From NCBI RefSeq assembly GCF_024228315.1, contig NZ_CP100454.1, positions 806,001 through 870,000 on the forward strand: DNA of 64,000 bases, given 5' to 3'. A program made the position numbers and the translations under genes. This stretch comes from Halomarina pelagica (GTDB lineage Archaea > Halobacteriota > Halobacteria > Halobacteriales > Haloarculaceae). Positions 1 through 64,000 of this stretch are shown piece after piece (position 1 is the first letter of the stretch; each line of letters begins with the position of its first letter). Below the pieces are notes generated by a model. It had not been told where the DNA came from. It worked only from the letters and a program-made list of their open reading frames with translations, and searched no databases.

Positions 1-1106
1 AGCGCGAGCGGTTCGCCGTGGAAGTTACCCCCGGAGACGACGTCGGCGACGTCGGTGCCGCTGGTGCGCCGGTCCACGCGGCCCGCCGGGAAGACGAGCG
101 GGTTGTCCGTCGCGCTGTTGAGTTCGACCTCGACCGCCCCGCGGAGGTGGGCGACGGCGTCGCGGACCGCGCCGTGGACCTGCGGCAGGCAGCGGATCGA
201 GTAGGCGTCCTGCACGCGGTCGCAGTTGCGGTGGGACTCGACGATCTCGGAATCGGCACAGAGGCGCTTTACGTTCGCCGCGCTGACCGCCTGTCCGGCG
301 TGCGGGCGGACCGCCTGAACGGCCGCCTCGGCGGCCGCCGTCGTCCCCATCGTCACCTCGGTCGTGAGCGCGCCCGCCGCGTCCGCCGCGCGACAGAGGC
401 GTTCCGCGTCGTGGACGAGCAGCGCCGCGATCCCCACCGTCAGTTGCGTCCCGTTGATGAGCGCGAGGCCCTCCTTCGCGCGGAGCGTGAGCGGTTCGAG
501 GCCGACCGCCGCGAGCGCCTCGTCGCCCGGCAGGCGCTCGCCGTCCACGTCGCCTCGTGGGTCCTCGCGCCGCTCCTCCCCGCTCGACCGTTCGGTCGGA
601 CGCCGTTCGACCCGCGCCGCACCCTCCCCGAGGAGCACGAGCGACATCTCCGCCAGCGGGGCGAGGTCGCCGCTCGCGCCGAGGCTCCCCCGCGAGCGGA
701 CGACCGGGTGGACGCGCTCGTTGACGAGCGTCACGAGGTGGTCGACGACGACCTCGCGGACGCCGGAGTAACCCTTCGCGAGCGCGTTGATCCGCGCGAG
801 GGTCATCGCGCGGACCTCCTCCGTTGTCAGTTCGCGCCCCGCGCCCGAGGCGTGGCTCCGGACGAGGTTCGTCTGGAGGCGATCGATCTCCTCCGGTGGG
901 ATGCGCTCGTCAACGAGGTCGCCGAAGCCGGTGTTGATGCCGTAGACGGCCTCGCCGCTCTCGATCACGCTCTCGACGCGCTCGCGGGACGCCCTGATCG
1001 CCTCGCGCGCCTCGTCGGCGACGACGACGCGGGCGTCACCCCGCGCGACCGCGACCACCTCCTCGGGGGTGAGCGACGCGCCGTCGAGTTCGACCTCACC
1101 GACCAC
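1..1106 (-). CDS. hutH: Histidine ammonia-lyase (3' end outside window)
   Basis: This enzyme deaminates L-histidine to trans-urocanate, the first step of histidine degradation. The first 368 codons are present and the frame stays open to the window edge; family members are about 500-520 residues. The Ala-Ser-Gly triad that cyclises to the MIO electrophile is at residues 144-146, inside the classic GSLGASGDLAPL block. The GINTGFG motif at about 57-62 and the SATDNP motif near residue 350 are also typical. I chose the GTG at 1106 because a strong GGAGGTG Shine-Dalgarno sequence lies 4 nt upstream. The start overlaps the hutI stop by 11 nt, so hutH is the last gene seen of the hut operon. Confidence 0.96.
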   Translation of the reverse strand, partial: MVGEVELDGASLTPEEVVAVARGDARVVVADEAREAIRASRERVESVIESGEAVYGINTGFGDLVDERIPPEEIDRLQTNLVRSHASGAGRELTTEEVRAMTLARINALAKGYSGVREVVVDHLVTLVNERVHPVVRSRGSLGASGDLAPLAEMSLVLLGEGAARVERRPTERSSGEERREDPRGDVDGERLPGDEALAAVGLEPLTLRAKEGLALINGTQLTVGIAALLVHDAERLCRAADAAGALTTEVTMGTTAAAEAAVQAVRPHAGQAVSAANVKRLCADSEIVESHRNCDRVQDAYSIRCLPQVHGAVRDAVAHLRGAVEVELNSATDNPLVFPAGRVDRRTSGTDVADVVSGGNFHGEPLA

Positions 1107-2298
1107 GCGCCACCTCCCCGTCCTTCAGGACGGTCTCGACGGGGATCGTGTCGAAGACGTACGGCACGTGGACGTGCGAGGGGGCGTCCACGACCGCGAC
1201 GTCGGCGCGAGCGCCCTCGCGGAGCGTCCCGCGGTCGTCGCGGTTCAGCGCCCGCGCGCCGCCGTCGGTGGCCGCGGCGACCGCCTCGGCCGGGTCGAGC
1301 CCCATCCCGACGCAGGCCAGCGTGGTCGCGAACCCCATGCTCCGGGCGTAGCAGTTCGGGTTGAAGTCGGAGGCGACGGCGACCGTCGCGCCCGCCGCCA
1401 GGAACGGCGCGGGGTCCGCGTACGCCGCGCCGAGGCCGAAGGCGGTGCCGGGGAGGAAGACGGCCGTCACGCCCGCCTCGGCCAGCGCGCGGGCGTCCTC
1501 GCGGGTGGCGTGCAGGAGATGATCGGCGCTGGCCGCGCCGACCGACGCGGCCAGCTTCGTCCCGCCGAGGTGCGAGAGTTCCTCCGCGTGGACCTTCGGA
1601 GTCAGGTCGTGCTCGATGCCCGCCTCGAGCACGCGCCGGGACTGCTCGACCGAGAATACGCCCTCCTCGCAGAACACGTCGCAGAACTCGGCGATCCCCT
1701 GCTCGGCGACGGCGGGCACCTGCTCCTCGGCGACCTCGGCGGCGTACTCGTCCGCGTCGTACCCCTCGGGGACGGCGTGCGCGCCCATGAACGTCGGGAC
1801 GACGTCGACCGGGTGCTCGGCGTCCGCCCGCGCGATGGCTTCGAGCATGCGAAGCTCCGTCTCGGCGTCCAGCCCGTAGCCCGACTTCACCTCGACGGTC
1901 GTCGTCCCGTGGGCGAGCATCGCGTCGAGGTGGCCGAGGAGGTTCGCCAGTAACGCCTCGTCGCTCGCCTCGCGGACGGCCCGGACGGTGCGGAGGATGC
2001 CGCCGCCCGCGGCGAGGATCTCCCCGTAGGTCTTCCCGCGCAGCTTCGCCGCGAACTCGTCCGACCGGTCGCCCGCGAACAGCGCGTGCGTGTGGGCGTC
2101 GACGAACCCCGGGAGCAGGGTCTTCCCGGTCGCGTCGATGGCGGTGTCGGCGTTCTCGGGGGGGTGCTCGCGCGTCACCGCCGCCGAGGGGCCGACGGCG
2201 ACGACCCGCCCCTCCTCGATCGCGACCGCGCCGTCCTCGATCCGCTCGTCGGGGCCGACGAACACCTCGCTCGCGCCGTGGAGCACGGTCTGCGTCAT
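1096..2298 (-). CDS. hutI: Imidazolonepropionase
   Basis: This amidohydrolase opens imidazolone-5-propionate to N-formimino-L-glutamate, the third step of histidine degradation. It has 400 residues, the normal family length. The metal-binding HTH of the amidohydrolase fold is at 69-71 ([11 protein letters not shown]), and the conserved HAEELSH block supplies further ligands in the middle of the protein. An in-frame upstream extension is arginine-rich and lies inside hutG, so the ATG at 2298 is preferred. That ATG overlaps the hutG stop (ATGA), and the hutI stop overlaps the hutH start, so the genes are translationally coupled. Confidence 0.96.
1111..1117 (-). promoter_or_regulatory. Shine-Dalgarno sequence of hutH
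   Basis: GGAGGTG on the minus strand, 4 nt before the GTG codon at 1106. It lies inside the end of hutI and supports the GTG start and internal re-initiation within the polycistronic mRNA. Confidence 0.7.
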
Positions 2299-3227
2299 GC
2301 TCCCCCTCTCGACGCGACGGTACTTAGCACGTGGGCGACGGCGCGGGCGGCGGCGGCGACCGTCCGGCCGTCCCGGTCGAGCGGCGGCGCGCACTCGACG
2401 ACCTCGAACCCGCGGACCCGCTCGTCCGCGACGACGCGCCGGAGGACCCGGAACAGCTCCCGGGTGGTGAGGCCGCCGGGGGTGGGCGCGCTCACGCCCG
2501 GCCCGGCGGTCGCGTCAAGCACGTCGAGGTCGACGCTCACGTACACCTGCTCGACGTCGCCCAGCGCGTCGAGCGCGCGCTCTGCGGCACTCTCCACGCC
2601 GTCGCCCACCGCCTCGGCCGTGACGACGGCCCCCCCGCGCTCGGCGACGTACTCCGCGTAGGCGGTCGAGGTCTCGAAGTGGCGCGCCCCGACGCAGGCG
2701 TAGGCGTCGAGGCCCGCCTCGAACAGCTGTCGGTAGGGAGTACCGCTGGTCGGCCCGTCGCGCGCCTCGCGCACGTCCAGGTGGGCGTCGAGGTTGACGA
2801 CGCCCAGGCTCCCCCGGTCGAGCAGGGGACGGGCGTTCGCGTAGGTGAGGGAGTTGTCCCCGCCGAGGAAGACGGGGAACGCGCCCGACTCGTGGAGGCG
2901 GCGGGCGACCGCCGCGACGGTCCCCTGGGCGTCGGCGACCGGCTCGCGCCCGTCGAGCGACACGTCGCCGCAGTCGCCGACCGACGGGGCGGCCCCCGAT
3001 CCGAAGCGGTGGGTCTTCACCCCCGCGAGGGCCCGTCGGATCGCGGCCGGTCCCTCCCGCGCGCCGGGGCGACCGATCACCGCGCCGTCGTACGGTTCGC
3101 CGAGCAGGACGGCGTCCGCGTCGATCGTTCCCTCGGCGCTCACCGGCCGGACGACGTGGCCGAACTGCTCGTCGTTCGGGTCGTCGGATGTCGGCTCCCA
3201 CGCGGCGGGCGGATCGAGGCGGGACAC
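2295..3227 (-). CDS. hutG: Formimidoylglutamase (ureohydrolase family)
   Basis: This enzyme hydrolyses N-formimino-L-glutamate to L-glutamate and formamide, the last step of the pathway. It has 310 residues in the arginase/agmatinase fold. Metal-site motifs are visible: GGDNS at 122-126, NLDAHLD at about 145-151 and SVDLDVLD further on. The Asn in GGDNS replaces the His of arginases; the Bacillus subtilis HutG has the same Asn as I recall it, so this is family-typical rather than damage. It starts with GTG one base after the hutU stop and overlaps the hutI start. Confidence 0.93.
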
Positions 3228-3228
3228 G

Positions 3229-4998
3229 TCACCGCTCCCCGCGCTCGTCGCGCATCGGGATACGGACGCCCGAGCGCTCGGCCTCCTCCAGCGCCTCCTC
3301 GTAGCCCGCGTCGGCGTGGCGGATCACGCCCGTGCCGGGGTCCGTCGTGAAGACCGCCCGGGCCTTCTCGGCGGCGAGGTCGGAGCCGTCGAGGACGACG
3401 TGGTTGTTCGCGTGCAGCGCGTTGCCGATGCCGACGCCCCCGCCGTCGTGGACGCTCACGACGTCCGCGCCCGCCGCGCAGTTGAGCAGCGCGTTGAGGA
3501 TCGGCCAGTCGGCGATCGCGTCCGATCCGTCCCTCATGGCTTCGGTCTCGCGGTGCGGGCTGGCGACGCTCCCCGCGTCGAGGTGATCGCGCGTGACGAC
3601 GATCGGCGCGCCGATCTCGCCCTCGCGCACGAGGTCGTTGATCCGCAGCGCGAACCGCGCGCGCTCGGTGAGCCCCCGTTCGTCAGTCCGGTAGCCAAGC
3701 CAGCACACCCGCGAGGGGAGCCCCTGGAAGTGCACCTCCTCCGACGCGAGGTCGATCCAGCGGCGGAGCGCCTCGTCCTCGGGGAAGAGTTCGAGGACCG
3801 CCTCGTCGGTGCGGCGGATGTCCGCCGGGTCGCCCGAGAGCGCCACCCAGCGGAACGGCCCCTTCCCGCGACAGAACAGCGGGCGGACGTAGGCGGGCAC
3901 GAAGCCGGGGAAGTCGAACGCAGTCGGTAGATCCCGGTGCTCTGCGACCTGTCCACGGATGTTGTTGCCGTACTCGAAGGCGACCGCACCCCGGTCCTGT
4001 AGATCGAGGATGGCGCGGACGTGGCGGGCCATCGTGTCGAGGCTCTCCTCGACGTACCGCTCCGGGTCCGCCTCGCGCAGCGCGTCGGCCTCGGCGACGG
4101 CGTAGCCCGACGGGACGTACCCCTCCAGTTCGTCGTGGGCGCTCGTCTGGTCGGTCACCACGTCGGGGACGAAGCCGCGCTCCAGCATCCCCTCCAACAT
4201 ATCGGCTGCGTTCGCCACGACCCCGACGGAGTACGGCTCGCCCGCCGCGGCGGCCTCGCGGGCCGCCTCGATCGCCTCGTCTACGTCGTCGGTCTTCGCC
4301 TCGCAGTAGCCCGTCTCGATCCGGCGGTCGATCCGCGCCTCGTCCACCTCGGCCGCGATGCAGACCCCGCCGTTCATCGTCACGGCGAGCGGCTGCGCGC
4401 CGCCCATCCCGCCGAGGCCGCCGGTGGCGACGATCCGCCCCCGAAGGCTCTCGCCCTCGGGCCAGTGCTGGCGGGCGCACTCGGCGAGCGTCTCGTAGGT
4501 ACCCTGGATAATGCCCTGCGTGCCGATGTAGGCCCACGAGCCGGCGGTCATCTGTCCGTACATGATCAGGCCCTTCGCCTCCAGTTCGTGGAAGTGCTCC
4601 CAGTCGTCCCACTTGCCGACGAGGTTGGAGTTGGCGATGAGCACCCGCGGGGCGCGCTCGTGGGTGCGGAACCGCCCGACGGGCTTCCCGGACTGGACGA
4701 GAAGCGTCTCCTCGTCCCCGAGCGTCCGGAGTTCGTCCACGATCGCGTCGTAGGCGTCCCAGGACCGCGCCGCCCGTCCCGTCCCGCCGTAGACGACCAG
4801 CCGCTCCGCGTCCTCGGCAACCTCGGGGTCGAGGTTGTTGTTCAGCATGCGGAGGGCGGCCTCCTGTCGCCATCCCTGGCACTCGATCTCCGTACCGGTT
4901 CGCGCCCCCCGGTACCCGCGCCACGTCTCGCTCGGTTCGCCGACCTCGAAGTCGGCGTCGGCGTCGGCGTCGATCTCACGCTGCGCTGACTCGTCCAT
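3229..4998 (-). CDS. hutU: Urocanate hydratase
   Basis: Urocanase adds water to urocanate, giving 4-imidazolone-5-propionate, with a tightly bound NAD+ acting as electrophile. At 589 residues it is slightly longer than bacterial HutU because of an acidic haloarchaeal N-terminus. The glycine-rich stretch [12 protein letters not shown] is the NAD-binding loop, and the catalytic cysteine region is RVCWLGY near residue 435. It is the first gene of the minus-strand hut operon (hutU-hutG-hutI-hutH), so it is transcribed before hutH. The ATG at 4998 has a weak TATA-like ATTTG-containing stretch about 26 nt upstream. Confidence 0.96.
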
Positions 4999-5052
4999 AC
5001 TGTAGAATCGTTACGTTTCGCAAATACCTTCGACCCCGCGTGCGGCGGGGGG

Positions 5053-5059
5053 TTTATAT
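5053..5059 (+). promoter_or_regulatory. TATA box of the hut-linked regulator
   Basis: TTTATAT centred about 26 nt before the ATG at 5082. This spacing predicts a leaderless transcript, the usual haloarchaeal arrangement. The hutU start lies only 83 bp away on the other strand, so an operator here could control both directions. Confidence 0.65.
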
Positions 5060-5081
5060 CGATGCTCCGTCGACCCCGTCC

Positions 5082-5729
5082 ATGTACGAAGCGATCTTCC
5101 GCATCCGGGGGGCGGAGGGGTACGCCGCGGCGACGGCGGGCACCGACGCGCGCATCGAACTGTGGTGCAACGACCACTGCGACCTGTTGCACGTCACCGA
5201 CGGGGCGGCCGAGGAGACGCTCGCCCGCGTCGAGGCGTCGCTCGGCGTCCGGGAGTCCCTCCGCCGGGAGGGCGAACTCGTCGTGGTGACCGAGCGCTGT
5301 CTCAAGGAGCGCGATCCGACGCACGTAGAGCGGTACCTCGCGGAGCACGACTGCCTGCTGGTGCCGCCGCTGCGCTACGCCGAGGGGGCGAAGTTCTGCC
5401 GCCTGCTCGCGCTCGACCCGGCGGCGCTCACCGCCTGCTACCGCGACCTGATCGACGACGGGTTCGACGTCTCGGTGGAGGCGAAGCGCGAGATCGAGTC
5501 CGTCCGCCCCGACGCCCCGCTGCTGACGATCGAGGAGGTGCTCCCGACGCTCACCGCGCGCCAGCGCGAGGCGTTCACGACGGCCTACGAGCAGGGGTAC
5601 TACGCCATCCCGCGGGAGACCTCGACCGCGGCCATCGCGGAGGCGGTGGGCGTCGAGCGGCGCACCGCCGAGGAGCACCTGCGCCGGGCGGAGAACAAGC
5701 TAGTGGCGGCGCTCGTGCCGTACCTCTAG
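5082..5729 (+). CDS. Bat-type HTH_10 transcriptional regulator, likely hut regulator
   Basis: This 215-residue protein has the C-terminal HTH_10 (bacterio-opsin activator) domain at about 155-215. The signature LTARQREAFTTAYEQGYYAIPRE is followed by a helix-turn-helix (TAAIAEAVGVERRTAEEHLRRAE). The N-terminal about 140 residues resemble the small sensor-like domain common to stand-alone haloarchaeal Bat-like regulators. An in-frame upstream ATG at 5040 is rejected because it lies upstream of the TATA box. Divergent placement against hutU suggests control of histidine degradation; this is inferred from position only. Confidence 0.85.
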   Translation: MYEAIFRIRGAEGYAAATAGTDARIELWCNDHCDLLHVTDGAAEETLARVEASLGVRESLRREGELVVVTERCLKERDPTHVERYLAEHDCLLVPPLRYAEGAKFCRLLALDPAALTACYRDLIDDGFDVSVEAKREIESVRPDAPLLTIEEVLPTLTARQREAFTTAYEQGYYAIPRETSTAAIAEAVGVERRTAEEHLRRAENKLVAALVPYL

Positions 5730-5859
5730 ACGGTATTCGATGCGGCTCACGAGCGGGGATGCCACGACCCGTGGGGATACGTCGTCCGTGGCCCCACTCC
5801 CGGAAACCGTCGGTTAGCGCCGTGCGGGACGTGTTAATCGCTAACCCTGTTCAGTGTCG

Positions 5860-5865
5860 TTTATC
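5860..5865 (+). promoter_or_regulatory. TATA box of M24 peptidase gene
   Basis: TTTATC centred 28-29 nt before the ATG at 5891. It fits the haloarchaeal leaderless promoter layout and decides the start, because the long upstream open frame is only a shadow of the regulator gene. Confidence 0.55.
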
Positions 5866-5890
5866 ACTCGGTTCGCCCGATTTCGCTACC

Positions 5891-7066
5891 ATGGCTCCCG
5901 CTTATCCGCGGCTGAGGACACATCTCGACGAGGCAGGAACCGACGGGTACCTGATCAACGCCGACGGCGAGGACAGCAACCAGTACTACCTCTCGGGGTT
6001 CTACGCCATGAGTAACTTCGTTACACTGTACACCGACGGAGAGGTTCGGCTTCTCATCAACGATCTCGAATACCCCCGAGCGAGCACCGGCAGCGACGGC
6101 GACTGCGTCCGTCGGCTCTCGGAGTTCGACTACGGGAGTAGGGTCGTCGAACACGGGCCGACGAAAGCCGGGCCCCTCGCGACCGCGGCCTTCCTCTCCG
6201 AGTACGGAATCGACTCGGTGTCGGTACCCCCGTCCTTTCCGAACGGAACCGCGGACGTCCTGCACGACCGGGGCGTCGAGGTCGTCACGGATTACGACGA
6301 CGCCGTGGCCAGTATCCGTGCGGTGAAGACCGACGAGGAGATCGAACGCATCGAGGAGACACAGCGGGCGAACGAGCGGGCGATGGCCGTCGCGGAGGGG
6401 ATGCTCGAACGCGCGACGGTCGACGCGGGCGTCTTGGCCCTCGACGGGGAGGTCCTGACGAGCGAGCGGGTCCGTCGGGCGATCGAGGTCACGCTCCTGG
6501 AGGAGGAGTGTGGACTGAGCGACTGCATCGTCGCCTCGGGCGCGGAGGGCGCTCGGGCCCACGCAGTCGGATCGGGACCGATCGAGGCGGGTAAGCCGGT
6601 CATCGTCGACATCTTCCCGCGCAACAGGGAGTCGCGGTACTTCGCGGACATGACCCGGACGTTCGTGAAGGGCGAACCGGAGGCGAAGATCCCGGAGTGG
6701 TACGACGTGACCCTCGAAGCCTACGAGACGGCACTGGAGACGATCCGACCCGGCGTGACCGGCGAGGCGGTGAACGAGGCGGTCTGTGACGTCTTCGAAC
6801 GCGAGGGCTATCCGACACTCCGGACCGACGAGTCCACCGAGGACGGCTTCACGAGCAGCACCGGTCACGGTGTCGGCCTCGACATTCACGAACGGCCAAA
6901 GCTCAGCTGGGGTGGCGGGGAGCTACGCCCGGGTCACGTCGTGACGGTCGAACCTGGGCTGTACGAACAGGGAACCGGCGGCGTTCGCCTCGAAGATCTC
7001 GTCGTGGTGACTGAGACGGGCTACGAGAACGTGACCGACTATCCCCGGGAACTCGGCGTACTGTAG
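5891..7066 (+). CDS. M24 family metallopeptidase (Xaa-Pro dipeptidase-like)
   Basis: This 391-residue protein has an N-terminal creatinase/prolidase domain (about 1-145) and a C-terminal pita-bread M24 domain. All five expected dinuclear metal ligands can be placed: D240, D253, H326 (STGHGVGL), E354 (VEPGLYE) and E368 (RLEDLVVV). It is likely to cleave Xaa-Pro dipeptides in the cytoplasm; creatinase-type hydrolases share the fold, so the substrate is not certain. It lies between the hut regulator and a membrane carrier, a place that would suit peptide or amino-acid salvage. Confidence 0.88.
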   Translation: MAPAYPRLRTHLDEAGTDGYLINADGEDSNQYYLSGFYAMSNFVTLYTDGEVRLLINDLEYPRASTGSDGDCVRRLSEFDYGSRVVEHGPTKAGPLATAAFLSEYGIDSVSVPPSFPNGTADVLHDRGVEVVTDYDDAVASIRAVKTDEEIERIEETQRANERAMAVAEGMLERATVDAGVLALDGEVLTSERVRRAIEVTLLEEECGLSDCIVASGAEGARAHAVGSGPIEAGKPVIVDIFPRNRESRYFADMTRTFVKGEPEAKIPEWYDVTLEAYETALETIRPGVTGEAVNEAVCDVFEREGYPTLRTDESTEDGFTSSTGHGVGLDIHERPKLSWGGGELRPGHVVTVEPGLYEQGTGGVRLEDLVVVTETGYENVTDYPRELGVL

Positions 7067-7159
7067 CGTCCTCTGTTCAGCACGCCGCTTCTCACGGTCC
7101 GCGGACAGCGCGCAGGCCGGCCGCGTTGGATCCCTCCGCCGTGCCCGTCCGCGTTCCGC

Positions 7160-8614
7160 TCACAGCAACCCCAGCGCGGCGACGAGGTGGGTCATCGCCG
7201 CGACGAGCGGGACGAGGATGGCCGTCCGCATGACGAACAGCGCCACGAGGTCGCGGAATCGGATCGGCACGTCGGCGAACATGTCCATGGTCATCGGGCC
7301 GACGCTGGAGAAGAAGATGAGCTGCGAGACGGCGAGGACGGCGACGAAGAAGCGGGCCATCGGCGCGGCCTCCGCGACGAGCAGGACGGGCACGTACATC
7401 TCCGTGATGCCGACGATGGTGGCGGGCGCGACGACCTCGGGGTTCGGGATGCCGAGCAGGTCGATCACCGGGACGAGCGGCGCGCCCAGGATCTCGAACG
7501 TGGGCGTGTACGCCGAGAGCACGACGGCGGCGAGCCCCACGAGGAGGATGGTGCCGAGGATGAGACTCGTCAGGCGCAGGCCGTCGACGAACCCGCGGCG
7601 GGCGGCTTCGAGGAACGTCTCGCCCCGCTCGGCCTTCCCGACGGCCTCGCTGAGCGCGAATCTGACGTAGTCGCCCCCGGACCCGCGAAACGGCACCTCG
7701 GGATCGGGCTCGGCGACGTACGCCTCGGGCACGGTGCTGATCGGCGGGACGCGGACGAGGATCGCCGCGCAGACGACCACGCAGACGAAGTACGCGAGGA
7801 AGATGACCGGGAAGAGGTCGAGCATCTCCACCGTCGCGGCGACCACGCCGACGAAGCCGATGCTCACCGTCGAGAAGCACGTGGCGATAGTGAACACGTC
7901 GCGCTTGTCGTAGCCGCCGCGATCGAAGACGTTGCGGGTGACGTACAGCCCCACCGAGTAGGAGCCGACCCACGAGGCGAGGCTGTCGAGGGCGGCCCGT
8001 CCGGGCAGGCGAAACAGCGGCTTCATCACCGGGCGCGAGAGCGTCCCGACGAACTCCAACCCCCCGAGTTCGACGAAGATCGTGATGAAGACCGCCCCGA
8101 CGGGGATGATCACGCCGACGCTGTAGATCAGCGTCCCCCACATGAACCCGCCGACCCCGGGGGCCCACAGCCAGCCGAGGTCGTATCCGGCAAGCGAGTC
8201 GAGGTGCAGGAACAGGACGGGGGCGACGAGCGCCCCTCCGACGCGGAGCGCCCAGAAGCCGGTCGAGGTCTCGAAGTACGAGAGGTCGTAGGCGAGCGAG
8301 AGCACGCCCCGGGCGTCGAGTTCCGCCAGGGTGGTCAGCGCGCCGCCGGCGACGACGATCGCGAGGCAGTACACCCCCACCGCGTCCGGGAACGCCGTCG
8401 TGATCCCGTCGACGGCGACGTCGAACGGAACCGTCAACTCGCCGTTCCAGGGGACGGGAACGAGGAAGAAGACCGCGCCGATGGCGAACGCCGCGACGAA
8501 CTTCGCGACCGCCCGCGGATCGAACTCGTTCAGGTCCACGTCGTCGATGCTCCGCGCGTCGGGTTCGGTCTCGACCGTCCAGATCGGGTCTCGCGCTTCG
8601 GTAGCCATGTCCAT
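7160..8614 (-). CDS. YjiH family membrane protein (nucleoside-recognition/Gate domains), probable carrier
   Basis: This 484-residue polytopic membrane protein has roughly ten hydrophobic segments and two Gate-type domains. The first half contains GGFMWGTLIYSVGVIIPVGA and the second half NPEVVAPATIVGITEMYVPVLL, which resemble the nucleoside-recognition domain of YjiH proteins. The N-terminal about 45 residues are acidic and cytoplasmic. Two ATGs (8614 and 8608) are equally possible. It is convergent with the M24 peptidase and close to the hut operon, so uptake of histidine or of a histidine-containing compound is possible. The substrate cannot be read from the sequence. Confidence 0.8.
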   Translation of the reverse strand: MDMATEARDPIWTVETEPDARSIDDVDLNEFDPRAVAKFVAAFAIGAVFFLVPVPWNGELTVPFDVAVDGITTAFPDAVGVYCLAIVVAGGALTTLAELDARGVLSLAYDLSYFETSTGFWALRVGGALVAPVLFLHLDSLAGYDLGWLWAPGVGGFMWGTLIYSVGVIIPVGAVFITIFVELGGLEFVGTLSRPVMKPLFRLPGRAALDSLASWVGSYSVGLYVTRNVFDRGGYDKRDVFTIATCFSTVSIGFVGVVAATVEMLDLFPVIFLAYFVCVVVCAAILVRVPPISTVPEAYVAEPDPEVPFRGSGGDYVRFALSEAVGKAERGETFLEAARRGFVDGLRLTSLILGTILLVGLAAVVLSAYTPTFEILGAPLVPVIDLLGIPNPEVVAPATIVGITEMYVPVLLVAEAAPMARFFVAVLAVSQLIFFSSVGPMTMDMFADVPIRFRDLVALFVMRTAILVPLVAAMTHLVAALGLL

Positions 8615-9291
8615 ATCGTGAATGAGGAACCGTGATAGTGTGTCCTGCCCCGCCGTGTGCGGGTGGGTTCAAGTAGGAGTGCGGATACCCCCTCGTCTCG
8701 CGCGCGGTTTCGACGGGAGCGTAGGCGGACGCGGTGAGCGTCGAGCGACGACCGCCGCGGACCCTTCGAGCGCGTCGGACGAGTCTCTACGTCTCTCTAT
8801 TGCCCGATCCGGTGGTTTGAAATCCGGCGAGGGTGATCCCGCGATCGTGCGCGTATGGGAGTCGGCCGATGGGGAGAGAACGACGGGGCAGGGCATCCCC
8901 TACGGTTTCACGAAGGGTGAGCTATCCTCCGAGGACACCTTCGTCACCGAGGACGGCGACCTCGTGCTGAATGGTAAGCGCTACCAGCGAGTGGGGTGAT
9001 CCTCCGGTTCCTATCGTACGGCCCTCACGCTCTCCCCGTGCGCTCCGAAGAACTCCCGAGGGAGGGGGAGGAGAGAACGCCCCACGACGGAAATCGCGTC
9101 CCCGTCCTGGATCACGCCTCTCGTACCTTCGGGGTGCCCCGGACCGAGCGACGTGTAACGAGATCCACCGAGCGTTTCTCACGTGTCTCCACTGAATTGA
9201 CAGTAACGTTCCCCGGGTAATGAACACGTAACTTGAACAAGCCGAACGCTTTCGTACCTTCACTCGGATCGTCACACCACAGGTGGAATAA
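8615..9291. other. 677-bp spacer with little coding signal
   Basis: No confident gene. A frame open from 8622 to 8999 is mostly arginine/serine-rich and looks non-coding in its first half. Its last 50 codons (GTG at 8847 to 8999) look more protein-like, with VRVWESADGERTTG and a DTFVTEDGDLVLNGKRYQRV tail. That part could be a very small gene or the remnant of a larger one. The stretch 9000-9290 shows nothing convincing on either strand. Confidence 0.4.
8847..8999 (+). CDS. Possible 50-residue hypothetical protein or gene remnant
   Basis: A short frame from GTG 8847 encodes an acidic, well-balanced sequence (GELSSEDTFVTEDGDLVLNG) unlike the arginine-rich shadow frames around it. I do not recognise a family and see no clear promoter. 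It could be the C-terminal piece of a decayed gene, because the same frame upstream becomes low in quality. Confidence 0.3.
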   Translation: MRVWESADGERTTGQGIPYGFTKGELSSEDTFVTEDGDLVLNGKRYQRVG

Positions 9292-9663
9292 ATGTCGGCG
9301 TGGGACCCGACAACGGCTCCGGATACGGCACTCGGGATATTATCCCATACACGCCGTCGGGCCGTTGTCAATACGATCGTGGGGAACGGTGGAGAGACTA
9401 CTCGGCAGGCGCTCGTCAGAGCGGTGGTGGAGGAAGAGAGTGGACAACCGATAGGCGACGTAGAGACGGGGCGCATCCGGGACGTGCACATCTCGTTGTA
9501 TCACAACCACCTCCCGAAGCTGAGTCAGCACGGCATCCTGGATCACGACCAGGAGACCGGGGAAGTGACGCTCTTAGACGTTGAGGCGCTCAAGGCCACC
9601 GTGGGGACCGCCGAGGAGACGCTACGTACCTCTCGGGAGATCATCGAAAACTTCTGTCGATAG
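9292..9663 (+). CDS. DUF7344-type winged-helix protein
   Basis: This 123-residue protein resembles the haloarchaeal DUF7344 group of small winged-helix transcription factors. It contains the sequence ALGILSHTRRRAVVNTIV near the N-terminus, then a helix-turn-helix and the block HISLYHNHLPKLSQHGILDHD, typical of that family's recognition helix and wing. It stands alone with its own promoter region, and its target genes are unknown. The surrounding DNA is less GC-rich than the average of the window, as often seen for haloarchaeal regulator islands. Confidence 0.8.
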   Translation: MSAWDPTTAPDTALGILSHTRRRAVVNTIVGNGGETTRQALVRAVVEEESGQPIGDVETGRIRDVHISLYHNHLPKLSQHGILDHDQETGEVTLLDVEALKATVGTAEETLRTSREIIENFCR

Positions 9664-9780
9664 GGTCTCCCGAGGTGCTGTCGCCGCGTGATCGAGACGG
9701 TCGGGGGAGACGACTCCCCTCACAGCGTCGTTCACGGCATCTCTTGACGACGCGACGATCGTAGAGTAGCGAGCGCGCGA

Positions 9781-9797
9781 CGTCAGCAGTGCTGACG
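9781..9797. promoter_or_regulatory. 17-bp inverted repeat upstream of RHH gene
   Basis: CGTCAGCA and TGCTGACG are perfect 8-bp arms around one central base, about 30 bp upstream of a TTAAGT TATA-like box (9827-9832) and 63 bp before the RHH gene. The position fits an operator, possibly for the ribbon-helix-helix protein itself. Confidence 0.4.
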
Positions 9798-9859
9798 GTG
9801 GAGGTACCGACCCGTCTGACGAACCGTTAAGTAGGCGGACCTGTTAGTGTCGCTATCGC

Positions 9860-10270
9860 ATGGGCAACAAGAACAAGACGATCTCCTTTCGCGTCAACGA
9901 GGACGCGTTCGAGAGCCTGCGGGACATCGCGGAGGAGCGCGACATCTCGCTGTCGGCGGTGTTCCGCGACTACGTGGACCAGCTCGTTGCCCACGACGGC
10001 CAGGTGCGCGTCGTCCCGGAGCACGAGGTTAGCGACGACGGGTCGAGTTCCACCGAGTTCCCGCCGAAGGTCGAGGTGCCGAAGAGCTTCATCCGCGAGC
10101 ACGAGCGCCTCGAACTCGAGACCGACCACCTCCGCGAGCAACTCGACGAGTACAAGCGCTACGTCACGCAGCTCACCCAGGAGCTAGAACAGTACGACGA
10201 GGAGGAGGTCATTCTCCTCGAAGACCTCGACGACGAGACCGAGGCGGACGAACCGTTCCGCCTCGGGTAG
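9860..10270 (+). CDS. Ribbon-helix-helix protein with coiled-coil tail
   Basis: A 136-residue protein with a CopG/Arc-type ribbon-helix-helix at about 4-48: the strand KTISFRVNEDAFESL is followed by the helices RDIAEERDISLSAVFRDYVDQLV. The second half (about 75-120) is a heptad-like helix (EHERLELETDHLREQLDEYK) likely to be a coiled coil, ending in a very acidic tail. RHH proteins bind DNA as dimers of dimers. No toxin partner is adjacent, so an antitoxin role is unlikely. A TTAAGT box about 30 nt upstream supports the start. Confidence 0.82.
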   Translation: MGNKNKTISFRVNEDAFESLRDIAEERDISLSAVFRDYVDQLVAHDGQVRVVPEHEVSDDGSSSTEFPPKVEVPKSFIREHERLELETDHLREQLDEYKRYVTQLTQELEQYDEEEVILLEDLDDETEADEPFRLG

Positions 10271-10287
10271 CCCGTCGGCTCCCCACC

Positions 10288-10713
10288 TTATTCCCTGCAC
10301 TCGAACGAGACGACCAGGTCGTCCAGTTCGGTCCCCGACTCGTCGTACGCCACGACCCGGTACCGCCCGCGCTTCGGGCCGTCTACCACACGGCCGTACG
10401 TCCGCTCGGAGAGCTTGAATTCCTCACCGACGGGGATCACGGCCACCTCCTCCCCGTCGTCGTACAGCGCGAACCGGGCGGGAGCGGGGCCGTCAGAGTC
10501 GTTCCGCACCGTCACGCGGAACTCGACGCCGCTCGAATCGGCGGGCGCGGCGACGGCCTGCTGGATCACGCCCTCGTCGGCACCGCTGACCGCCTCCGTC
10601 GTACAGTCCGCCTCGGAACTCGCGTTCGATCCCTGAAACCCGACGCATCCGCCGGTGAGCGTTCCGCCGGCAGCGATGACACCTGCGAGGACCTCGCGTC
10701 GCGTTGGACTCAT
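10288..10713 (-). CDS. Small Tat-type lipoprotein
   Basis: This 141-residue secreted protein has a twin-arginine signal with lipobox (MSPTRREVLAGVIAAGGTLTGGC), so it should be exported folded and lipid-anchored at Cys 23 or so. The mature part reads like a single beta-sandwich: FRVTVRNDSDGPAPARFALYDDGE and a C-terminal RYRVVAYDESGTEL. This resembles haloarchaeal immunoglobulin-like domains, but I cannot name a family. Two other cysteines (in DCTTEA and the C-terminal FECRE) could form a disulfide. Convergent with the RHH gene. Confidence 0.75.
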   Translation of the reverse strand: MSPTRREVLAGVIAAGGTLTGGCVGFQGSNASSEADCTTEAVSGADEGVIQQAVAAPADSSGVEFRVTVRNDSDGPAPARFALYDDGEEVAVIPVGEEFKLSERTYGRVVDGPKRGRYRVVAYDESGTELDDLVVSFECRE

Positions 10714-10799
10714 CTCCGACGCATCTCCTTCTCGCGACGTGATAAGTCTTCTCGGGGGAAAGCGTGTGCCGATCCCCGCGGTACGCCGCCTCGACTCGA

Positions 10800-11252
10800 T
10801 CAGGACAGCCGTCGCTTTCGCTCGCGCGCTTCGGTCGCCACCGACTCGTTCCCCTCGACGGCCGCCAGTTCCTCGACCGCCTCCAGCGTCCGCACCGCGT
10901 CGTCGAGGAAGGAGAGCACGTCGCCGGGGTAGGCGTAGAGCATGTAGTCGTCGCCCATCACGTCCACGATGGCGTCCGGCCCGAGTCCCCCCTCGCGCAG
11001 TTCCAGCAGGTATCGGACGAACTTCTCCTCGGGGTGGCCGCAGTGGGGGTTCGACTCGCAGTCGCAGTCGAGGAAGTCCGCGGCGAAGTCGAGCGCGCGC
11101 TCCCGCGTCGCGTCGTCGAGCTTCGCCAGCCCGTCGCCCTGAAAGAGGATGTCGAGGGTCGCCCCCGAGAACGCGCTCTTGGGGATGTTCGTCTCCAGCT
11201 GCGAGCTGATCTGCCGGTGGTTCTTCAGGTAGATCTTGTCCGTGATGGCCAC
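10800..11252 (-). CDS. Conserved haloarchaeal protein with Cys/His cluster
   Basis: The GTG start at 11252 gives 150 residues (VAITDKIYLKNHRQISSQLE...). The longer open frame upstream is arginine-rich and not convincing. A cluster DCDCESNPHCGHPEEK near residue 65 (C-x-C-x5-C-x-H) could bind a metal. The rest is helical, with the block GLGPDAIVDVMGDDYMLYAY. I recognise this as a widespread haloarchaeal small protein but not its function. No operon partner. Confidence 0.8.
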   Translation of the reverse strand: MAITDKIYLKNHRQISSQLETNIPKSAFSGATLDILFQGDGLAKLDDATRERALDFAADFLDCDCESNPHCGHPEEKFVRYLLELREGGLGPDAIVDVMGDDYMLYAYPGDVLSFLDDAVRTLEAVEELAAVEGNESVATEARERKRRLS

Positions 11253-11480
11253 GCTTGACGGGGGAAGGCGTTCGGGGCGTAAAACTCCCTCGGGCGGGTG
11301 AGTGCCGAAGTCGGTGAACGACCCGACACCCGACTCGGTCCAGCGCCGCCTCGAACGTGCGGACGGTCTCCGGTTCCGTGCTCGTACCGAATCGTACGCG
11401 GTCGGGAGTATCAACGGTGATCACCGGCCGTTCGAGCGGGAACTGCCGCCGTTTATACCAGTGGAACCGTAAGTCGGGTC

Positions 11481-14400
11481 ATGGCGACCGATCCGGGCGC
11501 GCGAGGCGACCCCGCGAGCGACGCGCGAAGCGACTACGACTACGTCAGCGACGAGGTCGACCGGCCGGGACTCGTCGAGGACCTCGAACGCCGCGTGGGC
11601 GACGTGCGCTTCGACGACTACTCCCGACAGCTCTACGCGACCGACGCCAGCGCGTACGAGCGACTCCCCGTCGGCGTCGTCTTCCCGGAGTCGACCGAGG
11701 AGGTGGTCGCAGCCGTCGAATACTGCGCGCTCCGGGGGATCCCCGTCCTCCCGCGCGGGGGCGGGACGAGCCTCGCCGGCCAGGCGGTCAACGAGGCGGT
11801 CGTCCTCGACTTCTCGCGGCACATGGACGGGGTGCTCGACGTGGACCCCGAGGGCCGCACGGCGACCGCGCAGGCCGGCGTCTACCTGGGGGACCTCAAC
11901 GAGCGCCTCGCCCCCCACGGGCTGAAGTTCGCGCCCGATCCGGCGTGGGGCGACAAGAGCGCCCTCGGCGGCGCGATCGGCAACAACTCGACCGGCGCAC
12001 ACTCGCTCAAGTACGGCAAGACAGACTACTACATAGAGGAGGTCGAGGCGGTCCTCGCCGACGGCACCGTGACGCGGTTCGGCGAGATCGCGATCGAGGA
12101 ACTGCGCGAGAAGGCGGATCCCGACGCCGACGCGTGGGGACCGGACGGGCCGGAGAGCGACCTCCTGCCGCGGATCTACGCCGAGGTCGTCCGGATTATC
12201 GACGAGGAGCGCGAGGAGATCCGGGCGCGCTACCCCGATCTCAAGCGCAACGTCTCCGGGTACGACCTCGACATGCTCGTCGCCGAGGCGGAGGGCGAGC
12301 GCCGCCTCCCCGACGACTCGGGCGTCGATCCCGAGTGCGAACCCGGGACGGTGAACCTCGCGCGCCTGCTCGCGGGCAGCGAGGGGACGCTCGCGGTCGT
12401 CACCGAGGCGACCGTCTCGCTCGAACCCGTCCCGGAGACGAAGTCCGTCGCCCTCCTGACCTACGACTCGGTCATCGACGCGATGGAGGACGTGGCACCC
12501 ATCCTCGAACACGGCCCCGCCGCGGTCGAGGTGATGGACGACGTGCTGCTCGACCTCGCGCGGGACACCACCGAGTTCCGTGACGTGGTGAACCTCCTGC
12601 CCGAGGGGACCGACTCCGTCCTCCTCGTGGAGTTCTACGCCGAGGACGACGAGGACGGGCGACGGCGGGTGGCCGACCTCATCGCGGACCGCGTCCCCGA
12701 CGGGACGAGCCTGACCGAGCCGAGCGAGGATCGCGTTCGAACGGAGAAGGAACGCTACGCGCGGCGGGCGCTCGAAGCCCACGACGACGAGACGCGCGCG
12801 AAGTTCTGGAAGATGCGCAAGTCCGGCCTCCCGATCCTGCTGTCGCGCACCTCGGACGCGAAGCACATCGCCTACATCGAGGACACCGCCGTCCCCGCCG
12901 AGAACCTCCCGGCGTACGTCGCGGACTTCCAGGCGGTCCTCGAGGAGCACGACACGTTCGCCTCCTACTACGCCCACGCCGGGCCGGGCGTGCTCCACAT
13001 CCGCCCGCTGGTGAACACGAAGACCGTCGAGGGGCTCGCGACGTTCGAGGCCATCGCCGACGAGGCGACCGACCTCGTCGTGAAGTACGGCGGGTCGGTC
13101 TCCGGCGAGCACGGCGACGGCCGCGCGCGCACCCAGTGGAACCGCAAGCTGTACGGCGACCGCCTCTGGAACGCCTTCCGCGACCTGAAGACCGCCTACG
13201 ACCCCGACTGGCTGCTCAACCCCGGAAACGTCTGCGGCGACTACGACATGACCGAGCACCTGCGGTTCTCGCCCGACTACGAGTTCGACGTGGGGTTCGA
13301 GCCGACGCTCTCCTGGGAGAACGAGAACGGCTTCCAGGGGATGGTCGAACTCTGCCACGGCTGTGCGGGCTGTCGCGGTCCGCAGTCGACCACCGGCGGG
13401 GTGATGTGCCCGACGTTCCGCGCCGCCGAGGAGGAGATCCAGGCCACGCGCGGCCGGGCGAACATGCTCCGGGCCGCGATGAGCGGCGCGTTCGACGAGG
13501 ACGAGGCGTTCACCGACGAGTTCGTCGAGGAGGTGCTCGACCTCTGCATCGGCTGTAAGGGCTGCGCGAGGGACTGCCCGAGCGAGGTCGACATGGCGAA
13601 GCTCAAGGCGGAGGTCACCCACGAGTACAAGCGGCGAAACGGCGCGAGCCTCCGCGACCGCGTGTTCGCCAACATCGATCGGCTCTCCGCGCTCGGTAGC
13701 GCGTTCGCGCCGCTGTCGAACTGGACGACGAGGCTCCCCTACGCCCGCGCCGCGATGGAGCGCACCCTCGGCATCGCCCGAGAGCGCGAACTCCCCGAGT
13801 TCCGCCGCGAGACGTTCGAGGACTGGTTCGAGGCCCGCGGCGGCGCGGCGGTCGCCGAGGCCGACGCCGACCGGCGGGTGCTGCTCTTCCCGGACACCTA
13901 CACGAACTTCAACCACCCGGAGGCGGGGAAGGCCGCGGTGCGCGTGCTCGAAGCCGCCGACGTCCACGTGCGCTTGCCGGAGGGGACGACGGGGAGCGGC
14001 CGCCCGCCCCACTCGAAGGGGTTCCTCGGGAAGGCCCGCGAGCAGGCCCGCCGGAACGTCGACGCCCTCGCGCCGATGGTCCGCGACGGCTGGGAGGTCG
14101 TGGTCGTCGAACCCTCCGACGCCGTCATGTTCCAGTCGGACTACCTCGACCTGCTCTCGGGGCCGGACGTCGAGGCCGTCGCCGAGCACACCTACGGCGC
14201 GATGGAGTACGTCGACGCCCACCGCCTGGACGAGGCGATGGCCTTCGACGCGCCCGCCGAGCACCTGACCTACCACGGCCACTGCCACCAGAAGGCCACC
14301 CTGAAGGACCACCACGCGGTGGGCGTGCTCCGCCGGGCGGGCTACGAGGTCGACCCCCTCGACTCCACCTGCTGTGGCATGGCCGGGAGCTTCGGCTACG

Positions 14401-14576
14401 AGGCCGAACACTACTCGATGAGCAAGGCCATCGCGGGCATCCTCTACGACCAGGTGGACGCGAGCCCGGGGGAGACGGTCGTCGCGCCGGGTGCCTCCTG
14501 CCGGTCGCAACTGGGCGACCACGAGGGCGAGGAGCCGCCGCACCCGGTCGAGAAACTGGCCGCGGCGCTCGCCTGA
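11481..14576 (+). CDS. FAD-linked oxidase/Fe-S fusion (D-lactate or glycolate dehydrogenase type)
   Basis: This 1031-residue protein joins three modules found separately in bacterial GlcD/GlcF or Dld enzymes. First is a PCMH FAD-binding domain (about 60-290; PRGGGTSLAGQA and SALGGAIGNNSTGAHS). Next is the FAD-oxidase C-terminal domain (about 320-580). Last is an Fe-S part with two cysteine clusters (CHGCAGCR near 630 and CIGCKGCARDCPSE near 690). The C-terminus holds CCG-type motifs (YHGHCHQKATL and DSTCCGMAGSFGYE). It probably oxidises D-lactate or glycolate and passes electrons to the respiratory chain. The exact substrate is not readable. Stand-alone gene. Confidence 0.9.
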   Translation: MATDPGARGDPASDARSDYDYVSDEVDRPGLVEDLERRVGDVRFDDYSRQLYATDASAYERLPVGVVFPESTEEVVAAVEYCALRGIPVLPRGGGTSLAGQAVNEAVVLDFSRHMDGVLDVDPEGRTATAQAGVYLGDLNERLAPHGLKFAPDPAWGDKSALGGAIGNNSTGAHSLKYGKTDYYIEEVEAVLADGTVTRFGEIAIEELREKADPDADAWGPDGPESDLLPRIYAEVVRIIDEEREEIRARYPDLKRNVSGYDLDMLVAEAEGERRLPDDSGVDPECEPGTVNLARLLAGSEGTLAVVTEATVSLEPVPETKSVALLTYDSVIDAMEDVAPILEHGPAAVEVMDDVLLDLARDTTEFRDVVNLLPEGTDSVLLVEFYAEDDEDGRRRVADLIADRVPDGTSLTEPSEDRVRTEKERYARRALEAHDDETRAKFWKMRKSGLPILLSRTSDAKHIAYIEDTAVPAENLPAYVADFQAVLEEHDTFASYYAHAGPGVLHIRPLVNTKTVEGLATFEAIADEATDLVVKYGGSVSGEHGDGRARTQWNRKLYGDRLWNAFRDLKTAYDPDWLLNPGNVCGDYDMTEHLRFSPDYEFDVGFEPTLSWENENGFQGMVELCHGCAGCRGPQSTTGGVMCPTFRAAEEEIQATRGRANMLRAAMSGAFDEDEAFTDEFVEEVLDLCIGCKGCARDCPSEVDMAKLKAEVTHEYKRRNGASLRDRVFANIDRLSALGSAFAPLSNWTTRLPYARAAMERTLGIARERELPEFRRETFEDWFEARGGAAVAEADADRRVLLFPDTYTNFNHPEAGKAAVRVLEAADVHVRLPEGTTGSGRPPHSKGFLGKAREQARRNVDALAPMVRDGWEVVVVEPSDAVMFQSDYLDLLSGPDVEAVAEHTYGAMEYVDAHRLDEAMAFDAPAEHLTYHGHCHQKATLKDHHAVGVLRRAGYEVDPLDSTCCGMAGSFGYEAEHYSMSKAIAGILYDQVDASPGETVVAPGASCRSQLGDHEGEEPPHPVEKLAAALA

Positions 14577-14590
14577 GACGGAGTCGTAAC

Positions 14591-14596
14591 CTATAT
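14591..14596 (+). promoter_or_regulatory. TATA box of tRNA-His
   Basis: CTATAT about 30 nt before the first nucleotide of the tRNA, the expected position for an archaeal tRNA promoter. Confidence 0.55.
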
Positions 14597-14624
14597 CAGA
14601 TCCCGGGCGGGTAGTTTGTGATGT

Positions 14625-14698
14625 GTCCGGGTTGGGGTAGTGGACTATCCTTCAGCCTTGTGGAGGCTGAGACGCGGGTTCGATTCTCGCACCTGGAC
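14625..14698 (+). tRNA. tRNA-His (anticodon GTG)
   Basis: A complete cloverleaf can be folded by eye. The 7-bp acceptor is TCCGGGT with ACCTGGA (one G-T pair), the anticodon stem is CAGCC/GGCTG with loop TTGTGGA giving anticodon GTG at 14660-14662, and the T-arm is GCGGG/CTCGC around TTCGATT. An extra G at 14625 (G-1) faces the C73 discriminator at 14698, the hallmark of tRNA-His. CCA is not encoded. There is no intron in the anticodon loop. Confidence 0.95.
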
Positions 14699-14802
14699 TG
14701 TATCAAAATTCTTACATATTCGTGGGGACGGCGAGGTAGTGGTACCGTCAATTCTCTCCTCCCCTCCGATTATTCATAAGCGAAAGCGAATGTAGTCGGT
14801 AT

Positions 14803-15624
14803 ATGGGAACGTATCCGTGTCCGACCTGTTCGTCGGAATTCGACAGTAGACGTGGTCTCGGCGTTCATCACGCTCGTACGCACGGCGAACGTCTGCCGAA
14901 CAGGGAGTGTGCGAGATGCGGGCGGGAGTTCTACTGTGGATACGAGAAGAAGTACTGTTCCGAGGACTGTCGTCGAGAATCTATCTCGTTCGAAGCGACG
15001 GCGAATCCGAACTATCGAGCGAAGAAAGAGACCACCGAGTGCGTTCTCTGCGGCTGTGAGTTCGAGTACTATCCGTCGGAAAAGGACGGGTTGTACTGTT
15101 CCGAGTGCGTGAAGAGCGAATCCTGGAGGACACTTCCTGACGTGCGAGGACGTCGAAATCCTCGGTGGAAGGGTGGGAAGGTCAAGACGGAGTGCGTTGT
15201 TTGCGGCGAGACAGTCGAACGGTATCCGAGTGGGATCACCAGCGACGCGGTCGTGTGCGGTGACGAGTGCCGGCGAACGTGGTTGTCCGAGACGTTTAGC
15301 GGTTCCGGACACCCGAACTGGAAGGGTGGTGGGAACGAGTCGTACGGGAAGGGGTGGAGTCGCATTCGTCGTCGGGCCTTGGAACGCGATGGCTACGCGT
15401 GCGTCGTCTGTTCGAAAACCAAGCGGGAGATCGGTCGTAATCCTGACGTGCATCACATCGTCCCCGTACGAGCGCTAGCCGAGTCCGAGGAGTTCGACAG
15501 AACGGACGCCCATTGCCTCGAAAACGTCGTTTCACTCTGCGTTCGTTGTCATCGGAGGGCCGATTTCGGAGCGATATCGAGGGCCGAACTCCGGTCGTTG
15601 ATAAGAACGGGTGAAAACGAGTAG
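14803..15624 (+). CDS. HNH endonuclease with zinc-finger repeats and NUMOD3-like motifs
   Basis: The 273-residue protein starts with a C2H2 finger (residues 6-27, CPTC...HHARTH). Three CxxC...CxxxC-type units follow (36-56, 80-102, 131-156). Between them are three short motifs ANPNYRAK, RNPRWKGGK and GHPNWKGGG, like the NUMOD3 DNA-binding motif of homing endonucleases. The C-terminal HNH nuclease spans about 200-252, with DVHHIVP (His 217/218), Asn 241 and CVVC/CVRCH zinc pairs. The DNA is visibly lower in GC than the neighbours, which suggests transfer. It lies just 3' of tRNA-His; no integrase is nearby. Confidence 0.85.
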   Translation: MGTYPCPTCSSEFDSRRGLGVHHARTHGERLPNRECARCGREFYCGYEKKYCSEDCRRESISFEATANPNYRAKKETTECVLCGCEFEYYPSEKDGLYCSECVKSESWRTLPDVRGRRNPRWKGGKVKTECVVCGETVERYPSGITSDAVVCGDECRRTWLSETFSGSGHPNWKGGGNESYGKGWSRIRRRALERDGYACVVCSKTKREIGRNPDVHHIVPVRALAESEEFDRTDAHCLENVVSLCVRCHRRADFGAISRAELRSLIRTGENE

Positions 15625-15674
15625 CGCTGAGGTGGCGGGGAAACGGCTAACCCCCGGTCACCCCACGAGCGGGT

Positions 15675-16391
15675 ATGGAGGCGGCCCTGCTCACAATCGG
15701 CGACGAGTTGCTCGCGGGCGACGTGGAGAACACTAACGCGACGTGGCTCGCGCGCCAGCTCTCGGCGCGGGGCGTCGCGGTCCGGCGCATCGCGGTCGTC
15801 CCCGACGTCGTCGAGGTGATCGCCGACCACGTCCGCGCGTATGGCGACGCCTTCGACGCCGTCGTCTGCACGGGCGGGCTGGGCGGGACGCCCGACGACC
15901 TGACGATGGAGTCGGTCGCGGCGGCGTTCGGCCGTCCGCTCGTCGTGAACGAGGCCGCCCGCGAGGACGTAGAGCGTACGCTGGCGGCCATCGCGAGGGA
16001 GTACCCCGACCTGGACGTGAACGTCGAGCGCCACGCCTCGCTGCCGGAGGGCGCGCGCCCGCTTCTCAACCCGGACGGCCTCTCGCCGGGATGCGTGATC
16101 GAGAACGTCTACGTCCTCCCGGGCATCCCCCGCGAGATGAGGGCGATGTTCGGGCTGATCGCGGAGGAGTTCGCGGGCGACCTGCGCTCGCGGCTGCTCC
16201 GGACGCCGCTGCCCGAGTCGGACGTGACCCCGACGCTCGAGGCCGCCCGCGAGGAACTCCCCGAGGTCATCCTCGGATCGTACCCGAGTCGCGGCGACGA
16301 CCCGAACCGCGTCAAGATCACCGGCGAGACGGGGGCGGCGCTCGACCGCGCCGAGGCGTGGCTACGCGAGCGGATCGAGATAGAGGACTGA
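15675..16391 (+). CDS. CinA-like molybdopterin-binding fold protein
   Basis: A 238-residue protein matching the N-terminal (COG1058) half of CinA: LLTIGDELLAGDVENTNATWLARQL at the start, then VCTGGLGGTPDDLTMESVAAAFGR and VYVLPGIPREMRAMF. This MoaB/MogA-like fold is used in CinA for ADP-ribose or NMN-related pyrophosphatase activity. Archaeal stand-alone forms lack the C-terminal deamidase domain, as here. Function in the cell is not settled. Stand-alone, convergent with the M50 protease gene. Confidence 0.87.
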   Translation: MEAALLTIGDELLAGDVENTNATWLARQLSARGVAVRRIAVVPDVVEVIADHVRAYGDAFDAVVCTGGLGGTPDDLTMESVAAAFGRPLVVNEAAREDVERTLAAIAREYPDLDVNVERHASLPEGARPLLNPDGLSPGCVIENVYVLPGIPREMRAMFGLIAEEFAGDLRSRLLRTPLPESDVTPTLEAAREELPEVILGSYPSRGDDPNRVKITGETGAALDRAEAWLRERIEIED

Positions 16392-16406
16392 CGGCGACGC
16401 CGGCGA

Positions 16407-17633
16407 TCAGCGCAGTTCGTTGGGACGCGATCCGCGACCGTCACCGCCGCGGCCGCCGTCGGCCGCCGCGCCGGTCGCGCCCGGTCGGTTGTCCAGCGAC
16501 CCGCTGGAGCGGATGATGGTGAGCGCGGTCATGAGGTCGGTCCGCGAGACCAGCCCGACGAGTTCGTCGCCGTCCATGACGAGCAGGCGACCCACGCCGG
16601 ACTCCTGCATCCGGGTGAGGGCGGTCATCGCGTCGTCGTCCGGGCCGATGGTGATGAGGTCGGTCGACATCACCTCCTCGACGCGGTAGGCGTCGCGCTC
16701 GACCTCGTTGACGGCCTTCGCGTCCTCGAGGGTGACGAGACCGACGACGCGTCCGTCGCGCATCACCGGGTAGCCGGTGTGACGCTCGCGGAACATGCGA
16801 TCGATGAGGGTGGCGACGCTGTCGTCCGCGTCGATGGTGTGCAGGCGCTCGCGGGGCGTCATGATGTCGCGCACCCTGACGCCCTCGAAGGCGGCCTTCA
16901 TCAGCGTCTGCTGGGCCTCCGATGACGCGCCGATGTAGATGAAGAAGGCGACGCCCACGAGGAAGATGTTGAACCCGGCGAACAGGCCGAACAGGCCGAG
17001 CAGGATGGCGAAGGTCTTGCCCACCTCCGCCGCGATCTGCGTCGCCCGCGCGTACGAGCGCGTTCGCGCCAAGAGCGCGCGGAGGACGCGCCCGCCGTCC
17101 ATCGGGAACCCCGGCAGGAGGTTGAACGCCGCCAGCGCGAGGTTCGTGATCGCGAGGTAGCCGACGACGAACAGCAGGGCGCTCACCACCGCGCCGCCGG
17201 GTGGGATGACCGCGAACAGCAGGTAGAGACCGACGCCGAGGGCGATGCTTACGATGGGCCCCGCGACGGCGATGTAGAGTTCCTGCTTCCAGTCCTCTGG
17301 CATCTCGCTCAGTTGGGCGATACCGCCGAACAGCCACAGTGTGATGGAGGCGATGGGGAAGCCGAAGCGACGAGCGACGAGCGAGTGTCCCAGCTCGTGC
17401 AGGAGGACGCTCGCGAACAGACCGACGGCCGCCACGGTACCGAGGGCGTACGGCATCAGCCCTGCGGCCATCCCGTCGAGCGCGATCCCCGCGCCGAACA
17501 GGTTGTTGAGCGTCTCGACCCACGTCCCCACTTCCCTGCCGATGATGTAGGCGAACAGCGGCAACACGAGCAGGAACGTCAGATCGAGCTTGATGGGGAT
17601 GCCGAACGCGCTCCCGATACGGAAGCTTCGCAT
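16407..17633 (-). CDS. Site-2 protease family (M50) intramembrane metalloprotease with CBS pair
   Basis: This 408-residue membrane protein has a zinc-binding HELGH motif at 79-83 within a transmembrane helix. The second ligand motif (FPMDGGRVLRALLAR, near residue 175) is also present, so the catalytic site is intact. After about six membrane segments a cytoplasmic CBS pair covers about 255-385 (RDIMTPRERLHTIDADDSVATL and VEEVMSTDLITIGPDDDAM), likely to sense adenine nucleotides. Such proteases cut membrane-bound regulators or proteins inside the bilayer. The substrate is unknown. The ATG at 17633 is supported by the hydrophobic N-terminus following it. Confidence 0.92.
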   Translation of the reverse strand: MRSFRIGSAFGIPIKLDLTFLLVLPLFAYIIGREVGTWVETLNNLFGAGIALDGMAAGLMPYALGTVAAVGLFASVLLHELGHSLVARRFGFPIASITLWLFGGIAQLSEMPEDWKQELYIAVAGPIVSIALGVGLYLLFAVIPPGGAVVSALLFVVGYLAITNLALAAFNLLPGFPMDGGRVLRALLARTRSYARATQIAAEVGKTFAILLGLFGLFAGFNIFLVGVAFFIYIGASSEAQQTLMKAAFEGVRVRDIMTPRERLHTIDADDSVATLIDRMFRERHTGYPVMRDGRVVGLVTLEDAKAVNEVERDAYRVEEVMSTDLITIGPDDDAMTALTRMQESGVGRLLVMDGDELVGLVSRTDLMTALTIIRSSGSLDNRPGATGAAADGGRGGDGRGSRPNELR

Positions 17634-17748
17634 ACCTCTACTCCGCGCCCCACGCTATTAAGTCACAACACCGCCCTTCGCCGCGGTCGCGTGGCGACGC
17701 GCTTGGCGGCCACCGCCGTCGCCCTGGCGAGAACTGGGTCGCCGCCGC

Positions 17749-17990
17749 TCCGTACGTTTATATCCGAGAACGGGGCCAGAGGCCCCATGACGTGACTTCC
17801 GTCGTGGGGCGCTCCGCGGTTGTGCGACGCCACGCCTCACGAACGCGGCCGCGGCGTCGCCTGTCCGCCAGGACGGTTTGCTGCACTCGCTCGGCAGTCG
17901 CGTCGGCGACCGCCTCACTCGCTGGCAAAACCTCCGCTGGAATCGCGTCCCGTCCCCTCGCTCCGCTCGGGGATTCGGCGCGTCCGTCGG
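17749..17990 (+). repeat. Intergenic repeat copy R4 with possible small RNA at its 5' end
   Basis: The first ~115 bp match 39361-39474 closely. Shared parts are TCCGTAC, a TATA-like TTTATA (17757), a hairpin around CCAGAGGCCCC (here GGGGCC/GGCCCC, perfect), and arms GCGACGCC...GGCGTCGC enclosing about 25 nt. The later part (GGCAAAACC, then CCCTCGCTCCGCTCGGGGATTCGGCGCG) is a diverged copy of the module found after prf1 and hisB. The layout, a promoter followed by two conserved stems, suggests a small non-coding RNA. No conserved protein is encoded. Confidence 0.55.
17757..17763 (+). promoter_or_regulatory. TATA-like box inside repeat R4
   Basis: TTTATAT, conserved in position with TTTATAAT at 39369 in copy R3. 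It would direct transcription to start at about 17785, near the conserved hairpin. Confidence 0.45.
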
Positions 17991-18055
17991 ATGGCCCGGA
18001 CGCGCCCGGATGGGAACCGGACGGGCTTTCGTTCTCCGGCGACCACCCCTCGACT

Positions 18056-18424
18056 ATGACCGATCCGCTCGTCCGCCGCGCGGCGGAGATCGACTACGAG
18101 GACGTGAGCGCCGCCGAGGGACTCAGAAAGGGCGTGCTCGTCGGCGAGGAGCACGGCGCGCCGAACCTGGCGCTCCGGCGGTTCACGCTCGCTCCCGGCG
18201 CGGAGGTACCCCCGCACACGAACGAGGTCGAACACGAGCAGTACGTCCTCGACGGCGAGTACGTCGTCGGCCTGGACGACGAGGAGGTCACCGTGAGCGC
18301 GGGCGACTCGCTGTTCGTCCCCGCCGGGACGGTCCACTGGTACCGAAACGAGGGCGACGAGGAGGGGGCGTTCATCTGCGCCGTCCCGACCGGCGACGAC
18401 GAGATCGAGGTCGTCGACGAGTAG
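18056..18424 (+). CDS. Single-domain cupin protein
   Basis: A 122-residue cupin. The metal-binding motif 1 is PPHTNEVEHEQYVLDGEYVV (His and Glu ligands at about 58-67) and motif 2 is GDSLFVPAGTVHWYRNEG near residue 90. Such small cupins act as sugar- or metabolite-binding proteins or as dioxygenase-like enzymes; the substrate cannot be deduced. An in-frame extension upstream lies within the repeat region and is rejected. The ATG at 18056 precedes a normal acidic haloarchaeal N-terminus. Confidence 0.85.
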   Translation: MTDPLVRRAAEIDYEDVSAAEGLRKGVLVGEEHGAPNLALRRFTLAPGAEVPPHTNEVEHEQYVLDGEYVVGLDDEEVTVSAGDSLFVPAGTVHWYRNEGDEEGAFICAVPTGDDEIEVVDE

Positions 18425-18526
18425 CGGTGGCGCTGTGAGTCGAGTCCGCTCCGTCCGTCCACCGTGCTCCCTGTTGGCACGGATTCCGGACGAACCAAAT
18501 ACCGTGACTGCATAGAACCGTCAGAC

Positions 18527-20557
18527 GTGTCACAGCAGGTCGCGCGGGTGGACACGCTGTTCCTCCACGAACGGGACAGGCACTACTCCGTCGTCGTCCA
18601 GCGGGGTGGCGAGCGGGCGCTCCACGCCGTCCTCGAACTGAAGGAGACGAGTGCGGGTCCCCGCCCCGCCCGCTTTCGGGTCAAGAACGGCTCGGACGAG
18701 GACCTCCGGAGCCCCGATCAGTTCGTCGAGCTGGCGCGGCGGGCCGAGCGCATCCGCATCTCCGAGCAGACCTCCCGCGAGGGGCGCGAGGAGCTGCGCG
18801 ACCTGCTCGACGGCTTCCAGCTCGACGCGAAGGTCGTCCGCACCTGTCGTTACTGTGCGAGCGCGGGACGGTACTCGCCGCTCACGAGCGAGACGGCCAT
18901 CAGGGCGGACGACGAGTTCGTCTGTCCGGACTGCGCCAAGCGCGAACTGGAGCGGGAACTCAACTACCGCAACCTCCGGTCGGGCGCGCGCGACCGGCTC
19001 GAAGAACTCCTGGTCGAGGTCGGTGACCTCGAACGCATCGTCAACCTGCTCCAGGGGCGGCTCGATCCCGAACTGACGAAGTTCGACGAGATCAGCGCGA
19101 CAGTCGACGAGGTCGACCCCGTCCGGACGGACTCGCTCGACCTCCACCCGGAACTCAAGTCGCTCGTCGCGGGGAAGTTCGACACCCTGTTGCCCGTCCA
19201 GAGCCTCGCGGTCGAGAACGGCCTGCTCGACGGGCGCGACCAGCTCGTCGTGAGCGCGACCGCGACCGGCAAGACGCTCGTCGGCGAACTCGCCGGAATC
19301 GACCGCGTGCTGAAGGGCGAGGGGAAGATGCTCTTTCTCGTCCCGCTCGTCGCCCTCGCGAACCAGAAGCACGAGGACTTCGAGGAGCGTTACGGTCACC
19401 TCGGGGAGGTGACCATCCGCGTGGGAGCGTCGCGCATCCGCGACGACGGCGCGCGCTTCGACCCGAACGCGGACGTCATCGTCGGCACCTACGAGGGGAT
19501 CGACCACGCGCTGCGAACGGGCAAGGACCTCGGCGACGTCGGAACGGTCGTCATCGACGAAGTGCACACCCTCGGCGAGCAGGAGCGCGGCCACCGCCTC
19601 GACGGCCTCGTCTCCCGGCTGAAACACTACTCGGAGACGAACGGCTGCGACACCCAGTGGATCTACCTCTCGGCGACGGTCGGCAACCCCGAGCAGCTCG
19701 CGGCGGGCCTCGACGCGACCCTCATTGAGTTCGAGGAGCGTCCGGTCCCCATCGAGCGCCACGTCACCTTCGCCGACGGCCACGAGAAGGTGGACATCGA
19801 GAACAAGCTCGTGACGCGCGCGTTCGACGCGAAGTCCTCGAAGGGCTACCGCGGTCAGACCATCATCTTCACCAACTCGCGGCGGCGCTGTCACGAGATC
19901 TCCCGCAGGCTCCGGTACGACTCCGCCCCGTACCACGCCGGGCTGGACTACAAGCGGCGCAAGCGGGTCGAACGCATGTTCGCGGACCAGGAACTCGCCG
20001 CCGTCGTCACCACCGCCGCGCTCGCCGCCGGGGTGGACTTCCCGGCCTCGCAGGTGATCTTCGACTCGCTGGCGATGGGCATCGAGTGGCTCTCGGTCCA
20101 GGAGTTCCACCAGATGCTCGGGCGCGCCGGACGGCCGGACTACCACGATCAGGGGACCGTCTACGTGCTCGTCGAACCCGACGGCTCGTACCACAACTCG
20201 ATGGAGGCCACCGAGGACGAGGTCGCGTTCCGGCTCCTCAAGGGCGAGATGGAGTCGGTCGTCACGCGCTACGACGAGGCCGCGGCCGTCGAGGAGACGC
20301 TCGCCAACATCGTCGTCGCCGGGCGGGGCGCGAAGCGCCTCAATGACCGGATGATCGGCGAGGTGCCGACGAAGCACGCGCTCGGCAAGCTCCTCCAGTA
20401 CGAGTTCATCGACGGGGCGCGACCCACCCGCCTCGGCCGCGTCGTCTGCCGACACTTCCTCTCGCCGAAGCGGGCGTTCGTCATGCTCGACGGCATCCGC
20501 AACGGGCGCGATCCCTACGACGTCGTGGCCGATCTCGAACTGCTCGAAGAAGTGTAA
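18527..20557 (+). CDS. DEAD/DEAH-box helicase of haloarchaeal type (DUF5814-like)
   Basis: This 676-residue superfamily 2 helicase probably acts on DNA or RNA. The N-terminal about 200 residues are specific to haloarchaea and include a zinc ribbon (CRYCASAGR...CPDC near 105-145). Walker A is SATATGKTLVGELAG, Walker B is VVIDEVHTLG and motif III is YLSATVGNP. The C-terminal helicase lobe ends with the motif QMLGRAGRPDYHDQGTVYVL. I prefer the GTG at 18527 because the residues upstream of it are less conserved in style. I recall the family as DUF5814-containing. Confidence 0.87.
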   Translation: MSQQVARVDTLFLHERDRHYSVVVQRGGERALHAVLELKETSAGPRPARFRVKNGSDEDLRSPDQFVELARRAERIRISEQTSREGREELRDLLDGFQLDAKVVRTCRYCASAGRYSPLTSETAIRADDEFVCPDCAKRELERELNYRNLRSGARDRLEELLVEVGDLERIVNLLQGRLDPELTKFDEISATVDEVDPVRTDSLDLHPELKSLVAGKFDTLLPVQSLAVENGLLDGRDQLVVSATATGKTLVGELAGIDRVLKGEGKMLFLVPLVALANQKHEDFEERYGHLGEVTIRVGASRIRDDGARFDPNADVIVGTYEGIDHALRTGKDLGDVGTVVIDEVHTLGEQERGHRLDGLVSRLKHYSETNGCDTQWIYLSATVGNPEQLAAGLDATLIEFEERPVPIERHVTFADGHEKVDIENKLVTRAFDAKSSKGYRGQTIIFTNSRRRCHEISRRLRYDSAPYHAGLDYKRRKRVERMFADQELAAVVTTAALAAGVDFPASQVIFDSLAMGIEWLSVQEFHQMLGRAGRPDYHDQGTVYVLVEPDGSYHNSMEATEDEVAFRLLKGEMESVVTRYDEAAAVEETLANIVVAGRGAKRLNDRMIGEVPTKHALGKLLQYEFIDGARPTRLGRVVCRHFLSPKRAFVMLDGIRNGRDPYDVVADLELLEEV

Positions 20558-20628
20558 CTGGCGGACTGCACGCCGGCACGACGCCGGCGTCGGTCGCGCG
20601 TCGCCGCCGGTCCGCGTCGCTCCTCCCG

Positions 20629-20871
20629 TCAGAAGGACTGGAGGCGGATCTCGTCGTCGTCGACCTCGGCGACCGACGCCTTCTGGAGCGGGTAGGTGTC
20701 CTCGTCGCGGTCGGCCCACCCGAGCTTCGACATCACCGTCTCCGTGATCCCCGGGTCGGGGTCCACGTAGGCGGTCCCGTGATCGACCTCGACGACGCGG
20801 CCGACCGTGTCGCCGTCGGCGTTTACCACTTTCTTCCCCTCGTCGTCGTCGGTGAAGTCAGTCGCTGCCAT
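20629..20871 (-). CDS. PRC-barrel-like small protein
   Basis: An 80-residue acidic protein with a PRC-barrel-type core: GKKVVNADGDTVGRVVEVDHGTAYVDPD, then an acidic tail. PRC-barrel domains occur in RimM and photosynthetic reaction-centre subunits, and haloarchaea encode many small stand-alone copies of unknown role. It has its own short spacer, and no operon partner is visible. Confidence 0.75.
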   Translation of the reverse strand: MAATDFTDDDEGKKVVNADGDTVGRVVEVDHGTAYVDPDPGITETVMSKLGWADRDEDTYPLQKASVAEVDDDEIRLQSF

Positions 20872-21040
20872 CGCACGAGTGGATGGACGCCGAACGCGCT
20901 TGGGTGGCCTCCCTGCGTCCGCCGGCCGTTAATTTCCCCCGACGAGATTGTTGCCTATCTATCACTTTTCGCCGCGCTCTCGCCGGCGAGTCCGGACTGA
21001 AACGACCGCTCGCTCGTTTCACTCGCTCGCGGCGACCGCC

Positions 21041-22036
21041 TCACGCGAGCGGCGTTCGCTCTACCACCGTCCCGTCGTAGGTCGGGTACTGCTCGACGAT
21101 CTCGCCCCGTTCGGCGTCGCCGGCCTCGACCATCTCCTCGAGCAGCCACCACGCCATCTCGACGTGGGTGTCCTTCACGACGTAGAACTCCTCGGGGACG
21201 CCGAGCGCCGCCAGTTCGTCGGGCGTGAGCCACGTCTTGCCGTAGACGAGCGTGCCGTCGTCGGTCACGTCGTCGAACTCGCGGCCGACGTTCCTGGCCA
21301 TGCGCTTCAGGCGATTTCGGTGCTGGGCCGCGTCCTTGAAGACGCTCGTGCAGAAGTAGACGCGCGGGTGATCGCCCATCTCGTCGAGGATGGCCGCTTT
21401 CGATCCGTCGACGGCGCTCATGTGGCCCTCCTGGAGCTCGTATCCCTGCTCACGCATCCGGCGGTAGTTCCCGTCGCTCATCTCGAACTCGTTCACGTTG
21501 CAGAACTCCGCCGCGCCCTCGTCGAGGAAGTCGAGGAACTCCCGTTCGGCGCGGATGCCGGGGATCTCGAAGGCGGGCGTGATCCCCTCATCGCGGGCGA
21601 CGTAGAGGATCTCCTCCCACTCGGTTCCGTGGAGGTCGCCCCACTGCTCGTAGGGCGGGTGAAAGCGGATCTCGTCGAGTCCGGCCTCGGCGAGGCGACG
21701 CATGTTCTCGCGTCCGCCGGTGATCCCCGTGTAGAGGTGGGTGTGGTGGTCCTCCCCGAACTCCTCCTTGAGCAGCGAGAGGTACCGGCAGGTCCGTTCG
21801 AGGGCCTCCTGCGGTTCGCCGCCGGTGATGGAGGTGCCGAGTGCGTCCATGCGCTTCGCTTCCTCGATCACGTCGTCGTCGGACTCGACGAGGCGCTCGT
21901 TCGCGTACACGTCAGTGACGTTCTTGCGGTTCTCGCCGAGCGGGCAGTAGAAACAGTCGCGCTGGTCACAGTAACCGTAGACGAACAGCACCATCTTGCC
22001 GCCCATCGCGCACTGCTCACAGCCCTTCGAGATCAT
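21041..22036 (-). CDS. Radical SAM protein with unusual cysteine spacing
   Basis: A 331-residue radical SAM enzyme. It has an extra N-terminal CEQCAMG pair, then GYCDQRDCFYCPLGE, which reads C-x4-C-x2-C instead of the usual C-x3-C-x2-C. The following TSITGGEPQEAL block is the GGE motif that binds SAM. The last ~100 residues (TWLTPDELAALGVPEEFYVVKD) look like a separate helical part. The spacing is odd but the surrounding sequence is intact, so a frameshift is unlikely. The substrate is unknown. Position between a PRC-barrel gene and a Raf-inhibitor-like lipoprotein is not informative. Confidence 0.88.
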   Translation of the reverse strand: MISKGCEQCAMGGKMVLFVYGYCDQRDCFYCPLGENRKNVTDVYANERLVESDDDVIEEAKRMDALGTSITGGEPQEALERTCRYLSLLKEEFGEDHHTHLYTGITGGRENMRRLAEAGLDEIRFHPPYEQWGDLHGTEWEEILYVARDEGITPAFEIPGIRAEREFLDFLDEGAAEFCNVNEFEMSDGNYRRMREQGYELQEGHMSAVDGSKAAILDEMGDHPRVYFCTSVFKDAAQHRNRLKRMARNVGREFDDVTDDGTLVYGKTWLTPDELAALGVPEEFYVVKDTHVEMAWWLLEEMVEAGDAERGEIVEQYPTYDGTVVERTPLA

Positions 22037-22133
22037 TCGTGCCCCCGTTCGCCGCGGACGGGCAAAAGCGACACGTTCCGGGCCGCCGTCCCCGCGTCTC
22101 CGCGTCTCCGTGCGGGCGATCACCCGCGGCCGG

Positions 22134-22763
22134 TCACCGCTTTCCCCTGACGCCGTAGACGGTCGTCGAGAGCACGGTGCCCTCGATCGCCCGCATGAGT
22201 TCGTCGTACGTCGCTCCCGGCTCCGCGTCGGCCGGTTCGCTGAGGCCGTACATCCGGAGCAGGTAGGTGTGGGGTTCGTCACCCTTCGGGGGGCACGGCC
22301 CGGCGTAGCCGACGAACCCCGCGCTGTTCGTCCCCTGCGTGACGACGATCGTCTCGGGGAGGCCCTCCGCGTCGGTCTCCAGTTCGGGCCGCGGGCGGGG
22401 CGGAACGCCCGCGGGGACCGTCGAGACGTACGCCGGGAGGTCCCACAGCAGCCAGTGGACGTACGGCTCCGGCGTCGAGGCGTCGACGAACGTGACGGCC
22501 AGCGAGTCGATGGCGTCGGAGACGGTCGTCACGAGCAACTCGGGGGAGATGTCCGCCCCGTCGCAGGTGTGGCGGGGCGGGAGGGTCATGTCGAACTTGA
22601 GCGCCGTGATCTCGAACGAGAGGTCGGGCGGGACGGTGTCGTTCCCTCGCGGTCCCCGTCTCGTGTTGTTACCGGGGACGGCGGCCGCGTCGCGGTCGTC
22701 CGTGCAACCGGCTAGCAGGCTCGCCAACGCGCCGACGCCGACGAGAAACCCCCGTCTGTCCAT
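22134..22763 (-). CDS. YbhB/YbcL-type (PEBP) lipoprotein
   Basis: This 209-residue secreted protein has the signal MDRRGFLVGVGALASLLAGC, a twin-arginine-like lipoprotein signal. The mature domain has the PEBP/Raf kinase inhibitor-like features of bacterial YbhB: RHTCDGADISPELLV, then PYVHWLLWDLPAYVSTVPAGV and a C-terminal PHTYLLRMYGL. It probably binds a phosphorylated or lipid ligand outside the cell; the ligand is unknown. A longer frame upstream extends the N-terminus to 268 residues, but the ATG right before the signal is much better. Confidence 0.86.
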   Translation of the reverse strand: MDRRGFLVGVGALASLLAGCTDDRDAAAVPGNNTRRGPRGNDTVPPDLSFEITALKFDMTLPPRHTCDGADISPELLVTTVSDAIDSLAVTFVDASTPEPYVHWLLWDLPAYVSTVPAGVPPRPRPELETDAEGLPETIVVTQGTNSAGFVGYAGPCPPKGDEPHTYLLRMYGLSEPADAEPGATYDELMRAIEGTVLSTTVYGVRGKR

Positions 22764-22854
22764 ATGGGCCCAGGTACGCCCGCCCGTAACTTGAACCCCG
22801 ATGGCCGGCGCTCGGCCACGAAGCTTATACCGCCGTTCGTTCCTGAATTCGTGT

Positions 22855-23514
22855 ATGACGATGTCACGTCGTCGCTTCGTGGCTGGAGCGGCGGGAACCG
22901 GTGGGAGCCTCGCGCTCGCCGGCTGTCTCGGGGTACTCACGGGCGAGAAGGCGCTACGGTTCGAGGCGAACGCCGCCGTCGTCCCGCCGTCGGTTCGCGA
23001 ATCCGCCGGCTACGAGGAGTACCGGACGACCGAACCCGAGGTCACCCGGGAGTTCACGGTAGCCGGGCAGACCCGCGAGGTGACGGTGAAGAACGTCATG
23101 GCGCAGTACGACCGGGGGGTCGAACTCCCCGTCGTCGGTCGCGCTCGCGCCGCGGTGTTCACGGTCCTGAGCACCCCGCAGGTGAAGGTCCTCGGGAAGA
23201 CGTTCAACCCGGTGAAGGACATGTCGACCGACGAGATCGCGGAGATGGTCCAGCAGCGATACGAGCGCGTCGAGAACGTCAGACGCGCCGACTCGCGGAG
23301 CGTCGCGATCCTGGACACCGAGACGACGGCCGTCCGCTACACGGGCGACGCGACACTCGCGGGCGGCGGCGCGAGCGTCGAGGTCTACCTCACCGTGACC
23401 GAACCGGTCGCGGACGACGACGACTTCGTGCTCTGTTTCGCCGGCTATCCGCGGGCGCTCGACGAGCGGGAGACGGTGACGTCGCTCGTGAACGGCGTCC
23501 AGCACCGACCGTAG
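22855..23514 (+). CDS. DUF6517-type lipoprotein, copy 1
   Basis: A 219-residue protein with a Tat lipobox signal (SRRRFVAGAAGTGGSLALAGC) and a mature domain that I recognise as the haloarchaeal DUF6517 group. Diagnostic parts are VRESAGYEEYRTTEPEVTREF and FTVLSTPQVKVLGKTFNPVKDM. An aaGCTTATAccg box lies about 30 nt upstream and supports the ATG at 22855. A paralog follows 140 bp downstream. The function of the family is unknown; a surface role is inferred from the signal. Confidence 0.82.
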   Translation: MTMSRRRFVAGAAGTGGSLALAGCLGVLTGEKALRFEANAAVVPPSVRESAGYEEYRTTEPEVTREFTVAGQTREVTVKNVMAQYDRGVELPVVGRARAAVFTVLSTPQVKVLGKTFNPVKDMSTDEIAEMVQQRYERVENVRRADSRSVAILDTETTAVRYTGDATLAGGGASVEVYLTVTEPVADDDDFVLCFAGYPRALDERETVTSLVNGVQHRP

Positions 23515-23579
23515 GGGACCGATCTCCATCCGGGACCGTCCGATAGCCCGTACCGTCTACTCCCCGTGTCTGTATACGT

Positions 23580-23640
23580 GCGGAGAAAAACAATCCTGAA
23601 TTAGAATTAGATATTATAACAAATTAGATATATCCCGAAA
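23580..23640. other. AT-rich spacer between the two DUF6517 genes
   Basis: About 60 bp of AT-rich DNA (AATTAGAATTAGATATTATAAC and similar) in an otherwise GC-rich region. It probably carries the promoter of the second gene. The direct repeats AATTAGA-like are short and may not be significant. Confidence 0.4.
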
Positions 23641-23654
23641 CCGTACACCACCGT

Positions 23655-24320
23655 ATGGTGAATCGACGGCGGTTTCTCGCCGGGCTCGCCGCCGGTGTCG
23701 TCGGTGCGACGTCGGGTTGCGTGAGCGGGAGCTGGAGTCACCAGCTCGCGCGGCCGGCGACGGTGCCGCTGGACGTGCTCCGTTCGACCGGCTACCGAAG
23801 GCGTCGGCTCCGTCGCGAGTCGTTCACGCGGACGCTGAAGGTCTTCGACGTCGAGCGGACCGTCGGGGTGACGGTCCTCGTCGCCGAGTACGAACGGATG
23901 GCCGAACTCCCGACGTTCGACGAGCCGGTTCGCCTCGGCCTGTTCGCGACGGTCAGCGCGCCGCAGGTCGAGATCCTCGGCCAGAGCCTCAATCCGATCG
24001 ACAACATGCCCCCGTCGGCGGTCGCCGGACTCATCGACAAGGGCCAGCAGATGGTCGGCGACCTGGAGGAGTACGACGTGCACTCGACGACGCTACTTGA
24101 CACGGACGTGGCGGTCTCCCGCTACACCGCCGTCGCCGACGAACCGACCCGCGACCGCCGGATACCGATCTACTTCACCGTGAGTCAGACGGTTCCGTCC
24201 CGCTCCGACTTCGTGCTCGCGACCAGCCTGTACCCTCGGCGGTTCGCGAGCGAGCGCGAGCGGATCCACGCGCTGACGCGGGCGGCCGAACACCCCGGAA
24301 CGTGGAACGGCCCGGAGTGA
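23655..24320 (+). CDS. DUF6517-type lipoprotein, copy 2
   Basis: A 221-residue paralog of the preceding gene: signal VNRRRFLAGLAAGVVGATSGC, then LRSTGYRRRRLRRESFTRTL and LFATVSAPQVEILGQSLNPID, aligned with the matching blocks of copy 1. It is more basic and shorter between these blocks than copy 1. Both lie on the plus strand, so they are probably an ancient tandem duplication. Function unknown. Confidence 0.82.
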   Translation: MVNRRRFLAGLAAGVVGATSGCVSGSWSHQLARPATVPLDVLRSTGYRRRRLRRESFTRTLKVFDVERTVGVTVLVAEYERMAELPTFDEPVRLGLFATVSAPQVEILGQSLNPIDNMPPSAVAGLIDKGQQMVGDLEEYDVHSTTLLDTDVAVSRYTAVADEPTRDRRIPIYFTVSQTVPSRSDFVLATSLYPRRFASERERIHALTRAAEHPGTWNGPE

Positions 24321-24362
24321 ACTCCGAAGAGAAATTACCCACGGGGGGCATACCCACGGCCA

Positions 24363-25457
24363 ATGCTGCTGGTGCTGTGTGTCGATCTCGACGACGACCT
24401 CGGTCGGAAGACCGGCCTCGAGACGCCGGTCGTGGGACGGGACGCCGTCGAGTCGGCGGCAGTCGCGCTCGCCACGGCCGACCCCGAGGACAGCGACGTG
24501 AACGTCCTGTTCGAGGGGATCCACCTCTACGACGGTATCGAGGACGTCGAGCGCGAGGTCGCGGTCGTCACGGGCACCAACGGGAACGACGTGGCCGCGA
24601 ACCGGAAGGTCGGCGAGGAGGTCGACACCGTCCTCGCGCGCCTCGCGACCGGCGAGGACGTCCACGCGCTCGTCGTCACCGACGGCGCGCAGGACGAGTC
24701 GGTCATCCCGGTCATCCGCTCGCGGATCCCCATCGACGGCGTCCGGCGCGTCGTCGTCCGACAGGCGCAGGACCTCGAATCGATGTACTACACGATCAAG
24801 CAGGTCCTCGACGACCCGGAGACCCGCGGCACTATCCTCGTCCCGATGGGGATCCTGCTGCTCATCTACCCGATGCTCGAACTCGCAGACCGGCTCAACA
24901 TGCCGGGCGCGACCTTCGGCGTCGTCAGCGGGCTGCTCGGTCTCTACCTGCTTCTGCGCGGACTCGGGGCCGAACGCACGGTCGATCGGGCCGTCGAGCG
25001 CGTCCGCACCGGCCTCTACACCGGACGAGTCACGATCATCACCTACGTCGTCGCCGCCGCGCTCATCGTCATCGGCGGCGCGGACGGGATCGAGGAGGTC
25101 GCCCGCGCCGGCCGGGCGATGCCCATCGCGGGGACCGCCGGGGCCGCGAACGCGCTCGCCGCCCTCGTCTACGGGGCAGTGCAGTGGTTCGCCGCCGCGG
25201 GCGTCGTCGCCAGCCTCGGCCGCATCACCGACGAGTACCTCCACGACAGCTTCGAGTGGCGCTACTGCAACGCGCCCTTCTACGTCCTCGCGATCGCCGC
25301 CGTCCTCCACGGGATGAGCGCCTACTTCCTCGGCCTGCAGGGGGCGTCGTATCTCGCCGCCGCCCTCACCGTCGGGACGCTCCTCGGGGTGGTGAGCACG
25401 CTCGTGTTCGCCATCGCGGAGGCCCGGTTCCCCCGCGAGGCGGACGCCGCCGCCTGA
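24363..25457 (+). CDS. DUF373 family membrane protein
   Basis: A 364-residue protein. The N-terminal about 150 residues form the DUF373 domain (LLVLCVDLDDDLGRKTGLETP, VVTGTNGNDVAANRKVGEEV), conserved in euryarchaea. About six hydrophobic segments follow. The start is well placed: MLLVLCVDLDDD begins 42 nt after the upstream gene. No function has been shown that I know of. The soluble domain is likely to face the cytoplasm. Confidence 0.88.
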   Translation: MLLVLCVDLDDDLGRKTGLETPVVGRDAVESAAVALATADPEDSDVNVLFEGIHLYDGIEDVEREVAVVTGTNGNDVAANRKVGEEVDTVLARLATGEDVHALVVTDGAQDESVIPVIRSRIPIDGVRRVVVRQAQDLESMYYTIKQVLDDPETRGTILVPMGILLLIYPMLELADRLNMPGATFGVVSGLLGLYLLLRGLGAERTVDRAVERVRTGLYTGRVTIITYVVAAALIVIGGADGIEEVARAGRAMPIAGTAGAANALAALVYGAVQWFAAAGVVASLGRITDEYLHDSFEWRYCNAPFYVLAIAAVLHGMSAYFLGLQGASYLAAALTVGTLLGVVSTLVFAIAEARFPREADAAA

Positions 25458-25548
25458 ATCCGGCCGCGTGATCGCGCGCCGGCCGTCCGGTGACCGCGTG
25501 GTGACCGCCTGATGATCGCGTGGTGGATCCCCGGACGCCGAGGTCGCG

Positions 25549-26484
25549 TCACTCCTCGACGTAGCGGAACCACTCGTCGTGGTCGTCGACGCGGCGCTCG
25601 ACGAGGTCGAAGAAGACCGACTGCAGCTCCTCGGTGACGGGTCCGCGCGTGCCCTCGCCGATGGCGTTGTCGTCGACGGTCCGGATGGGCGTCACCTCGG
25701 CGGCGGTGCCCGTGAAGAACAGCTCGTCGGCGGTGTACAGTTCGCCGCGGCTGATCGTCGCCTCGTCGTGGACCGCGTAGCCCCGCTCGCGGGCCAGTTC
25801 GATGACGGTCTTGCGCGTGATGCCGTCGAGGATGGACTCCGCGAGGCCGGGCGTGTAGATCTCGCCGTCGTTCACCACGAAGATGTTCTCGCCGGGGCCC
25901 TCGGCGACGTTGCCCTCCTTGTTGAGGAGGATGGCCTCGACGTAGCCGTTCGAGCGGGCCTCCTCGCCGGCGAGGAGGCTGTTGATGTACGGCCCGGTCG
26001 CCTTCGCGTTCGTGGGGATCTGGCTGGAGGCGTGCTTGCGCCACGAGGAGACCATCACGTCGACGCCCTCCTCCAGCGCCTCGTCGCCGAGGTAGGTCCC
26101 CCACGGCCAGCAGGCGATCACCGTGCGCGTCGGGCACCCCCCGGGCGAGACGCCGAGGCTGTCGTACCCGTAGAACGCGAGCGGTCGGATGTAACACGAC
26201 TCGAGGTCCTGCCGGCGGATGAGTTCGACCGTCGCCTCGGTCAGCTCTTCCCGCGAATGCTCGATCTCCAGTCCGTAGGGCTTCCCGGAGGCGTAGAACC
26301 GGTCTAAGTGCTCCTCCCAGCGGAAGATCGCCGGGCCGCGCTCGGTGTCGTAACACCGAACGCCCTCGAAGATACCCGTCCCGTAGTGCAACCCGTGGCT
26401 CAGGACGTGCACCTGCGCGTCGTCCCAGTCCAGGAACTCACCGTCCATCCAGATGGTGTCGACGTCCATGTCGGCGAATGCCAT
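25549..26484 (-). CDS. ilvE: Branched-chain amino acid aminotransferase
   Basis: This PLP-dependent fold-type IV aminotransferase (311 residues) transfers the amino group between glutamate and the 2-oxo acids of Leu, Ile and Val. Typical blocks are VHVLSHGLHYGTGIFEGVR, the PLP-lysine region SSQIPTNAKATGPYINSLLA (Lys near 164) and EGPGENIFVV. The open frame continues far upstream, but the ATG at 26484 begins the conserved MAFADMDVDTIWMDGEF N-terminus. Stand-alone, convergent with the DUF373 gene. Confidence 0.94.
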   Translation of the reverse strand: MAFADMDVDTIWMDGEFLDWDDAQVHVLSHGLHYGTGIFEGVRCYDTERGPAIFRWEEHLDRFYASGKPYGLEIEHSREELTEATVELIRRQDLESCYIRPLAFYGYDSLGVSPGGCPTRTVIACWPWGTYLGDEALEEGVDVMVSSWRKHASSQIPTNAKATGPYINSLLAGEEARSNGYVEAILLNKEGNVAEGPGENIFVVNDGEIYTPGLAESILDGITRKTVIELARERGYAVHDEATISRGELYTADELFFTGTAAEVTPIRTVDDNAIGEGTRGPVTEELQSVFFDLVERRVDDHDEWFRYVEE

Positions 26485-26717
26485 ATGGGCCACTCCGTGC
26501 CGGTGGTATTGAGTCTTGGCGATTATTGCTCCGTTCGGAATCGCGGCGGGTCCACTCGATCCACTGCGTCTCGTTTCCTCACCGAACCTCGCGAACGCTC
26601 CGCGTTCGCTCAGTTCCGGCGAAACCGACCGACTCGATGGCGGACGGCCGCGCGGTATTACGCCATCGGGAAACGAGCATAACAAGGTTCAGGGCCGTCG
26701 CCTTCCTCCGTTCTGAT

Positions 26718-27449
26718 ATGTTCGACGGCTCGCTCTCGGTCTTCCTCGGCGCGGTCGTGCTCGGGCTGATCCACGGTGCCGAGCCGGGACACGGCTGGCC
26801 CATCGCCGCCGCGTATGCGCTCGACCGACGGCGGAAGTGGCTCGCTGGGCTCGCCGCGGGCGTCGTGATCGGCGTCGGCCACCTCGTCAGCTCGATCGCC
26901 GTCGTCGTCGCCTTCCTGCTGGCAGCGTCGTTCTTCGACCTCGGGAGCCTCGGGTGGGTGCGCTACGCCGCGGGGATACTGTTGATCCTGCTCGGGATCC
27001 GCGAGTATCGCCACGGGCAGCACCACGACGGGCACGGCCGCGACCACGGGGAGCACGGTGGCCGCGATCACGATCACGGGTACGACCACGGCCCCGACCA
27101 CGATCACGACCACGCTCACTCGCACTCACACTCGCACGCTCAAGCACTCGACGCCGACGACGCCCGCGGGCTGTGGGGCATCGCGAGCGCCGCGTTCCTG
27201 CTCGGGTTCGCCCACGAGGAGGAGATCCAGATCCTCGGCTTCTGCACCGGCGCGGCCGATCACTGCCTGGGGCTGATGCTCACCTACGCGGTGACGGTCG
27301 TGGTCGCGCTCGTCGGACTGACGCTGCTGCTGGTCGCGGGGTTCGAGCGCTACGAGGAGCGCGTCGAGGGCTACGCGGCGTACTTCCCGACGATCTCGGC
27401 GGCCGTCCTGATCCTGATGGGGCTCGGGTTCGTCCTCGGCGTGCTCTGA
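26718..27449 (+). CDS. Probable metal transporter (RcnA/NiCoT-like) with histidine-rich loop
   Basis: A 243-residue polytopic protein. The first membrane segment carries LGLIHGAEPGHGWPIAAAY, reminiscent of the HX4DH-like motif of nickel/cobalt carriers. After about three segments a cytoplasmic loop (about 105-145) is almost only His, Asp and Gly (HDHGYDHGPDHDHDHAHSHS), a probable metal-binding loop. A second motif FAHEEEIQILGFCTGAADHC follows. The metal and direction (uptake or efflux) cannot be decided; Ni, Co or Zn are candidates. An in-frame upstream extension is rejected for its low quality. Confidence 0.78.
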   Translation: MFDGSLSVFLGAVVLGLIHGAEPGHGWPIAAAYALDRRRKWLAGLAAGVVIGVGHLVSSIAVVVAFLLAASFFDLGSLGWVRYAAGILLILLGIREYRHGQHHDGHGRDHGEHGGRDHDHGYDHGPDHDHDHAHSHSHSHAQALDADDARGLWGIASAAFLLGFAHEEEIQILGFCTGAADHCLGLMLTYAVTVVVALVGLTLLLVAGFERYEERVEGYAAYFPTISAAVLILMGLGFVLGVL

Positions 27450-27454
27450 CCGCT

Positions 27455-28108
27455 CTACCCCAGGCGCTCGACGAGCGTCGCGCCCTCGATGTACCGCAGG
27501 TCGTGGCGCTCGGCGTAGGCCCGCGCCGCCCGCGGCGGGAGCGCCGCGCCCGTCTCGTCGTCCAGCATCTCGCAGACCACGACGGCGGGCGGCACTCCGG
27601 CCTCCCGGGCGAGCGCGATCCCGAGTTCGGTGTGCCCCCGACGGTCGTCGAGGAGGCCCGGGGCGGCCCGCAGCAGGTGGACGTGCCCCGGCGCGCGGAA
27701 CGCCTCAGCGAAGTCGATCCGTTCGGGGTCGGCGGCGGCGCGGGCGAGTTCCGCGATCGTCAGCGCGCGGTCCTCGTCGGTGACGCCGGTGAACGTCCCG
27801 CGGTGGTTGACCGTCAGCGAGAACGAGGAGCGCTCGTCGTAGCGCAGGTCGTGACCGGCGCTCGCGGGGTGGTCGAGCACGTCCTGCATGAACGGGAGGT
27901 CGAACGCCTCGCACACGTCGTCGGAGAGCGCGACGCAGACCAGACCGCCCGCGTCGTTTCGCATGCGCGCGACCGCCGCGGCGTCGACGGCTCCGGCGGG
28001 GTAGACGAGATCGGTCTCGCCCTCGCGGTCGGCCGCGTCGTGGACGAGCACGGGTTCGCCGCGACGGAACGCCGCGATCACGTCCTCGACGGTGCTGGCT
28101 CGCTGCAT
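27455..28108 (-). CDS. ribB: 3,4-dihydroxy-2-butanone 4-phosphate synthase
   Basis: This enzyme makes the four-carbon unit of riboflavin from ribulose 5-phosphate. It has 217 residues, the size of the stand-alone domain. Conserved parts are DREGETDLVYPA (acidic metal-site residues), the RMRNDAGGLVC block and GHVHLLRAAPGLL with RRGHTELG near the C-terminal half. The gene starts one base after rbkR ends, so the two form an operon on the minus strand. Confidence 0.93.
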   Translation of the reverse strand: MQRASTVEDVIAAFRRGEPVLVHDAADREGETDLVYPAGAVDAAAVARMRNDAGGLVCVALSDDVCEAFDLPFMQDVLDHPASAGHDLRYDERSSFSLTVNHRGTFTGVTDEDRALTIAELARAAADPERIDFAEAFRAPGHVHLLRAAPGLLDDRRGHTELGIALAREAGVPPAVVVCEMLDDETGAALPPRAARAYAERHDLRYIEGATLVERLG

Positions 28109-28109
28109 C

Positions 28110-28811
28110 TCAGCCGTCCTCCTCCACGCGGACGGTCAGCCGGTCGCCGTCGGCCAGCCCGAGTTGGTCGCGCAGGCGATCCGGGGCGACGAGTTCGACC
28201 TTGTCCTGGCCGTGGTGGGTCCGCTCGGGGGCGATGACGTGCGCCCGGCCGTAGGTCGTGCCGTCGGCCTCGACGGTCGCGGGCCAGCAGAACGCCGGCC
28301 CGTAGGTGCGATCCTCGTCCTCCCAGCCGTCGATGCGGACGGGATCCAGCGCGTCCATCCCGGCGCGGGCCCGCGTCGAGTCGCGGTCCAGTTCGACGTT
28401 GAGCGTCCCCCGAAACGGCTCGTATCCCAGTTTCTCCTCGAACTGACGCATGTAGCCGGGCAGGGAGATGTAGTGTCTCCCCTCGCCCATCCCGCTCGTC
28501 ACCGTCCCGGTGAGCGAGACAGAGCGGTCCGTCTCGAACAGCCGGCGGTAGTCGGCGTACTCGCGTTCGAGGACGCGCTCGCCCTCGTCGGTGGCGCGCA
28601 CGAACTGTCCGTCGGCGAGGATCTCCCGCTCGACGAGGTCGGCGTCCTCCAGTTCCTGGAGTCGACGCGAGGCAGTCTGGGTCGACACGTCGAGGCGCTC
28701 GGCCAGCCCCGAACACGTGACGTGCGCGCGATCGACGAGCGCCCCCTGCAGCGCGAGGACCTTGAGCGTCTCGCGGGCGTCGGCACCCACCGCGAGCGAT
28801 GGTTCGGCCAT
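28110..28811 (-). CDS. rbkR: CTP-dependent riboflavin kinase/transcription regulator RbkR
   Basis: A 233-residue fusion of a winged-helix DNA-binding domain (about 10-85, with [21 protein letters not shown]) and the archaeal CTP-dependent riboflavin kinase domain (about 95-230). The kinase domain has [17 protein letters not shown], the usual kinase Gly/Asn block, and [16 protein letters not shown]-like parts. Known archaeal RbkR proteins both phosphorylate riboflavin to FMN with CTP and repress riboflavin genes. RibB is the next gene of the same operon, which fits that role. The site it binds was not identified. Confidence 0.92.
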
Positions 28812-29001
28812 GCGCCCACTCGGGCCGTTATCCGCATAAGTGTACCGAAGGTGGGATTCGTCTCAAAATTGAGATGGTGGCGGGGGAGTGTTGAAACGCG
28901 TTTCCGGTCTCACTCCGGCCGGTCGGGTGGTAAGGCTGTCGCCGCACATGTCCGTCGCACGGTAAAGAAACCCCTTTACCGACCGCCGGGCAAGCCGGGG
29001 T

Positions 29002-30759
29002 ATGTTCCTTTCCTTCCGCGACGAGGTCCGTACCGTCCTGACGGACGCGCTCTCGGCGCAGGGATACGAGACGGCGGACCTCGGCATCGAGGAACCGCCG
29101 GCGGACGTGGACGCCGTCCTGGCCTCGAGCGTCGCCTTCCGGCTGGCTGGCGAGGCGGGCGCGTCGCCGCCGCAGGTGGCCGCCGAACTCGTCGAGGCGA
29201 TCGACCTCGGCGACTGTGAGTACGTCGACCTCGTCGAGAACCGGGGACCGTACGTCAATTTCCTGCCGAGCGAGGCGTACTTCGCCGGGACGCTCGAGTC
29301 GGCGCAGGGCGACGACTTCGGTCGCCTGCCCGACCGCGGGGAGTCGGTCGTCGTCGAGCACACCTCAGCCAACCCGACCGGGCCGGTCCACGTCGGGCGG
29401 GCGCGCAACCCGATCGTCGGCGACGCGGTCGCGAACGTCCTCGACTTCGCGGGCTACGACGTCGAACGCCACTACTACGTCAACGACGCCGGCCGGCAGA
29501 TGGCCGTCTTCACGTGGGCCTACGAGACGTTCGACGAGGCGGACCTGCCCGCCCCCGAGCGCGACCGCGTCGAGTACGACCTCGTGCGCTACTACCGCAG
29601 GGGTAACGAGTTCCTGGAGGAGGCCGACCCGGAGGCCGTCGAGGAGGCCGAGGGCGAGATTCGGGAGATCCTACAGGGCCTTGAGGAGGGCGACGAGGCG
29701 ACCTACGAGCGCATCGGGATGGTCGTCGATCGGGTGCTCTCGGGGATGCGCGAGTGTCTGGAGCGCCTGCCGGCGGAGTTCGACGAGTTCGTCAAGGAGA
29801 CGCGGTTCATCCGCGACGGCGCGACCGAGGACGTCGCCAGGCGGCTCCGCGAGACCGAGTACGCCTTCCTCGAGGAGGGGGCGTGGCAGCTCGACCTCTC
29901 CGAGTGGGGATTCGACAAGGACCTCGTGTTCCTGCGCTCGGACGGCACCTCGCTGTACACGACGCGCGACCTCGCCCACCACGAGTGGAAGTTCGCGAAC
30001 TACGACCGGGCGGTCACCGTCCTCGGCGAGGACCACCGCCTGCAGGCGGAGCAACTCGACCGGGCGCTGCGGATCCTCGGCAACGACACCGACGAACTCT
30101 CGCAGGTGTTCTACGGCTGGGTGAACCTCCCCGACGGCGGGAGCATGTCCACCCGCCGGGGGACGGGCGTGAACCTCGACGACCTGCTCGACGAGGCCAT
30201 CGCCCGCGCCCGCGAGGAGGTCGAGTCGCGCCTCGACACCCGCATTCGCGACGACGACCTCTCCCCGGCCGACATCGACCGCATCGCCCACCAGGTCGGC
30301 ATCGGCGCGGTGCGCTACGACATCGTCTCGAAGCAGCCCCAGAAGGCCATCACGTTCGAGTGGGACCGCGCGCTCGACTTCGAGGCGCAGTCCGCGCCGT
30401 ACGTCCAGTACGTCCACGCCCGCGCCTGCGGCATCGTCGACGAGGCGACCGCGGCGGGCATCGAACCGGCCCTCGACGTCTCGCGGCTCGTGACCGAGGA
30501 GGAGCGCGACCTCCTGCGCGTCGTCGCGCGCTTCCCCGGCGCGATCGACCGCGCCGCCGCCGACCTCGAACCCCACCGGATCGCCACCTACACCCGCGAG
30601 TTCGCCGAGACGTTCAACGCCTTCTACCGGGAGTGCTCGGTGCTCAACGCCGAGGACGACGACGTGGCGGCGGCGCGGCTGGCGCTCGTCGCCGCCGCGC
30701 GCAACACGGTCGCCAACGCGCTCGCCGTGCTCGGCGTCTCCGCCCCGACCTCGATGTAG
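29002..30759 (+). CDS. argS: Arginyl-tRNA synthetase
   Basis: A 585-residue class I aminoacyl-tRNA synthetase that charges tRNA-Arg. The HIGH box is HVGR within [15 protein letters not shown], and the KMSKS-like loop is [11 protein letters not shown]. The N-terminal arginyl-tRNA synthetase domain (about 1-100) and the C-terminal DALR anticodon-binding domain (about 470-585) are intact. ATG at 29002 is the first methionine of the frame. Essential housekeeping gene. Confidence 0.97.
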
Positions 30760-30760
30760 G

Positions 30761-30922
30761 TCAGTGGAGGAGAAGGGGGACGAGCGGGAGGAAGACGCCA
30801 CCGCCGCCACCCCCGCCGCCGGGGAGCAACCCGCCGAGCGCGATGACGGCCGCCGCGCCGACGCCGAGCGCGAACAGGAGGAACAGGACGACCCAGCGCA
30901 GTGGCACTCTCTCGTCTGGCAT
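30761..30922 (-). CDS. Small one-helix membrane protein
   Basis: About 53 residues from ATG 30922 (MPDERVPLRWVVLFLLFALGVGAA). An alternative ATG at 30952 adds 10 residues. One strong hydrophobic segment is followed by an unusual glycine run (LPGGGGGGGGVFLPL) and a short hydrophobic end. It overlaps argS by nothing and is convergent with it. Family and role unknown; the codon pattern supports a real gene. Confidence 0.5.
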   Translation of the reverse strand: MPDERVPLRWVVLFLLFALGVGAAAVIALGGLLPGGGGGGGGVFLPLVPLLLH

Positions 30923-31162
30923 GACACCCGACAGTTCACCAACCACCGCCATAGTGGTGTCGCCGACCGCCCCTTCCCTATCTCCTCCCCGCCGACTGCC
31001 CCCCGGCCGACGGTCACCTTCGCGCTGACGATCGCCTCCCCGCCGCCTGCTCTCCCGCCAGCGACCACGAACGACGGGACCGTCGTCCGTCGCGCGAACG
31101 ACTGACGTATCGCCCCGCTGTGGTGCAAAGGGTACTTACCGCTGATTCGTCTACACTGGGTA

Positions 31163-32416
31163 ATGAGCCAGCAGGAGGAGGAAGCGCAATCCGACCGTCA
31201 GAAGTACGAGTTCAAGAAGGTCATCGAGGACCTGAAGGAGTACAAGGGGTCAGGAACGCAACTCGTCTCGATCTACGTCCCCGAGGATCGACAGATTTCC
31301 GACGTGGTGGCGCACGTCACACAGGAGCACAGCGAGGCGTCGAACATCAAATCGAAGCAGACGCGCACCGCCGTCCAGGACGCGCTGACGAGCATCAAGG
31401 ACCGACTGCGCTACTACAAGACGCCCCCCGAGAACGGGATGGTGCTGTTCTCCGGTGCCATCGACACCGGCGGCGGACAGACCGACATGGTGACGAAGGT
31501 GCTCGAGAACCCGCCCGAGCCGTTCCAGTCGTTCGTCTACCACTGCGACTCGGAGTTCCTCACCGAGCCGTTAGAGGAGATGCTCGGCGAGAAGGGCCTC
31601 TACGGGCTGGTCGTCCTCGACCGCCGCGAGGCGAACGTCGGCTGGCTGAAGGGAAAGCGCGTCGAACCGGTCAAGTCGGCGTCGTCGCTCGTCCCCGGCA
31701 AGCAGCGCAAGGGCGGACAGTCGGCCCAGCGGTTCCACCGCCTGCGCCTCGAGGCGATCGACAACTTCTATCAGGAGGTCGCGGAGATGGCGAACGAGCT
31801 GTTCGTCCCCAAGCGCCACGACATGGACGGCGTGCTCGTCGGCGGCCCCTCGCCCACCAAGGACGAGTTCCTCGACGGCGAGTACCTCCACCACGAGCTG
31901 CAGGACCAGGTGCTCGGCAAGTTCGACGTCTCCTACACGGACGAGTCCGGCCTCTACGACCTCGTCGACGCCGCCCAGGACGTGCTCGCGGAGACGGAGG
32001 TGATGAAGGACAAGCGGCAGATGGAGGACTTCTTCAAGCAGCTCCACGACGGCGACCTCGCCACCTACGGCTTCGAGGCCACCCGCAAGAACCTCGTGAT
32101 GGGGTCGGTCGACCGCCTGCTCATCAGCGAGGACGTCCGCCGCGACGTCGTCACCTACACCTGCCCGAACGGCCACGAGGAGCGCGAGGTGATCGACCGA
32201 CGCACGGAGACGCCTGACCACACCTGCGGGGAGTGCGGCGAGACGGTCAGCACCGACGAGGCCGAGCGCGAGGACCTCATCGAGCACCTCATGGCGATCG
32301 CCGACCAGCGCGGCACCGAGACGAAGTTCATCTCGACCGACTTCGAGAAGGGCGAACAGCTCTACACCGCCTTCGGCGGCATCGCGGGCATCCTCCGGTA
32401 CGAGACCGGGATCTAA
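31163..32416 (+). CDS. prf1: Peptide chain release factor aRF1
   Basis: The archaeal class 1 release factor (417 residues) recognises all three stop codons and triggers peptide release. The NIKS stop-codon motif appears in SNIKSKQTRTAV at about residue 65. The catalytic GGQ appears in KQRKGGQSAQRF at about residue 185. The C-terminal domain carries the acidic linker region and zinc-ribbon-like CPNGHEE...CGECGE. ATG 31163 is chosen. The stop is followed after 7 nt by repeat element R1. Confidence 0.96.
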   Translation: MSQQEEEAQSDRQKYEFKKVIEDLKEYKGSGTQLVSIYVPEDRQISDVVAHVTQEHSEASNIKSKQTRTAVQDALTSIKDRLRYYKTPPENGMVLFSGAIDTGGGQTDMVTKVLENPPEPFQSFVYHCDSEFLTEPLEEMLGEKGLYGLVVLDRREANVGWLKGKRVEPVKSASSLVPGKQRKGGQSAQRFHRLRLEAIDNFYQEVAEMANELFVPKRHDMDGVLVGGPSPTKDEFLDGEYLHHELQDQVLGKFDVSYTDESGLYDLVDAAQDVLAETEVMKDKRQMEDFFKQLHDGDLATYGFEATRKNLVMGSVDRLLISEDVRRDVVTYTCPNGHEEREVIDRRTETPDHTCGECGETVSTDEAEREDLIEHLMAIADQRGTETKFISTDFEKGEQLYTAFGGIAGILRYETGI

Positions 32417-32550
32417 ACCGCCACCTTTTGCCGCGGGAGCGGCCTTCGGCCGCTCCCTGGCAAAATCTGGACCAAAACCGCGCCTCACCTCCTTCGGAGG
32501 TTCAGCGCGTCCGCTCCTTCACTCGCTCCGCTCGCTCAGTCGCGGCGAGA
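32417..32550 (+). repeat. Stop-codon-proximal repeat R1 (after prf1)
   Basis: Module A runs CCACCTTTTGC, an inner 10-bp stem GGGAGCGGCC/GGCCGCTCCC with 3-nt loop (32435-32457), then TGGCAAAA; outer arms TTTTGCC/GGCAAAA pair at 32426-32432 and 32459-32465. Next comes CTGGACC, then module B, AAAACCGCGCCTCACCTCC with a TTC-loop hairpin and GCGCGTCCGCTC. CCTTTTG begins 8 nt after the TAA of prf1. Copies occur at 39049, 39480, 33652-33782 (minus) and 61540-61728 (minus). Confidence 0.8.
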
Positions 32551-32662
32551 ATCGGAGTGCGACGATGAAAAAACACAGAGCGTCGACGTCTGCGTCTCGT
32601 CGTTATCCTCGGCACACTCATCGCGAACGAGTCACTTTCACGATCTTCGTCAGTAGGTCGAA

Positions 32663-33058
32663 TCACGCCGTGAGATAGAGGTAGATACGACCCAGCGTGA
32701 AGACGACCGCCAGAACGACGAATCCGAGTGAGGCGACGGCTGGCGCGAACGAGACGAGGAGTCCGAGACCGATAGCGATGGGGAGTGCGGCGACGAGGCG
32801 GAGCCGAACACTCGTCCGCCAGCGCTCGCGCCAGACGGGGCGAGCGTGAATCGACAGCACGCGGACGCTCAGAATCGATCCGAGAACGATGCCACCTGCG
32901 TACTGCGGTGTCGAGAGGGTAGCGAGCGACTCCCGTGTCGCTCCGATCCCGACCCACCAGAAGAGCGCTGCGAGGACGTACGTGCTCACCGTCGACATCA
33001 CGAGACCGGTGAGGCTCTCCGGATGCCACGTCCGTTCCGAGAAACTCCCGCTCGTCAT
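32663..33058 (-). CDS. Small membrane protein, lower-GC islet (gene 1)
   Basis: A 131-residue protein with about four hydrophobic segments (TYVLAALFWWVGIG, AALPIAIGLGLLVSFAPAVASLGFVVLAVVFTLG). The GC content is visibly lower than in the neighbouring housekeeping genes. It starts in an ATGA overlap with the end of the partner gene upstream. I do not recognise the family. Together the two genes may encode a two-subunit membrane protein. Confidence 0.65.
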   Translation of the reverse strand: MTSGSFSERTWHPESLTGLVMSTVSTYVLAALFWWVGIGATRESLATLSTPQYAGGIVLGSILSVRVLSIHARPVWRERWRTSVRLRLVAALPIAIGLGLLVSFAPAVASLGFVVLAVVFTLGRIYLYLTA

Positions 33059-33423
33059 CCGGTATCACCCGTACCGTTCGGTGTTTCCCACGGGGCGTAG
33101 CCGGACCGATAGAGGAGGACGACGCCGCTGAACGCGACGACGAGAACGGCAATTCTCCGCGCGAGCAACCCCGTTCGCGTCACGGGTTGGAAGCCGCCGT
33201 AGTACGCGAGCGCTCCAGCCATGAAAGACGGGGCTAGATGGCTCTCTCGAAAGCGACGCGAGACGCCGAGCAGCACCACGAGGGAGCCACTAGCGGCGAA
33301 AAACGCCAGAGTGAGCGGTGATGGGTCGGTGAACGGCCACTGCATCCCCCCGACCCCCAGGACAAAGATCGTGAGGACGGTTTGTGAGTGCCGCTGCAGG
33401 GACGTACGGTGGACCATCGTCAC
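33055..33423 (-). CDS. Small membrane protein, lower-GC islet (gene 2)
   Basis: A 122-residue protein with three or four hydrophobic segments (QTVLTIFVLGVGGMQWPF, LTLAFFAASGSLVVLLGV, RIAVLVVAFSGVVLLYRSG). It is translationally coupled to the partner by an ATGA overlap (33055-33058). The first Met at 33423 is used; another at 33417 is possible. Function unknown; the pair looks like accessory material. Confidence 0.62.
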   Translation of the reverse strand: MTMVHRTSLQRHSQTVLTIFVLGVGGMQWPFTDPSPLTLAFFAASGSLVVLLGVSRRFRESHLAPSFMAGALAYYGGFQPVTRTGLLARRIAVLVVAFSGVVLLYRSGYAPWETPNGTGDTG

Positions 33424-33539
33424 GGGCTACTAGCGATCGGAACGACTTAGTTTCCCGTCCGTAGATCCCGGACCCGGGAGAGCAAGCCGTGCGGGTTCTC
33501 TCGCCCGGCACGCGGGCGGGAAGTACAGAGTTCTGAGCG

Positions 33540-33619
33540 TGCTACGGGAACATGAACTGACACACCACGTCGATCAGTCCGACGTCACCCTGGAATACGT
33601 CACCCGGAACTGGCTGTAG
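33540..33619 (+). pseudogene. Possible 3' gene remnant
   Basis: A frame with normal-looking codons (LREHELTHHVDQSDVTLEYV) ends at a TAG near 33619. There is no matching gene body upstream; the frame before it becomes arginine/glycine-rich. I cannot name the family. A relic of a gene lost on insertion of neighbouring DNA is one explanation. Confidence 0.25.
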
Positions 33620-33651
33620 ATCCCGTTAGTTCGCTGCTGTTCTGTCGCTCA

Positions 33652-33679
33652 CCGCTTGGCACGCCGGCGTGCCAAGCGG
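33652..33679. repeat. 28-bp perfect palindrome
   Basis: CCGCTTGGCACGCC and its complement GGCGTGCCAAGCGG form a perfect palindrome within repeat R5. It lies 103 nt downstream of the ferredoxin stop on the minus strand. Confidence 0.7.
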
Positions 33680-33782
33680 GCCAAGGAACCCGTGAGAGCC
33701 GAAGGCTCGAACGGTGACGCGGGCTTTTGGTCCTGATTTCGCCAGGGAGCGGCCGGAGGCCGCTCCCGCAGCAAAAGGTGGC
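33680..33782 (-). repeat. Stop-codon-proximal repeat R5 (after ferredoxin gene)
   Basis: On the minus strand the TAA of ferredoxin is followed by GCCACCTTTTGCTGC, then the stem GGGAGCGGCC/GGCCGCTCCC (loop TCC), then TGGCGAAAT, GGACCAAAAG and a hairpin GAGCC-TTC-GGCTC. Module A matches R1 and R2 closely, but the second hairpin is a different sequence with the same shape. The element lies in the same direction as the ferredoxin gene. Confidence 0.75.
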
Positions 33783-34172
33783 TTAGATGACGCGGTTCTG
33801 GAGGTAGTCCAGGTGCTTCGCGTTGTAGACGATCCTGACCTCGTCGGCGGCGGGCGAGCCGATGCAGGTCAGGCGCACGTTCTTGTCCTCGACCTCCTCG
33901 TCGCTCAGGATCTGCTGCATGTCCATCTCGATCTCCCCCTCGAAGAGGATGGCGGCGCAGTTCGCGCAGGCCCCGGCGCGGCACGAGAACGGCCAGTCGT
34001 AGCCCTGTGCCTCGGCGGCCTCGAGGATGTACTCGCCCTCGTTTACGTCGAGCGAGCCGTAGTCCTCGTCGTCGAAGCCGGCGTCCGCGGCCTTGTCGAA
34101 CAGGTCGTCGTCGTTGAGGTCCCAGCCCTGGTCGTCTAGCACTTCGTAGTTGAGGTATTCAACAGTGGGCAT
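33783..34172 (-). CDS. fer: Halophilic 2Fe-2S ferredoxin
   Basis: The 129-residue plant-type ferredoxin of haloarchaea carries electrons in central metabolism, for example for 2-oxoacid:ferredoxin oxidoreductases. The [2Fe-2S] ligands appear in CRAGACANC plus a later Cys in RLTCIGSP, near residues 63-102. The acidic N-terminal insertion ([19 protein letters not shown]) is the known haloarchaeal feature. The ATG at 34172 gives MPTVEYLNY, the known N-terminus. The longer frame at 34193 is rejected. A repeat begins 5 nt after the stop. Confidence 0.97.
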
Positions 34173-34250
34173 CACCGATGCGTTCGACCCCATGGGTGTT
34201 AGACCTTGCTGTTGAATCCGACCGCCGCGGGCCGTTAGAACGCGATGCGG

Positions 34251-35387
34251 TCAGAAGATCGGGAGGAACTCGAAGACGAGGAAGGCGGCTACGGCGGAGA
34301 TCGTCGGGGTGAGCACCCAGAGCACGACGACCCGCGCGGTCGCCCGCGAGTCGAAGAGGTCGCCCGCGGTGAGCGCGTCGGGGTCCTCCTCGCCGATGCG
34401 CGGAATGTCGCTCACGCCCGTCGATCCGCCGCGACCGTCGGCGGCGAGCGCGTCGACCGAGAGCCCGGGGCCGTCCCGTCCCATCGCGGCGCTCGCGGCC
34501 TGCGAGGGCGTCATCGTCCGGCTCGCCCGCCCCCAGCCGAGCCCGACGATGCACATCGTCGCGCTCACGGCGAGGCTCGCGGGGATGCCGAGCACGGAGA
34601 GGAAGGTGATGATGCTCGCGCTGATCACCTCGACGACGAGCGCCGCGGTGAGCGGCAGATCGGTGAGGTCGTTGCCGACCGTGTCGAGGGTCCGGCGGGC
34701 GATGGTGAACGCGCCGAGGCCGATGGCGGCCCCCGCGAGGAGCACGCCGAAGTCGACGGAGATCGCGCCGCTCCCGACCAGCGGCGCGATGGCGTTCGCG
34801 GTGTTCGACGCGCCGGCCGAGAACGCCATGTAACAGCCGATGGCGACGACGAGCACCGTCCCCACGCGCTCGCGGAGCGTCACCTCGTCGCCGGGCGAGT
34901 CGAGTTGCAGGAAGGCGTCGAGGTAGGGGTAGAGGTAGCGACCGATGACGGCGCAGACCCAGAAGGCGAGGATGGGAGAGACGAGCCACCACGAGACGAT
35001 CTGGCCCATCTTCGCCCAGTCGAGCGTCCCGGTGGCGACGCCCAGCCCCGCGATCGCGCCGACGGCGGTCATCGACGTCGAGGCGGGGACGCCGAACAGG
35101 TTCGAGATCAGCAGCGCGACGCCGACGAAGAAGAGGACGGCGACGCTGGCCGCGAGCGTGAACTGGCTCGACGGGACGATCTCGCCTCCCATCGTGGCGA
35201 CCACGTTCCGACCCACGGTCCACCCGCCGAGGAGCGCGAAGCCGGTCATCAGCGCGGCGGCGACGATCTTCGAGACCGTCCCGCTCCCGACCGCGGGGCC
35301 GAACGCGACGCCCGTCGAGGAACCGCCGATGTTGAACCCGACGAAGACGGCGACCGCGAGACCGACGAGCAGGAGTAGTTCGAACAC
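34251..35387 (-). CDS. Inorganic phosphate transporter (PiT type), copy 1
   Basis: A 378-residue membrane protein of the PiT family, which couples phosphate uptake to H+ or Na+. Two inverted halves carry the signature-like VGFNIGGSSTGVAFGPAVGSG and, in the second half, FSAGASNTANAIAPLVGSGAI. About ten membrane segments. The start is GTG 35387. Another PiT gene lies at 56.5 kb and is more divergent, lacking the Asn motif in its second half. No PhoU-like gene is adjacent. Confidence 0.9.
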   Translation of the reverse strand: MFELLLLVGLAVAVFVGFNIGGSSTGVAFGPAVGSGTVSKIVAAALMTGFALLGGWTVGRNVVATMGGEIVPSSQFTLAASVAVLFFVGVALLISNLFGVPASTSMTAVGAIAGLGVATGTLDWAKMGQIVSWWLVSPILAFWVCAVIGRYLYPYLDAFLQLDSPGDEVTLRERVGTVLVVAIGCYMAFSAGASNTANAIAPLVGSGAISVDFGVLLAGAAIGLGAFTIARRTLDTVGNDLTDLPLTAALVVEVISASIITFLSVLGIPASLAVSATMCIVGLGWGRASRTMTPSQAASAAMGRDGPGLSVDALAADGRGGSTGVSDIPRIGEEDPDALTAGDLFDSRATARVVVLWVLTPTISAVAAFLVFEFLPIF

Positions 35388-35503
35388 ACCGAGACTTCGC
35401 GGCGGCGTGACTTAAACGACCGCTTGTCGTCGGGACGACCGACCCCGGTTCCCGTCGGGCGCGCACCGTCGCGCTTACCCTCGGGCCCCGCGAACCCCCG
35501 GAC

Positions 35504-36226
35504 ATGTTTCCGGAGTTCGAGGTGATCCCCGCGGTCGACATGCAGGACGGACGGGTGGTCCAGCTGGTCGGGGGGGAGCGCGGAACCGGGCGAACCTACG
35601 GCGACCCCGTCGACGCCGCCGAGCGGTGGGTCGGGGCGGGCGCGCGCACCCTCCACCTGGTGGACCTCGACGGGGCGTTCGAGGGAGAGCGGGTCAACGC
35701 GGAGGCCGTCGAGCGGATCGTCGAGACCGTCGACGTGGACGTCCAGCTCGGCGGGGGGATCAGGACCGCCGCCGACGCGACGGGTCTCCTCGACCGCGGC
35801 GTCGACCGGGTGATCCTCGGCACCGCCGCCGTCGAGACGCCCGAGATCGTCGAGGCGATCAGCGCCGACCACCCCGGGACGGTGATGGTGAGCCTCGACG
35901 CGCGCGGCGGCGAGGTCGTCGTCTCCGGCTGGACGGAGGGGACCGGCCTCGATCCGGCCGACGCCGCCGGACGCTACGAGGACCTCGGTGCGGGCGCGAT
36001 CCTGTTCACCGACGTGGACGTGGAGGGACAACTGGAGGGGGTTCGGACGGCTCCCGTCGAACGCGTCGTGGAGGCCGTTGACGTCCCGGTCGTTGCCAGC
36101 GGCGGCGTCGCCACGCTCGACGACGTGCTCGCGCTCCGCGACGCTGGCGCGGCCGCAGTCGTCGTCGGGAGCGCGCTCTACGAGGGCCGATTCACGCTGG
36201 CGGACGCGTTCACCGCCGTGGCGTAG
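35504..36226 (+). CDS. hisA: HisA: phosphoribosylformimino-5-aminoimidazole carboxamide ribotide isomerase
   Basis: The 240-residue TIM-barrel isomerase performs the fourth step of histidine biosynthesis. Conserved parts are VIPAVDMQDGRVVQLVGGE at the N-terminus (catalytic Asp 11 region), HLVDLDGAFEG, QLGGGIRTAADA, and in the second half LFTDVDVEGQLEG, VVASGGVATLDDV. Length and motifs are complete. It is separate from hisB, 2.2 kb downstream. Confidence 0.95.
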   Translation: MFPEFEVIPAVDMQDGRVVQLVGGERGTGRTYGDPVDAAERWVGAGARTLHLVDLDGAFEGERVNAEAVERIVETVDVDVQLGGGIRTAADATGLLDRGVDRVILGTAAVETPEIVEAISADHPGTVMVSLDARGGEVVVSGWTEGTGLDPADAAGRYEDLGAGAILFTDVDVEGQLEGVRTAPVERVVEAVDVPVVASGGVATLDDVLALRDAGAAAVVVGSALYEGRFTLADAFTAVA

Positions 36227-36358
36227 CGCCGGCGGGATCTCATCGTCTGGACGTGCGTGGCGATCGACCCCCGATTCTGGTCGTTCCTGCCTCGATCCCG
36301 GCACTCGGGTACACACGTGTAAACGTGACGTTATGTCGCGCCGGGTCGATTCCCGGCC

Positions 36359-37699
36359 ATGCGCTCGTACAAGGCGAAGATGGTCGAGCCGATCCGTCTC
36401 CCCTCGCGCGAGGAGCGCTCGCGCAACCTGGCGGCGGCCGGGTACAACGCGTTCAACCTCGACGCCGCCGAGGTGTACGTCGACCTCCTCACCGACTCGG
36501 GGACCGGGACGATGAGCGACGCGCAGTGGGCGGCGCTCGTCCGCGGCGACGAGGCCTACGCCGGCAGTAAGAGCTTCCACCGCCTCGCGGCCGCCGTCGA
36601 GGACGTGATGGGCTTCGAGCACGTGATTCCAACGCACCAGGGCCGCGGCGCGGAGAACGTCCTCTACGGGGCGCTGCTGGAGGAGGGAGACGTGGTCCTC
36701 AACAACACGCACTTCGACACGACCCGCGCCCACGTCGTAAACCAGGGCGCTGAGGCCGTCGACTGCCCCGTCGAGGGGGCGTGGGACCGTTCGGTCGAGG
36801 GCGACTTCCTCGGGAACTTCTCGGTCGAGCGCGCCCGCGAGGTCGTCGACGAGGTGGGCGCGGAGCGCGTGCCCGTCGTCGTCCTCACGATCACGAACAA
36901 CTCGGCGGCCGGCCAGCCCGTGAGCATGGCGAACGTCCGCGCGACCGCCGCGTTCGCCGAGGAGGTCGACGCCGCGTTCGTGATCGACGCCTGCCGGTTC
37001 GCGGAGAACGCCCACTTCATCGGGGAGCGCGAGCCCGGATTCGAGGATCGCACGCTCGCGTCGGTCGCGCGCGAACAGCTCTCCTACGCCGACGCGATCA
37101 CGATGAGCGGGAAGAAGGACGGCCTCGTGAACATCGGCGGCTTCGCCGCCGTTCGGGACCCGGACCTCGCCGAGCTGGCCAAGCAGCGCGCGATCCTCTA
37201 CGAGGGCTTTCCCACCTACGGTGGGATGGCCGGGCGCGACCTCGAGGCGCTCGCGGTGGGGCTGCGCGAGGCCGTCGAACCGCCGTACGTCGCGGAGCGC
37301 GTCGAGCAGGTGGCGACGCTCGGCGAACTGCTCTCGGAGGCCGACGTTCCCGTCGTCGCGCCGACCGGCGGCCACGCCGTTTACGTCGACGCGGGCGACC
37401 TCTTCCCGGGGATCCCCCCGGAGGAGTTTCCCGGCCAGCGCCTCGTCTGCGAACTCTACCGCGAGGGCGGGGTCAGGACGGTCGAACTCGGTTCCTTCGC
37501 CTTCCCCGGCGCGGACCGCCCGGACTACGTCCGCCTCGCGCTCCCGCGGCGCACCTACTGGCGCGAGCACCTCGAACACGTCGCGGAGACGGCCGCGACG
37601 GTGCGCGAGCGCGCCGACGAGTACGCCGGCCTGGAGATCGTGAGCGAACCGCCGATGAAGGAACTGCGCCACTTCACGGCGGAACTGCGGCCGCTCTGA
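36359..37699 (+). CDS. tnaA: Tryptophanase
   Basis: A 446-residue PLP enzyme of the tryptophanase/tyrosine phenol-lyase family that splits tryptophan into indole, pyruvate and ammonia. The PLP lysine is in ITMSGKKDGLVNIGGF at about residue 255, preceded by VIPTHQGRGAENVLYG and VVLTITNNSAAGQPVSMAN. Tyrosine phenol-lyase is the main alternative. The gene stands alone; a TTATG-like box lies about 28 nt upstream, and ACACGTGT at 36313-36320 could be an operator. Confidence 0.92.
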   Translation: MRSYKAKMVEPIRLPSREERSRNLAAAGYNAFNLDAAEVYVDLLTDSGTGTMSDAQWAALVRGDEAYAGSKSFHRLAAAVEDVMGFEHVIPTHQGRGAENVLYGALLEEGDVVLNNTHFDTTRAHVVNQGAEAVDCPVEGAWDRSVEGDFLGNFSVERAREVVDEVGAERVPVVVLTITNNSAAGQPVSMANVRATAAFAEEVDAAFVIDACRFAENAHFIGEREPGFEDRTLASVAREQLSYADAITMSGKKDGLVNIGGFAAVRDPDLAELAKQRAILYEGFPTYGGMAGRDLEALAVGLREAVEPPYVAERVEQVATLGELLSEADVPVVAPTGGHAVYVDAGDLFPGIPPEEFPGQRLVCELYREGGVRTVELGSFAFPGADRPDYVRLALPRRTYWREHLEHVAETAATVRERADEYAGLEIVSEPPMKELRHFTAELRPL

Positions 37700-37736
37700 C
37701 TCGGAACGCGCGTTCCGAAACCGCAGAACGGCCCGA

Positions 37737-38030
37737 TCAGGGCACGTCGCCGACGATCTCGCGGTACTCCTCCTCGGGGAACGCCCTGAGCGTCTCGGTG
37801 GTGACCGCGCCGCGCTTCCCGAGCGCGAGCGCGAACCGCGCCATGGCGTCGTCGTCGGGCATCTCGATCAGCGCCGCGATGTCGTGTCTGCCCATCGTCA
37901 TGAAGAACTCCCGCACCTCCCCGTCCATCGACGCCGCGAGTTCGCGGGCGTCGTCGAGGCGGTTCGGACTCTCGGCGACCTCGGCTAACCCCTCGCCGGT
38001 CCAGTCGCTCAGTACGAGGTACGTTGGCAT
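37737..38030 (-). CDS. GYD-domain protein
   Basis: A 97-residue protein of the GYD family (small ferredoxin-like fold, often near hypothetical enzymes). It has the motif TMGRHDIAALIEMPDDDAM, corresponding to the GxYD-type core, and QDLL-like flanks. Function unknown; members are ligand-binding or structural. Convergent with tnaA. ATG 38030. Confidence 0.78.
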   Translation of the reverse strand: MPTYLVLSDWTGEGLAEVAESPNRLDDARELAASMDGEVREFFMTMGRHDIAALIEMPDDDAMARFALALGKRGAVTTETLRAFPEEEYREIVGDVP

Positions 38031-38177
38031 AGCACAACGAATATGCGGTCGCCGGCGATGAGCGTTTCGCCAACCGCTCGCGCGTCGTAGCGTCCCGCCA
38101 ACGGGAGCCTTCCGGCCGTCTAGGTTTCGGGGTCGGCGAACGCGGGCGTGTCGCGGCGGCCGGATCGATTCGCCCGG

Positions 38178-38309
38178 CTACTCGCCGGCGATACGGTGGC
38201 CGACGTAGGCCAGTCCCGCTCCGAGGGCGGCACCGGTCGGCGTCGTCCCGGCGAGCGCGGGAGCGGTTCGCGCCACGGTCGAGAGTACCGACTCGCGGGT
38301 TCGAACCAT
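38178..38309 (-). CDS. Very small alanine/glycine-rich protein
   Basis: A 43-residue frame from ATG 38309 ([20 protein letters not shown], then [21 protein letters not shown]). The glycine-rich end could be a membrane-associated helix. The same frame continues upstream for long but in low-quality sequence. No family is recognised and no RNA evidence is available. Confidence 0.35.
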
Positions 38310-38460
38310 CGTTCGCCGGATCCTGCGTGCGTCGGTCGGAAAAACGTTGTGCAGTCGCTCCGAGGAGCGCCGCCGCCCGACGCGCGATCGACGATCGGGC
38401 CGCACGCGTACCGACGCGCGGAGCGCAACGGGTTTGTCCGTGCCCCCGCTGGTCGTGGGT

Positions 38461-39048
38461 ATGACCGACCGGAGCGCCACCGTCGCGCGCGAGACGAGCG
38501 AGACGGACGTCGAGGTGACGCTCGCAGTGGACGGCGCGGGCGAGGCGGACGTAGAGACGGGTATCGGCTTCTTCGACCACATGCTCGCGTCGTTCGCCAA
38601 GCACGGCCTGTTCGACCTCGCCGTCGCCTGCGACGGCGACCTGCACGTCGACGACCACCACACCGTCGAGGACGTGGCGATCGCGATCGGGCGGGCGTTC
38701 GACGAGGCGCTCGGGGACCGGCGCGGCATCGTCCGCTTCGCCGACCGGCGCGTCCCGCTCGACGAGGCCGTCGCGAGCACCGTCGTGGACGTGTCGGGCC
38801 GCCCCCTCTTTCGCTTCGAGGGCGCGTTCTCCCAGGAGCGCGTCGGGGAGTTCACCAGCCACATGGCGGAGCACTTCGCCCGCTCGCTGGCGACGAACGC
38901 CGGGCTGACCCTCCACGCGACCGTCGAGGGCGAGAACGCCCACCACGAGATCGAGGCCCTGTTCAAGTGCCTCGCGCGGACGCTCGACGACGCGACGCGG
39001 ATCGACGAGCGCCGGAGCGACACCCCGAGCACGAAGGGGGCGCTCTAA
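38461..39048 (+). CDS. hisB: HisB: imidazoleglycerol-phosphate dehydratase
   Basis: The 195-residue dehydratase of histidine biosynthesis binds Mn at two His sites. The first motif is [16 protein letters not shown] and the second [16 protein letters not shown]; a third region is [12 protein letters not shown]. Length is normal for a stand-alone HisB. ATG 38461 is in a clean context. The TAA is followed after 5 nt by repeat R2. Confidence 0.96.
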
Positions 39049-39310
39049 GACCACCTTTTGCCGCGGGAGCGGCCTCCGGCCGCTCCCTGGCAAAACCTGG
39101 ACCACCGCCGCGTCGCATCGCGACGCGGCGAGCAATCGGAACGCGAAGCGTTCCGATGACAAAACCGCGCCTCACCCCCTCGCTTCGCTCGGGGGATTCG
39201 ACGCGTCCGCTCGCTCGGCGCTTCGCGCCTCGCTCACGGCCGGCGCTGCCGGCCGTTCGCGGTGTCCACGGGACTCGGAGAGTCCCGCGCTCCTCACGGG
39301 TGCTGCGCTG
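39049..39310 (+). repeat. Stop-codon-proximal repeat R2 (after hisB)
   Basis: Module A is nearly identical to R1: CCACCTTTTGCCGCGGGAGC, stem GGCC/GGCC with TCC loop, then CTGGCAAAACCTGGACC. Two extra hairpins follow, an 11-bp stem CGCCGCGTCGC/GCGACGCGGCG (39106-39130) and a 10-bp stem ATCGGAACGC/GCGTTCCGAT (39135-39157). Module B (AAAACCGCGCCTCACCCCC, GGGGGATTCGACGCGTCC) and module C (GCCGGC...GCCGGC, GGGACTC/GAGTCCC) come next. The insertion of whole hairpins between modules shows a modular build. Confidence 0.78.
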
Positions 39311-39360
39311 GTGCCGGCGATGGCGGTCGAGGATCCGGATCGTTCGGGCTATTCGCCTGG

Positions 39361-39605
39361 TCCGTACCTTTATAATAGAGGACGGGACCAGAGGCCCCGT
39401 GACCTGACGCTTGTCGCGGGGTGGCTGCGGTTGCGCGACGCCACGCCCCGCGAGCCGCCCGCGGCGTCGCCTGCACGCCCACGTTTTGCCGCGGTCGCTC
39501 GCTGCGCTCGCTCCCTGGCAAAACCTGGACCAAAACCGCGCCTCACCCCCTCGCTCCGCTCGGGGGATTCGACGCGTCCGCTCGCTCCGCTCGCGGTGCG
39601 AAACG
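39361..39605 (+). repeat. Repeat copy R3 with TATA and possible small RNA
   Basis: The first ~115 bp match 17749-17863: TCCGTAC, TATA-like TTTATAAT (39369), CCAGAGGCCCC, TGAC-TGAC, then arms GCGACGCC...GGCGTCGC. From 39480 a module-A-like part (ACGTTTTGCC...CTGGCAAAACCTGGACC) and module B (AAAACCGCGCCTCACCCCC...) follow. The first part has its own TATA box and conserved stems, so it could specify a small RNA, with the second part as a terminator-like tail. Confidence 0.55.
39369..39376 (+). promoter_or_regulatory. TATA-like box inside repeat R3
   Basis: TTTATAAT, conserved with TTTATAT at 17757. Transcription would start near 39398, close to the CCAGAGGCCCC hairpin. Confidence 0.45.
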
Positions 39606-39745
39606 GGATGTTCACGGTGGGCGGCCCGGCCGTAGCTCCGCGGTCGGTCCACGTATCCTCGCGCCCGACGCCCGGATGGGTACACCTTTCGCGGCGGGGG
39701 GACAACCGATGGTAGAGAAGGCGATCAGGGAGTGACTGGGAGACT

Positions 39746-40258
39746 ATGACGAGCGATTTCGAGGGGATCATGGAGAAGTTCGAGAACAGCCCGAGCCAGC
39801 AGGCTGTCATCCGCCTGCTGCTCGAACGCGGGTTCTCCGTGAACGACGACGGCCGGGTCGTCTCCGGCGGCATCGGGATCCCGAACACGGGCATCGCCCG
39901 TGAGATCGACGTGGACCGGCGGGTCGTGGACGCGACGACGAACGCCATCCTCGCCGACGAGGAGCTGCGGCGCATCTTCCAGAACATCTCGGCCATCCCG
40001 AGCCTGAAGGACCTCGCGCCGGTGCTCGACCTGACCGTCCTCACCGTCTACGTCGACGACGCCGACGCGCCCGGCATCGTCGCCGAGGTGACCGGCCTGC
40101 TCGCCGACGCGGGCATCAGCATCCGCCAGACCATCAGCGAGGACCCGGAGTTCACCGACGAACCGAGCCTCACCGTCATCACCGACGAGGCGCTCCCCGG
40201 CGACCTCATCAACCAGGTCCGGGCGCTTCCGTTCGTCCGGAAGATCGAACTGGAGTGA
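39746..40258 (+). CDS. ACT-domain regulatory protein
   Basis: A 170-residue protein. The first about 90 residues carry a winged-helix-like or RHH-type region (PSQQAVIRLLLERGFSVNDD; GIPNTGIAREIDVDRRVVDAT). The second half is an ACT-like domain (TVYVDDADAPGIVAEVTGLL), able to bind an amino acid. It matches the layout of haloarchaeal amino-acid-binding regulatory proteins. The ligand and the target genes are unknown. ATG 39746. Confidence 0.8.
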   Translation: MTSDFEGIMEKFENSPSQQAVIRLLLERGFSVNDDGRVVSGGIGIPNTGIAREIDVDRRVVDATTNAILADEELRRIFQNISAIPSLKDLAPVLDLTVLTVYVDDADAPGIVAEVTGLLADAGISIRQTISEDPEFTDEPSLTVITDEALPGDLINQVRALPFVRKIELE

Positions 40259-40453
40259 CTACGTCGCCGACCGCCGCGTGAGAGCGACGTAGGCGGCCCC
40301 ACCGACCAGAATCGCTGCCGATGCGTCCGCCGGGATCCCGACGAACAGCGACGGCCACGCCCGCGTCGCGAGCAGTTCCGTCACGACGACGGTCGCCGCG
40401 AGGGAGGCGACGACCGCCATCGCCGCGCTCGCCAGGACCGACGTGTCGTCCAC
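40259..40453 (-). CDS. Small two-helix membrane protein
   Basis: About 64 residues from GTG 40453 (VDDTSVLASAAMAVVASLAA) with two hydrophobic segments. An internal ATG at 40420 would give 53 residues. Convergent with the ACT gene and divergent from the IMPACT gene. Family not recognised. Confidence 0.5.
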   Translation of the reverse strand: MDDTSVLASAAMAVVASLAATVVVTELLATRAWPSLFVGIPADASAAILVGGAAYVALTRRSAT

Positions 40454-40555
40454 ACGTTGTCGTCGTCGTGAACGGCCAAAAGGTCGTTCGACGCGCCCGC
40501 CGACACTCCCCGCCGGGCGCGAAAGCCGTTTCACCGCCCCCGTCGAAACCCGACC

Positions 40556-41242
40556 GTGCCAGGATCGTTTCGCACGCTCGCCGGTGCGGGCGAGGCGTCG
40601 TTCGTCGTCCGCGGTTCCGAGTTCATCGGCCACGCCGCGCCCGCGGACGACGTAGCCGAGGCCGAGGCGTTCGTCGAGGCGATCCGCGATCGCCACCCCG
40701 ACGCGACACACAACGTCCCGGCCTACCGCGTTCGCGTGGGGGACCGCGCGGCGTCGAGCGCCGCGGATCGGACGGGCGGGCAGCGCCCGCGCGACGACAC
40801 CTCCGGATCGGCGATGCTCCGCGAGTACCAGAACGACGACGGCGAGCCCTCCGGCTCCGCGGGTAAGCCGGTGCTGAACGTCCTGCAGGGACAGGACCTG
40901 GAGAACGTCGCCGTCGTGGTCACGCGCTACTACGGCGGGACGAACCTCGGCGTGGGGGGTCTCGTCCGCGCCTACTCCCGCGCGACGAAGGACGCGGTGG
41001 CGTCGGCGGGCACCGTCGAGTCGGTCCCCCACCGACGGGTGCGCGTGACCGTCGACTACGACGACTCGGGGACCGTCCGGGGGATCCTCGAGAGCGAGAG
41101 CGAGCGCGAGCGTGCGAGCGTCCAGTTCGACGCCGCCTACGAGGAGCGGGTGACGTTCGACGTGCGCGTCCCGGTCGCCGACGCCGACGCGCTCGTCGAT
41201 CGGTTGCGAAGCGCGACGAGCGGACGCGCCGAGGTCGAGTGA
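40556..41242 (+). CDS. IMPACT/YigZ family protein
   Basis: A 228-residue protein of the IMPACT family. The N-terminal UPF0029 domain contains SEFIGHAAPADD, the conserved HNVPAYRVR and NDDGEPSGSAGKPVLNVLQGQDLENVAVVVTRYYGGTNLGVGGLVRAYSRA, in the expected order. The C-terminal about 70 residues form the DUF1949 domain. IMPACT proteins may modulate translation stress kinases in eukaryotes; the archaeal role is unknown. The start is GTG 40556. Confidence 0.9.
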   Translation: MPGSFRTLAGAGEASFVVRGSEFIGHAAPADDVAEAEAFVEAIRDRHPDATHNVPAYRVRVGDRAASSAADRTGGQRPRDDTSGSAMLREYQNDDGEPSGSAGKPVLNVLQGQDLENVAVVVTRYYGGTNLGVGGLVRAYSRATKDAVASAGTVESVPHRRVRVTVDYDDSGTVRGILESESERERASVQFDAAYEERVTFDVRVPVADADALVDRLRSATSGRAEVE

Positions 41243-41257
41243 CGCGCCGGGATCGGT

Positions 41258-41476
41258 TCAGTATCCGCCGCCCTCGCCTTCGCCCTCGCCTTCACCGCCG
41301 CTTTCTCCCTCACCTTCGCCTTCGCCGCCGCCCTCACCTTCGCCGCCGCCCTCACCGCCCCCTTCACCCTCCCCTTCTCCCTCACCCTCTCCGCCGGGGG
41401 TGGTACAGCCGGCGAGCCACGCGAGCCCTCCCGTGCCCGCGAGCGCGACCCCGCGGAGCAGTCGTCGTCTGTCCAT
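41258..41476 (-). CDS. Tiny lipoprotein with Gly-Glu repeat tail
   Basis: A 72-residue protein with the signal MDRRRLLRGVALAGTGGLAW and lipobox LAGC. After the cysteine, about 48 residues consist almost only of Gly and Glu in repeated GE and GGE units, ending in GGGY. The gene is real by its signal and start. Such a strongly negative, flexible surface chain would be a polyanion at the membrane. DNA of the tail is a degenerate repeat (GAGGGCGAAGGC-type units). Confidence 0.62.
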   Translation of the reverse strand: MDRRRLLRGVALAGTGGLAWLAGCTTPGGEGEGEGEGEGGGEGGGEGEGGGEGEGEGESGGEGEGEGEGGGY

Positions 41477-41669
41477 GTCTCCGTACACGTACCCAGCGTT
41501 CATAATGGTACAGTCTGTCACTCTGTGGCGCTCCCTCCCGCTCGCCACTGCTCCCGTCATCTATGGAGACGAACGGTGGTCGGTTTCGTCACGGGCGCGT
41601 GCGCCCTCGAATCGATCGCTCACCGGCGGTTTCCACCCGAAGCGAGAGGGTTCGGATTCGAACGCGAAC

Positions 41670-42347
41670 TCAGTCGGTGCCGAACGCACGGTCGCCCGCG
41701 TCGCCGAGGCCGGGGACGATGTAGCCGTTCTCGTCGAGGTGATCGTCGATGGCGACCGTGAGCAGGTCTGCCTGGGGGAACTGCTCCGCCACGCGCAGGA
41801 GGCCGTCGGGCGCGCTCACCGCCGAGAGGACGAACAGCTTCGCGGGGTCGGGCTGGTCCGAGAGGACGTGATCGAGGACGACGCACATCGTGCTCCCCGT
41901 GGCGAGCATGGGATCGGCGACGATGACGGTGTCCTCGGGCGTGATCTGGGGGAGCTTCACGTAGTCGATGGTGATGGGGAACTCCCCGCGCTCGTTCATG
42001 CCCGCCTCCTCGTCGCGCCCGGCGCTGATGACGCCCTGTCGGGCGCGGGGGAAGGCCTTGAGCAACCCCTCGACGAACGGCGTCGCGGCGCGCAGGACGT
42101 TGATGATGACGACGTTCTCCAGTCCGGTGACGCGCTCGCCGGTCATCTCGGTGAGCGGCGTCCGAACGGGGACGTACTCCGTCTCCATCGCGCCGTCGAT
42201 GATCTCGTAGCCGCAGATGCGGCCGAGCTTCACGAGGCCCTTCCGGAAGGACACCTGCTGGGTCTCCACGTCGCGGATGCGCGAGAGCGTGTCCCGGGCC
42301 AGCGCGTGGGTGACGAGCGACGCGTTCGTGCGCTCCTCGATGGTCAT
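41670..42347 (-). CDS. upp: Uracil phosphoribosyltransferase
   Basis: The 225-residue UPRT salvages uracil to UMP with PRPP. It has the N-terminal [22 protein letters not shown], the flexible loop [10 protein letters not shown] and the PRPP-binding motif [14 protein letters not shown] at about 145-158. The C-terminal [17 protein letters not shown] is the uracil-binding loop. ATG 42347. Stand-alone; a longer upstream frame is rejected. Confidence 0.96.
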
Positions 42348-42502
42348 GCTTACCCGAAGCGAGTCGCCCCGGCGTAAAAAGTCAGCTATACCGTCGGCTG
42401 TAACCTCGCGGAGATGTTCGGCCCCCCGGTGTCGAACGGCCGCGACCGATCTCGGCCGACGGCGGACTTCACGTACTTCGTCCCGCGGTCCCTGGTCCAC
42501 CC

Positions 42503-42823
42503 GTGAAGCCCCGGAACCGCCGCGGCACGCCGGTCGATCCGGTGCCGTTCCTGGTCGTGTGCGCGTTCGCCTTCCTGATCAGCTTCGCGATCGGACCGAT
42601 CCTCTGCTACGAGTACGGCCTGCGCGGCCCCCTCGCGTTCGTCCCCCCGTCGATCGTCTTCCTCGTCGCCGTCGCCGCCGCCTACCACCGCCTCGTCTGG
42701 ACCGCGCGCCCGTCACTGCTCGGCGAGGTGCCCGTCGAATCGCGCCTCCGGCGGCTGTTCTACGCCGTCCTCGTCGTCTTCCTCCTGCTCGGGGCGCTCT
42801 CCATACCGCTTTTGCTTCGCTAG
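42503..42823 (+). CDS. Small membrane protein
   Basis: A 106-residue protein from GTG 42503 with about three hydrophobic segments ([55 protein letters not shown]). No family recognised. It is followed after 14 nt by the SRPBCC gene and may be cotranscribed with it. Confidence 0.65.
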
Positions 42824-42837
42824 CCCAACTCCGTGCT

Positions 42838-43275
42838 ATGCCCGAGGTCACCGTCTCCCGGTTCGTCCGCGCCCCGCCGCGCGTCGTCCTGCGCCGCCTC
42901 ACGCCCGGGGCGCTCGTCGCCTACGAGGGGAGCTTCGCCGTCCGCGAGGTCCACGAACGCGACGATGGGCGCTACGATGCGCGCGACGACGGGGGCGCGA
43001 CGGTCGTCACCGCGGGCGCGCGCGGTCTCGAACTCGCCCTGCGCTTCGAGGAGCGACCGGACGGCTGGTACTACACCCAGGAGGGCGACGCGGGTCCCTT
43101 CGACGCGATGGAGACGTGGGTCACGGTCGAGGCGGAGGACGAGGGCTCGCGCGTGACGATGCGCTCCGCCGTGGACCTCGGACTGCCGATTCCCGCCCTC
43201 TCGGGGCGGGTGGCGGCCTGGAAGCGACGCGGGGAGCTGAACCGGGCGCTCTCGGCGCTGGCGGCGGACTGCTGA
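42838..43275 (+). CDS. SRPBCC/polyketide-cyclase-like protein
   Basis: A 145-residue single-domain START/SRPBCC protein. It begins with VTVSRFVRAPPRVVLRRLTP and has the block GARGLELALRFEERPDGWYY, with DAMETWVTVEAEDEGSRV and a final amphipathic helix. The hydrophobic cavity binds small molecules or lipids in the superfamily. Substrate unknown. ATG at 42838 is 14 nt after the membrane protein stop. Confidence 0.75.
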   Translation: MPEVTVSRFVRAPPRVVLRRLTPGALVAYEGSFAVREVHERDDGRYDARDDGGATVVTAGARGLELALRFEERPDGWYYTQEGDAGPFDAMETWVTVEAEDEGSRVTMRSAVDLGLPIPALSGRVAAWKRRGELNRALSALAADC

Positions 43276-43279
43276 CGGG

Positions 43280-44587
43280 CTATCGGAGCACCAGCGGGTC
43301 GTCGCCCGCGTCGGGGAACGGGTTCTCGCCGTACGTCCCCGAGTTCCACTCGTCGTCGGTCACGAGCGCGGCGTCGAGCGCCGCGACGATCGACTCCTCG
43401 TCCATTTCCGTTCCGATGAACACCAGTTGGGACTGGCGGTCGCCGTGCTCCTCGTCCCACTCGATCTCGGGGTGCATCCGCCGCTGCATCTCCCGGCGCG
43501 ACTCGTCGAGGCTGGCGATCCACGCGCCCTGCACCTCGACGCGCGAGGACGGTCCGGCCTGCCCGTAGTGCAGCGAGACCTCGTCCCGCCCTGCGACCCA
43601 CAGCAGGCCCTTCGACCGGACCACCGAGGAGGGGAGGTCCCGCAGCGCGTCGGCGAGGCGGCCGGGGTGGAAGGGCCTGCGGCGGCGGTAGGCGAAGGAG
43701 TCCACGCCGTACCGCGCGGCGGGGTGGTGCTCGGCGTGGTCGCGGTCGGCGTGGTCGGCGTGACCGTGCTCCGCGCTGTCGTCGTGTTCCTGCTCCTCGC
43801 CCTCGTCGCGGTGATGCTCCGCGTGTTCGAGCGCGCGCCGCCAGCCGTCGGTTTCGCTCACGGTGTCGAGGTCGAACCGCCCCGTCCCGACGATCGCCTC
43901 CGGTTCGAGGTCGCCGTGTACCGTCCTGACGATCCGGGCGCGGGGGTTGAGCGACCAGATCAGTTCCTCCGTCTCCGCCAGCGCCGCCTCGTCCGCGAGG
44001 TCGCACTTGTTCAGCACGACCACGCCCGCGCACTCGACCTGCGCGACGAGCAGCTCGGAGAGCGGACGCGGGCCGTCGTCGCCCCCGGCGCTCTCGACGG
44101 TTTCGGCGTTTCCGACGTTCTCGACGCGCCCGTCCGCCTCCGTGGTTTCCCTCCCCCCCTCTCCCTCCCCTTCCCCGTCCGCGAGCGTCCGACGGAACGC
44201 GGCGGCGTCCACGACCGTCGCGAGCGTGTCCAGTTCGTAGGCGGCGCTCGCCGCGCCGGTCGTGAAGAGCCGGGCGACCGGCGCGGGTTCGCTGATCCCG
44301 GAGGACTCGACGACGAGGTGGTCGAAGTCCCGTTCGCGGGCGAGGCGGGAGACCTCGATCTCCAGGTCGTCCCGGAGGTCGCAGCAGATGCAGCCGTTCG
44401 AGAGTTCGGCGACGCCGTCGGCGCGCGACTCCACGAGCGCCGCGTCGACGTTGATCTCGCCCACGTCGTTGACGAGGACGGCGAGTCGTCGGTCGGCGTG
44501 CTCGAGCAGGTGCGTGAGCGTCGTCGTCTTGCCCGCCCCCAGCGCGCCGCTCAGGACGGTCACGGGGGTTCCGTCGGTCGTGGTCAT
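43280..44587 (-). CDS. CobW/COG0523-type GTPase (metal chaperone)
   Basis: A 435-residue G3E GTPase. The Walker A is SGALGAGKTTTL (near residue 15), the metal-binding motif GCICCDL follows at about 67-73 and ESSGISEP is the switch region. A His/Asp-rich insert (DHADRDHAEHHPAARYG near 270-285) and an acidic insert (GEGEGEGGRETTEADG) are distinctive. The C-terminal CobW_C domain is complete. It probably delivers zinc or another metal to a target protein; the target is unknown. ATG 44587. Convergent with the SRPBCC gene. Confidence 0.88.
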   Translation of the reverse strand: MTTTDGTPVTVLSGALGAGKTTTLTHLLEHADRRLAVLVNDVGEINVDAALVESRADGVAELSNGCICCDLRDDLEIEVSRLARERDFDHLVVESSGISEPAPVARLFTTGAASAAYELDTLATVVDAAAFRRTLADGEGEGEGGRETTEADGRVENVGNAETVESAGGDDGPRPLSELLVAQVECAGVVVLNKCDLADEAALAETEELIWSLNPRARIVRTVHGDLEPEAIVGTGRFDLDTVSETDGWRRALEHAEHHRDEGEEQEHDDSAEHGHADHADRDHAEHHPAARYGVDSFAYRRRRPFHPGRLADALRDLPSSVVRSKGLLWVAGRDEVSLHYGQAGPSSRVEVQGAWIASLDESRREMQRRMHPEIEWDEEHGDRQSQLVFIGTEMDEESIVAALDAALVTDDEWNSGTYGENPFPDAGDDPLVLR

Positions 44588-45208
44588 TGGGTGGGGTTTG
44601 TGACCGTTCGCACTTAGCGCATGCGACAGCAGCGTTTCGCGGCTGGTACTGAAATCACGTGATGGCGTGACTGAGGACTGCAAAGCCCTCGGCCCCTACG
44701 CTCGTGCGGCTCGCTGCGCGCTCACTCCGTTCGCGTGCTTAGCGGGCGAGACTCGCTCCGCTCGTCTCGCCGCCTTCCGCTCGCTCCGTCTGCTCACGGA
44801 CGGCAAAGCCGTCCGTTCGCGTGACGCGCGGAACTCCAGAGGAGTCCCGCGCTACTCGCGGAAGCATCGCCGTACTTCGCGTAGGGACCTCGCCCTTTGC
44901 GATTCCGCCAGGACCGCCCCTGCCCTCCCCCGGGTCGCGCGGCCCTCGCTCCGCTCGGGCACGCGCTCCCGGCCGCGGTACGAGGTTGTGCCGCACGATG
45001 GGCGCGTTTCGTCGACATCCGGAGGGAGGACTGACCGCGCGGGTCCTGGCGGACTGAAAGGGCGTCCCCGTGAGTGAAGCGAGCGCGAGGGCTTTCCTCC
45101 CGTTCGGGCTATCGCCACTCTCCCGGCGCTCGCTCCAGCTACCCGACTGAGGAATCCGTCACGCCGCCCCGACACGCTTTTGCGCGCCCGTCCCCGTGAT
45201 CCGTGCAC
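44588..45208. other. 621-bp spacer with palindrome-rich repeat DNA (R7)
   Basis: Between the divergent CobW and ArsA-linked genes. It contains many short palindromes such as GGACGGCAAAGCCGTCC and GCGAGACTCGCTCCGCTCGTCTCGC, plus TGCAAAGCCCTCGGCCCCTACG and a CGGACTGAAAGGGCG end. This is a different repeat type from R1-R6. I see no gene; the frames are arginine-rich. Promoters of both flanking genes lie at its ends. Confidence 0.55.
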
Positions 45209-45505
45209 ATGGAACTGTGGGAACGCATCGCGGCCTACCGCGAGGTCGTCGAGGAGTGGCTCCGCGGCCTCTACCACGGGATGATCTCCCACCCGGCCTA
45301 CGAGAAGATCGAGCAGGAGGCGGAGGACACGGAGGACGCCTTCCTGCTGGCGTGCTTCCCCGACGCCTTCGGCATCCCGAGTCCCGTCTCCTACTACACC
45401 GCCGAACTGCTCCCGTACCTCGCGACGGAGTTCGAGGCGTGGGAGCGGCGGATGTGGGACCGCGAGTCGCTGCTCGAACGCAAGGGCCACCAGTACCACT
45501 TCTGA
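45209..45505 (+). CDS. Conserved haloarchaeal protein upstream of ArsA ATPase
   Basis: A 98-residue acidic protein with aromatic residues, starting MELWERIAAYREVVEEWLRG. A GTG at 45203 would add two residues. Other features are LLACFPDAFGIPSPVSYYTA and a C-terminal LLERKGHQYHF. It is translationally coupled to the following ArsA gene by a TGATG overlap (45503-45507), so a shared role is likely. No known domain is recognised. Confidence 0.75.
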   Translation: MELWERIAAYREVVEEWLRGLYHGMISHPAYEKIEQEAEDTEDAFLLACFPDAFGIPSPVSYYTAELLPYLATEFEAWERRMWDRESLLERKGHQYHF

Positions 45506-46479
45506 TGCGCAGGTTCGTCTTCTTCGGCGGGAAGGGCGGCGTCGGCAAGACCACCGTCTCCAGCGCCTACGCGCACGCGTGCGCCGAGGCGGGCCTGGAG
45601 ACGCTCGTCGTCTCGACCGACCCGGCCCACAGCACCGCCGACGTGTTCGACCAGGCGTTCTCCGACGAACCGCGACCCGTCGAGGGGTACGACTCGCTGT
45701 CCGCCATGGAGATCGACCCCGACGAGGAGGTGACCCGCCACCTGATGGGCATCAAGCGGGCGATGGGCGACCAGGTGAGCCCGGCGATCGTCAACGAGAT
45801 CGACCGGCAGGTCGAACTCGCCCACCAGACCCCCGGCGCGCACGAGGCGGCGCTGTTCGACCGCTTCATCGACGTGATGCGAAACAGCGACGGGTACGAC
45901 CGCGTCGTCTTCGACACCTCGCCGACCGGCGGCACCCTCCGACTGCTCTCGCTGCCCGAGTACCTCGGCGGGTGGATAGACCGCCTCGTGGAGAAGCGCG
46001 AGCAGAGCATCGACCTCTTCGAGAAGGCGGCCATCGGCAACCGGGAACCGCGCCGGACGCAGGTCGGCGACCCCATCGTCGCCCGACTCCGCGAGCGCAA
46101 GGAGAACTTCGAGTTCGCGGGCGAGACGCTCCGAAACGAGGCGGCCTTCTTCCTCGTGCTCAACCCCGACGAACTCTCGATCCGGGAGACCCGCCGCGCC
46201 GTCGACAGCCTCGACGACTACGGTCTCACCGTCGCCGGCCTCGTCGTCAACCGACTCACGCCCGAACCGGAGGACCACGAGGAGGGCCGGGGAGCGCGGT
46301 TCCTCCGTCGGCGCTGCGCGACCGAGCGCGAGCGTCTCGCGGAGGTCCGGGAGTCGTTCGAGCACCCCGTCGCGGGGGTCATCGAGACGCGCGTCGCGGA
46401 GGTGAAGGGCGACTTCCTCGCGGACGTGGCCGACGAACTCGAGATCGAGGTGGCGCTCGACGGACCGCACGCGCGGTGA
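45505..46479 (+). CDS. ArsA/GET3 family ATPase
   Basis: A 324-residue deviant-Walker ATPase. The P-loop is FFGGKGGVGKTTVSSAYAHA (near residue 5-18) and the switch region is STDPAHSTADVFDQ. DTSPTGGTLRLLSLPEYL is the A-loop region. A single-domain ArsA/Get3 relative; it lacks the second ATPase half of bacterial ArsA. In archaea these proteins may target tail-anchored membrane proteins. No arsenite pump is nearby. The start ATG overlaps the upstream stop. Confidence 0.9.
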   Translation: MRRFVFFGGKGGVGKTTVSSAYAHACAEAGLETLVVSTDPAHSTADVFDQAFSDEPRPVEGYDSLSAMEIDPDEEVTRHLMGIKRAMGDQVSPAIVNEIDRQVELAHQTPGAHEAALFDRFIDVMRNSDGYDRVVFDTSPTGGTLRLLSLPEYLGGWIDRLVEKREQSIDLFEKAAIGNREPRRTQVGDPIVARLRERKENFEFAGETLRNEAAFFLVLNPDELSIRETRRAVDSLDDYGLTVAGLVVNRLTPEPEDHEEGRGARFLRRRCATERERLAEVRESFEHPVAGVIETRVAEVKGDFLADVADELEIEVALDGPHAR

Positions 46480-46514
46480 TCACCACCTCTCGAAGAGCAT
46501 CACACAGACACGTG

Positions 46515-46544
46515 ACACGTTCGGACATCGATGTCCGAACGTGT
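46515..46544. promoter_or_regulatory. 30-bp perfect palindrome upstream of cstA
   Basis: ACACGTTCGGACATC plus its exact complement GATGTCCGAACGTGT. It lies 36 nt after the ArsA stop and about 110 nt before cstA. It could be the terminator-like structure of the ArsA operon or an operator for cstA. Confidence 0.6.
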
Positions 46545-46584
46545 ACGACCGTCCCCGTCTCCCGACTGATCGTGCCCGCTCGGA

Positions 46585-46609
46585 CCTATCACCCGCGATA
46601 ATTGATAGG
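46585..46609. promoter_or_regulatory. Inverted repeat CCTATCA/TGATAGG before the cstA TATA box
   Basis: Seven-base arms CCTATCA (46585) and TGATAGG (46603) with an 11-nt spacer, ending 5 nt before TTTAAG (46615-46620), a TATA-like box about 36 nt from the cstA ATG. The location is typical of an operator or activator site. Confidence 0.45.
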
Positions 46610-46614
46610 GAAGG

Positions 46615-46620
46615 TTTAAG
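46615..46620 (+). promoter_or_regulatory. TATA-like box of cstA
   Basis: TTTAAG, about 33-38 nt before the cstA ATG at 46653, preceded by purine-rich GGAAGG that could serve as BRE. Confidence 0.45.
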
Positions 46621-46652
46621 CGTACGAGCCAGGGACCATACGAACTGATACC

Positions 46653-48476
46653 ATGGTTCAGATAATATGGCTCGTCGTCACGGTACTCGCGCTGTTCAGC
46701 GTGGGGTACCTCGGGTACTCGCGATACCTGTCGCGGTTCGTGGAACTGGACGACAGCCGCGAGACCCCGGCGCACAAGTACGAGGACGGACAGGAGTACG
46801 TCCCGGCGAAGAAGCCGGTCCTCCTCGGTCACCACTACTCGAGCATCGCGGGCGGCGCGCCCATCGTCGGCCCGATCACGGCGGCCGTCGTCTGGGGCTG
46901 GCTGCCCGCGCTGCTCTGGATCGCCGTCGGCAACCCGCTGATGGGCGCGGTCCACGACTTCACCGCGCTGTCGGCCAGCCTCCGGCACGAGGGGAAGTCC
47001 GTCGGCTACATCATCGGCGAGTACGTCGGCGAGCGGGGCAAGAACATGCTCCTCTGGTTCGCCTTCCTCACCATCATCCTCGTCGTGGCCGTGTTCGCGC
47101 TCGTCGTCGGCATCGTCTTCGACGCCTACCCGCAGGCGGCGACCGCGAGCCTGCTGTACATCGGCCTCGCGTTCGTCTTCGGGATCTACCTCTACCAGCT
47201 CGACCTGCCGTTTCTCGCGGGGACGGTCGTGTTCGTGGCGGGCGTGTTCGCCAGCGTCTGGGTCGGTATCCAGTACCCGCTCGCGATCACGCCGGCGGTC
47301 GGCGAGGCCAGCTACCCGGCGGGCACCATCGTGCTCCTCTCGGGCGCGACGCCCCTCCCGACGGTCATCAACCCCAACGTCTCGGCGTGGATCCCGATCA
47401 TCATGATCTACGCGGGGCTCGCGAGCGTTCTCCCGGTGTGGATGCTCCTCCAGCCCCGCGACTACCTCTCGTCGTTCCTGCTGTACGCGGGCGTCGGCGG
47501 CGCGCTGCTGGCGATCATCGTCGGCACGTTCTTCGGTGCCAGCCAGCCGCTCGTCATCTCCGAGAAGATCCCGGCGTTCGCCGGCTTCTGGGGGACGACC
47601 GGCGTGACGCCGCTGTTCCCGCTTCTGTTCATCACCATCGCCTGCGGGACCATCAGCGGCTTCCACTCGCTCGTCTCTTCGGGAACGACGGCGAAGCAGC
47701 TGAACCGGGAGTCCGACGCCCGGCTCATCGGCTACGGCGGCATGCTCGGCGAGGGGCTGCTCGCCGCGGTGGCGCTCTCGACGGTCGCCCTCGTCGGCAT
47801 CACCGTCGAGGGGGGCGGCATCGGCCAGGCGCTCCCCAACTTCGCCACCGGCGGGGGCGTCATCCTCACCGCCTTCGGCATCCCGCCGGAGTTCGGCGCT
47901 CCCTTCATGGGTCTCGTGCTGGTGAGCTTCCTGCTGACCTCCACCGACACCGCCGTCCGCCTCGGGCGGTACATGATGGAGGAGATCGTCGGCACGCCCG
48001 AGAGCACCGTCGAGGAGGTCGCGGTCAACCGCTACGCCAACGCGGCCATCCAGTCCGTCCCGGCGTACCTCCTCATCACCAGCGGCTCGTGGCTCACCCT
48101 CTGGCAGCTGTTCGGCGGCGCGAACCAGCTGCTCGCCGCGCTTGCGCTCCTGACGGCGACCGTCTGGCTCGCGAACTGGGACCGCAGCAAGCAGCTCGTG
48201 AGCACCGGCCTGCCGATGGCGGTGATGGTCACGATCACCATCCTCGGTCTCAGTTGGCTCGCGTTCTACACGAACGTCTACCAGAAGTTCCTCGTCGGCA
48301 ACCCCGCGGACCTGGGGCTGTTCGGCACGCTCTCCGCGTTCGTCCAGATCGCGCTCGCGCTCACTCTCATCGGCCTGGCGCTCTCGCTGGTCTACATGGG
48401 GATCGGTAACATCCGCGAGGCCCGCGAGCGGACGGGCCCGGCGGTCACCGACGGCGGCGAGTCGAGCGACGACTGA
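46653..48476 (+). CDS. cstA: Carbon starvation protein A (CstA) family transporter
   Basis: A 607-residue polytopic transporter. Typical blocks are GHHYSSIAGGAPIVGPITAAVVWGWLPALLWIAVGNPLMGAVHDF in the first third, then FFGASQPLVI, SSGTTAKQLNRESDARLIGYGGML and the C-terminal TSTDTAVRLGRYMMEE. Bacterial CstA/BtsT members import peptides or pyruvate. The GGAP motif and both long loops are intact. A palindrome-rich promoter region precedes it, suggesting control by nutrient status. Confidence 0.92.
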   Translation: MVQIIWLVVTVLALFSVGYLGYSRYLSRFVELDDSRETPAHKYEDGQEYVPAKKPVLLGHHYSSIAGGAPIVGPITAAVVWGWLPALLWIAVGNPLMGAVHDFTALSASLRHEGKSVGYIIGEYVGERGKNMLLWFAFLTIILVVAVFALVVGIVFDAYPQAATASLLYIGLAFVFGIYLYQLDLPFLAGTVVFVAGVFASVWVGIQYPLAITPAVGEASYPAGTIVLLSGATPLPTVINPNVSAWIPIIMIYAGLASVLPVWMLLQPRDYLSSFLLYAGVGGALLAIIVGTFFGASQPLVISEKIPAFAGFWGTTGVTPLFPLLFITIACGTISGFHSLVSSGTTAKQLNRESDARLIGYGGMLGEGLLAAVALSTVALVGITVEGGGIGQALPNFATGGGVILTAFGIPPEFGAPFMGLVLVSFLLTSTDTAVRLGRYMMEEIVGTPESTVEEVAVNRYANAAIQSVPAYLLITSGSWLTLWQLFGGANQLLAALALLTATVWLANWDRSKQLVSTGLPMAVMVTITILGLSWLAFYTNVYQKFLVGNPADLGLFGTLSAFVQIALALTLIGLALSLVYMGIGNIREARERTGPAVTDGGESSDD

Positions 48477-48537
48477 CCGACCGCACGCTCCTTATTCGCG
48501 CCGCGCTCGGAGAGCGGCGCGTCCGCCGCCCGTCCCC

Positions 48538-49233
48538 CTACCGTCGGAGTCGGCCGATCAGCCGGCCGACCAGGCCGGCCGGTTCGGCGTCGGTCCCGTC
48601 GGATCGCCACAGCCGGAAGGCGTGTGCCACGTCCGCGTTCGCGCTGGCCGCGATGTCCTCGCGCTCGGGGGCGACGACGAGGAGGTTCACCTCGTAGTGG
48701 CCGAAGTAGCCTAACTTGATGAGGGTGCGATCCTTGAACCCCGCGACGAACTCGCGCACGTCGCTCGGGATCTCCGGGACGAGCAGGACGAACGTGAAGT
48801 CGGTGCTGAAGTGCTCCTCGTCGGCGTCGATCCACGCCGCCGCGAGGTCGTGGCCGAGGTCGACGAGCCGTTCTACGTCGTCGCGGGTCGCTCCGGTCGC
48901 GCGCCGGGCGAACAGGTGCTCGGTCGAGCCGTGGTTCGCGTAGTTGAGCGAGGGGTGGAAGAAGTGCTTCCGGCTCTCGACGCGCATCCGCCCGTAGAGG
49001 TCGAAGCGCTCGCCCCGCACGCGGTAGTCGTCCTCGAGGTCGTAGCTGTACATCAACCCGTCCGCGACCCGATCCAGGTACTCGTCGTCCCAGTCGGGGA
49101 TCCCGAGGTCGGCGCGGGTGGGAGCCCCCCCGTCTGGTCCCCGCTCCGCGCTCGATCCGCGTTCCGGTTCCGGTTTCGATCCCACCTCGGGTTTCGCGTC
49201 CTGCTCCCGGTCGGAATCCGTGGGCGCGGTCAT
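48538..49233 (-). CDS. Conserved haloarchaeal protein, function unknown
   Basis: A 231-residue protein. The first about 40 residues are low-complexity and acidic (GSKPEPERGSSAERGPDG). The rest contains DLEDDYRVRGERFDLYGRMRVESRKHFFHPSLNY and VAHAFRLWRSDGTD. Its ATG overlaps the stop of the upstream cupin (ATGA), so they form an operon. I do not recognise a family. Convergent with cstA. Confidence 0.75.
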   Translation of the reverse strand: MTAPTDSDREQDAKPEVGSKPEPERGSSAERGPDGGAPTRADLGIPDWDDEYLDRVADGLMYSYDLEDDYRVRGERFDLYGRMRVESRKHFFHPSLNYANHGSTEHLFARRATGATRDDVERLVDLGHDLAAAWIDADEEHFSTDFTFVLLVPEIPSDVREFVAGFKDRTLIKLGYFGHYEVNLLVVAPEREDIAASANADVAHAFRLWRSDGTDAEPAGLVGRLIGRLRR

Positions 49234-49613
49234 GCCCCGTCGTCGGGATCGTAGGCGTGCACGTCGTCCCGCACCGGCGGCGCGCCGATCGCGAGCACTT
49301 CCACCGCCTCGTCGGCGTCCTCGGGGTTGTACGCCCGCTGGGGGCTGCCCGGGTCGACGGCGAACAGCGACCCGGCGGGGACGGCGAGCGTCTCCGCCGG
49401 CGTCTCGACGTGGAGCGTGCCGCTGAGGACGTAGAACGCCTCCTCCTGTTCGTCGTGGTAGTGGTAGGCGAGGGGGAGCTGTTCGCCCGGTTCGGCGTCG
49501 AACCGGTTCACGGCGACGCGTTCGAGCCCCGCCGCCGGCGAGAGGCGACGGAGCGCACACGGGCGGTCCGGTTCCGGTTCGAGGTCGTCCGCACTGACGA
49601 GGCGGTAGCCCAT
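49230..49613 (-). CDS. Cupin protein (operon with 231-residue unknown)
   Basis: A 127-residue cupin. Motif 1 is PLAYHYHDEQEEAFYVLSGTLH (metal-binding His and Glu near 48-57) and motif 2 is PAGSLFAVDPGSPQRAYNP. The second motif lacks the usual His, so the metal site may be incomplete. It starts the minus-strand operon with the 231-residue unknown protein. Substrate unknown. Its promoter region is shared with the divergent sensor gene. Confidence 0.82.
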   Translation of the reverse strand: MGYRLVSADDLEPEPDRPCALRRLSPAAGLERVAVNRFDAEPGEQLPLAYHYHDEQEEAFYVLSGTLHVETPAETLAVPAGSLFAVDPGSPQRAYNPEDADEAVEVLAIGAPPVRDDVHAYDPDDGA

Positions 49614-49744
49614 ACGCGTAGACGAGAGAAGCGAGCGGATAACAGTTACCCCCCGGCGGGCGGTCGTCTCTCGCCGTCCCGGTGGCGCGTGTTCCACCGG
49701 CTGAGCACAAAGTTCATGTCGGTGTGATAATTACGAGTTCGTGA

Positions 49745-52700
49745 ATGAGCCATCGGTCGTCCGGTACCGACGGCCCGCTGCGGATCCTCTACGCGAACGC
49801 CGACGCGACGTTCGCGGCCCGCGTCGAGGCGTCGGTTCGACGCGTCGACGAGGACGTCCGGTTCGTTCGCGTCGACTCGGCGGATGCGGGGCTCGCGACG
49901 CTCGACGACGGACGGATCGACTGTGTCGTGGGATCCGATCGGCTGGCCGACTGCGACGGCGTGGCGTTCCTCCGGCGTGTCCGCGAGCGCGACCCGGAGG
50001 TCCCGTTCGTGTTGTTCCCGAAACGGGGGAGCGAGGAACTCGCGAGCGCGGCCATCGCCGCCGGTGTCTCCGGCTACGTCCCCGCCGGCGACGAGGACTC
50101 CTTCGATCTCCTGGTTCGCCGCGTACGGGCGCTGACGACGGCGTCGGGCGACGACGACCGAACCGCGCGGAACGGCGGGCGATTCGATCGGGCGCTCTCG
50201 CGCACCACCGACGGGGTGTACGCGCTCGACCCCGACTGGCGGATCACCCTCTGGAACGACCGTATCGTGGAGCGGACGGGTCGCCCCGCCGAGGAGGTGA
50301 TCGGGGAGAACGTCTGGGAGGAGTTTCCGAGCGTCGCCGGCACCGAACTGGAGTCGCGCTACCGGGCGGCGATGGAGCGCGGCGAGCCGACGACGTTCGA
50401 GCAGTACATCGGCGGTCCGTACGACTACTGGGCGGAGATCCGGGCCTTCCCGGACGAGTCGGGGCTGTTGATCTACTCCCGGGACATCACCGAGCGCAAG
50501 CGGCGGGAGCACCGACTCCAGCGGTACGAGACCATCGTCCAGGGTATCCGCGACCCGACGGTCGTCGTCGACGAGCGCGCCCGGGTTCGCTTCGCCAACC
50601 GCGCCGCCGCGCTCCACCTGGACAGTGACCACGACGACGTCGTCGGGGCCTCGCTCGTCGCGTTCGTCCGTCGGGTGGCCGACGAGGAGACCGCGGAGCG
50701 GATCGAAACCGCGCTCCGACGGACGCTCTCGTCGGAGCGGACCGCCGGCGACGCGGGCGGCTTCTACGAGGAGCAGGTGTCTGCCGAACTCTCGCTCCCC
50801 CGCGGGACGGTCCACGCCGACTTCCGCTTCGCGCCGTTCTCGGTCGACGGGGCCCCCCGTGCCCTCATCGTCGTCCGGGACGTGAGCGAACGCGAGCGGG
50901 CCCAGCGGAGCCTTCGCCGCGAGCGGGAGTTCCTCCGAACGTTCCACCGGATCACGACCGACGCCGACCGCGAGTTCGACGAACAGATCGACGCCCTGCT
51001 GGAGCTGGGATGCGTACAGTTCGGGTTCGACAGGGGCGTCCTCTCCCGGATCGAGGGGGGTCGATACGAGGTGCGGGCCGTCCACGGGTCCCGCGGCGAC
51101 GTCACGGCCGGGGCGACGTTCGACGTCGAGGACACCTACTGTCGACGCGTCGTCGCGACCGACGGGCCGAAGTGGTTCACGGACGCGGACGAGGTGGCGG
51201 TGATCGACTGGTTCACGAGCGCGGACGAGGTGGTGATGGGCGGCCCCTCCGTCCACCGGGCGTTCGATCTCAAGTCGTACCTCGGCGTTCCCGTCCGCCT
51301 CGGCGGCGAGTGCTACGGGACGCTCAGCTTCTCCAGCCCGTCGCCTCGGTCGGTCCCGATCGACGAGGACGAGGTGACGCGCGCGCAGCTGGTAGCCGAG
51401 TGGCTCGGCCGGGAACTGGCGCGAAAGCGCGCCGAACGGGACCTGCGGCGGACGAACAGCCGCCTCGAACGGCTCATCGAGACGACCCCGCTCGCCGTGA
51501 TGGTCGTCGACGGCGACGGCATCGTGACCCTCTGGAACCGCGGTGCCGAGGAGCTGTTCGGCTGGCGGAAGGACGAGGTGATCGGCGAGTTCAGTCCGCT
51601 CGTGCCGGCGGAGAAGCTCGACGAATTCGCCGACCACCGACGGGAGGTCGCCGCGGGCAAACAGCACCGGGATCGGGAGATCGAGCGCCGGACGAAGGAC
51701 GGCGAGACGCTCGATCTGCTCCTCTCGACGGCTCCCTTCCACGGCCCCGACGGCGACGAGGGGGTGCTCGCGGTGTTGACCGACATCACCGATCGCAAAC
51801 GGTTCGAGCGCCGCCTGCGCGCGCTCCAGGAGACGGCGCGGCGGCTGAACGTCGCGTCGGACGCGGCGGCCATCGCCCGCCTCGCCGTCGAGGCCGCGGC
51901 CGACGTCCTCGACCTCGACAACTCGGGGTTCTGGCGGTACGACGAGCGCGCGGACGCGCTCGTCCCGGACGCGGTGACCGACGCCGCGAGCGCGTCCGTC
52001 GAGACGGTCCCCGCGTTCGAACGGAACGAGGGTCTCGCGTGGACGGCGTTCGAGTCGGGCGAGTTCGCGCTCTACGACGACGTCTCGACGGTCGAGGGGC
52101 GGTACAACGAATCGACCGCGTTCTGCGCCGAGATCATCGTACCGGTCGGGGAGTACGGCGTGATGTGTACCGGCGATACCGTCCCGAACGGGTTCGACGA
52201 GACCGACGTCGAACTGTTCCGGATCCTCGCCGCGGCCACCGAGGCGGCGCTGATCCGGGCGGATCGTGAGGCCGAACTCCGCCGGCAGAACGAGCGCCTC
52301 GACGAGTTCGCGAGCGTCGTCGCCCACGACCTCAGAAACCCCCTGTCGGTCGCGGTCGGGTACCTCGACATCGCCCTCGAGACGGGCGAGGAGACGCACT
52401 TCGACCGCGTCGAGGCGGCGTTACACCGGATGTCGACGCTCATCGAGGACGTCCTGACGCTGGCGCGGGGTGCCGAGACGGTCGCGGACGCGACCACGGT
52501 CGACCTCGAGCCGGTCGCCCGCGAGGCCTGGGACGCCGTCGGCCCGCCGGACGGTGTCGACCGGCTGGCGGTCGAGGGCGAACTCGGGAGCGTGCGCGGC
52601 GACGCCGGTCGGCTCTCACAGCTGTTCGGGAACCTGTTCCGGAACGCGGTCGAGCACGGCGAGGCGTGCTGGGCCTACCTGGACGAGCACCGCGCCGATC

Positions 52701-52930
52701 CGCCGGCGCTCGTCGTCCTCGACGTCATGATGCCGGGGCTCAACGGCTTTCGCGTGCTGCAGCGCATCGAGGCCGACGCGGACTTCGATCGCCTGCCGGT
52801 CGTCATGTTGACCTCCCGAGGGCAGGAAGACGACGTCGTTCGCGCGCTCGAGAGCGGCGCGACGGACTACGTGACGAAGCCCTTCGCGCCGAGCGAACTC
52901 CTCGCGCGCATCGAGCGGATACTCGGATGA
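49745..52930 (+). CDS. Multi-domain sensor: histidine kinase missing its ATPase half, fused to a receiver
   Basis: The 1061-residue protein starts with a degenerate receiver (about 10-125; its acidic pair and acceptor Asp are not in the normal places). Then come two PAS domains (about 145-385), a GAF-like region (about 395-555), a third PAS (about 560-680), a second GAF (about 685-840) and HisKA with AHDLRNPLSVAV at about 858. The catalytic domain stops right after the N-box (LFGNLFRNAVEHG) and the sequence enters EACWAYLDEH...VVLDVMMPGLNGF, the middle of a receiver. The DxGxG boxes are missing, so it cannot phosphorylate as built. It opens an operon by ATGA overlap. Confidence 0.85.
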   Translation: MSHRSSGTDGPLRILYANADATFAARVEASVRRVDEDVRFVRVDSADAGLATLDDGRIDCVVGSDRLADCDGVAFLRRVRERDPEVPFVLFPKRGSEELASAAIAAGVSGYVPAGDEDSFDLLVRRVRALTTASGDDDRTARNGGRFDRALSRTTDGVYALDPDWRITLWNDRIVERTGRPAEEVIGENVWEEFPSVAGTELESRYRAAMERGEPTTFEQYIGGPYDYWAEIRAFPDESGLLIYSRDITERKRREHRLQRYETIVQGIRDPTVVVDERARVRFANRAAALHLDSDHDDVVGASLVAFVRRVADEETAERIETALRRTLSSERTAGDAGGFYEEQVSAELSLPRGTVHADFRFAPFSVDGAPRALIVVRDVSERERAQRSLRREREFLRTFHRITTDADREFDEQIDALLELGCVQFGFDRGVLSRIEGGRYEVRAVHGSRGDVTAGATFDVEDTYCRRVVATDGPKWFTDADEVAVIDWFTSADEVVMGGPSVHRAFDLKSYLGVPVRLGGECYGTLSFSSPSPRSVPIDEDEVTRAQLVAEWLGRELARKRAERDLRRTNSRLERLIETTPLAVMVVDGDGIVTLWNRGAEELFGWRKDEVIGEFSPLVPAEKLDEFADHRREVAAGKQHRDREIERRTKDGETLDLLLSTAPFHGPDGDEGVLAVLTDITDRKRFERRLRALQETARRLNVASDAAAIARLAVEAAADVLDLDNSGFWRYDERADALVPDAVTDAASASVETVPAFERNEGLAWTAFESGEFALYDDVSTVEGRYNESTAFCAEIIVPVGEYGVMCTGDTVPNGFDETDVELFRILAAATEAALIRADREAELRRQNERLDEFASVVAHDLRNPLSVAVGYLDIALETGEETHFDRVEAALHRMSTLIEDVLTLARGAETVADATTVDLEPVAREAWDAVGPPDGVDRLAVEGELGSVRGDAGRLSQLFGNLFRNAVEHGEACWAYLDEHRADPPALVVLDVMMPGLNGFRVLQRIEADADFDRLPVVMLTSRGQEDDVVRALESGATDYVTKPFAPSELLARIERILG
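52650..52672 (+). other. Junction between kinase N-box and truncated receiver
   Basis: Reading through GAGCACGGCGAGGCGTGC, the N-box ends as NAVEHG and the receiver resumes as EACWAYLDEH. A full receiver would have about 45 more residues, with two acidic residues, before this point. The reading frame is kept through the join, so a deletion of unknown length between two adjacent genes, or an assembly error, is likely. Confidence 0.7.
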
Positions 52931-54012
52931 CGGCTCCCGCCGACGCGACGGTGACCTGGGGGGTACTCCTCCTCGGCGCGCTCCTGGTCTCGATGGGCGG
53001 TCTCACGCTCGCGCGCAGCGCCGCCACCGCCTCCGCGGCCCGCCGACGCACTCGCGCCGCCGCCGCCGTTCGGACGGACCTCCTCGATCGGTTGAACCGG
53101 GACGAACCGGCGTGGGACGAGTGGGTGGCGACGCTCGATCGGACCGAGCGGACGGCGCTCGAGGAGCGCCTCCTGGCGTTCTTCCGGCGATTGAGCGGCG
53201 GGGACAGGGAGCGACTGCGCGCGCTCGCCCGCGAACTGGACCTCGACGAACGGGCCGAACGGGCCCTCCGGGGCGGGACGCGAACCGAGCGGCTCCGCGG
53301 GTTGACGTGGCTCGCGTACCTCGACGTGGAGGTCGATCCCGAGGAGTTGCGGGCGCGCTGCGGCGATCACCCGACGACGCGCGCGGCCGCCGCGCGCGTC
53401 CTCCACGAGCGGGAGCACCCGGCGGCCGCCGAGGTCGGAACGGACCTGCTGCTCGGGGCCGGCGAACCGCTCCCGGTCCTCGGAATCGACACGCTGTATC
53501 AGCTTCACAAACTCGACCCGGAACGACTCGTGGACTACGCCGCGTCGCGGTACGGCGCGTGGTCGGAGTCGCTGCTCATCCAGGTCCTCGACGTCCTCGC
53601 GGAGTGTGACCCGGTCCCCTCCCCCGTCTCGCTCGACTGGGTGGCCGACTGCCTCGACGCGTCCTCCCCGCGGATTCGCGAGGCCGCGCTCCGCGCGCTG
53701 GCCGACTACGGCTGGCGGGCGGACGTCAGGCGGGCCGCCAACGTGGGGGTCCTGACCCGCGATCCGGCACCGAACGTCCGGATCGCGGCCTACCGTCTGC
53801 TCGGGGAGTGGGAGCCCGAGATCGCGGCCTCGCGCCTCGCGGACGGGTTGGCGACGGACGCGGACGCCCGCGCGCGCCTCGCCGCCGCGGAGGCGCTCTA
53901 CGGGGCGCGCGAGGTCCGGGAGGACGGACGGCGCGGTGCGGAGCGCCCCGCGATCCCCGCCGGGGTCGAGGCCTGGGCGTGGGTCGTCGCGACCGAGGGG
54001 GGACGGTCGTGA
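52927..54012 (+). CDS. Membrane-anchored HEAT-repeat protein
   Basis: A 361-residue protein with one N-terminal hydrophobic helix (TWGVLLLGALLVSMGGLTLA). The remainder is alpha-helical repeats typical of HEAT/PBS-lyase units (RIREAALRALADYGWRADV; NVRIAAYRLLGEWEPEIAASR; ARARLAAAEALYG). HEAT proteins are protein-protein scaffolds. It overlaps the sensor stop (ATGA) and the glycosyltransferase start (GTGA), so it is the middle of the operon. Likely links signal input to polysaccharide synthesis. Confidence 0.82.
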   Translation: MTAPADATVTWGVLLLGALLVSMGGLTLARSAATASAARRRTRAAAAVRTDLLDRLNRDEPAWDEWVATLDRTERTALEERLLAFFRRLSGGDRERLRALARELDLDERAERALRGGTRTERLRGLTWLAYLDVEVDPEELRARCGDHPTTRAAAARVLHEREHPAAAEVGTDLLLGAGEPLPVLGIDTLYQLHKLDPERLVDYAASRYGAWSESLLIQVLDVLAECDPVPSPVSLDWVADCLDASSPRIREAALRALADYGWRADVRRAANVGVLTRDPAPNVRIAAYRLLGEWEPEIAASRLADGLATDADARARLAAAEALYGAREVREDGRRGAERPAIPAGVEAWAWVVATEGGRS

Positions 54013-55418
54013 TTCACCGCGCGGTCGAGACGCTGCTCGTCGCGTCGGGCGCGTTCGTGCTCGGCTACTACCTGCTCGTCAACGGGACGTACCTCCTCGT
54101 TCACCTCGCGGCGCTGTTCAAGCTCCGCGACGACCTCCGCGATCGACGCTGGGGGCCGATGTACCAGCAGTTCTCCTCGCCGTTCCTGCCCGGAGTCGCG
54201 GTCGTCGTTCCGGCGTACAACGAGGCACCGGTCATCGTCGAGAGCGTCCAGTCGCTGCTGAACCTGAACTACCCCGACGTGGAGATACTCGTCGTAAACG
54301 ACGGCTCCGACGACGGGACGCTGGACCGGCTCGCGTCGGCGTTCGACCTGACGGCGCTGGGGTCAGAGCCGCCGCTCGACGTCCCCACGGCTCCGATTCG
54401 AACCGTCTACCGCTCCCGGGATGCGGACGAACTGCTCGTCCTCGACAAGGAGAACGGCGGGAAGAGCGACGCGCTGAACGCGGGCGTCTGGCTCACCGAC
54501 CAGCCGCTGTTCTGTGCGATCGACGCCGACTCGATCATCGAACGCGACGGGCTGCTCCAGGTCGTCCAGCCGTTCCTCGAACACCCCGAGGAGACCGTGG
54601 CGACCGGCGGCACGGTCCGCGTCGCGAACGGCTGTCGCATCGAACGCGGTCAGGTCCACGACGCCGGACTTCCGTCCGCGGCGCTCGGGCGGCTCCAGGT
54701 CGTCGAGTACCTCCGCGCGTTCTACGCCGGTCGGCTCGGCCTCGATCGGCTCGGCGGGCTGTTGCTCATCTCCGGCGCGTTCGGCGTGTTCCGCACGGAC
54801 GTCGTCCGCGAGATCGGCGGCTACAGCACGGCGTGCGTCACCGAGGACTTCGAACTCGTGGTCCGCCTCCACCGCCGACTGGTCGAGACCGGGCGGTCAT
54901 ACCGGGTGCACTTCGTCCCCGAACCGGTCGTCTGGACGGAGGTGCCCGGCACGCTCTCGCAGCTCGCTCGCCAGCGCGCCCGATGGTATCGCGGCCTCGT
55001 CGACACGCTCTGGACCCACCGGACGCTGTTCGGCAACGCGCGCTACGGACGGGTAGGGCTGTTCGCCGTCCCGGCGTTCCTCCTGGTCGAGCTACTCGGT
55101 CCGCTCATCGAGGGAACCGGGTACGTGCTCGTCGCGGTCGGCCTCGCCCTGGGCCTCGTCGACCCCTCGTTCACCGCGACCTACCTGCTGGTGACGATCG
55201 GTCTCGGCCTCGTCCTCTCGTGGCTCGGCGTCTACAGCGAGGTCTGGAGCTTCCGGCGCTACGACGAACCGCGGCAGGTACTGTCGCTCCTCGCGGCCGG
55301 CGTTCTCGAGAACTTCGGCTACCGCCAGTGGAAGACGTTCGTCGCGTGGCGCGGTCTGGTGGAGTATCTCCGCGGCGTCGAGTCGTGGGGCGACCTGTCG
55401 CGCCGGGGGTTCGAGTGA
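54009..55418 (+). CDS. Family 2 glycosyltransferase, membrane-bound (cellulose-synthase/BcsA-like)
   Basis: A 469-residue GT2 enzyme. It has an N-terminal membrane segment, then VAVVVPAYNEAPVIVESVQSLL, the DGSDD region, DADS (CAIDADSII) and QxxRW (QRARWYRG near residue 322), all needed for processive beta-glycosyl transfer. C-terminal membrane segments follow. Substrate and product (such as an exopolysaccharide) are not known. GTG start at 54009 overlaps the HEAT gene; last gene of the operon. Confidence 0.9.
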   Translation: MIHRAVETLLVASGAFVLGYYLLVNGTYLLVHLAALFKLRDDLRDRRWGPMYQQFSSPFLPGVAVVVPAYNEAPVIVESVQSLLNLNYPDVEILVVNDGSDDGTLDRLASAFDLTALGSEPPLDVPTAPIRTVYRSRDADELLVLDKENGGKSDALNAGVWLTDQPLFCAIDADSIIERDGLLQVVQPFLEHPEETVATGGTVRVANGCRIERGQVHDAGLPSAALGRLQVVEYLRAFYAGRLGLDRLGGLLLISGAFGVFRTDVVREIGGYSTACVTEDFELVVRLHRRLVETGRSYRVHFVPEPVVWTEVPGTLSQLARQRARWYRGLVDTLWTHRTLFGNARYGRVGLFAVPAFLLVELLGPLIEGTGYVLVAVGLALGLVDPSFTATYLLVTIGLGLVLSWLGVYSEVWSFRRYDEPRQVLSLLAAGVLENFGYRQWKTFVAWRGLVEYLRGVESWGDLSRRGFE

Positions 55419-55471
55419 GGCGGCTCGCCCCGTGCGAACGCTTAACCCGCTGGCGTCCGCACGCGTCGTAC

Positions 55472-55699
55472 ATGGGTGGAAAGAAGACGGAGGCGTGCGG
55501 CCGGTGTGCGATGACGTCCGTCGTCTCGGTCACGCTCGAGGACGAGGCCGACGACCGGGAGCGCGTCCGCGATCCCTTCGGCGACGCGCGCATCGAGGTC
55601 GACGACCGGGAGGCCCGCCTCGTCTCGCCCGGCGCGTGGCTCGGCGGGCTGAAGTCGCGACTGGACGAGGCGGCGACGCGACTCACGTACGGTCGGTAG
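55472..55699 (+). CDS. Small protein with CxxC motif
   Basis: A 75-residue protein from ATG 55472: MGGKKTEACGRCAMTSVVSV. The ACGRCA motif could bind zinc with other ligands, although no second pair is visible. Then DEADDRERVRDPFGDARIEV and a basic C-terminus. A CTTAACCC box about 30 nt upstream supports a promoter. Unknown function; conserved in style. Confidence 0.55.
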   Translation: MGGKKTEACGRCAMTSVVSVTLEDEADDRERVRDPFGDARIEVDDREARLVSPGAWLGGLKSRLDEAATRLTYGR

Positions 55700-55760
55700 A
55701 ACCGCGTCGGCCGGTGCCGGGAGAGGTTTTTTATCCTCCACCGCGTAACCCCGTCCACTG

Positions 55761-56450
55761 ATGGAAGAGAGCGTTTCGGGCTTCAGCGTCCGCGGTTCCT
55801 GGGGCGACGTCGTCGAACACGGCGAGCGCGTCTCCCGGGCGCTCATCGAACTCGGCCGCGACGGCGCGGACTTCGAGGAGTGGGACGACTGGCGACCGAA
55901 GAGTCACGAGCGCCTGGACGAGGACGTGAACGAGAAGACCGCAGAGCAGGCGAGCGTCGGCGAGGGGAAGGGCGAGCGGGCCGGGAAGGACCCGGACGAG
56001 GACCTCAAGACCGCCGGCGAGAAGCTCACCGAGTCCTACGAGCGCCTCGCCGACGACACCGACGAGGCGATGGACAAGTGGGGCGAGTCCATCGACTACG
56101 TCGCGCGGGCGGCCGACTCCGCCAGTCGGAAGGCGATTCGCCGGGTCGAGGGGGCCGTCTACCGGAACATGATGACGCAGATCGCGCCGTACTACTTCGA
56201 CAACGACCTCGTCAGCGCGAACCTCCAGCGGGTCGGCCGCGGCGACGAGCGAACCTACGCCTTCGAGGTGAACGTCAACGACGACGACCTGAAGGAGCAG
56301 GTGTCGGATCGACTGGCCGACTACGAGGAGTCGGTCGACCGCTGGCACGTCGACACCGAGAAGGAGACGGAGGCGCTCGAGACCGTCGAAGGGGGCGACG
56401 GAGTGGACCTCCCGGAGAGCCCCGACGACGCGCGCCCGACGGCGAACTGA
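55761..56450 (+). CDS. DUF5828-type haloarchaeal protein
   Basis: A 229-residue, very acidic protein. The N-terminal MEESVSGFSVRGSWGDVVEH is, as far as I recall, typical of the haloarchaeal DUF5828 group. A long central helix (ESYERLADDTDEAMDKWGES) and a second conserved block YRNMMTQIAPYYFDNDLVSANLQRV follow. Unknown function. Its start is preceded by a GAGAGGTTTTTTATCC box about 27 nt upstream. Confidence 0.72.
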   Translation: MEESVSGFSVRGSWGDVVEHGERVSRALIELGRDGADFEEWDDWRPKSHERLDEDVNEKTAEQASVGEGKGERAGKDPDEDLKTAGEKLTESYERLADDTDEAMDKWGESIDYVARAADSASRKAIRRVEGAVYRNMMTQIAPYYFDNDLVSANLQRVGRGDERTYAFEVNVNDDDLKEQVSDRLADYEESVDRWHVDTEKETEALETVEGGDGVDLPESPDDARPTAN

Positions 56451-56552
56451 TACCGTCCCGATCCCGGTTTCGAGCCTCCACTCCGGATCCGCACCGTACT
56501 CGCCGGCAAGCGAGGCCTTCATCACGGCATAGCGAGTAGACCGCTCAGATAG

Positions 56553-57758
56553 ATGGTCTCCGCGCTCGTCGTCGTCACGCTCGTCGTCGCAAGCGTCGCC
56601 AGCCTGTTCATGGCGTGGGCCATCGGGGCGGGGTCCTCCGGATCGACGCCGTTCGCCCCGGCGGTCGGCGCGAACGCCATCTCGGTGATGCGGGCGGGGT
56701 TCGTCGTCGGCCTGCTGGGCCTGCTCGGTGCCGTCCTGCAGGGGGCGAACGTCTCCGAGGCGGTCGGACGCGGGCTCATCAGCGGCGTCACGCTCAGCCC
56801 GCTCGCGGCCACCATCGCCCTGCTGCTGGCGGCGGCGCTCGTCGCCATCGGCGTCTTCACGGGCTACCCCATCGCCACGGCCTTCACCGTCACCGGTGCG
56901 GTGATCGGCGTCGGCCTGGCACTGGGCGGCGACCCCGCCTGGGCGAAGTACCGGCAGATCGGGACCGTCTGGGTGCTCGTGCCGTTCGTCGGGGGCGGCG
57001 TCGCCTACGCGACCGCCCGCCTGCTCCGCAACGAGTCGGTCTCAGAGCGGGTCGCGATCCCCCTGCTCGGGGCCCTCGTGGGCGTCGTCCTCGCCAACAT
57101 CCGCTTCACGATACTCGGCTCGTCCGGATCGCCGGCGTCGCTCGCGCAGGCGATCGGTTCCCGACTCGCCGTCCTCCCGGCGACCGCCGGCGAGGTCGCC
57201 GTCACCCTCCTCGTCGCCGCGCTGTTCGCGCTCCTGCTCGCGCGCGACCTCAGGAACGACGAGCTTCGGGGACAGCGTCACTTCCTGCTGACGCTCGGCG
57301 CGCTCGTGGCGTTCTCCGCCGGCGGGAGCCAGGTGGGGCTCGCCATCGGTCCTCTCCTCCCGCTACTCGAACAGTCCAGCGTGACCGTCTCGCTGATCCT
57401 CGTGCTCCTCTTCGGCGGGTTCGGCCTCCTGCTCGGGTCGTGGACCGGCGCGCCGCGGATGATCAAGGCGATCGCGCAGGACTACTCCTCGCTCGGCCCG
57501 CGGCGGTCGATCGCCGCGCTCATCCCCTCGTTCGTCATCGCGCAGGTGGCGGTCTTCCTCGGCGTCCCCATCTCGTTCAACGAGATCATCGTCAGCGCCG
57601 TCGTCGGGAGCGGCTACGCGGCCGGCGGCTCGGGCGTGAGCAGGGCGAAGATGGGAAAGACGGTCCTCGCGTGGCTGGTCTCGCTCGCCGGGGCGATCGC
57701 GCTCGGGTACGCGGCGTACGTCGTCGCCGAGGCCGCGCTGAGCGCGCTATTCGGGTGA
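56553..57758 (+). CDS. Phosphate transporter-like protein (PiT type), copy 2
   Basis: A 401-residue PiT-family membrane protein with VVASVASLFMAWAIGAGSSGSTPFAPAVGANAISVMRAGF in the first half and VLFSAGGSQVGLAIGPLLPLL-like sequence in the second. About ten membrane segments. The second signature half has lost the Asn/Thr (NTANA) motif seen in the copy at 34-35 kb, so its substrate or activity may differ. ATG 56553. Overlaps the CNNM gene end convergently by 12 nt. Confidence 0.86.
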   Translation: MVSALVVVTLVVASVASLFMAWAIGAGSSGSTPFAPAVGANAISVMRAGFVVGLLGLLGAVLQGANVSEAVGRGLISGVTLSPLAATIALLLAAALVAIGVFTGYPIATAFTVTGAVIGVGLALGGDPAWAKYRQIGTVWVLVPFVGGGVAYATARLLRNESVSERVAIPLLGALVGVVLANIRFTILGSSGSPASLAQAIGSRLAVLPATAGEVAVTLLVAALFALLLARDLRNDELRGQRHFLLTLGALVAFSAGGSQVGLAIGPLLPLLEQSSVTVSLILVLLFGGFGLLLGSWTGAPRMIKAIAQDYSSLGPRRSIAALIPSFVIAQVAVFLGVPISFNEIIVSAVVGSGYAAGGSGVSRAKMGKTVLAWLVSLAGAIALGYAAYVVAEAALSALFG

Positions 57759-59117
57759 GACGCCCTCCGGTTCGGGTTCCTCGTGCTCCGAGTCCTTCGA
57801 GAGGCGCGCCTTCATGATCCGGGTGTTGTCGACCTGTTCGACGCGGATGGTGACGTTCCGGTAGCTGATCTCCTCGCCCTCCTCGACGAGGCGGCCCGCG
57901 CGGTTGAAGATGAACCCGGCGATCGTCTCGAACTCCTCGCCCTCGGGGAGTTCGATCTCAAGGGCGTCGTTCACCTCGTCGATGTTGACCTCGCCGCGGA
58001 CGAGCGCCGTGTCCTCGTCGACGAACTCGATCGGCTCCTCCTCCTCGCCCTCCAGGATCTCGCCGACGATCTCCTCGGTGATGTCTTCCATCGTCAACAG
58101 CCCCTCGGTCGTGCCGAACTCGTCTATGACGATCACCATGTGCATCCGGTTCTCGCGCATCTCGCGCAGGAGTTCGTCGACGTTCTTCGACTCGGGGACG
58201 TGGAGCGTGGGCTGGATGAGGTCGTTCAGGTCGAGCGTGCGCACCTCCCCGTAGTTGAGGTCGCGCACGAGGTCGCGGATGTGGACGACGCCCGCGACGT
58301 TGTCGAGGGAGTTCTCGTACACCGGGATGCGGGCGTGGCCGCTCTGGATGCACGTCTCGATCGCCTCCTCGATGGTCGCGTCCTTCGCGATGGCGGTCAT
58401 GTCGAGCCGCGGGGTCATCACCTCCTTGGCGATGGTGTCGTTGAAGCGGAGGGTCCGCTGGAGCATCTCGCGTTCGTCCTCGTCGAGGACGCCCTCGCGC
58501 TCGCCCGTCTCGATGATGTCGCTGATCTCCTCGCGCGTGATGTAGGAGGTCTCGATGGCCGCCCGACCGCCGGTGACGCGGTTGACCGCCCGCGTCAGGA
58601 AGTCGAACGTCACGACCAGCGGTAGGAGGACGTACTCGCTGAGCTTCAGCGGCTGGGCGACGCGGAGCGCCCAGCTCTCCGTGTTCTCGATCGCGTAGGA
58701 CTTCGGCGCGCTCTCGCCGAACAGCAGGACGACGGCGGTGATGGCGACCGTCGCGACGGCGACCGCCGCCCCGCCCGTGAGATAGAGGCCGAGCAACCCC
58801 GTCGCGATCGACGACATGGCGATGTTGACCAGGTTGTTCCCGACGAGGATGGTCACGAGCAGGCGGTGGGGGTCCTCCTTGAGTTGCTTGACCGTTGGCG
58901 CGCCCGGCCGCCCGTCCTCCGCGAGCTTCTCCACGCGGTGGGACGCGAGCGAGAACATGGCGATCTCCGACGACGAGAAGAACGCCGAGAGGACGATGAG
59001 CAGTACGATGACGCCGACACCGAGGAGGGTGAACTGGGTCTCGGACAGCACCACCGGTCCGATGTCGACCTGCAGGGCGGGGGTGAGAGAGAGGACTCCT
59101 GACGAACGATGGCCCAT
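57747..59117 (-). CDS. CNNM/CorC-type membrane protein with CBS pair
   Basis: A 456-residue hemolysin-family protein. A four-helix DUF21 domain (about 25-200) carries the conserved SAFFSSSEIAMFSLASHRVEKL. A CBS pair (about 215-340; MTPRLDMTAI and VVHIRDLVRDL) and a CorC_HlyC domain at the C-terminus (about 360-440) follow. Homologs take part in Mg2+ export or cation homeostasis. Upstream in-frame ATGs at 59159 and 59153 are rejected because a TATA-like CTTAAT lies between them and the ATG at 59117. Confidence 0.88.
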   Translation of the reverse strand: MGHRSSGVLSLTPALQVDIGPVVLSETQFTLLGVGVIVLLIVLSAFFSSSEIAMFSLASHRVEKLAEDGRPGAPTVKQLKEDPHRLLVTILVGNNLVNIAMSSIATGLLGLYLTGGAAVAVATVAITAVVLLFGESAPKSYAIENTESWALRVAQPLKLSEYVLLPLVVTFDFLTRAVNRVTGGRAAIETSYITREEISDIIETGEREGVLDEDEREMLQRTLRFNDTIAKEVMTPRLDMTAIAKDATIEEAIETCIQSGHARIPVYENSLDNVAGVVHIRDLVRDLNYGEVRTLDLNDLIQPTLHVPESKNVDELLREMRENRMHMVIVIDEFGTTEGLLTMEDITEEIVGEILEGEEEEPIEFVDEDTALVRGEVNIDEVNDALEIELPEGEEFETIAGFIFNRAGRLVEEGEEISYRNVTIRVEQVDNTRIMKARLSKDSEHEEPEPEGVSPE

Positions 59118-59144
59118 TGACGAATGCCCTTCTGTCCCATCGAG

Positions 59145-59150
59145 ATTAAG
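59145..59150 (-). promoter_or_regulatory. TATA-like box deciding the CNNM start
   Basis: CTTAAT on the minus strand, centred about 30 nt before the ATG at 59117. It overlaps codons of the longer frame, which argues for the downstream start. Confidence 0.45.
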
Positions 59151-59203
59151 CATTGTCATGGTCCGTCGAAGGGCTTAGGACGCCCACGCCCGAACGAACG
59201 GTC

Positions 59204-59467
59204 ATGTCAGAACCGGCGATCACGCTCTATCGGCTCCAGGCGTGTCCGTACTGCGAGCGCGTCGTACGCGTCCTGCACGACCTCGATCTCCCGTACCGCT
59301 CGCGGTTCGTCGAACCGATGCACTCCGACCGAAACGTCGTGAAGCGGATCAGCGGCAAGCGCACCGTCCCGGCGATCGTCGACGAGAACACGGGCGTCAC
59401 GATGTCCGAGAGCGCGAACATCGTCGAGTACCTCGAAACCGAGTACGGCGATCGGAGGGCCGCCTGA
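59204..59467 (+). CDS. Glutaredoxin-like protein
   Basis: An 87-residue thioredoxin-fold protein with an N-terminal CPYC active site (LYRLQACPYCERVVRVL, near residue 14-17) and the cis-Pro in KRTVPAIVDE. The C-terminal EYLETEYG helix fits GST-N/glutaredoxin domains. It overlaps the next gene (TGATG). With its partner it may form a thiol-disulfide pair; electron donor unknown. Confidence 0.88.
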   Translation: MSEPAITLYRLQACPYCERVVRVLHDLDLPYRSRFVEPMHSDRNVVKRISGKRTVPAIVDENTGVTMSESANIVEYLETEYGDRRAA

Positions 59468-59979
59468 TGGTGGACTTCGACGTGGTCGAACTCGGTCCCG
59501 CCGACCACCCCTCCGTCGGGGAGGAGGCCCCCGACTTCACCCGCCCGCTCGTCGACGACGAGTACTGGGAGGACGCCTCCCTCTCCGACCTCTACGCCGA
59601 GGGTCCCGTGCTGCTCGTCTTCCACACGATGGACGGCGCGTTCCCCTCGACGTACGTCTGGAACGAGATCCGCGACCGCGGCTGGGAGGAGCGGGTCGAG
59701 GTCGTCGGGTGCTCGATCTCCTCGCCCTACGAGCACAAGACGCTGATCGAGGAGCGCGGGATCGACTCGCGGCTGTTCAGCGACCCGCAGAACGGCGTCG
59801 CAGAGCGGTACGGCATCGCCAACGACCTCGACGGGATGGCCGGCGTGAGAGAACCTCGCCCCGCCGTCTTCCTGATCGACGGGGAGGGGACGATCCGGTA
59901 CGCCTGGGTCGCGAGCGAGTGGCCGGACTTCCCCGACTACGACGAGGTCGAGGAGGCCATCGACTCGCTCGTCGGGTAG
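59467..59979 (+). CDS. Redoxin-domain protein lacking the usual peroxidatic cysteine
   Basis: A 170-residue AhpC/TSA-fold protein. EEAPDFTRPLVDDEYWEDASLSDLY is the N-terminal part; LLVFHTMDGAFPSTYVWNEIRD is the place where peroxiredoxins have PxxxTxxC. Here Ser-Thr replaces the cysteine position (FPSTY). A Cys lies later in VVGCSISSPYEHK and might act as a resolving or alternative thiol. Translationally coupled to the glutaredoxin. May be a disulfide carrier rather than a peroxidase. Confidence 0.82.
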   Translation: MVDFDVVELGPADHPSVGEEAPDFTRPLVDDEYWEDASLSDLYAEGPVLLVFHTMDGAFPSTYVWNEIRDRGWEERVEVVGCSISSPYEHKTLIEERGIDSRLFSDPQNGVAERYGIANDLDGMAGVREPRPAVFLIDGEGTIRYAWVASEWPDFPDYDEVEEAIDSLVG

Positions 59980-60024
59980 GCGAACCCGTCACGCTTTTTC
60001 GCGCCGCGCGCTCACCTCCGCCCG

Positions 60025-60633
60025 ATGAGCGACGTGTCCGATTCCGACCTCGACGCGGCGGCCGCCGCCGTCCGCGACGGCGAGCCCGCCGTCTACCCCA
60101 CGGAGACGGTCTACGGCCTCGGCGCGGACGCGCTCGACGCCGACGCCGTCGAGCGGGTGTTCGACCTGAAGGGGCGCGCCCGCGATAGGCCCGTCTCGCT
60201 GGCCGTCCCCGACGTGGCCGCCGCTCGCCGGTACACGCGCCCGACCGAGCGCGAACTGGCCTTCATGCGCGCGTTCCTCCCCGGCCCGGTGACGGTCGTG
60301 GTAGAGCGCCGCGCCGCTGTGCCGGACGCCCTCACCGCCGGTCGCGAGCGCGTCGGCGTGCGGATCCCCGACCACCCGGTGGCGCTCGACCTGCTCCGAC
60401 GGGTCGCGCCCACGCCGATCACGGCCACGAGCGCGAACCGCAGCGGCGCGGGGAGCGCCCGGCGCGTCGCGGACGTCCACCCGACCGTCCGCGAGGGCGT
60501 CGCCGTCGTCCTCGACGACGGGGAGACGCCGGGGACCGAGAGCACCGTCGTGGACGTCTCCGCCGGGACGATCCACCGGCGCGGGGCGAACGCCGACGCG
60601 ATCGAGGCGTGGCTGGCCGACCACCGGGGGTAG
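60025..60633 (+). CDS. YrdC/Sua5-type L-threonylcarbamoyl-AMP synthase
   Basis: A 202-residue YrdC-fold protein for the first step of the tRNA t6A modification at position 37. Signature-like blocks are AVYPTETVYGLGADALD at the N-terminus, FDLKGRARDRPVSLAVP, RRVGVRIPDHPVA and ATSANRSGAG. The linker and second domain of Sua5 are absent. ATG 60025. Probably essential for decoding. Confidence 0.92.
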   Translation: MSDVSDSDLDAAAAAVRDGEPAVYPTETVYGLGADALDADAVERVFDLKGRARDRPVSLAVPDVAAARRYTRPTERELAFMRAFLPGPVTVVVERRAAVPDALTAGRERVGVRIPDHPVALDLLRRVAPTPITATSANRSGAGSARRVADVHPTVREGVAVVLDDGETPGTESTVVDVSAGTIHRRGANADAIEAWLADHRG

Positions 60634-60735
60634 CGGTACCGCGCTACGGGTCGCGCGGCGCTCCTCGTCGGGACACGACCGCGGCGCTGGTCGCGTCGCG
60701 TCGTCTCGCGTCACCGCACGTCGCCCTACGCCGCC

Positions 60736-61413
60736 TCACGGCGCGTCGGACCGTCCCGCGAGCGACCGCAACGATCTGAGCGACCGCAACGATCGGGTTC
60801 GGACGCCACACTCCCCGCGGTGCTCGCAGGGCGTGCACTTATCCCGGTTGCGCGTCCGCGGCGGCGGTCCGTCGAGGCTCGCGGCGGTGCGCACCGCCCG
60901 CCGGTACAGCCTCGTGCGGCGGGCCGTCAGTTCCACCTCGCGGACCACCCCGTGGGTCGGGTACTCGACGTAGGCGCGCTCGACCGTCGTCTCGCGTTCC
61001 CAGGCGAGCGCCTTCGCGGCGGCCACCGCCCGGACGGTCTGTGGTCGCCAGACGCCGCGCTCCGGCGGCACGCCCGCCGAGACGACGCTCGGTGCGAGCG
61101 GCTCCTCGATCACCTTGTGGGCGATCCCGCGCGCACGCCGTCCTTCGAGGAACGCGTCCCGGACCGGGGGGTCAGCGAGCGCCTCGAACGCGTCGATCCG
61201 TGCCTTCGATCGCCCGAGCGCGATGCGGTAGCGCGTCGGCGGGACGGCGATCGGCTCCGCCGTGAGGTCGGTCGCCGGGTCCAGCAGTTCCTCGTACCGA
61301 AACGCCAGCGCGTGGCGCTCGTCGCGCTCGGGCGGGTCGGTGCCGTCCCGCCGGCGGTAGTACAGCTTCCGCGGGCAGTAGGCGGCCAGCGCGAGGTCGG
61401 TGAACGCGTGCAC
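60736..61413 (-). CDS. Cas4-like PD-(D/E)XK nuclease family protein, stand-alone
   Basis: A 225-residue protein with the Cas4-type start AFTDLALAAYCPRKLYYRRRDG and a C-terminal cysteine cluster (DKCTPCEHRGECG near 190-202), which in Cas4 binds an Fe-S cluster together with an N-terminal Cys. The nuclease core is uncertain: an ExK pair is not clear (VERAYVEYPTHG where EYK would be expected). The tail has the repeat SLRSLRSLRSLAG, from a 12-nt-type DNA repeat. No CRISPR array or cas genes are in the window. GTG start. Confidence 0.7.
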   Translation of the reverse strand: MHAFTDLALAAYCPRKLYYRRRDGTDPPERDERHALAFRYEELLDPATDLTAEPIAVPPTRYRIALGRSKARIDAFEALADPPVRDAFLEGRRARGIAHKVIEEPLAPSVVSAGVPPERGVWRPQTVRAVAAAKALAWERETTVERAYVEYPTHGVVREVELTARRTRLYRRAVRTAASLDGPPPRTRNRDKCTPCEHRGECGVRTRSLRSLRSLRSLAGRSDAP

Positions 61414-61728
61414 GGGGCTATCTGGTCCCGTTCCGGTACTTGAACCTACGCCGCGATCGCGTCGCGCCGGTCGGGGTCGTCGACCTCGTCCCGGACGCGA
61501 CTGTCGCTATCGCGTCGCGTCGCATCGTCCCGAGTCGTCGCGCGAGTAGCGCGGGACTCGAAGAGTCCCGCGGACACCGCGAACGGCCGGCACTGCCGGC
61601 CGTGAGCGAACGAAGTGAGCGAGCGGACGCGCCGAACCCCCCGAGCGAAGCGAGGGGGTGAGGCGCGGTTTTGATCGAGCTTTTACCAGCGGATCGCCCG
61701 AAGGGCGATCCGCGCAGCAAAAGGTCGG
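61414..61728. other. 315-bp spacer, mostly repeat R6
   Basis: Between the Cas4-like gene start and the HTH gene stop. It holds R6 and a shorter palindrome-rich part (CGCGTCGCATCG-type). No gene. The Cas4-like promoter must lie within its last ~100 bp. Confidence 0.55.
61540..61728 (-). repeat. Stop-codon-proximal repeat R6 (after HTH gene)
   Basis: On the minus strand, the TAG of the HTH gene is followed by CCGACCTTTTGCTGC, an 11-bp stem GCGGATCGCCC/GGGCGATCCGC with a 3-nt loop (61689-61713), then TGGTAAAAGC. Module B (AAAACCGCGCCTCACCCCC...GGGGGG) and module C (GCCGGCAGTGCCGGC, GGGACTC/GAGTCCC) follow. The inner stem differs entirely from R1/R2, but pairing is kept: strong evidence for structure conservation. 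Confidence 0.78.
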
Positions 61729-62325
61729 CTAGAACGAAACGTCCGTCTCCATCCCGTCGGTCGCCTCCTCGAGGCCGTCCTCCTGGACCTCCTCGGTGTG
61801 GCCGGCGAGGTCGGCGTCGGTGAGCAGTTCCTCGAACTCGCTCCGGAAGCGGTCGTTGACGCTCCGCATCTCGATCCGCGTCTCCGCGACCGTCCGGTAC
61901 TCTCGGACGGTCTCCTCGGAGACGTCGAGTTCCTCGGCGATCTCGGCGACGGTGTGCTCCTCGTCGACGAGTTCGCGCAGGCGGGGGAGTTCGAAGGGGA
62001 CGTCCGTCTCGCGCTCGTGCAGGAGGTGCAGGTCGTGGCGCGCGCGCACGAGCGTCTCGCCGTCGACGCCGACGCTGTCGGCGAGCTGAGCGTCGTCCTC
62101 GCCGTCGAAGAACCCCCGGACGATCCGCCTGAGGTCGTCGGTCGAGAGGTCCGTCTCGAACGTGAACTGCTCGCGCATGCGCGCGATGAGTTCGCGCAGG
62201 CGGTCGTCGATTCGCTCCTCGTCCTCCGTCAGCGACCCGCGCGCCGCCTCCTGTTTCTCGGTCACCGTCTCCCCGTCGGTGACGTCGATGAAGATGTCGC
62301 GCAGTTCTGCGGTCTTCTCGTTCAT
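61729..62325 (-). CDS. Conserved haloarchaeal HTH protein (possibly Cmi4-like)
   Basis: A 198-residue acidic protein: MNEKTAELRDIFIDVTDGET at the start, then a helical domain and a C-terminal HTH-like region (HTVAEIAEELDVSEETVREYR near 125-145). I recall similar sequences annotated as conditioned medium-induced protein 4, but this name is from memory and should be tested. The start ATG 62325 is well placed. The stop is followed by R6. No operon partner. Confidence 0.72.
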   Translation of the reverse strand: MNEKTAELRDIFIDVTDGETVTEKQEAARGSLTEDEERIDDRLRELIARMREQFTFETDLSTDDLRRIVRGFFDGEDDAQLADSVGVDGETLVRARHDLHLLHERETDVPFELPRLRELVDEEHTVAEIAEELDVSEETVREYRTVAETRIEMRSVNDRFRSEFEELLTDADLAGHTEEVQEDGLEEATDGMETDVSF

Positions 62326-62393
62326 TAGTGGCTAAAACGGAATGCTTGTGTGGTACTTGAATCTACTGCCTACCCGAGGTCGGTAAACCGACG

Positions 62394-62399
62394 AGTTAA
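62394..62399 (+). promoter_or_regulatory. TATA-like box of the bioYMN operon
   Basis: GTTAAA about 30 nt before the ATG at 62429, which argues against the in-frame GTG at 62417 for bioY. Confidence 0.45.
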
Positions 62400-62428
62400 A
62401 TGCCGTTGACGGAGACGTGGGGGACGAC

Positions 62429-63010
62429 ATGGACACGAGAGACGAAACGGTGGACCTCGTCCCGGACGCGACCGTCGAGAACGTCGCGCGGGCGGCGCTG
62501 CTGGCGGCGCTCACGGGCGCGTTCGCCTACGTCGCGTTTCCGAACCCGGTGTCGCCGACCGACATCACGCTCCAGGTGCTCGGCGTGTTCCTCGCGGGGA
62601 TCCTCCTCGGTCCCGTCTGGGGCGGTATCTCGATGACGCTGTACCTCGTCGCGGGGTTACTCGGCGCGCCCGTCTTCCTCGGCGGGTCGTCGGGCCTCGG
62701 GGCGTTCGTCGGCCCGACCGGCGGCTACCTCCTGTCGTACCCGATCGCCGCCGCCGCGATCGGGGCGATCGTCCACGGGGGGAGGGCGGCGCGCGACCCG
62801 AGTGCGGTCGGTCTGGCTCGCCTCGTGGGCGCGATGGTCGTCGGCACGGCGATCATCTACGCGCTCGGGACCATCGGGTTCGCCGTCGCGGCGAACGTCG
62901 GCCTCTACGAGGCGTTTCTCGTCTCGGCGGTGGCGTTCATCCCGGCGGAGGCGCTGAAGATGGCCGCCGCGGTCGGCGTGGTCAGGAGCGACGCCATCGC
63001 GGCGTCGTGA
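62429..63010 (+). CDS. bioY: Biotin transporter substrate-binding component BioY
   Basis: A 193-residue membrane protein with about six segments. It carries the BioY family parts VSPTDITLQVLGVFLAGILLGP and LVAGLLGAPVFLGGSSGLGAFVGPTGGYLL. BioY binds biotin and partners with BioM (ATPase) and BioN, which follow at once, forming an ECF transporter. First gene of the operon. Start ATG 62429. Confidence 0.93.
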   Translation: MDTRDETVDLVPDATVENVARAALLAALTGAFAYVAFPNPVSPTDITLQVLGVFLAGILLGPVWGGISMTLYLVAGLLGAPVFLGGSSGLGAFVGPTGGYLLSYPIAAAAIGAIVHGGRAARDPSAVGLARLVGAMVVGTAIIYALGTIGFAVAANVGLYEAFLVSAVAFIPAEALKMAAAVGVVRSDAIAAS

Positions 63011-63014
63011 GCGC

Positions 63015-63737
63015 GTGATCCGAACCCGCGACCTCGTCCACCGCTACGGCGAGGCGCGCGCGCTCGACGGCGTCTCGCTCGCGATCGACGACGGCGAGTT
63101 CGTCGTCCTCGCGGGGGCCAACGGCTCCGGCAAGACGACGCTCGTCCGGCACTTCAACGGCCTGCTCGAACCCGATTCCGGGACGGTGTCAGTGAACGGT
63201 CGCGCCGTCGCGTCGGACGTGGTCGCCGCCCGCACCGCCGTGGCGATGGTCTTCCAGGACCCCCGCGAGTCGTTCGTCGCGGCGACGGTCGGCGCGGACG
63301 TTGCCTTCGGCCCGGAGAACCTCGGCCTGCCGCGCGAGGAGGTCGACCGCCGCGTTCGCGAAGCCCTCTCGGCGGTGCGGATGGACGGTCGGGACGACGA
63401 GCGCATCGACGCCCTCTCGGGTGGGGAGCAGGCCCGGGTCGCCATCGCCGGCGCGCTCGCCATGGAGCCGGACCACCTCGTGCTCGACGAACCGTTCGCG
63501 GGGCTAGACTGGCCGGCGCGCGAGGCCGTCCTCGACCGACTCGTCGCCCTCCACGCGGACGGGACGAGCGTCGTCGTCGTCACCCACGACCTCCGGGACG
63601 TGGCCGCGCACGCGGACCGCGTGGTGGCGCTCTCGGCGGGCCGCGTCGCGCTCGACGGGCCGCTCGACGCGGTCCGCGACCGCCTCGCCGACGTCGGCGT
63701 CAGACCGCCCTCGCGCCGGTCGCCCGCGGAGCCGTGA
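63015..63737 (+). CDS. bioM: ECF transporter ATPase BioM
   Basis: A 240-residue ABC ATPase. Walker A is GANGSGKTTL, the Q-loop is VFQDPRES, the signature is LSGGEQARVAIAGAL (the LSGGE motif) and Walker B is LVLDEPFAGLD. It drives biotin uptake by BioY with BioN. GTG start 4 nt after bioY, and its stop overlaps bioN (GTGA). Confidence 0.95.
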   Translation: MIRTRDLVHRYGEARALDGVSLAIDDGEFVVLAGANGSGKTTLVRHFNGLLEPDSGTVSVNGRAVASDVVAARTAVAMVFQDPRESFVAATVGADVAFGPENLGLPREEVDRRVREALSAVRMDGRDDERIDALSGGEQARVAIAGALAMEPDHLVLDEPFAGLDWPAREAVLDRLVALHADGTSVVVVTHDLRDVAAHADRVVALSAGRVALDGPLDAVRDRLADVGVRPPSRRSPAEP

Positions 63738-64000
63738 CGACGTACGCGCCGGGCGCGTCGCTCGCCCACCGCCTCGATCCCCGGACGAAACTCGTCGTCC
63801 AGGCGGGCTTCGCCGCCGCCGCGGTCGCGCACACGACGCCGCGCGGGCTGGCGATCTGTACGGCGATCGCCGCGGTCGCCCTGGCGGCCGCGCGGCTCTC
63901 GCCGCTGGCCGCGCTTTCGGATCTCCGGGCGCTCCTCCCGCTCCTCGTCCTCGCGCCGCTGGTGCAGGCGCTCGCGCTCGGCCCGCCGTGGTTCGTCCCG
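63734..64000 (+). CDS. bioN: ECF transporter T component BioN (3' end outside window)
   Basis: The first 89 codons from GTG 63734 are present: TTYAPGASLAHRLDPRTKLVVQAGF matches the N-terminus of EcfT/CbiQ-like proteins, with the next hydrophobic segments. The frame is open to the window end. The typical A-R-S/G motifs lie beyond it. It overlaps bioM by 4 nt and completes the BioYMN importer. Confidence 0.9.
   Translation, partial: MTTYAPGASLAHRLDPRTKLVVQAGFAAAAVAHTTPRGLAICTAIAAVALAAARLSPLAALSDLRALLPLLVLAPLVQALALGPPWFVP

Follow-up and report, generated by a model that had tools for sequence, protein, structure and literature searches.

The window, the whole 64-kb stretch of DNA analysed here (64,000 nucleotides from Halomarina pelagica), contains exactly four exact matches to the motif CCTTTTGC, at 32424 and 39054 on the plus strand and at 33778 and 61724 on the minus strand. 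Dinucleotide-shuffled windows held a mean of 0.17 matches, and none of 100 shuffles reached four. The initial annotation had placed this motif 5-8 nt behind the stop codons of four unrelated genes and in the direction of each gene, and all four sites were confirmed, with the first base of the motif 8 nt past the stop of aRF-1 (prf1), 5 nt past that of a ferredoxin gene, 6 nt past that of hisB and 5 nt past that of an HTH gene. NCBIfam models identified the first three as aRF-1, haloarchaeal ferredoxin and HisB, and gave no name to the HTH gene.

Each match forms part of a hairpin. R1 (32420..32477, plus strand; covariance model (CM) score 81.4 bits, RNA fold z -6.9), 3' of the prf1 stop codon, consists of an outer CCA/TGG helix, a TTTTGC...GCAAAA base and an inner stem. 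R5 (33725..33782, minus strand; 71.1 bits, z -4.7) lies 3' of the ferredoxin stop, R2 (39050..39107, plus strand; 68.7 bits, z -7.5) 3' of the hisB stop, and R6 (61669..61728, minus strand; 64.8 bits, z -7.3) 3' of the HTH gene, a position at which orthologues in several families also carry a hairpin. The flanks around the inner stem are shared by the four copies as originally described, and the inner stem of R6 is indeed unrelated in letters to the others yet perfectly paired. With the covariance model we detected a fifth strong copy, R3 (39478..39535, plus strand; 79.2 bits), which lies directly 3' of a small RNA gene and has no stop codon ahead of it, and a weak sixth copy 3' of a second small RNA gene (17870..17942, plus strand; 35.4 bits, E 5.3e-07 in the window).

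A second module follows the hairpin. Its start, AAAACCGCGCCTCAC, had been reported in three copies and is exact in R1 (32474..32488, plus strand), R2 (39161..39175, plus strand) and R6 (61658..61672, minus strand); it is also exact in R3 (39532..39546, plus strand), and a degenerate form with three mismatches to AAAACCGCGCCTCAC is present in R5 (33714..33728, minus strand). The two extra hairpins noted inside R2 were located as a twin-hairpin cassette between its two modules (39104..39160, plus strand), and other copies have comparable cassettes at the same place. Cassettes of this kind, of about 55-60 nt, were seen at comparable sites of the hairpin chain in this window (39104-39160) and at five other loci in Halomarina and Halolamina (L036, L046, L062, L064 and L103). 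When the window was searched with Rfam, tRNA alone reached its gathering score; names obtained near R2-R3 at a relaxed threshold were unrelated chance matches far under their gathering scores. Elsewhere in the window, a 12-nt tandem repeat occupies 41257-41392, and its minus strand would encode a Gly/Glu-rich tail; the open frame that holds it has a lipoprotein-like start.

The initial annotation proposed that structure rather than sequence is kept in these repeats, and took an alignment free of paired-base changes as evidence to the contrary. Paired changes were abundant. We aligned 28 copies without gaps (alignment A1) and counted 61 double-change cells against 23.7 in shuffled alignments, and the covariation score was 0.256 against 0.100, with neither value reached in any of 500 shuffles. 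Shifting the pairing partner by 1-3 columns abolished the signal. The base TTTTGC/GCAAAA and the outer helix are fixed or covarying, and the inner stems can be totally different while remaining paired. The strict pattern used to collect copies, TTTTGCNGC...NTGGYRAAA, itself fixes base pairs by construction; copies found without it show GC, AT, TA and CG at base pair 5, and orthologues of the R6 gene have the base lengthened to TTTTTTC...GAAAAA. Beyond the TTTTGC base, the 156 strict copies, drawn from several genera, have an additional outer helix with strong covariation: positions -4/+4 are CG in 81 copies, GC in 31, AT in 26 and TA in 3, and are paired in 91% compared with 46% expected, while positions -2/+2 are a conserved C opposite C.

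The observation is real and far larger than four copies. A covariance-model search, as had been suggested, returned 77 loci in H. pelagica and 74 in H. halobia, a member of the same genus. The strict pattern had 42 matches in the H. pelagica genome and its reversal none. All copies of both genomes lie on the main chromosome, an arrangement with chance probabilities of about 2e-9 and 8e-13 respectively, with none on the other replicons, and none of the 77 and 74 copies lies inside a gene. To place the copies relative to genes we used our own gene calls, from a gene finder seeded with haloarchaeal codon usage; a version trained on the longest open reading frames was discarded because it called antisense frames. 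These placements refer to the stretches around copies, that is, to loci picked for holding hairpins, and the covariance model had been trained on strict copies.

The 5' neighbour gene ends toward the hairpin at 61 of the 77 loci in H. pelagica and 55 of the 74 in H. halobia. A stop codon in the direction of the gene lies within 70 nt ahead of 46/77 and 47/74 copies, mostly at 6-11 nt, compared with 0 and 2 copies that have a stop within 70 nt on their 3' side (sign test, ~3e-14 and ~4e-12). A scatter without relation to stop codons or gene direction, named beforehand as the outcome that would count against the proposal, was therefore not what we found; the copies are tied to both genome-wide. 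The claim that the repeat sits right behind stop codons held for 93 of the 151 copies (distances 5-66 nt, mode 6-11 nt, with a T4-T6 tract present). The remainder comprised 30 copies directly past a small RNA, 16 past a divergent promoter, with the start codon 17-67 nt away (mostly 45-67 nt), and 12 others. In H. pelagica, the SRP RNA (RF01857) ends at position 1493 of locus L206 and the T4 of a hairpin begins 14 nt further on; one H. halobia copy has the same flank, and both copies count among the 12 others. In other genera, 31 of 64 copies lie 3-10 nt past a stop codon and two lie about 6 and 14 nt past intact tRNAs. Since copies also follow small RNA, SRP RNA and tRNA genes, the common factor is the end of a transcription unit and not translation.

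Six cases had appeared to adjoin a tRNA, and just the two above follow an intact one; the other four (L076, L079, L101 and L121) show an apparent truncated copy of a tRNA 3' part 114-170 nt past the intact tRNA, followed by the hairpin. These truncated copies are perhaps the leftover of an integration event. We also considered the idea that many gene ends lacking the hairpin carry a T4 tract. This idea was dropped, as the apparent cases were nearly all variant hairpins: at other gene ends in the hairpin loci, a T4 past the stop is rare unless a variant hairpin is present.

Between R2 and R3 lies a small RNA gene. Its TATA box (TTTATA) is at 39369..39374 (plus strand), and it extends over 39399..39483 (plus strand), with a GTG-ACC-TGA mini-ORF at its predicted 5' end followed by pseudoknot-type helices, and ends directly before R3. 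A second gene of the same kind, with TATA box, ATG-ACG-TGA frame and pseudoknot-type helices, lies at 17757..17875 (plus strand) ahead of the weak sixth hairpin. Across the H. pelagica and H. halobia loci we collected 63 copies, all with the same promoter and a common TATA box, a GGG(A)CCAG...CCCGTG-type element and two interleaved helices. In 63/63, a start codon lies at an invariable distance of 28 nt from the TATA centre, with a single codon and then a stop codon after it; this frame takes nine sequence forms. The promoter and this conservation suggest that the small RNA is transcribed. Pair counts in alignment A2 gave 98.9% paired positions, and the number of double-change cells was 13 where shuffles gave 2.2. 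Covariation is seen at five pairs of the first helix. In the second helix a single pair covaries and the rest hardly varies, which leaves the pseudoknot proved only in part. Neither the window search nor the relaxed search near R2-R3 gave an Rfam match to this RNA. Its core pattern matched 36 times in H. pelagica, seven times in genome G238 and 0-2 times in other genomes, and is frequent in only part of the genus. The GGGACCAG...CCCCGTG element in front of the small RNA is also present (61413-61430, minus strand) ahead of the start codon of a cas4-like gene that lies downstream of R6, and other families have similar motifs ahead of this gene. The element might serve as an operator or as a start signal.

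Taken with these positions, the structure suggests to us, at a probability of about 0.55, that the repeat is a signal for the end of a transcription unit in which a U4-U6 tract is fused to a structure-conserved hairpin. In archaea it is established that terminators are built around a T4-T6 tract where a transcription unit ends. A termination role is favoured by the stop-linked orientation bias, the placement at the ends of RNA genes, the covariation, the conservation at orthologous genes and the T4-T6 tract itself. RNA polymerase would transcribe the gene and then the T-tract, and the resulting U4-U6 tract, mostly 3-11 nt past the coding end or past the 3' end of a small RNA, SRP RNA or tRNA, would be bound by aCPSF1/FttA and the transcript released there. 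The hairpin starts within the U-tract, its constant base being kept in sequence, its outer helix in pairing, and its exchangeable inner stem being free to vary if largely paired. On the sense strand, a chain of further hairpins (the second module and more) continues for 100-250 nt past the first, and any transcript that read through might fold into this chain, providing a second stop or protection of the 3' end. The sense strand of each element has a single T-tract of at least four, and the opposite strand has two (TTTTGGTCCAGCTTTTGCC). Because the near-palindromic hairpin places TTTT tracts on the opposite strand, we propose that they could also stop transcription arriving from the other side.

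Archaeal T-tract terminators are not known to require a hairpin. A conserved hairpin in which T4 is paired to A4 is therefore not explained by termination alone, and would be an extra, acting as a second stop, as protection of the 3' end or as a mark read by a factor. Known aCPSF1/FttA-dependent terminators share with the Halomarina element a T4 or longer tract on the sense strand right past the transcription unit; those systems have a T-run alone and no strict need of structure, whereas in Halomarina the tract forms the 5' arm of a hairpin that covaries and has a fixed base and a swappable stem (PMC7237163, PMC8716108). With a T5C insert in Haloferax, 95% of transcripts stop (PMC7237163). In Methanococcus, U4 is the shortest tract bound by aCPSF1, and two tracts give the best binding and termination (PMC8716108). 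Bacterial intrinsic (Rho-independent) terminators also combine a GC-rich stem with a T-run at gene ends, but there the T-run follows the stem; the Halomarina TTTT precedes the stem and pairs with the AAAA behind it, and no T-run follows on the sense strand, so we rejected this identity.

The length of the hairpin chain would also suit a 3' UTR structure, for example one bound by a protein or an RNase, that governs how stable an mRNA is and how it is processed or translated; transcription would then end farther downstream. The Haloferax 3' UTR has a median length of 97 nt (PMC7237163), and haloarchaeal 3' UTRs are reported to be able to control translation (PMC2636863). The same hairpin nevertheless follows RNAs that are not translated (the small RNA, SRP RNA and tRNAs) and also lies past divergent promoters, and its U-tract is kept at 4-6 T. 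We consider this explanation improbable. The initial interpretation is supported in part: placement at transcription-unit ends, orientation, conserved structure and modular build all hold. Its terminator half has the best support among the readings, and its mobile half does not.

Two further observations weaken the terminator reading: the 16 copies that face a divergent promoter, and a strand bias in the inner-stem mismatches. C-T/T-C mismatches number 328 against 27 A-G/G-A, and A-C 76 against 44 G-T. The bias is wrong for a folded sense RNA and looks as if the antisense strand, with tandem G-A pairs, were the folded one. For the fixed T-G and G-T pairs close to the base, pairing is better in sense RNA, and the comparison of G-T with A-C gave a mixed result that points both ways as to which strand folds. 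A 2x2 TC/TC mismatch recurs in the inner stems on the sense strand, also in the second module and the GC-rich tail, and corresponds on the antisense strand to tandem G-A pairs and a GAA loop; this form presumably resembles the very stable d(GCGAAGC) hairpin. Strand-biased G-A mismatches would fit a folded DNA strand, and thus a DNA-level mark, in which a protein attached to the folded or duplex palindrome keeps neighbouring transcription units apart or shapes the organisation of the chromosome. Confinement to the main chromosome and occurrence past gene ends and promoters alike, with the start codon mostly 45-67 nt away, would suit such a mark. The strong orientation bias relative to transcription and the wobble-compatible pairs at the stem base argue against it, and we regard it as the least probable of the explanations considered.

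Conservation bears on whether the repeat is a signal or a mobile element. Among the stop-linked genes of H. pelagica, 34 of 46 have a hairpin at the H. halobia orthologue (identity at least 70%), and in 26 of these 34 pairs the inner stem differs, sometimes as a 10-bp stem in one species and the 60-nt type in the other; R6 (GCGGATCGCCC vs the 60-nt type) and hisB are examples. Of 30 loci fetched for the R6 gene, about 18 (counted by eye) carry the hairpin; they represent at least five families, and their tracts run from T4 to T6. For prf1 (R1), the hairpin is present at just one of the 29 other loci fetched, and orthologues outside the genus mostly lack it. Some positions are therefore old and others recent, and the R1 position is not ancient. 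Several hairpin genes in other genera are orthologues of Halomarina hairpin genes. The 77 H. pelagica copies have 64 distinct inner stems, and 20 of the 77 share an identical inner stem with an unlinked locus; stems thus seem to have been exchanged between copies.

A mobile or selfish palindrome of the REP, MITE or PATE type, inserting at gene ends and promoter edges with a transposase acting in trans, would account for these identical stems, for the tandem arrays and inserted twin-hairpin cassettes, and for the patchy copy number within the genus (79, 77, 24, 16, 14, 12, 7 and 1 per genome), and the T-tracts and promoter edges could serve as insertion targets. This explanation is at odds with the restriction to the main chromosome, the lack of copies in genes, the positions kept at orthologues and across families, and outer bases that covary and are not fixed, and we think it unlikely. 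REP/BIME palindromes associated with RAYT transposases are likewise short, multi-copy, imperfect and extragenic at gene ends, but share sequence, whereas the Halomarina hairpin covaries in structure, has positions conserved across families and is not tied to a Y1 transposase. Y1 (RAYT/IS200-type) transposase genes (Y1_Tnp) numbered three in H. pelagica and none in H. halobia or genome G162, and we did not assign the hairpin to this class. The PATEs, MITEs and SMRs of Haloquadratum are also non-coding, palindrome-bearing, multi-copy haloarchaeal elements, and the twin-hairpin cassettes are similar to palindrome insertions of the SMR type (PMC3119063). Those elements are known by sequence similarity and strain-specific insertions, and their copies would be expected to be alike over their length; the Halomarina hairpins keep orthologous positions and differ in their stems.

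The initial proposal of a freely spreading non-coding mobile element is accordingly unsupported. Some copy-and-paste, for example by gene conversion, is still likely, given the shared stems at unlinked loci and the lineage-specific expansion. The pattern, as judged from sequence comparison, is that of a functional signal expanded in one lineage with apparent stem exchange, rather than a free transposon.

The hairpin is not confined to Halomarina. Among the 391 genomes of the class that were scanned with the pattern, 86 contain the family, and the reversed control gave 0-3 matches per genome; some families are rich in matches and others nearly empty. In named genomes nearly all matches were haloarchaeal, in Halomarina, Halorussus, Halobacterium, Halarchaeum, Halococcus, Halolamina, Haladaptatus, Natronorubrum, Halobellus, Halobium and others, and two bacterial matches are about the estimated chance level. 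A more far-reaching reading, which we hold tentatively and judge possible rather than probable, is that these are clade-wide archaeal transcription-boundary hairpins read by their structure, with a fixed base for a dedicated factor and stems exchangeable without loss of function, joined in Halomarina with a multi-copy, promoter-driven small RNA bearing pseudoknot-type helices and a two-codon leaderless frame.

How archaeal transcripts end is still debated, and haloarchaeal terminators have been described mainly as T-runs that require no structure. Transcript-end signals are a known kind of element; a covarying hairpin with a swappable stem within one, in archaea, was found nowhere described, and a literature search with poor coverage of subscription journals and preprints gave no earlier description of the family. 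The small RNA with its conserved start, one-codon, stop frame would be a second, separate novelty. If the transcription-unit-end reading is true, haloarchaea would possess a structured termination or 3'-end signal that is directly testable by stem swaps, and this signal would explain some of the repetitive 'spurious ORF' DNA found in haloarchaeal genomes.
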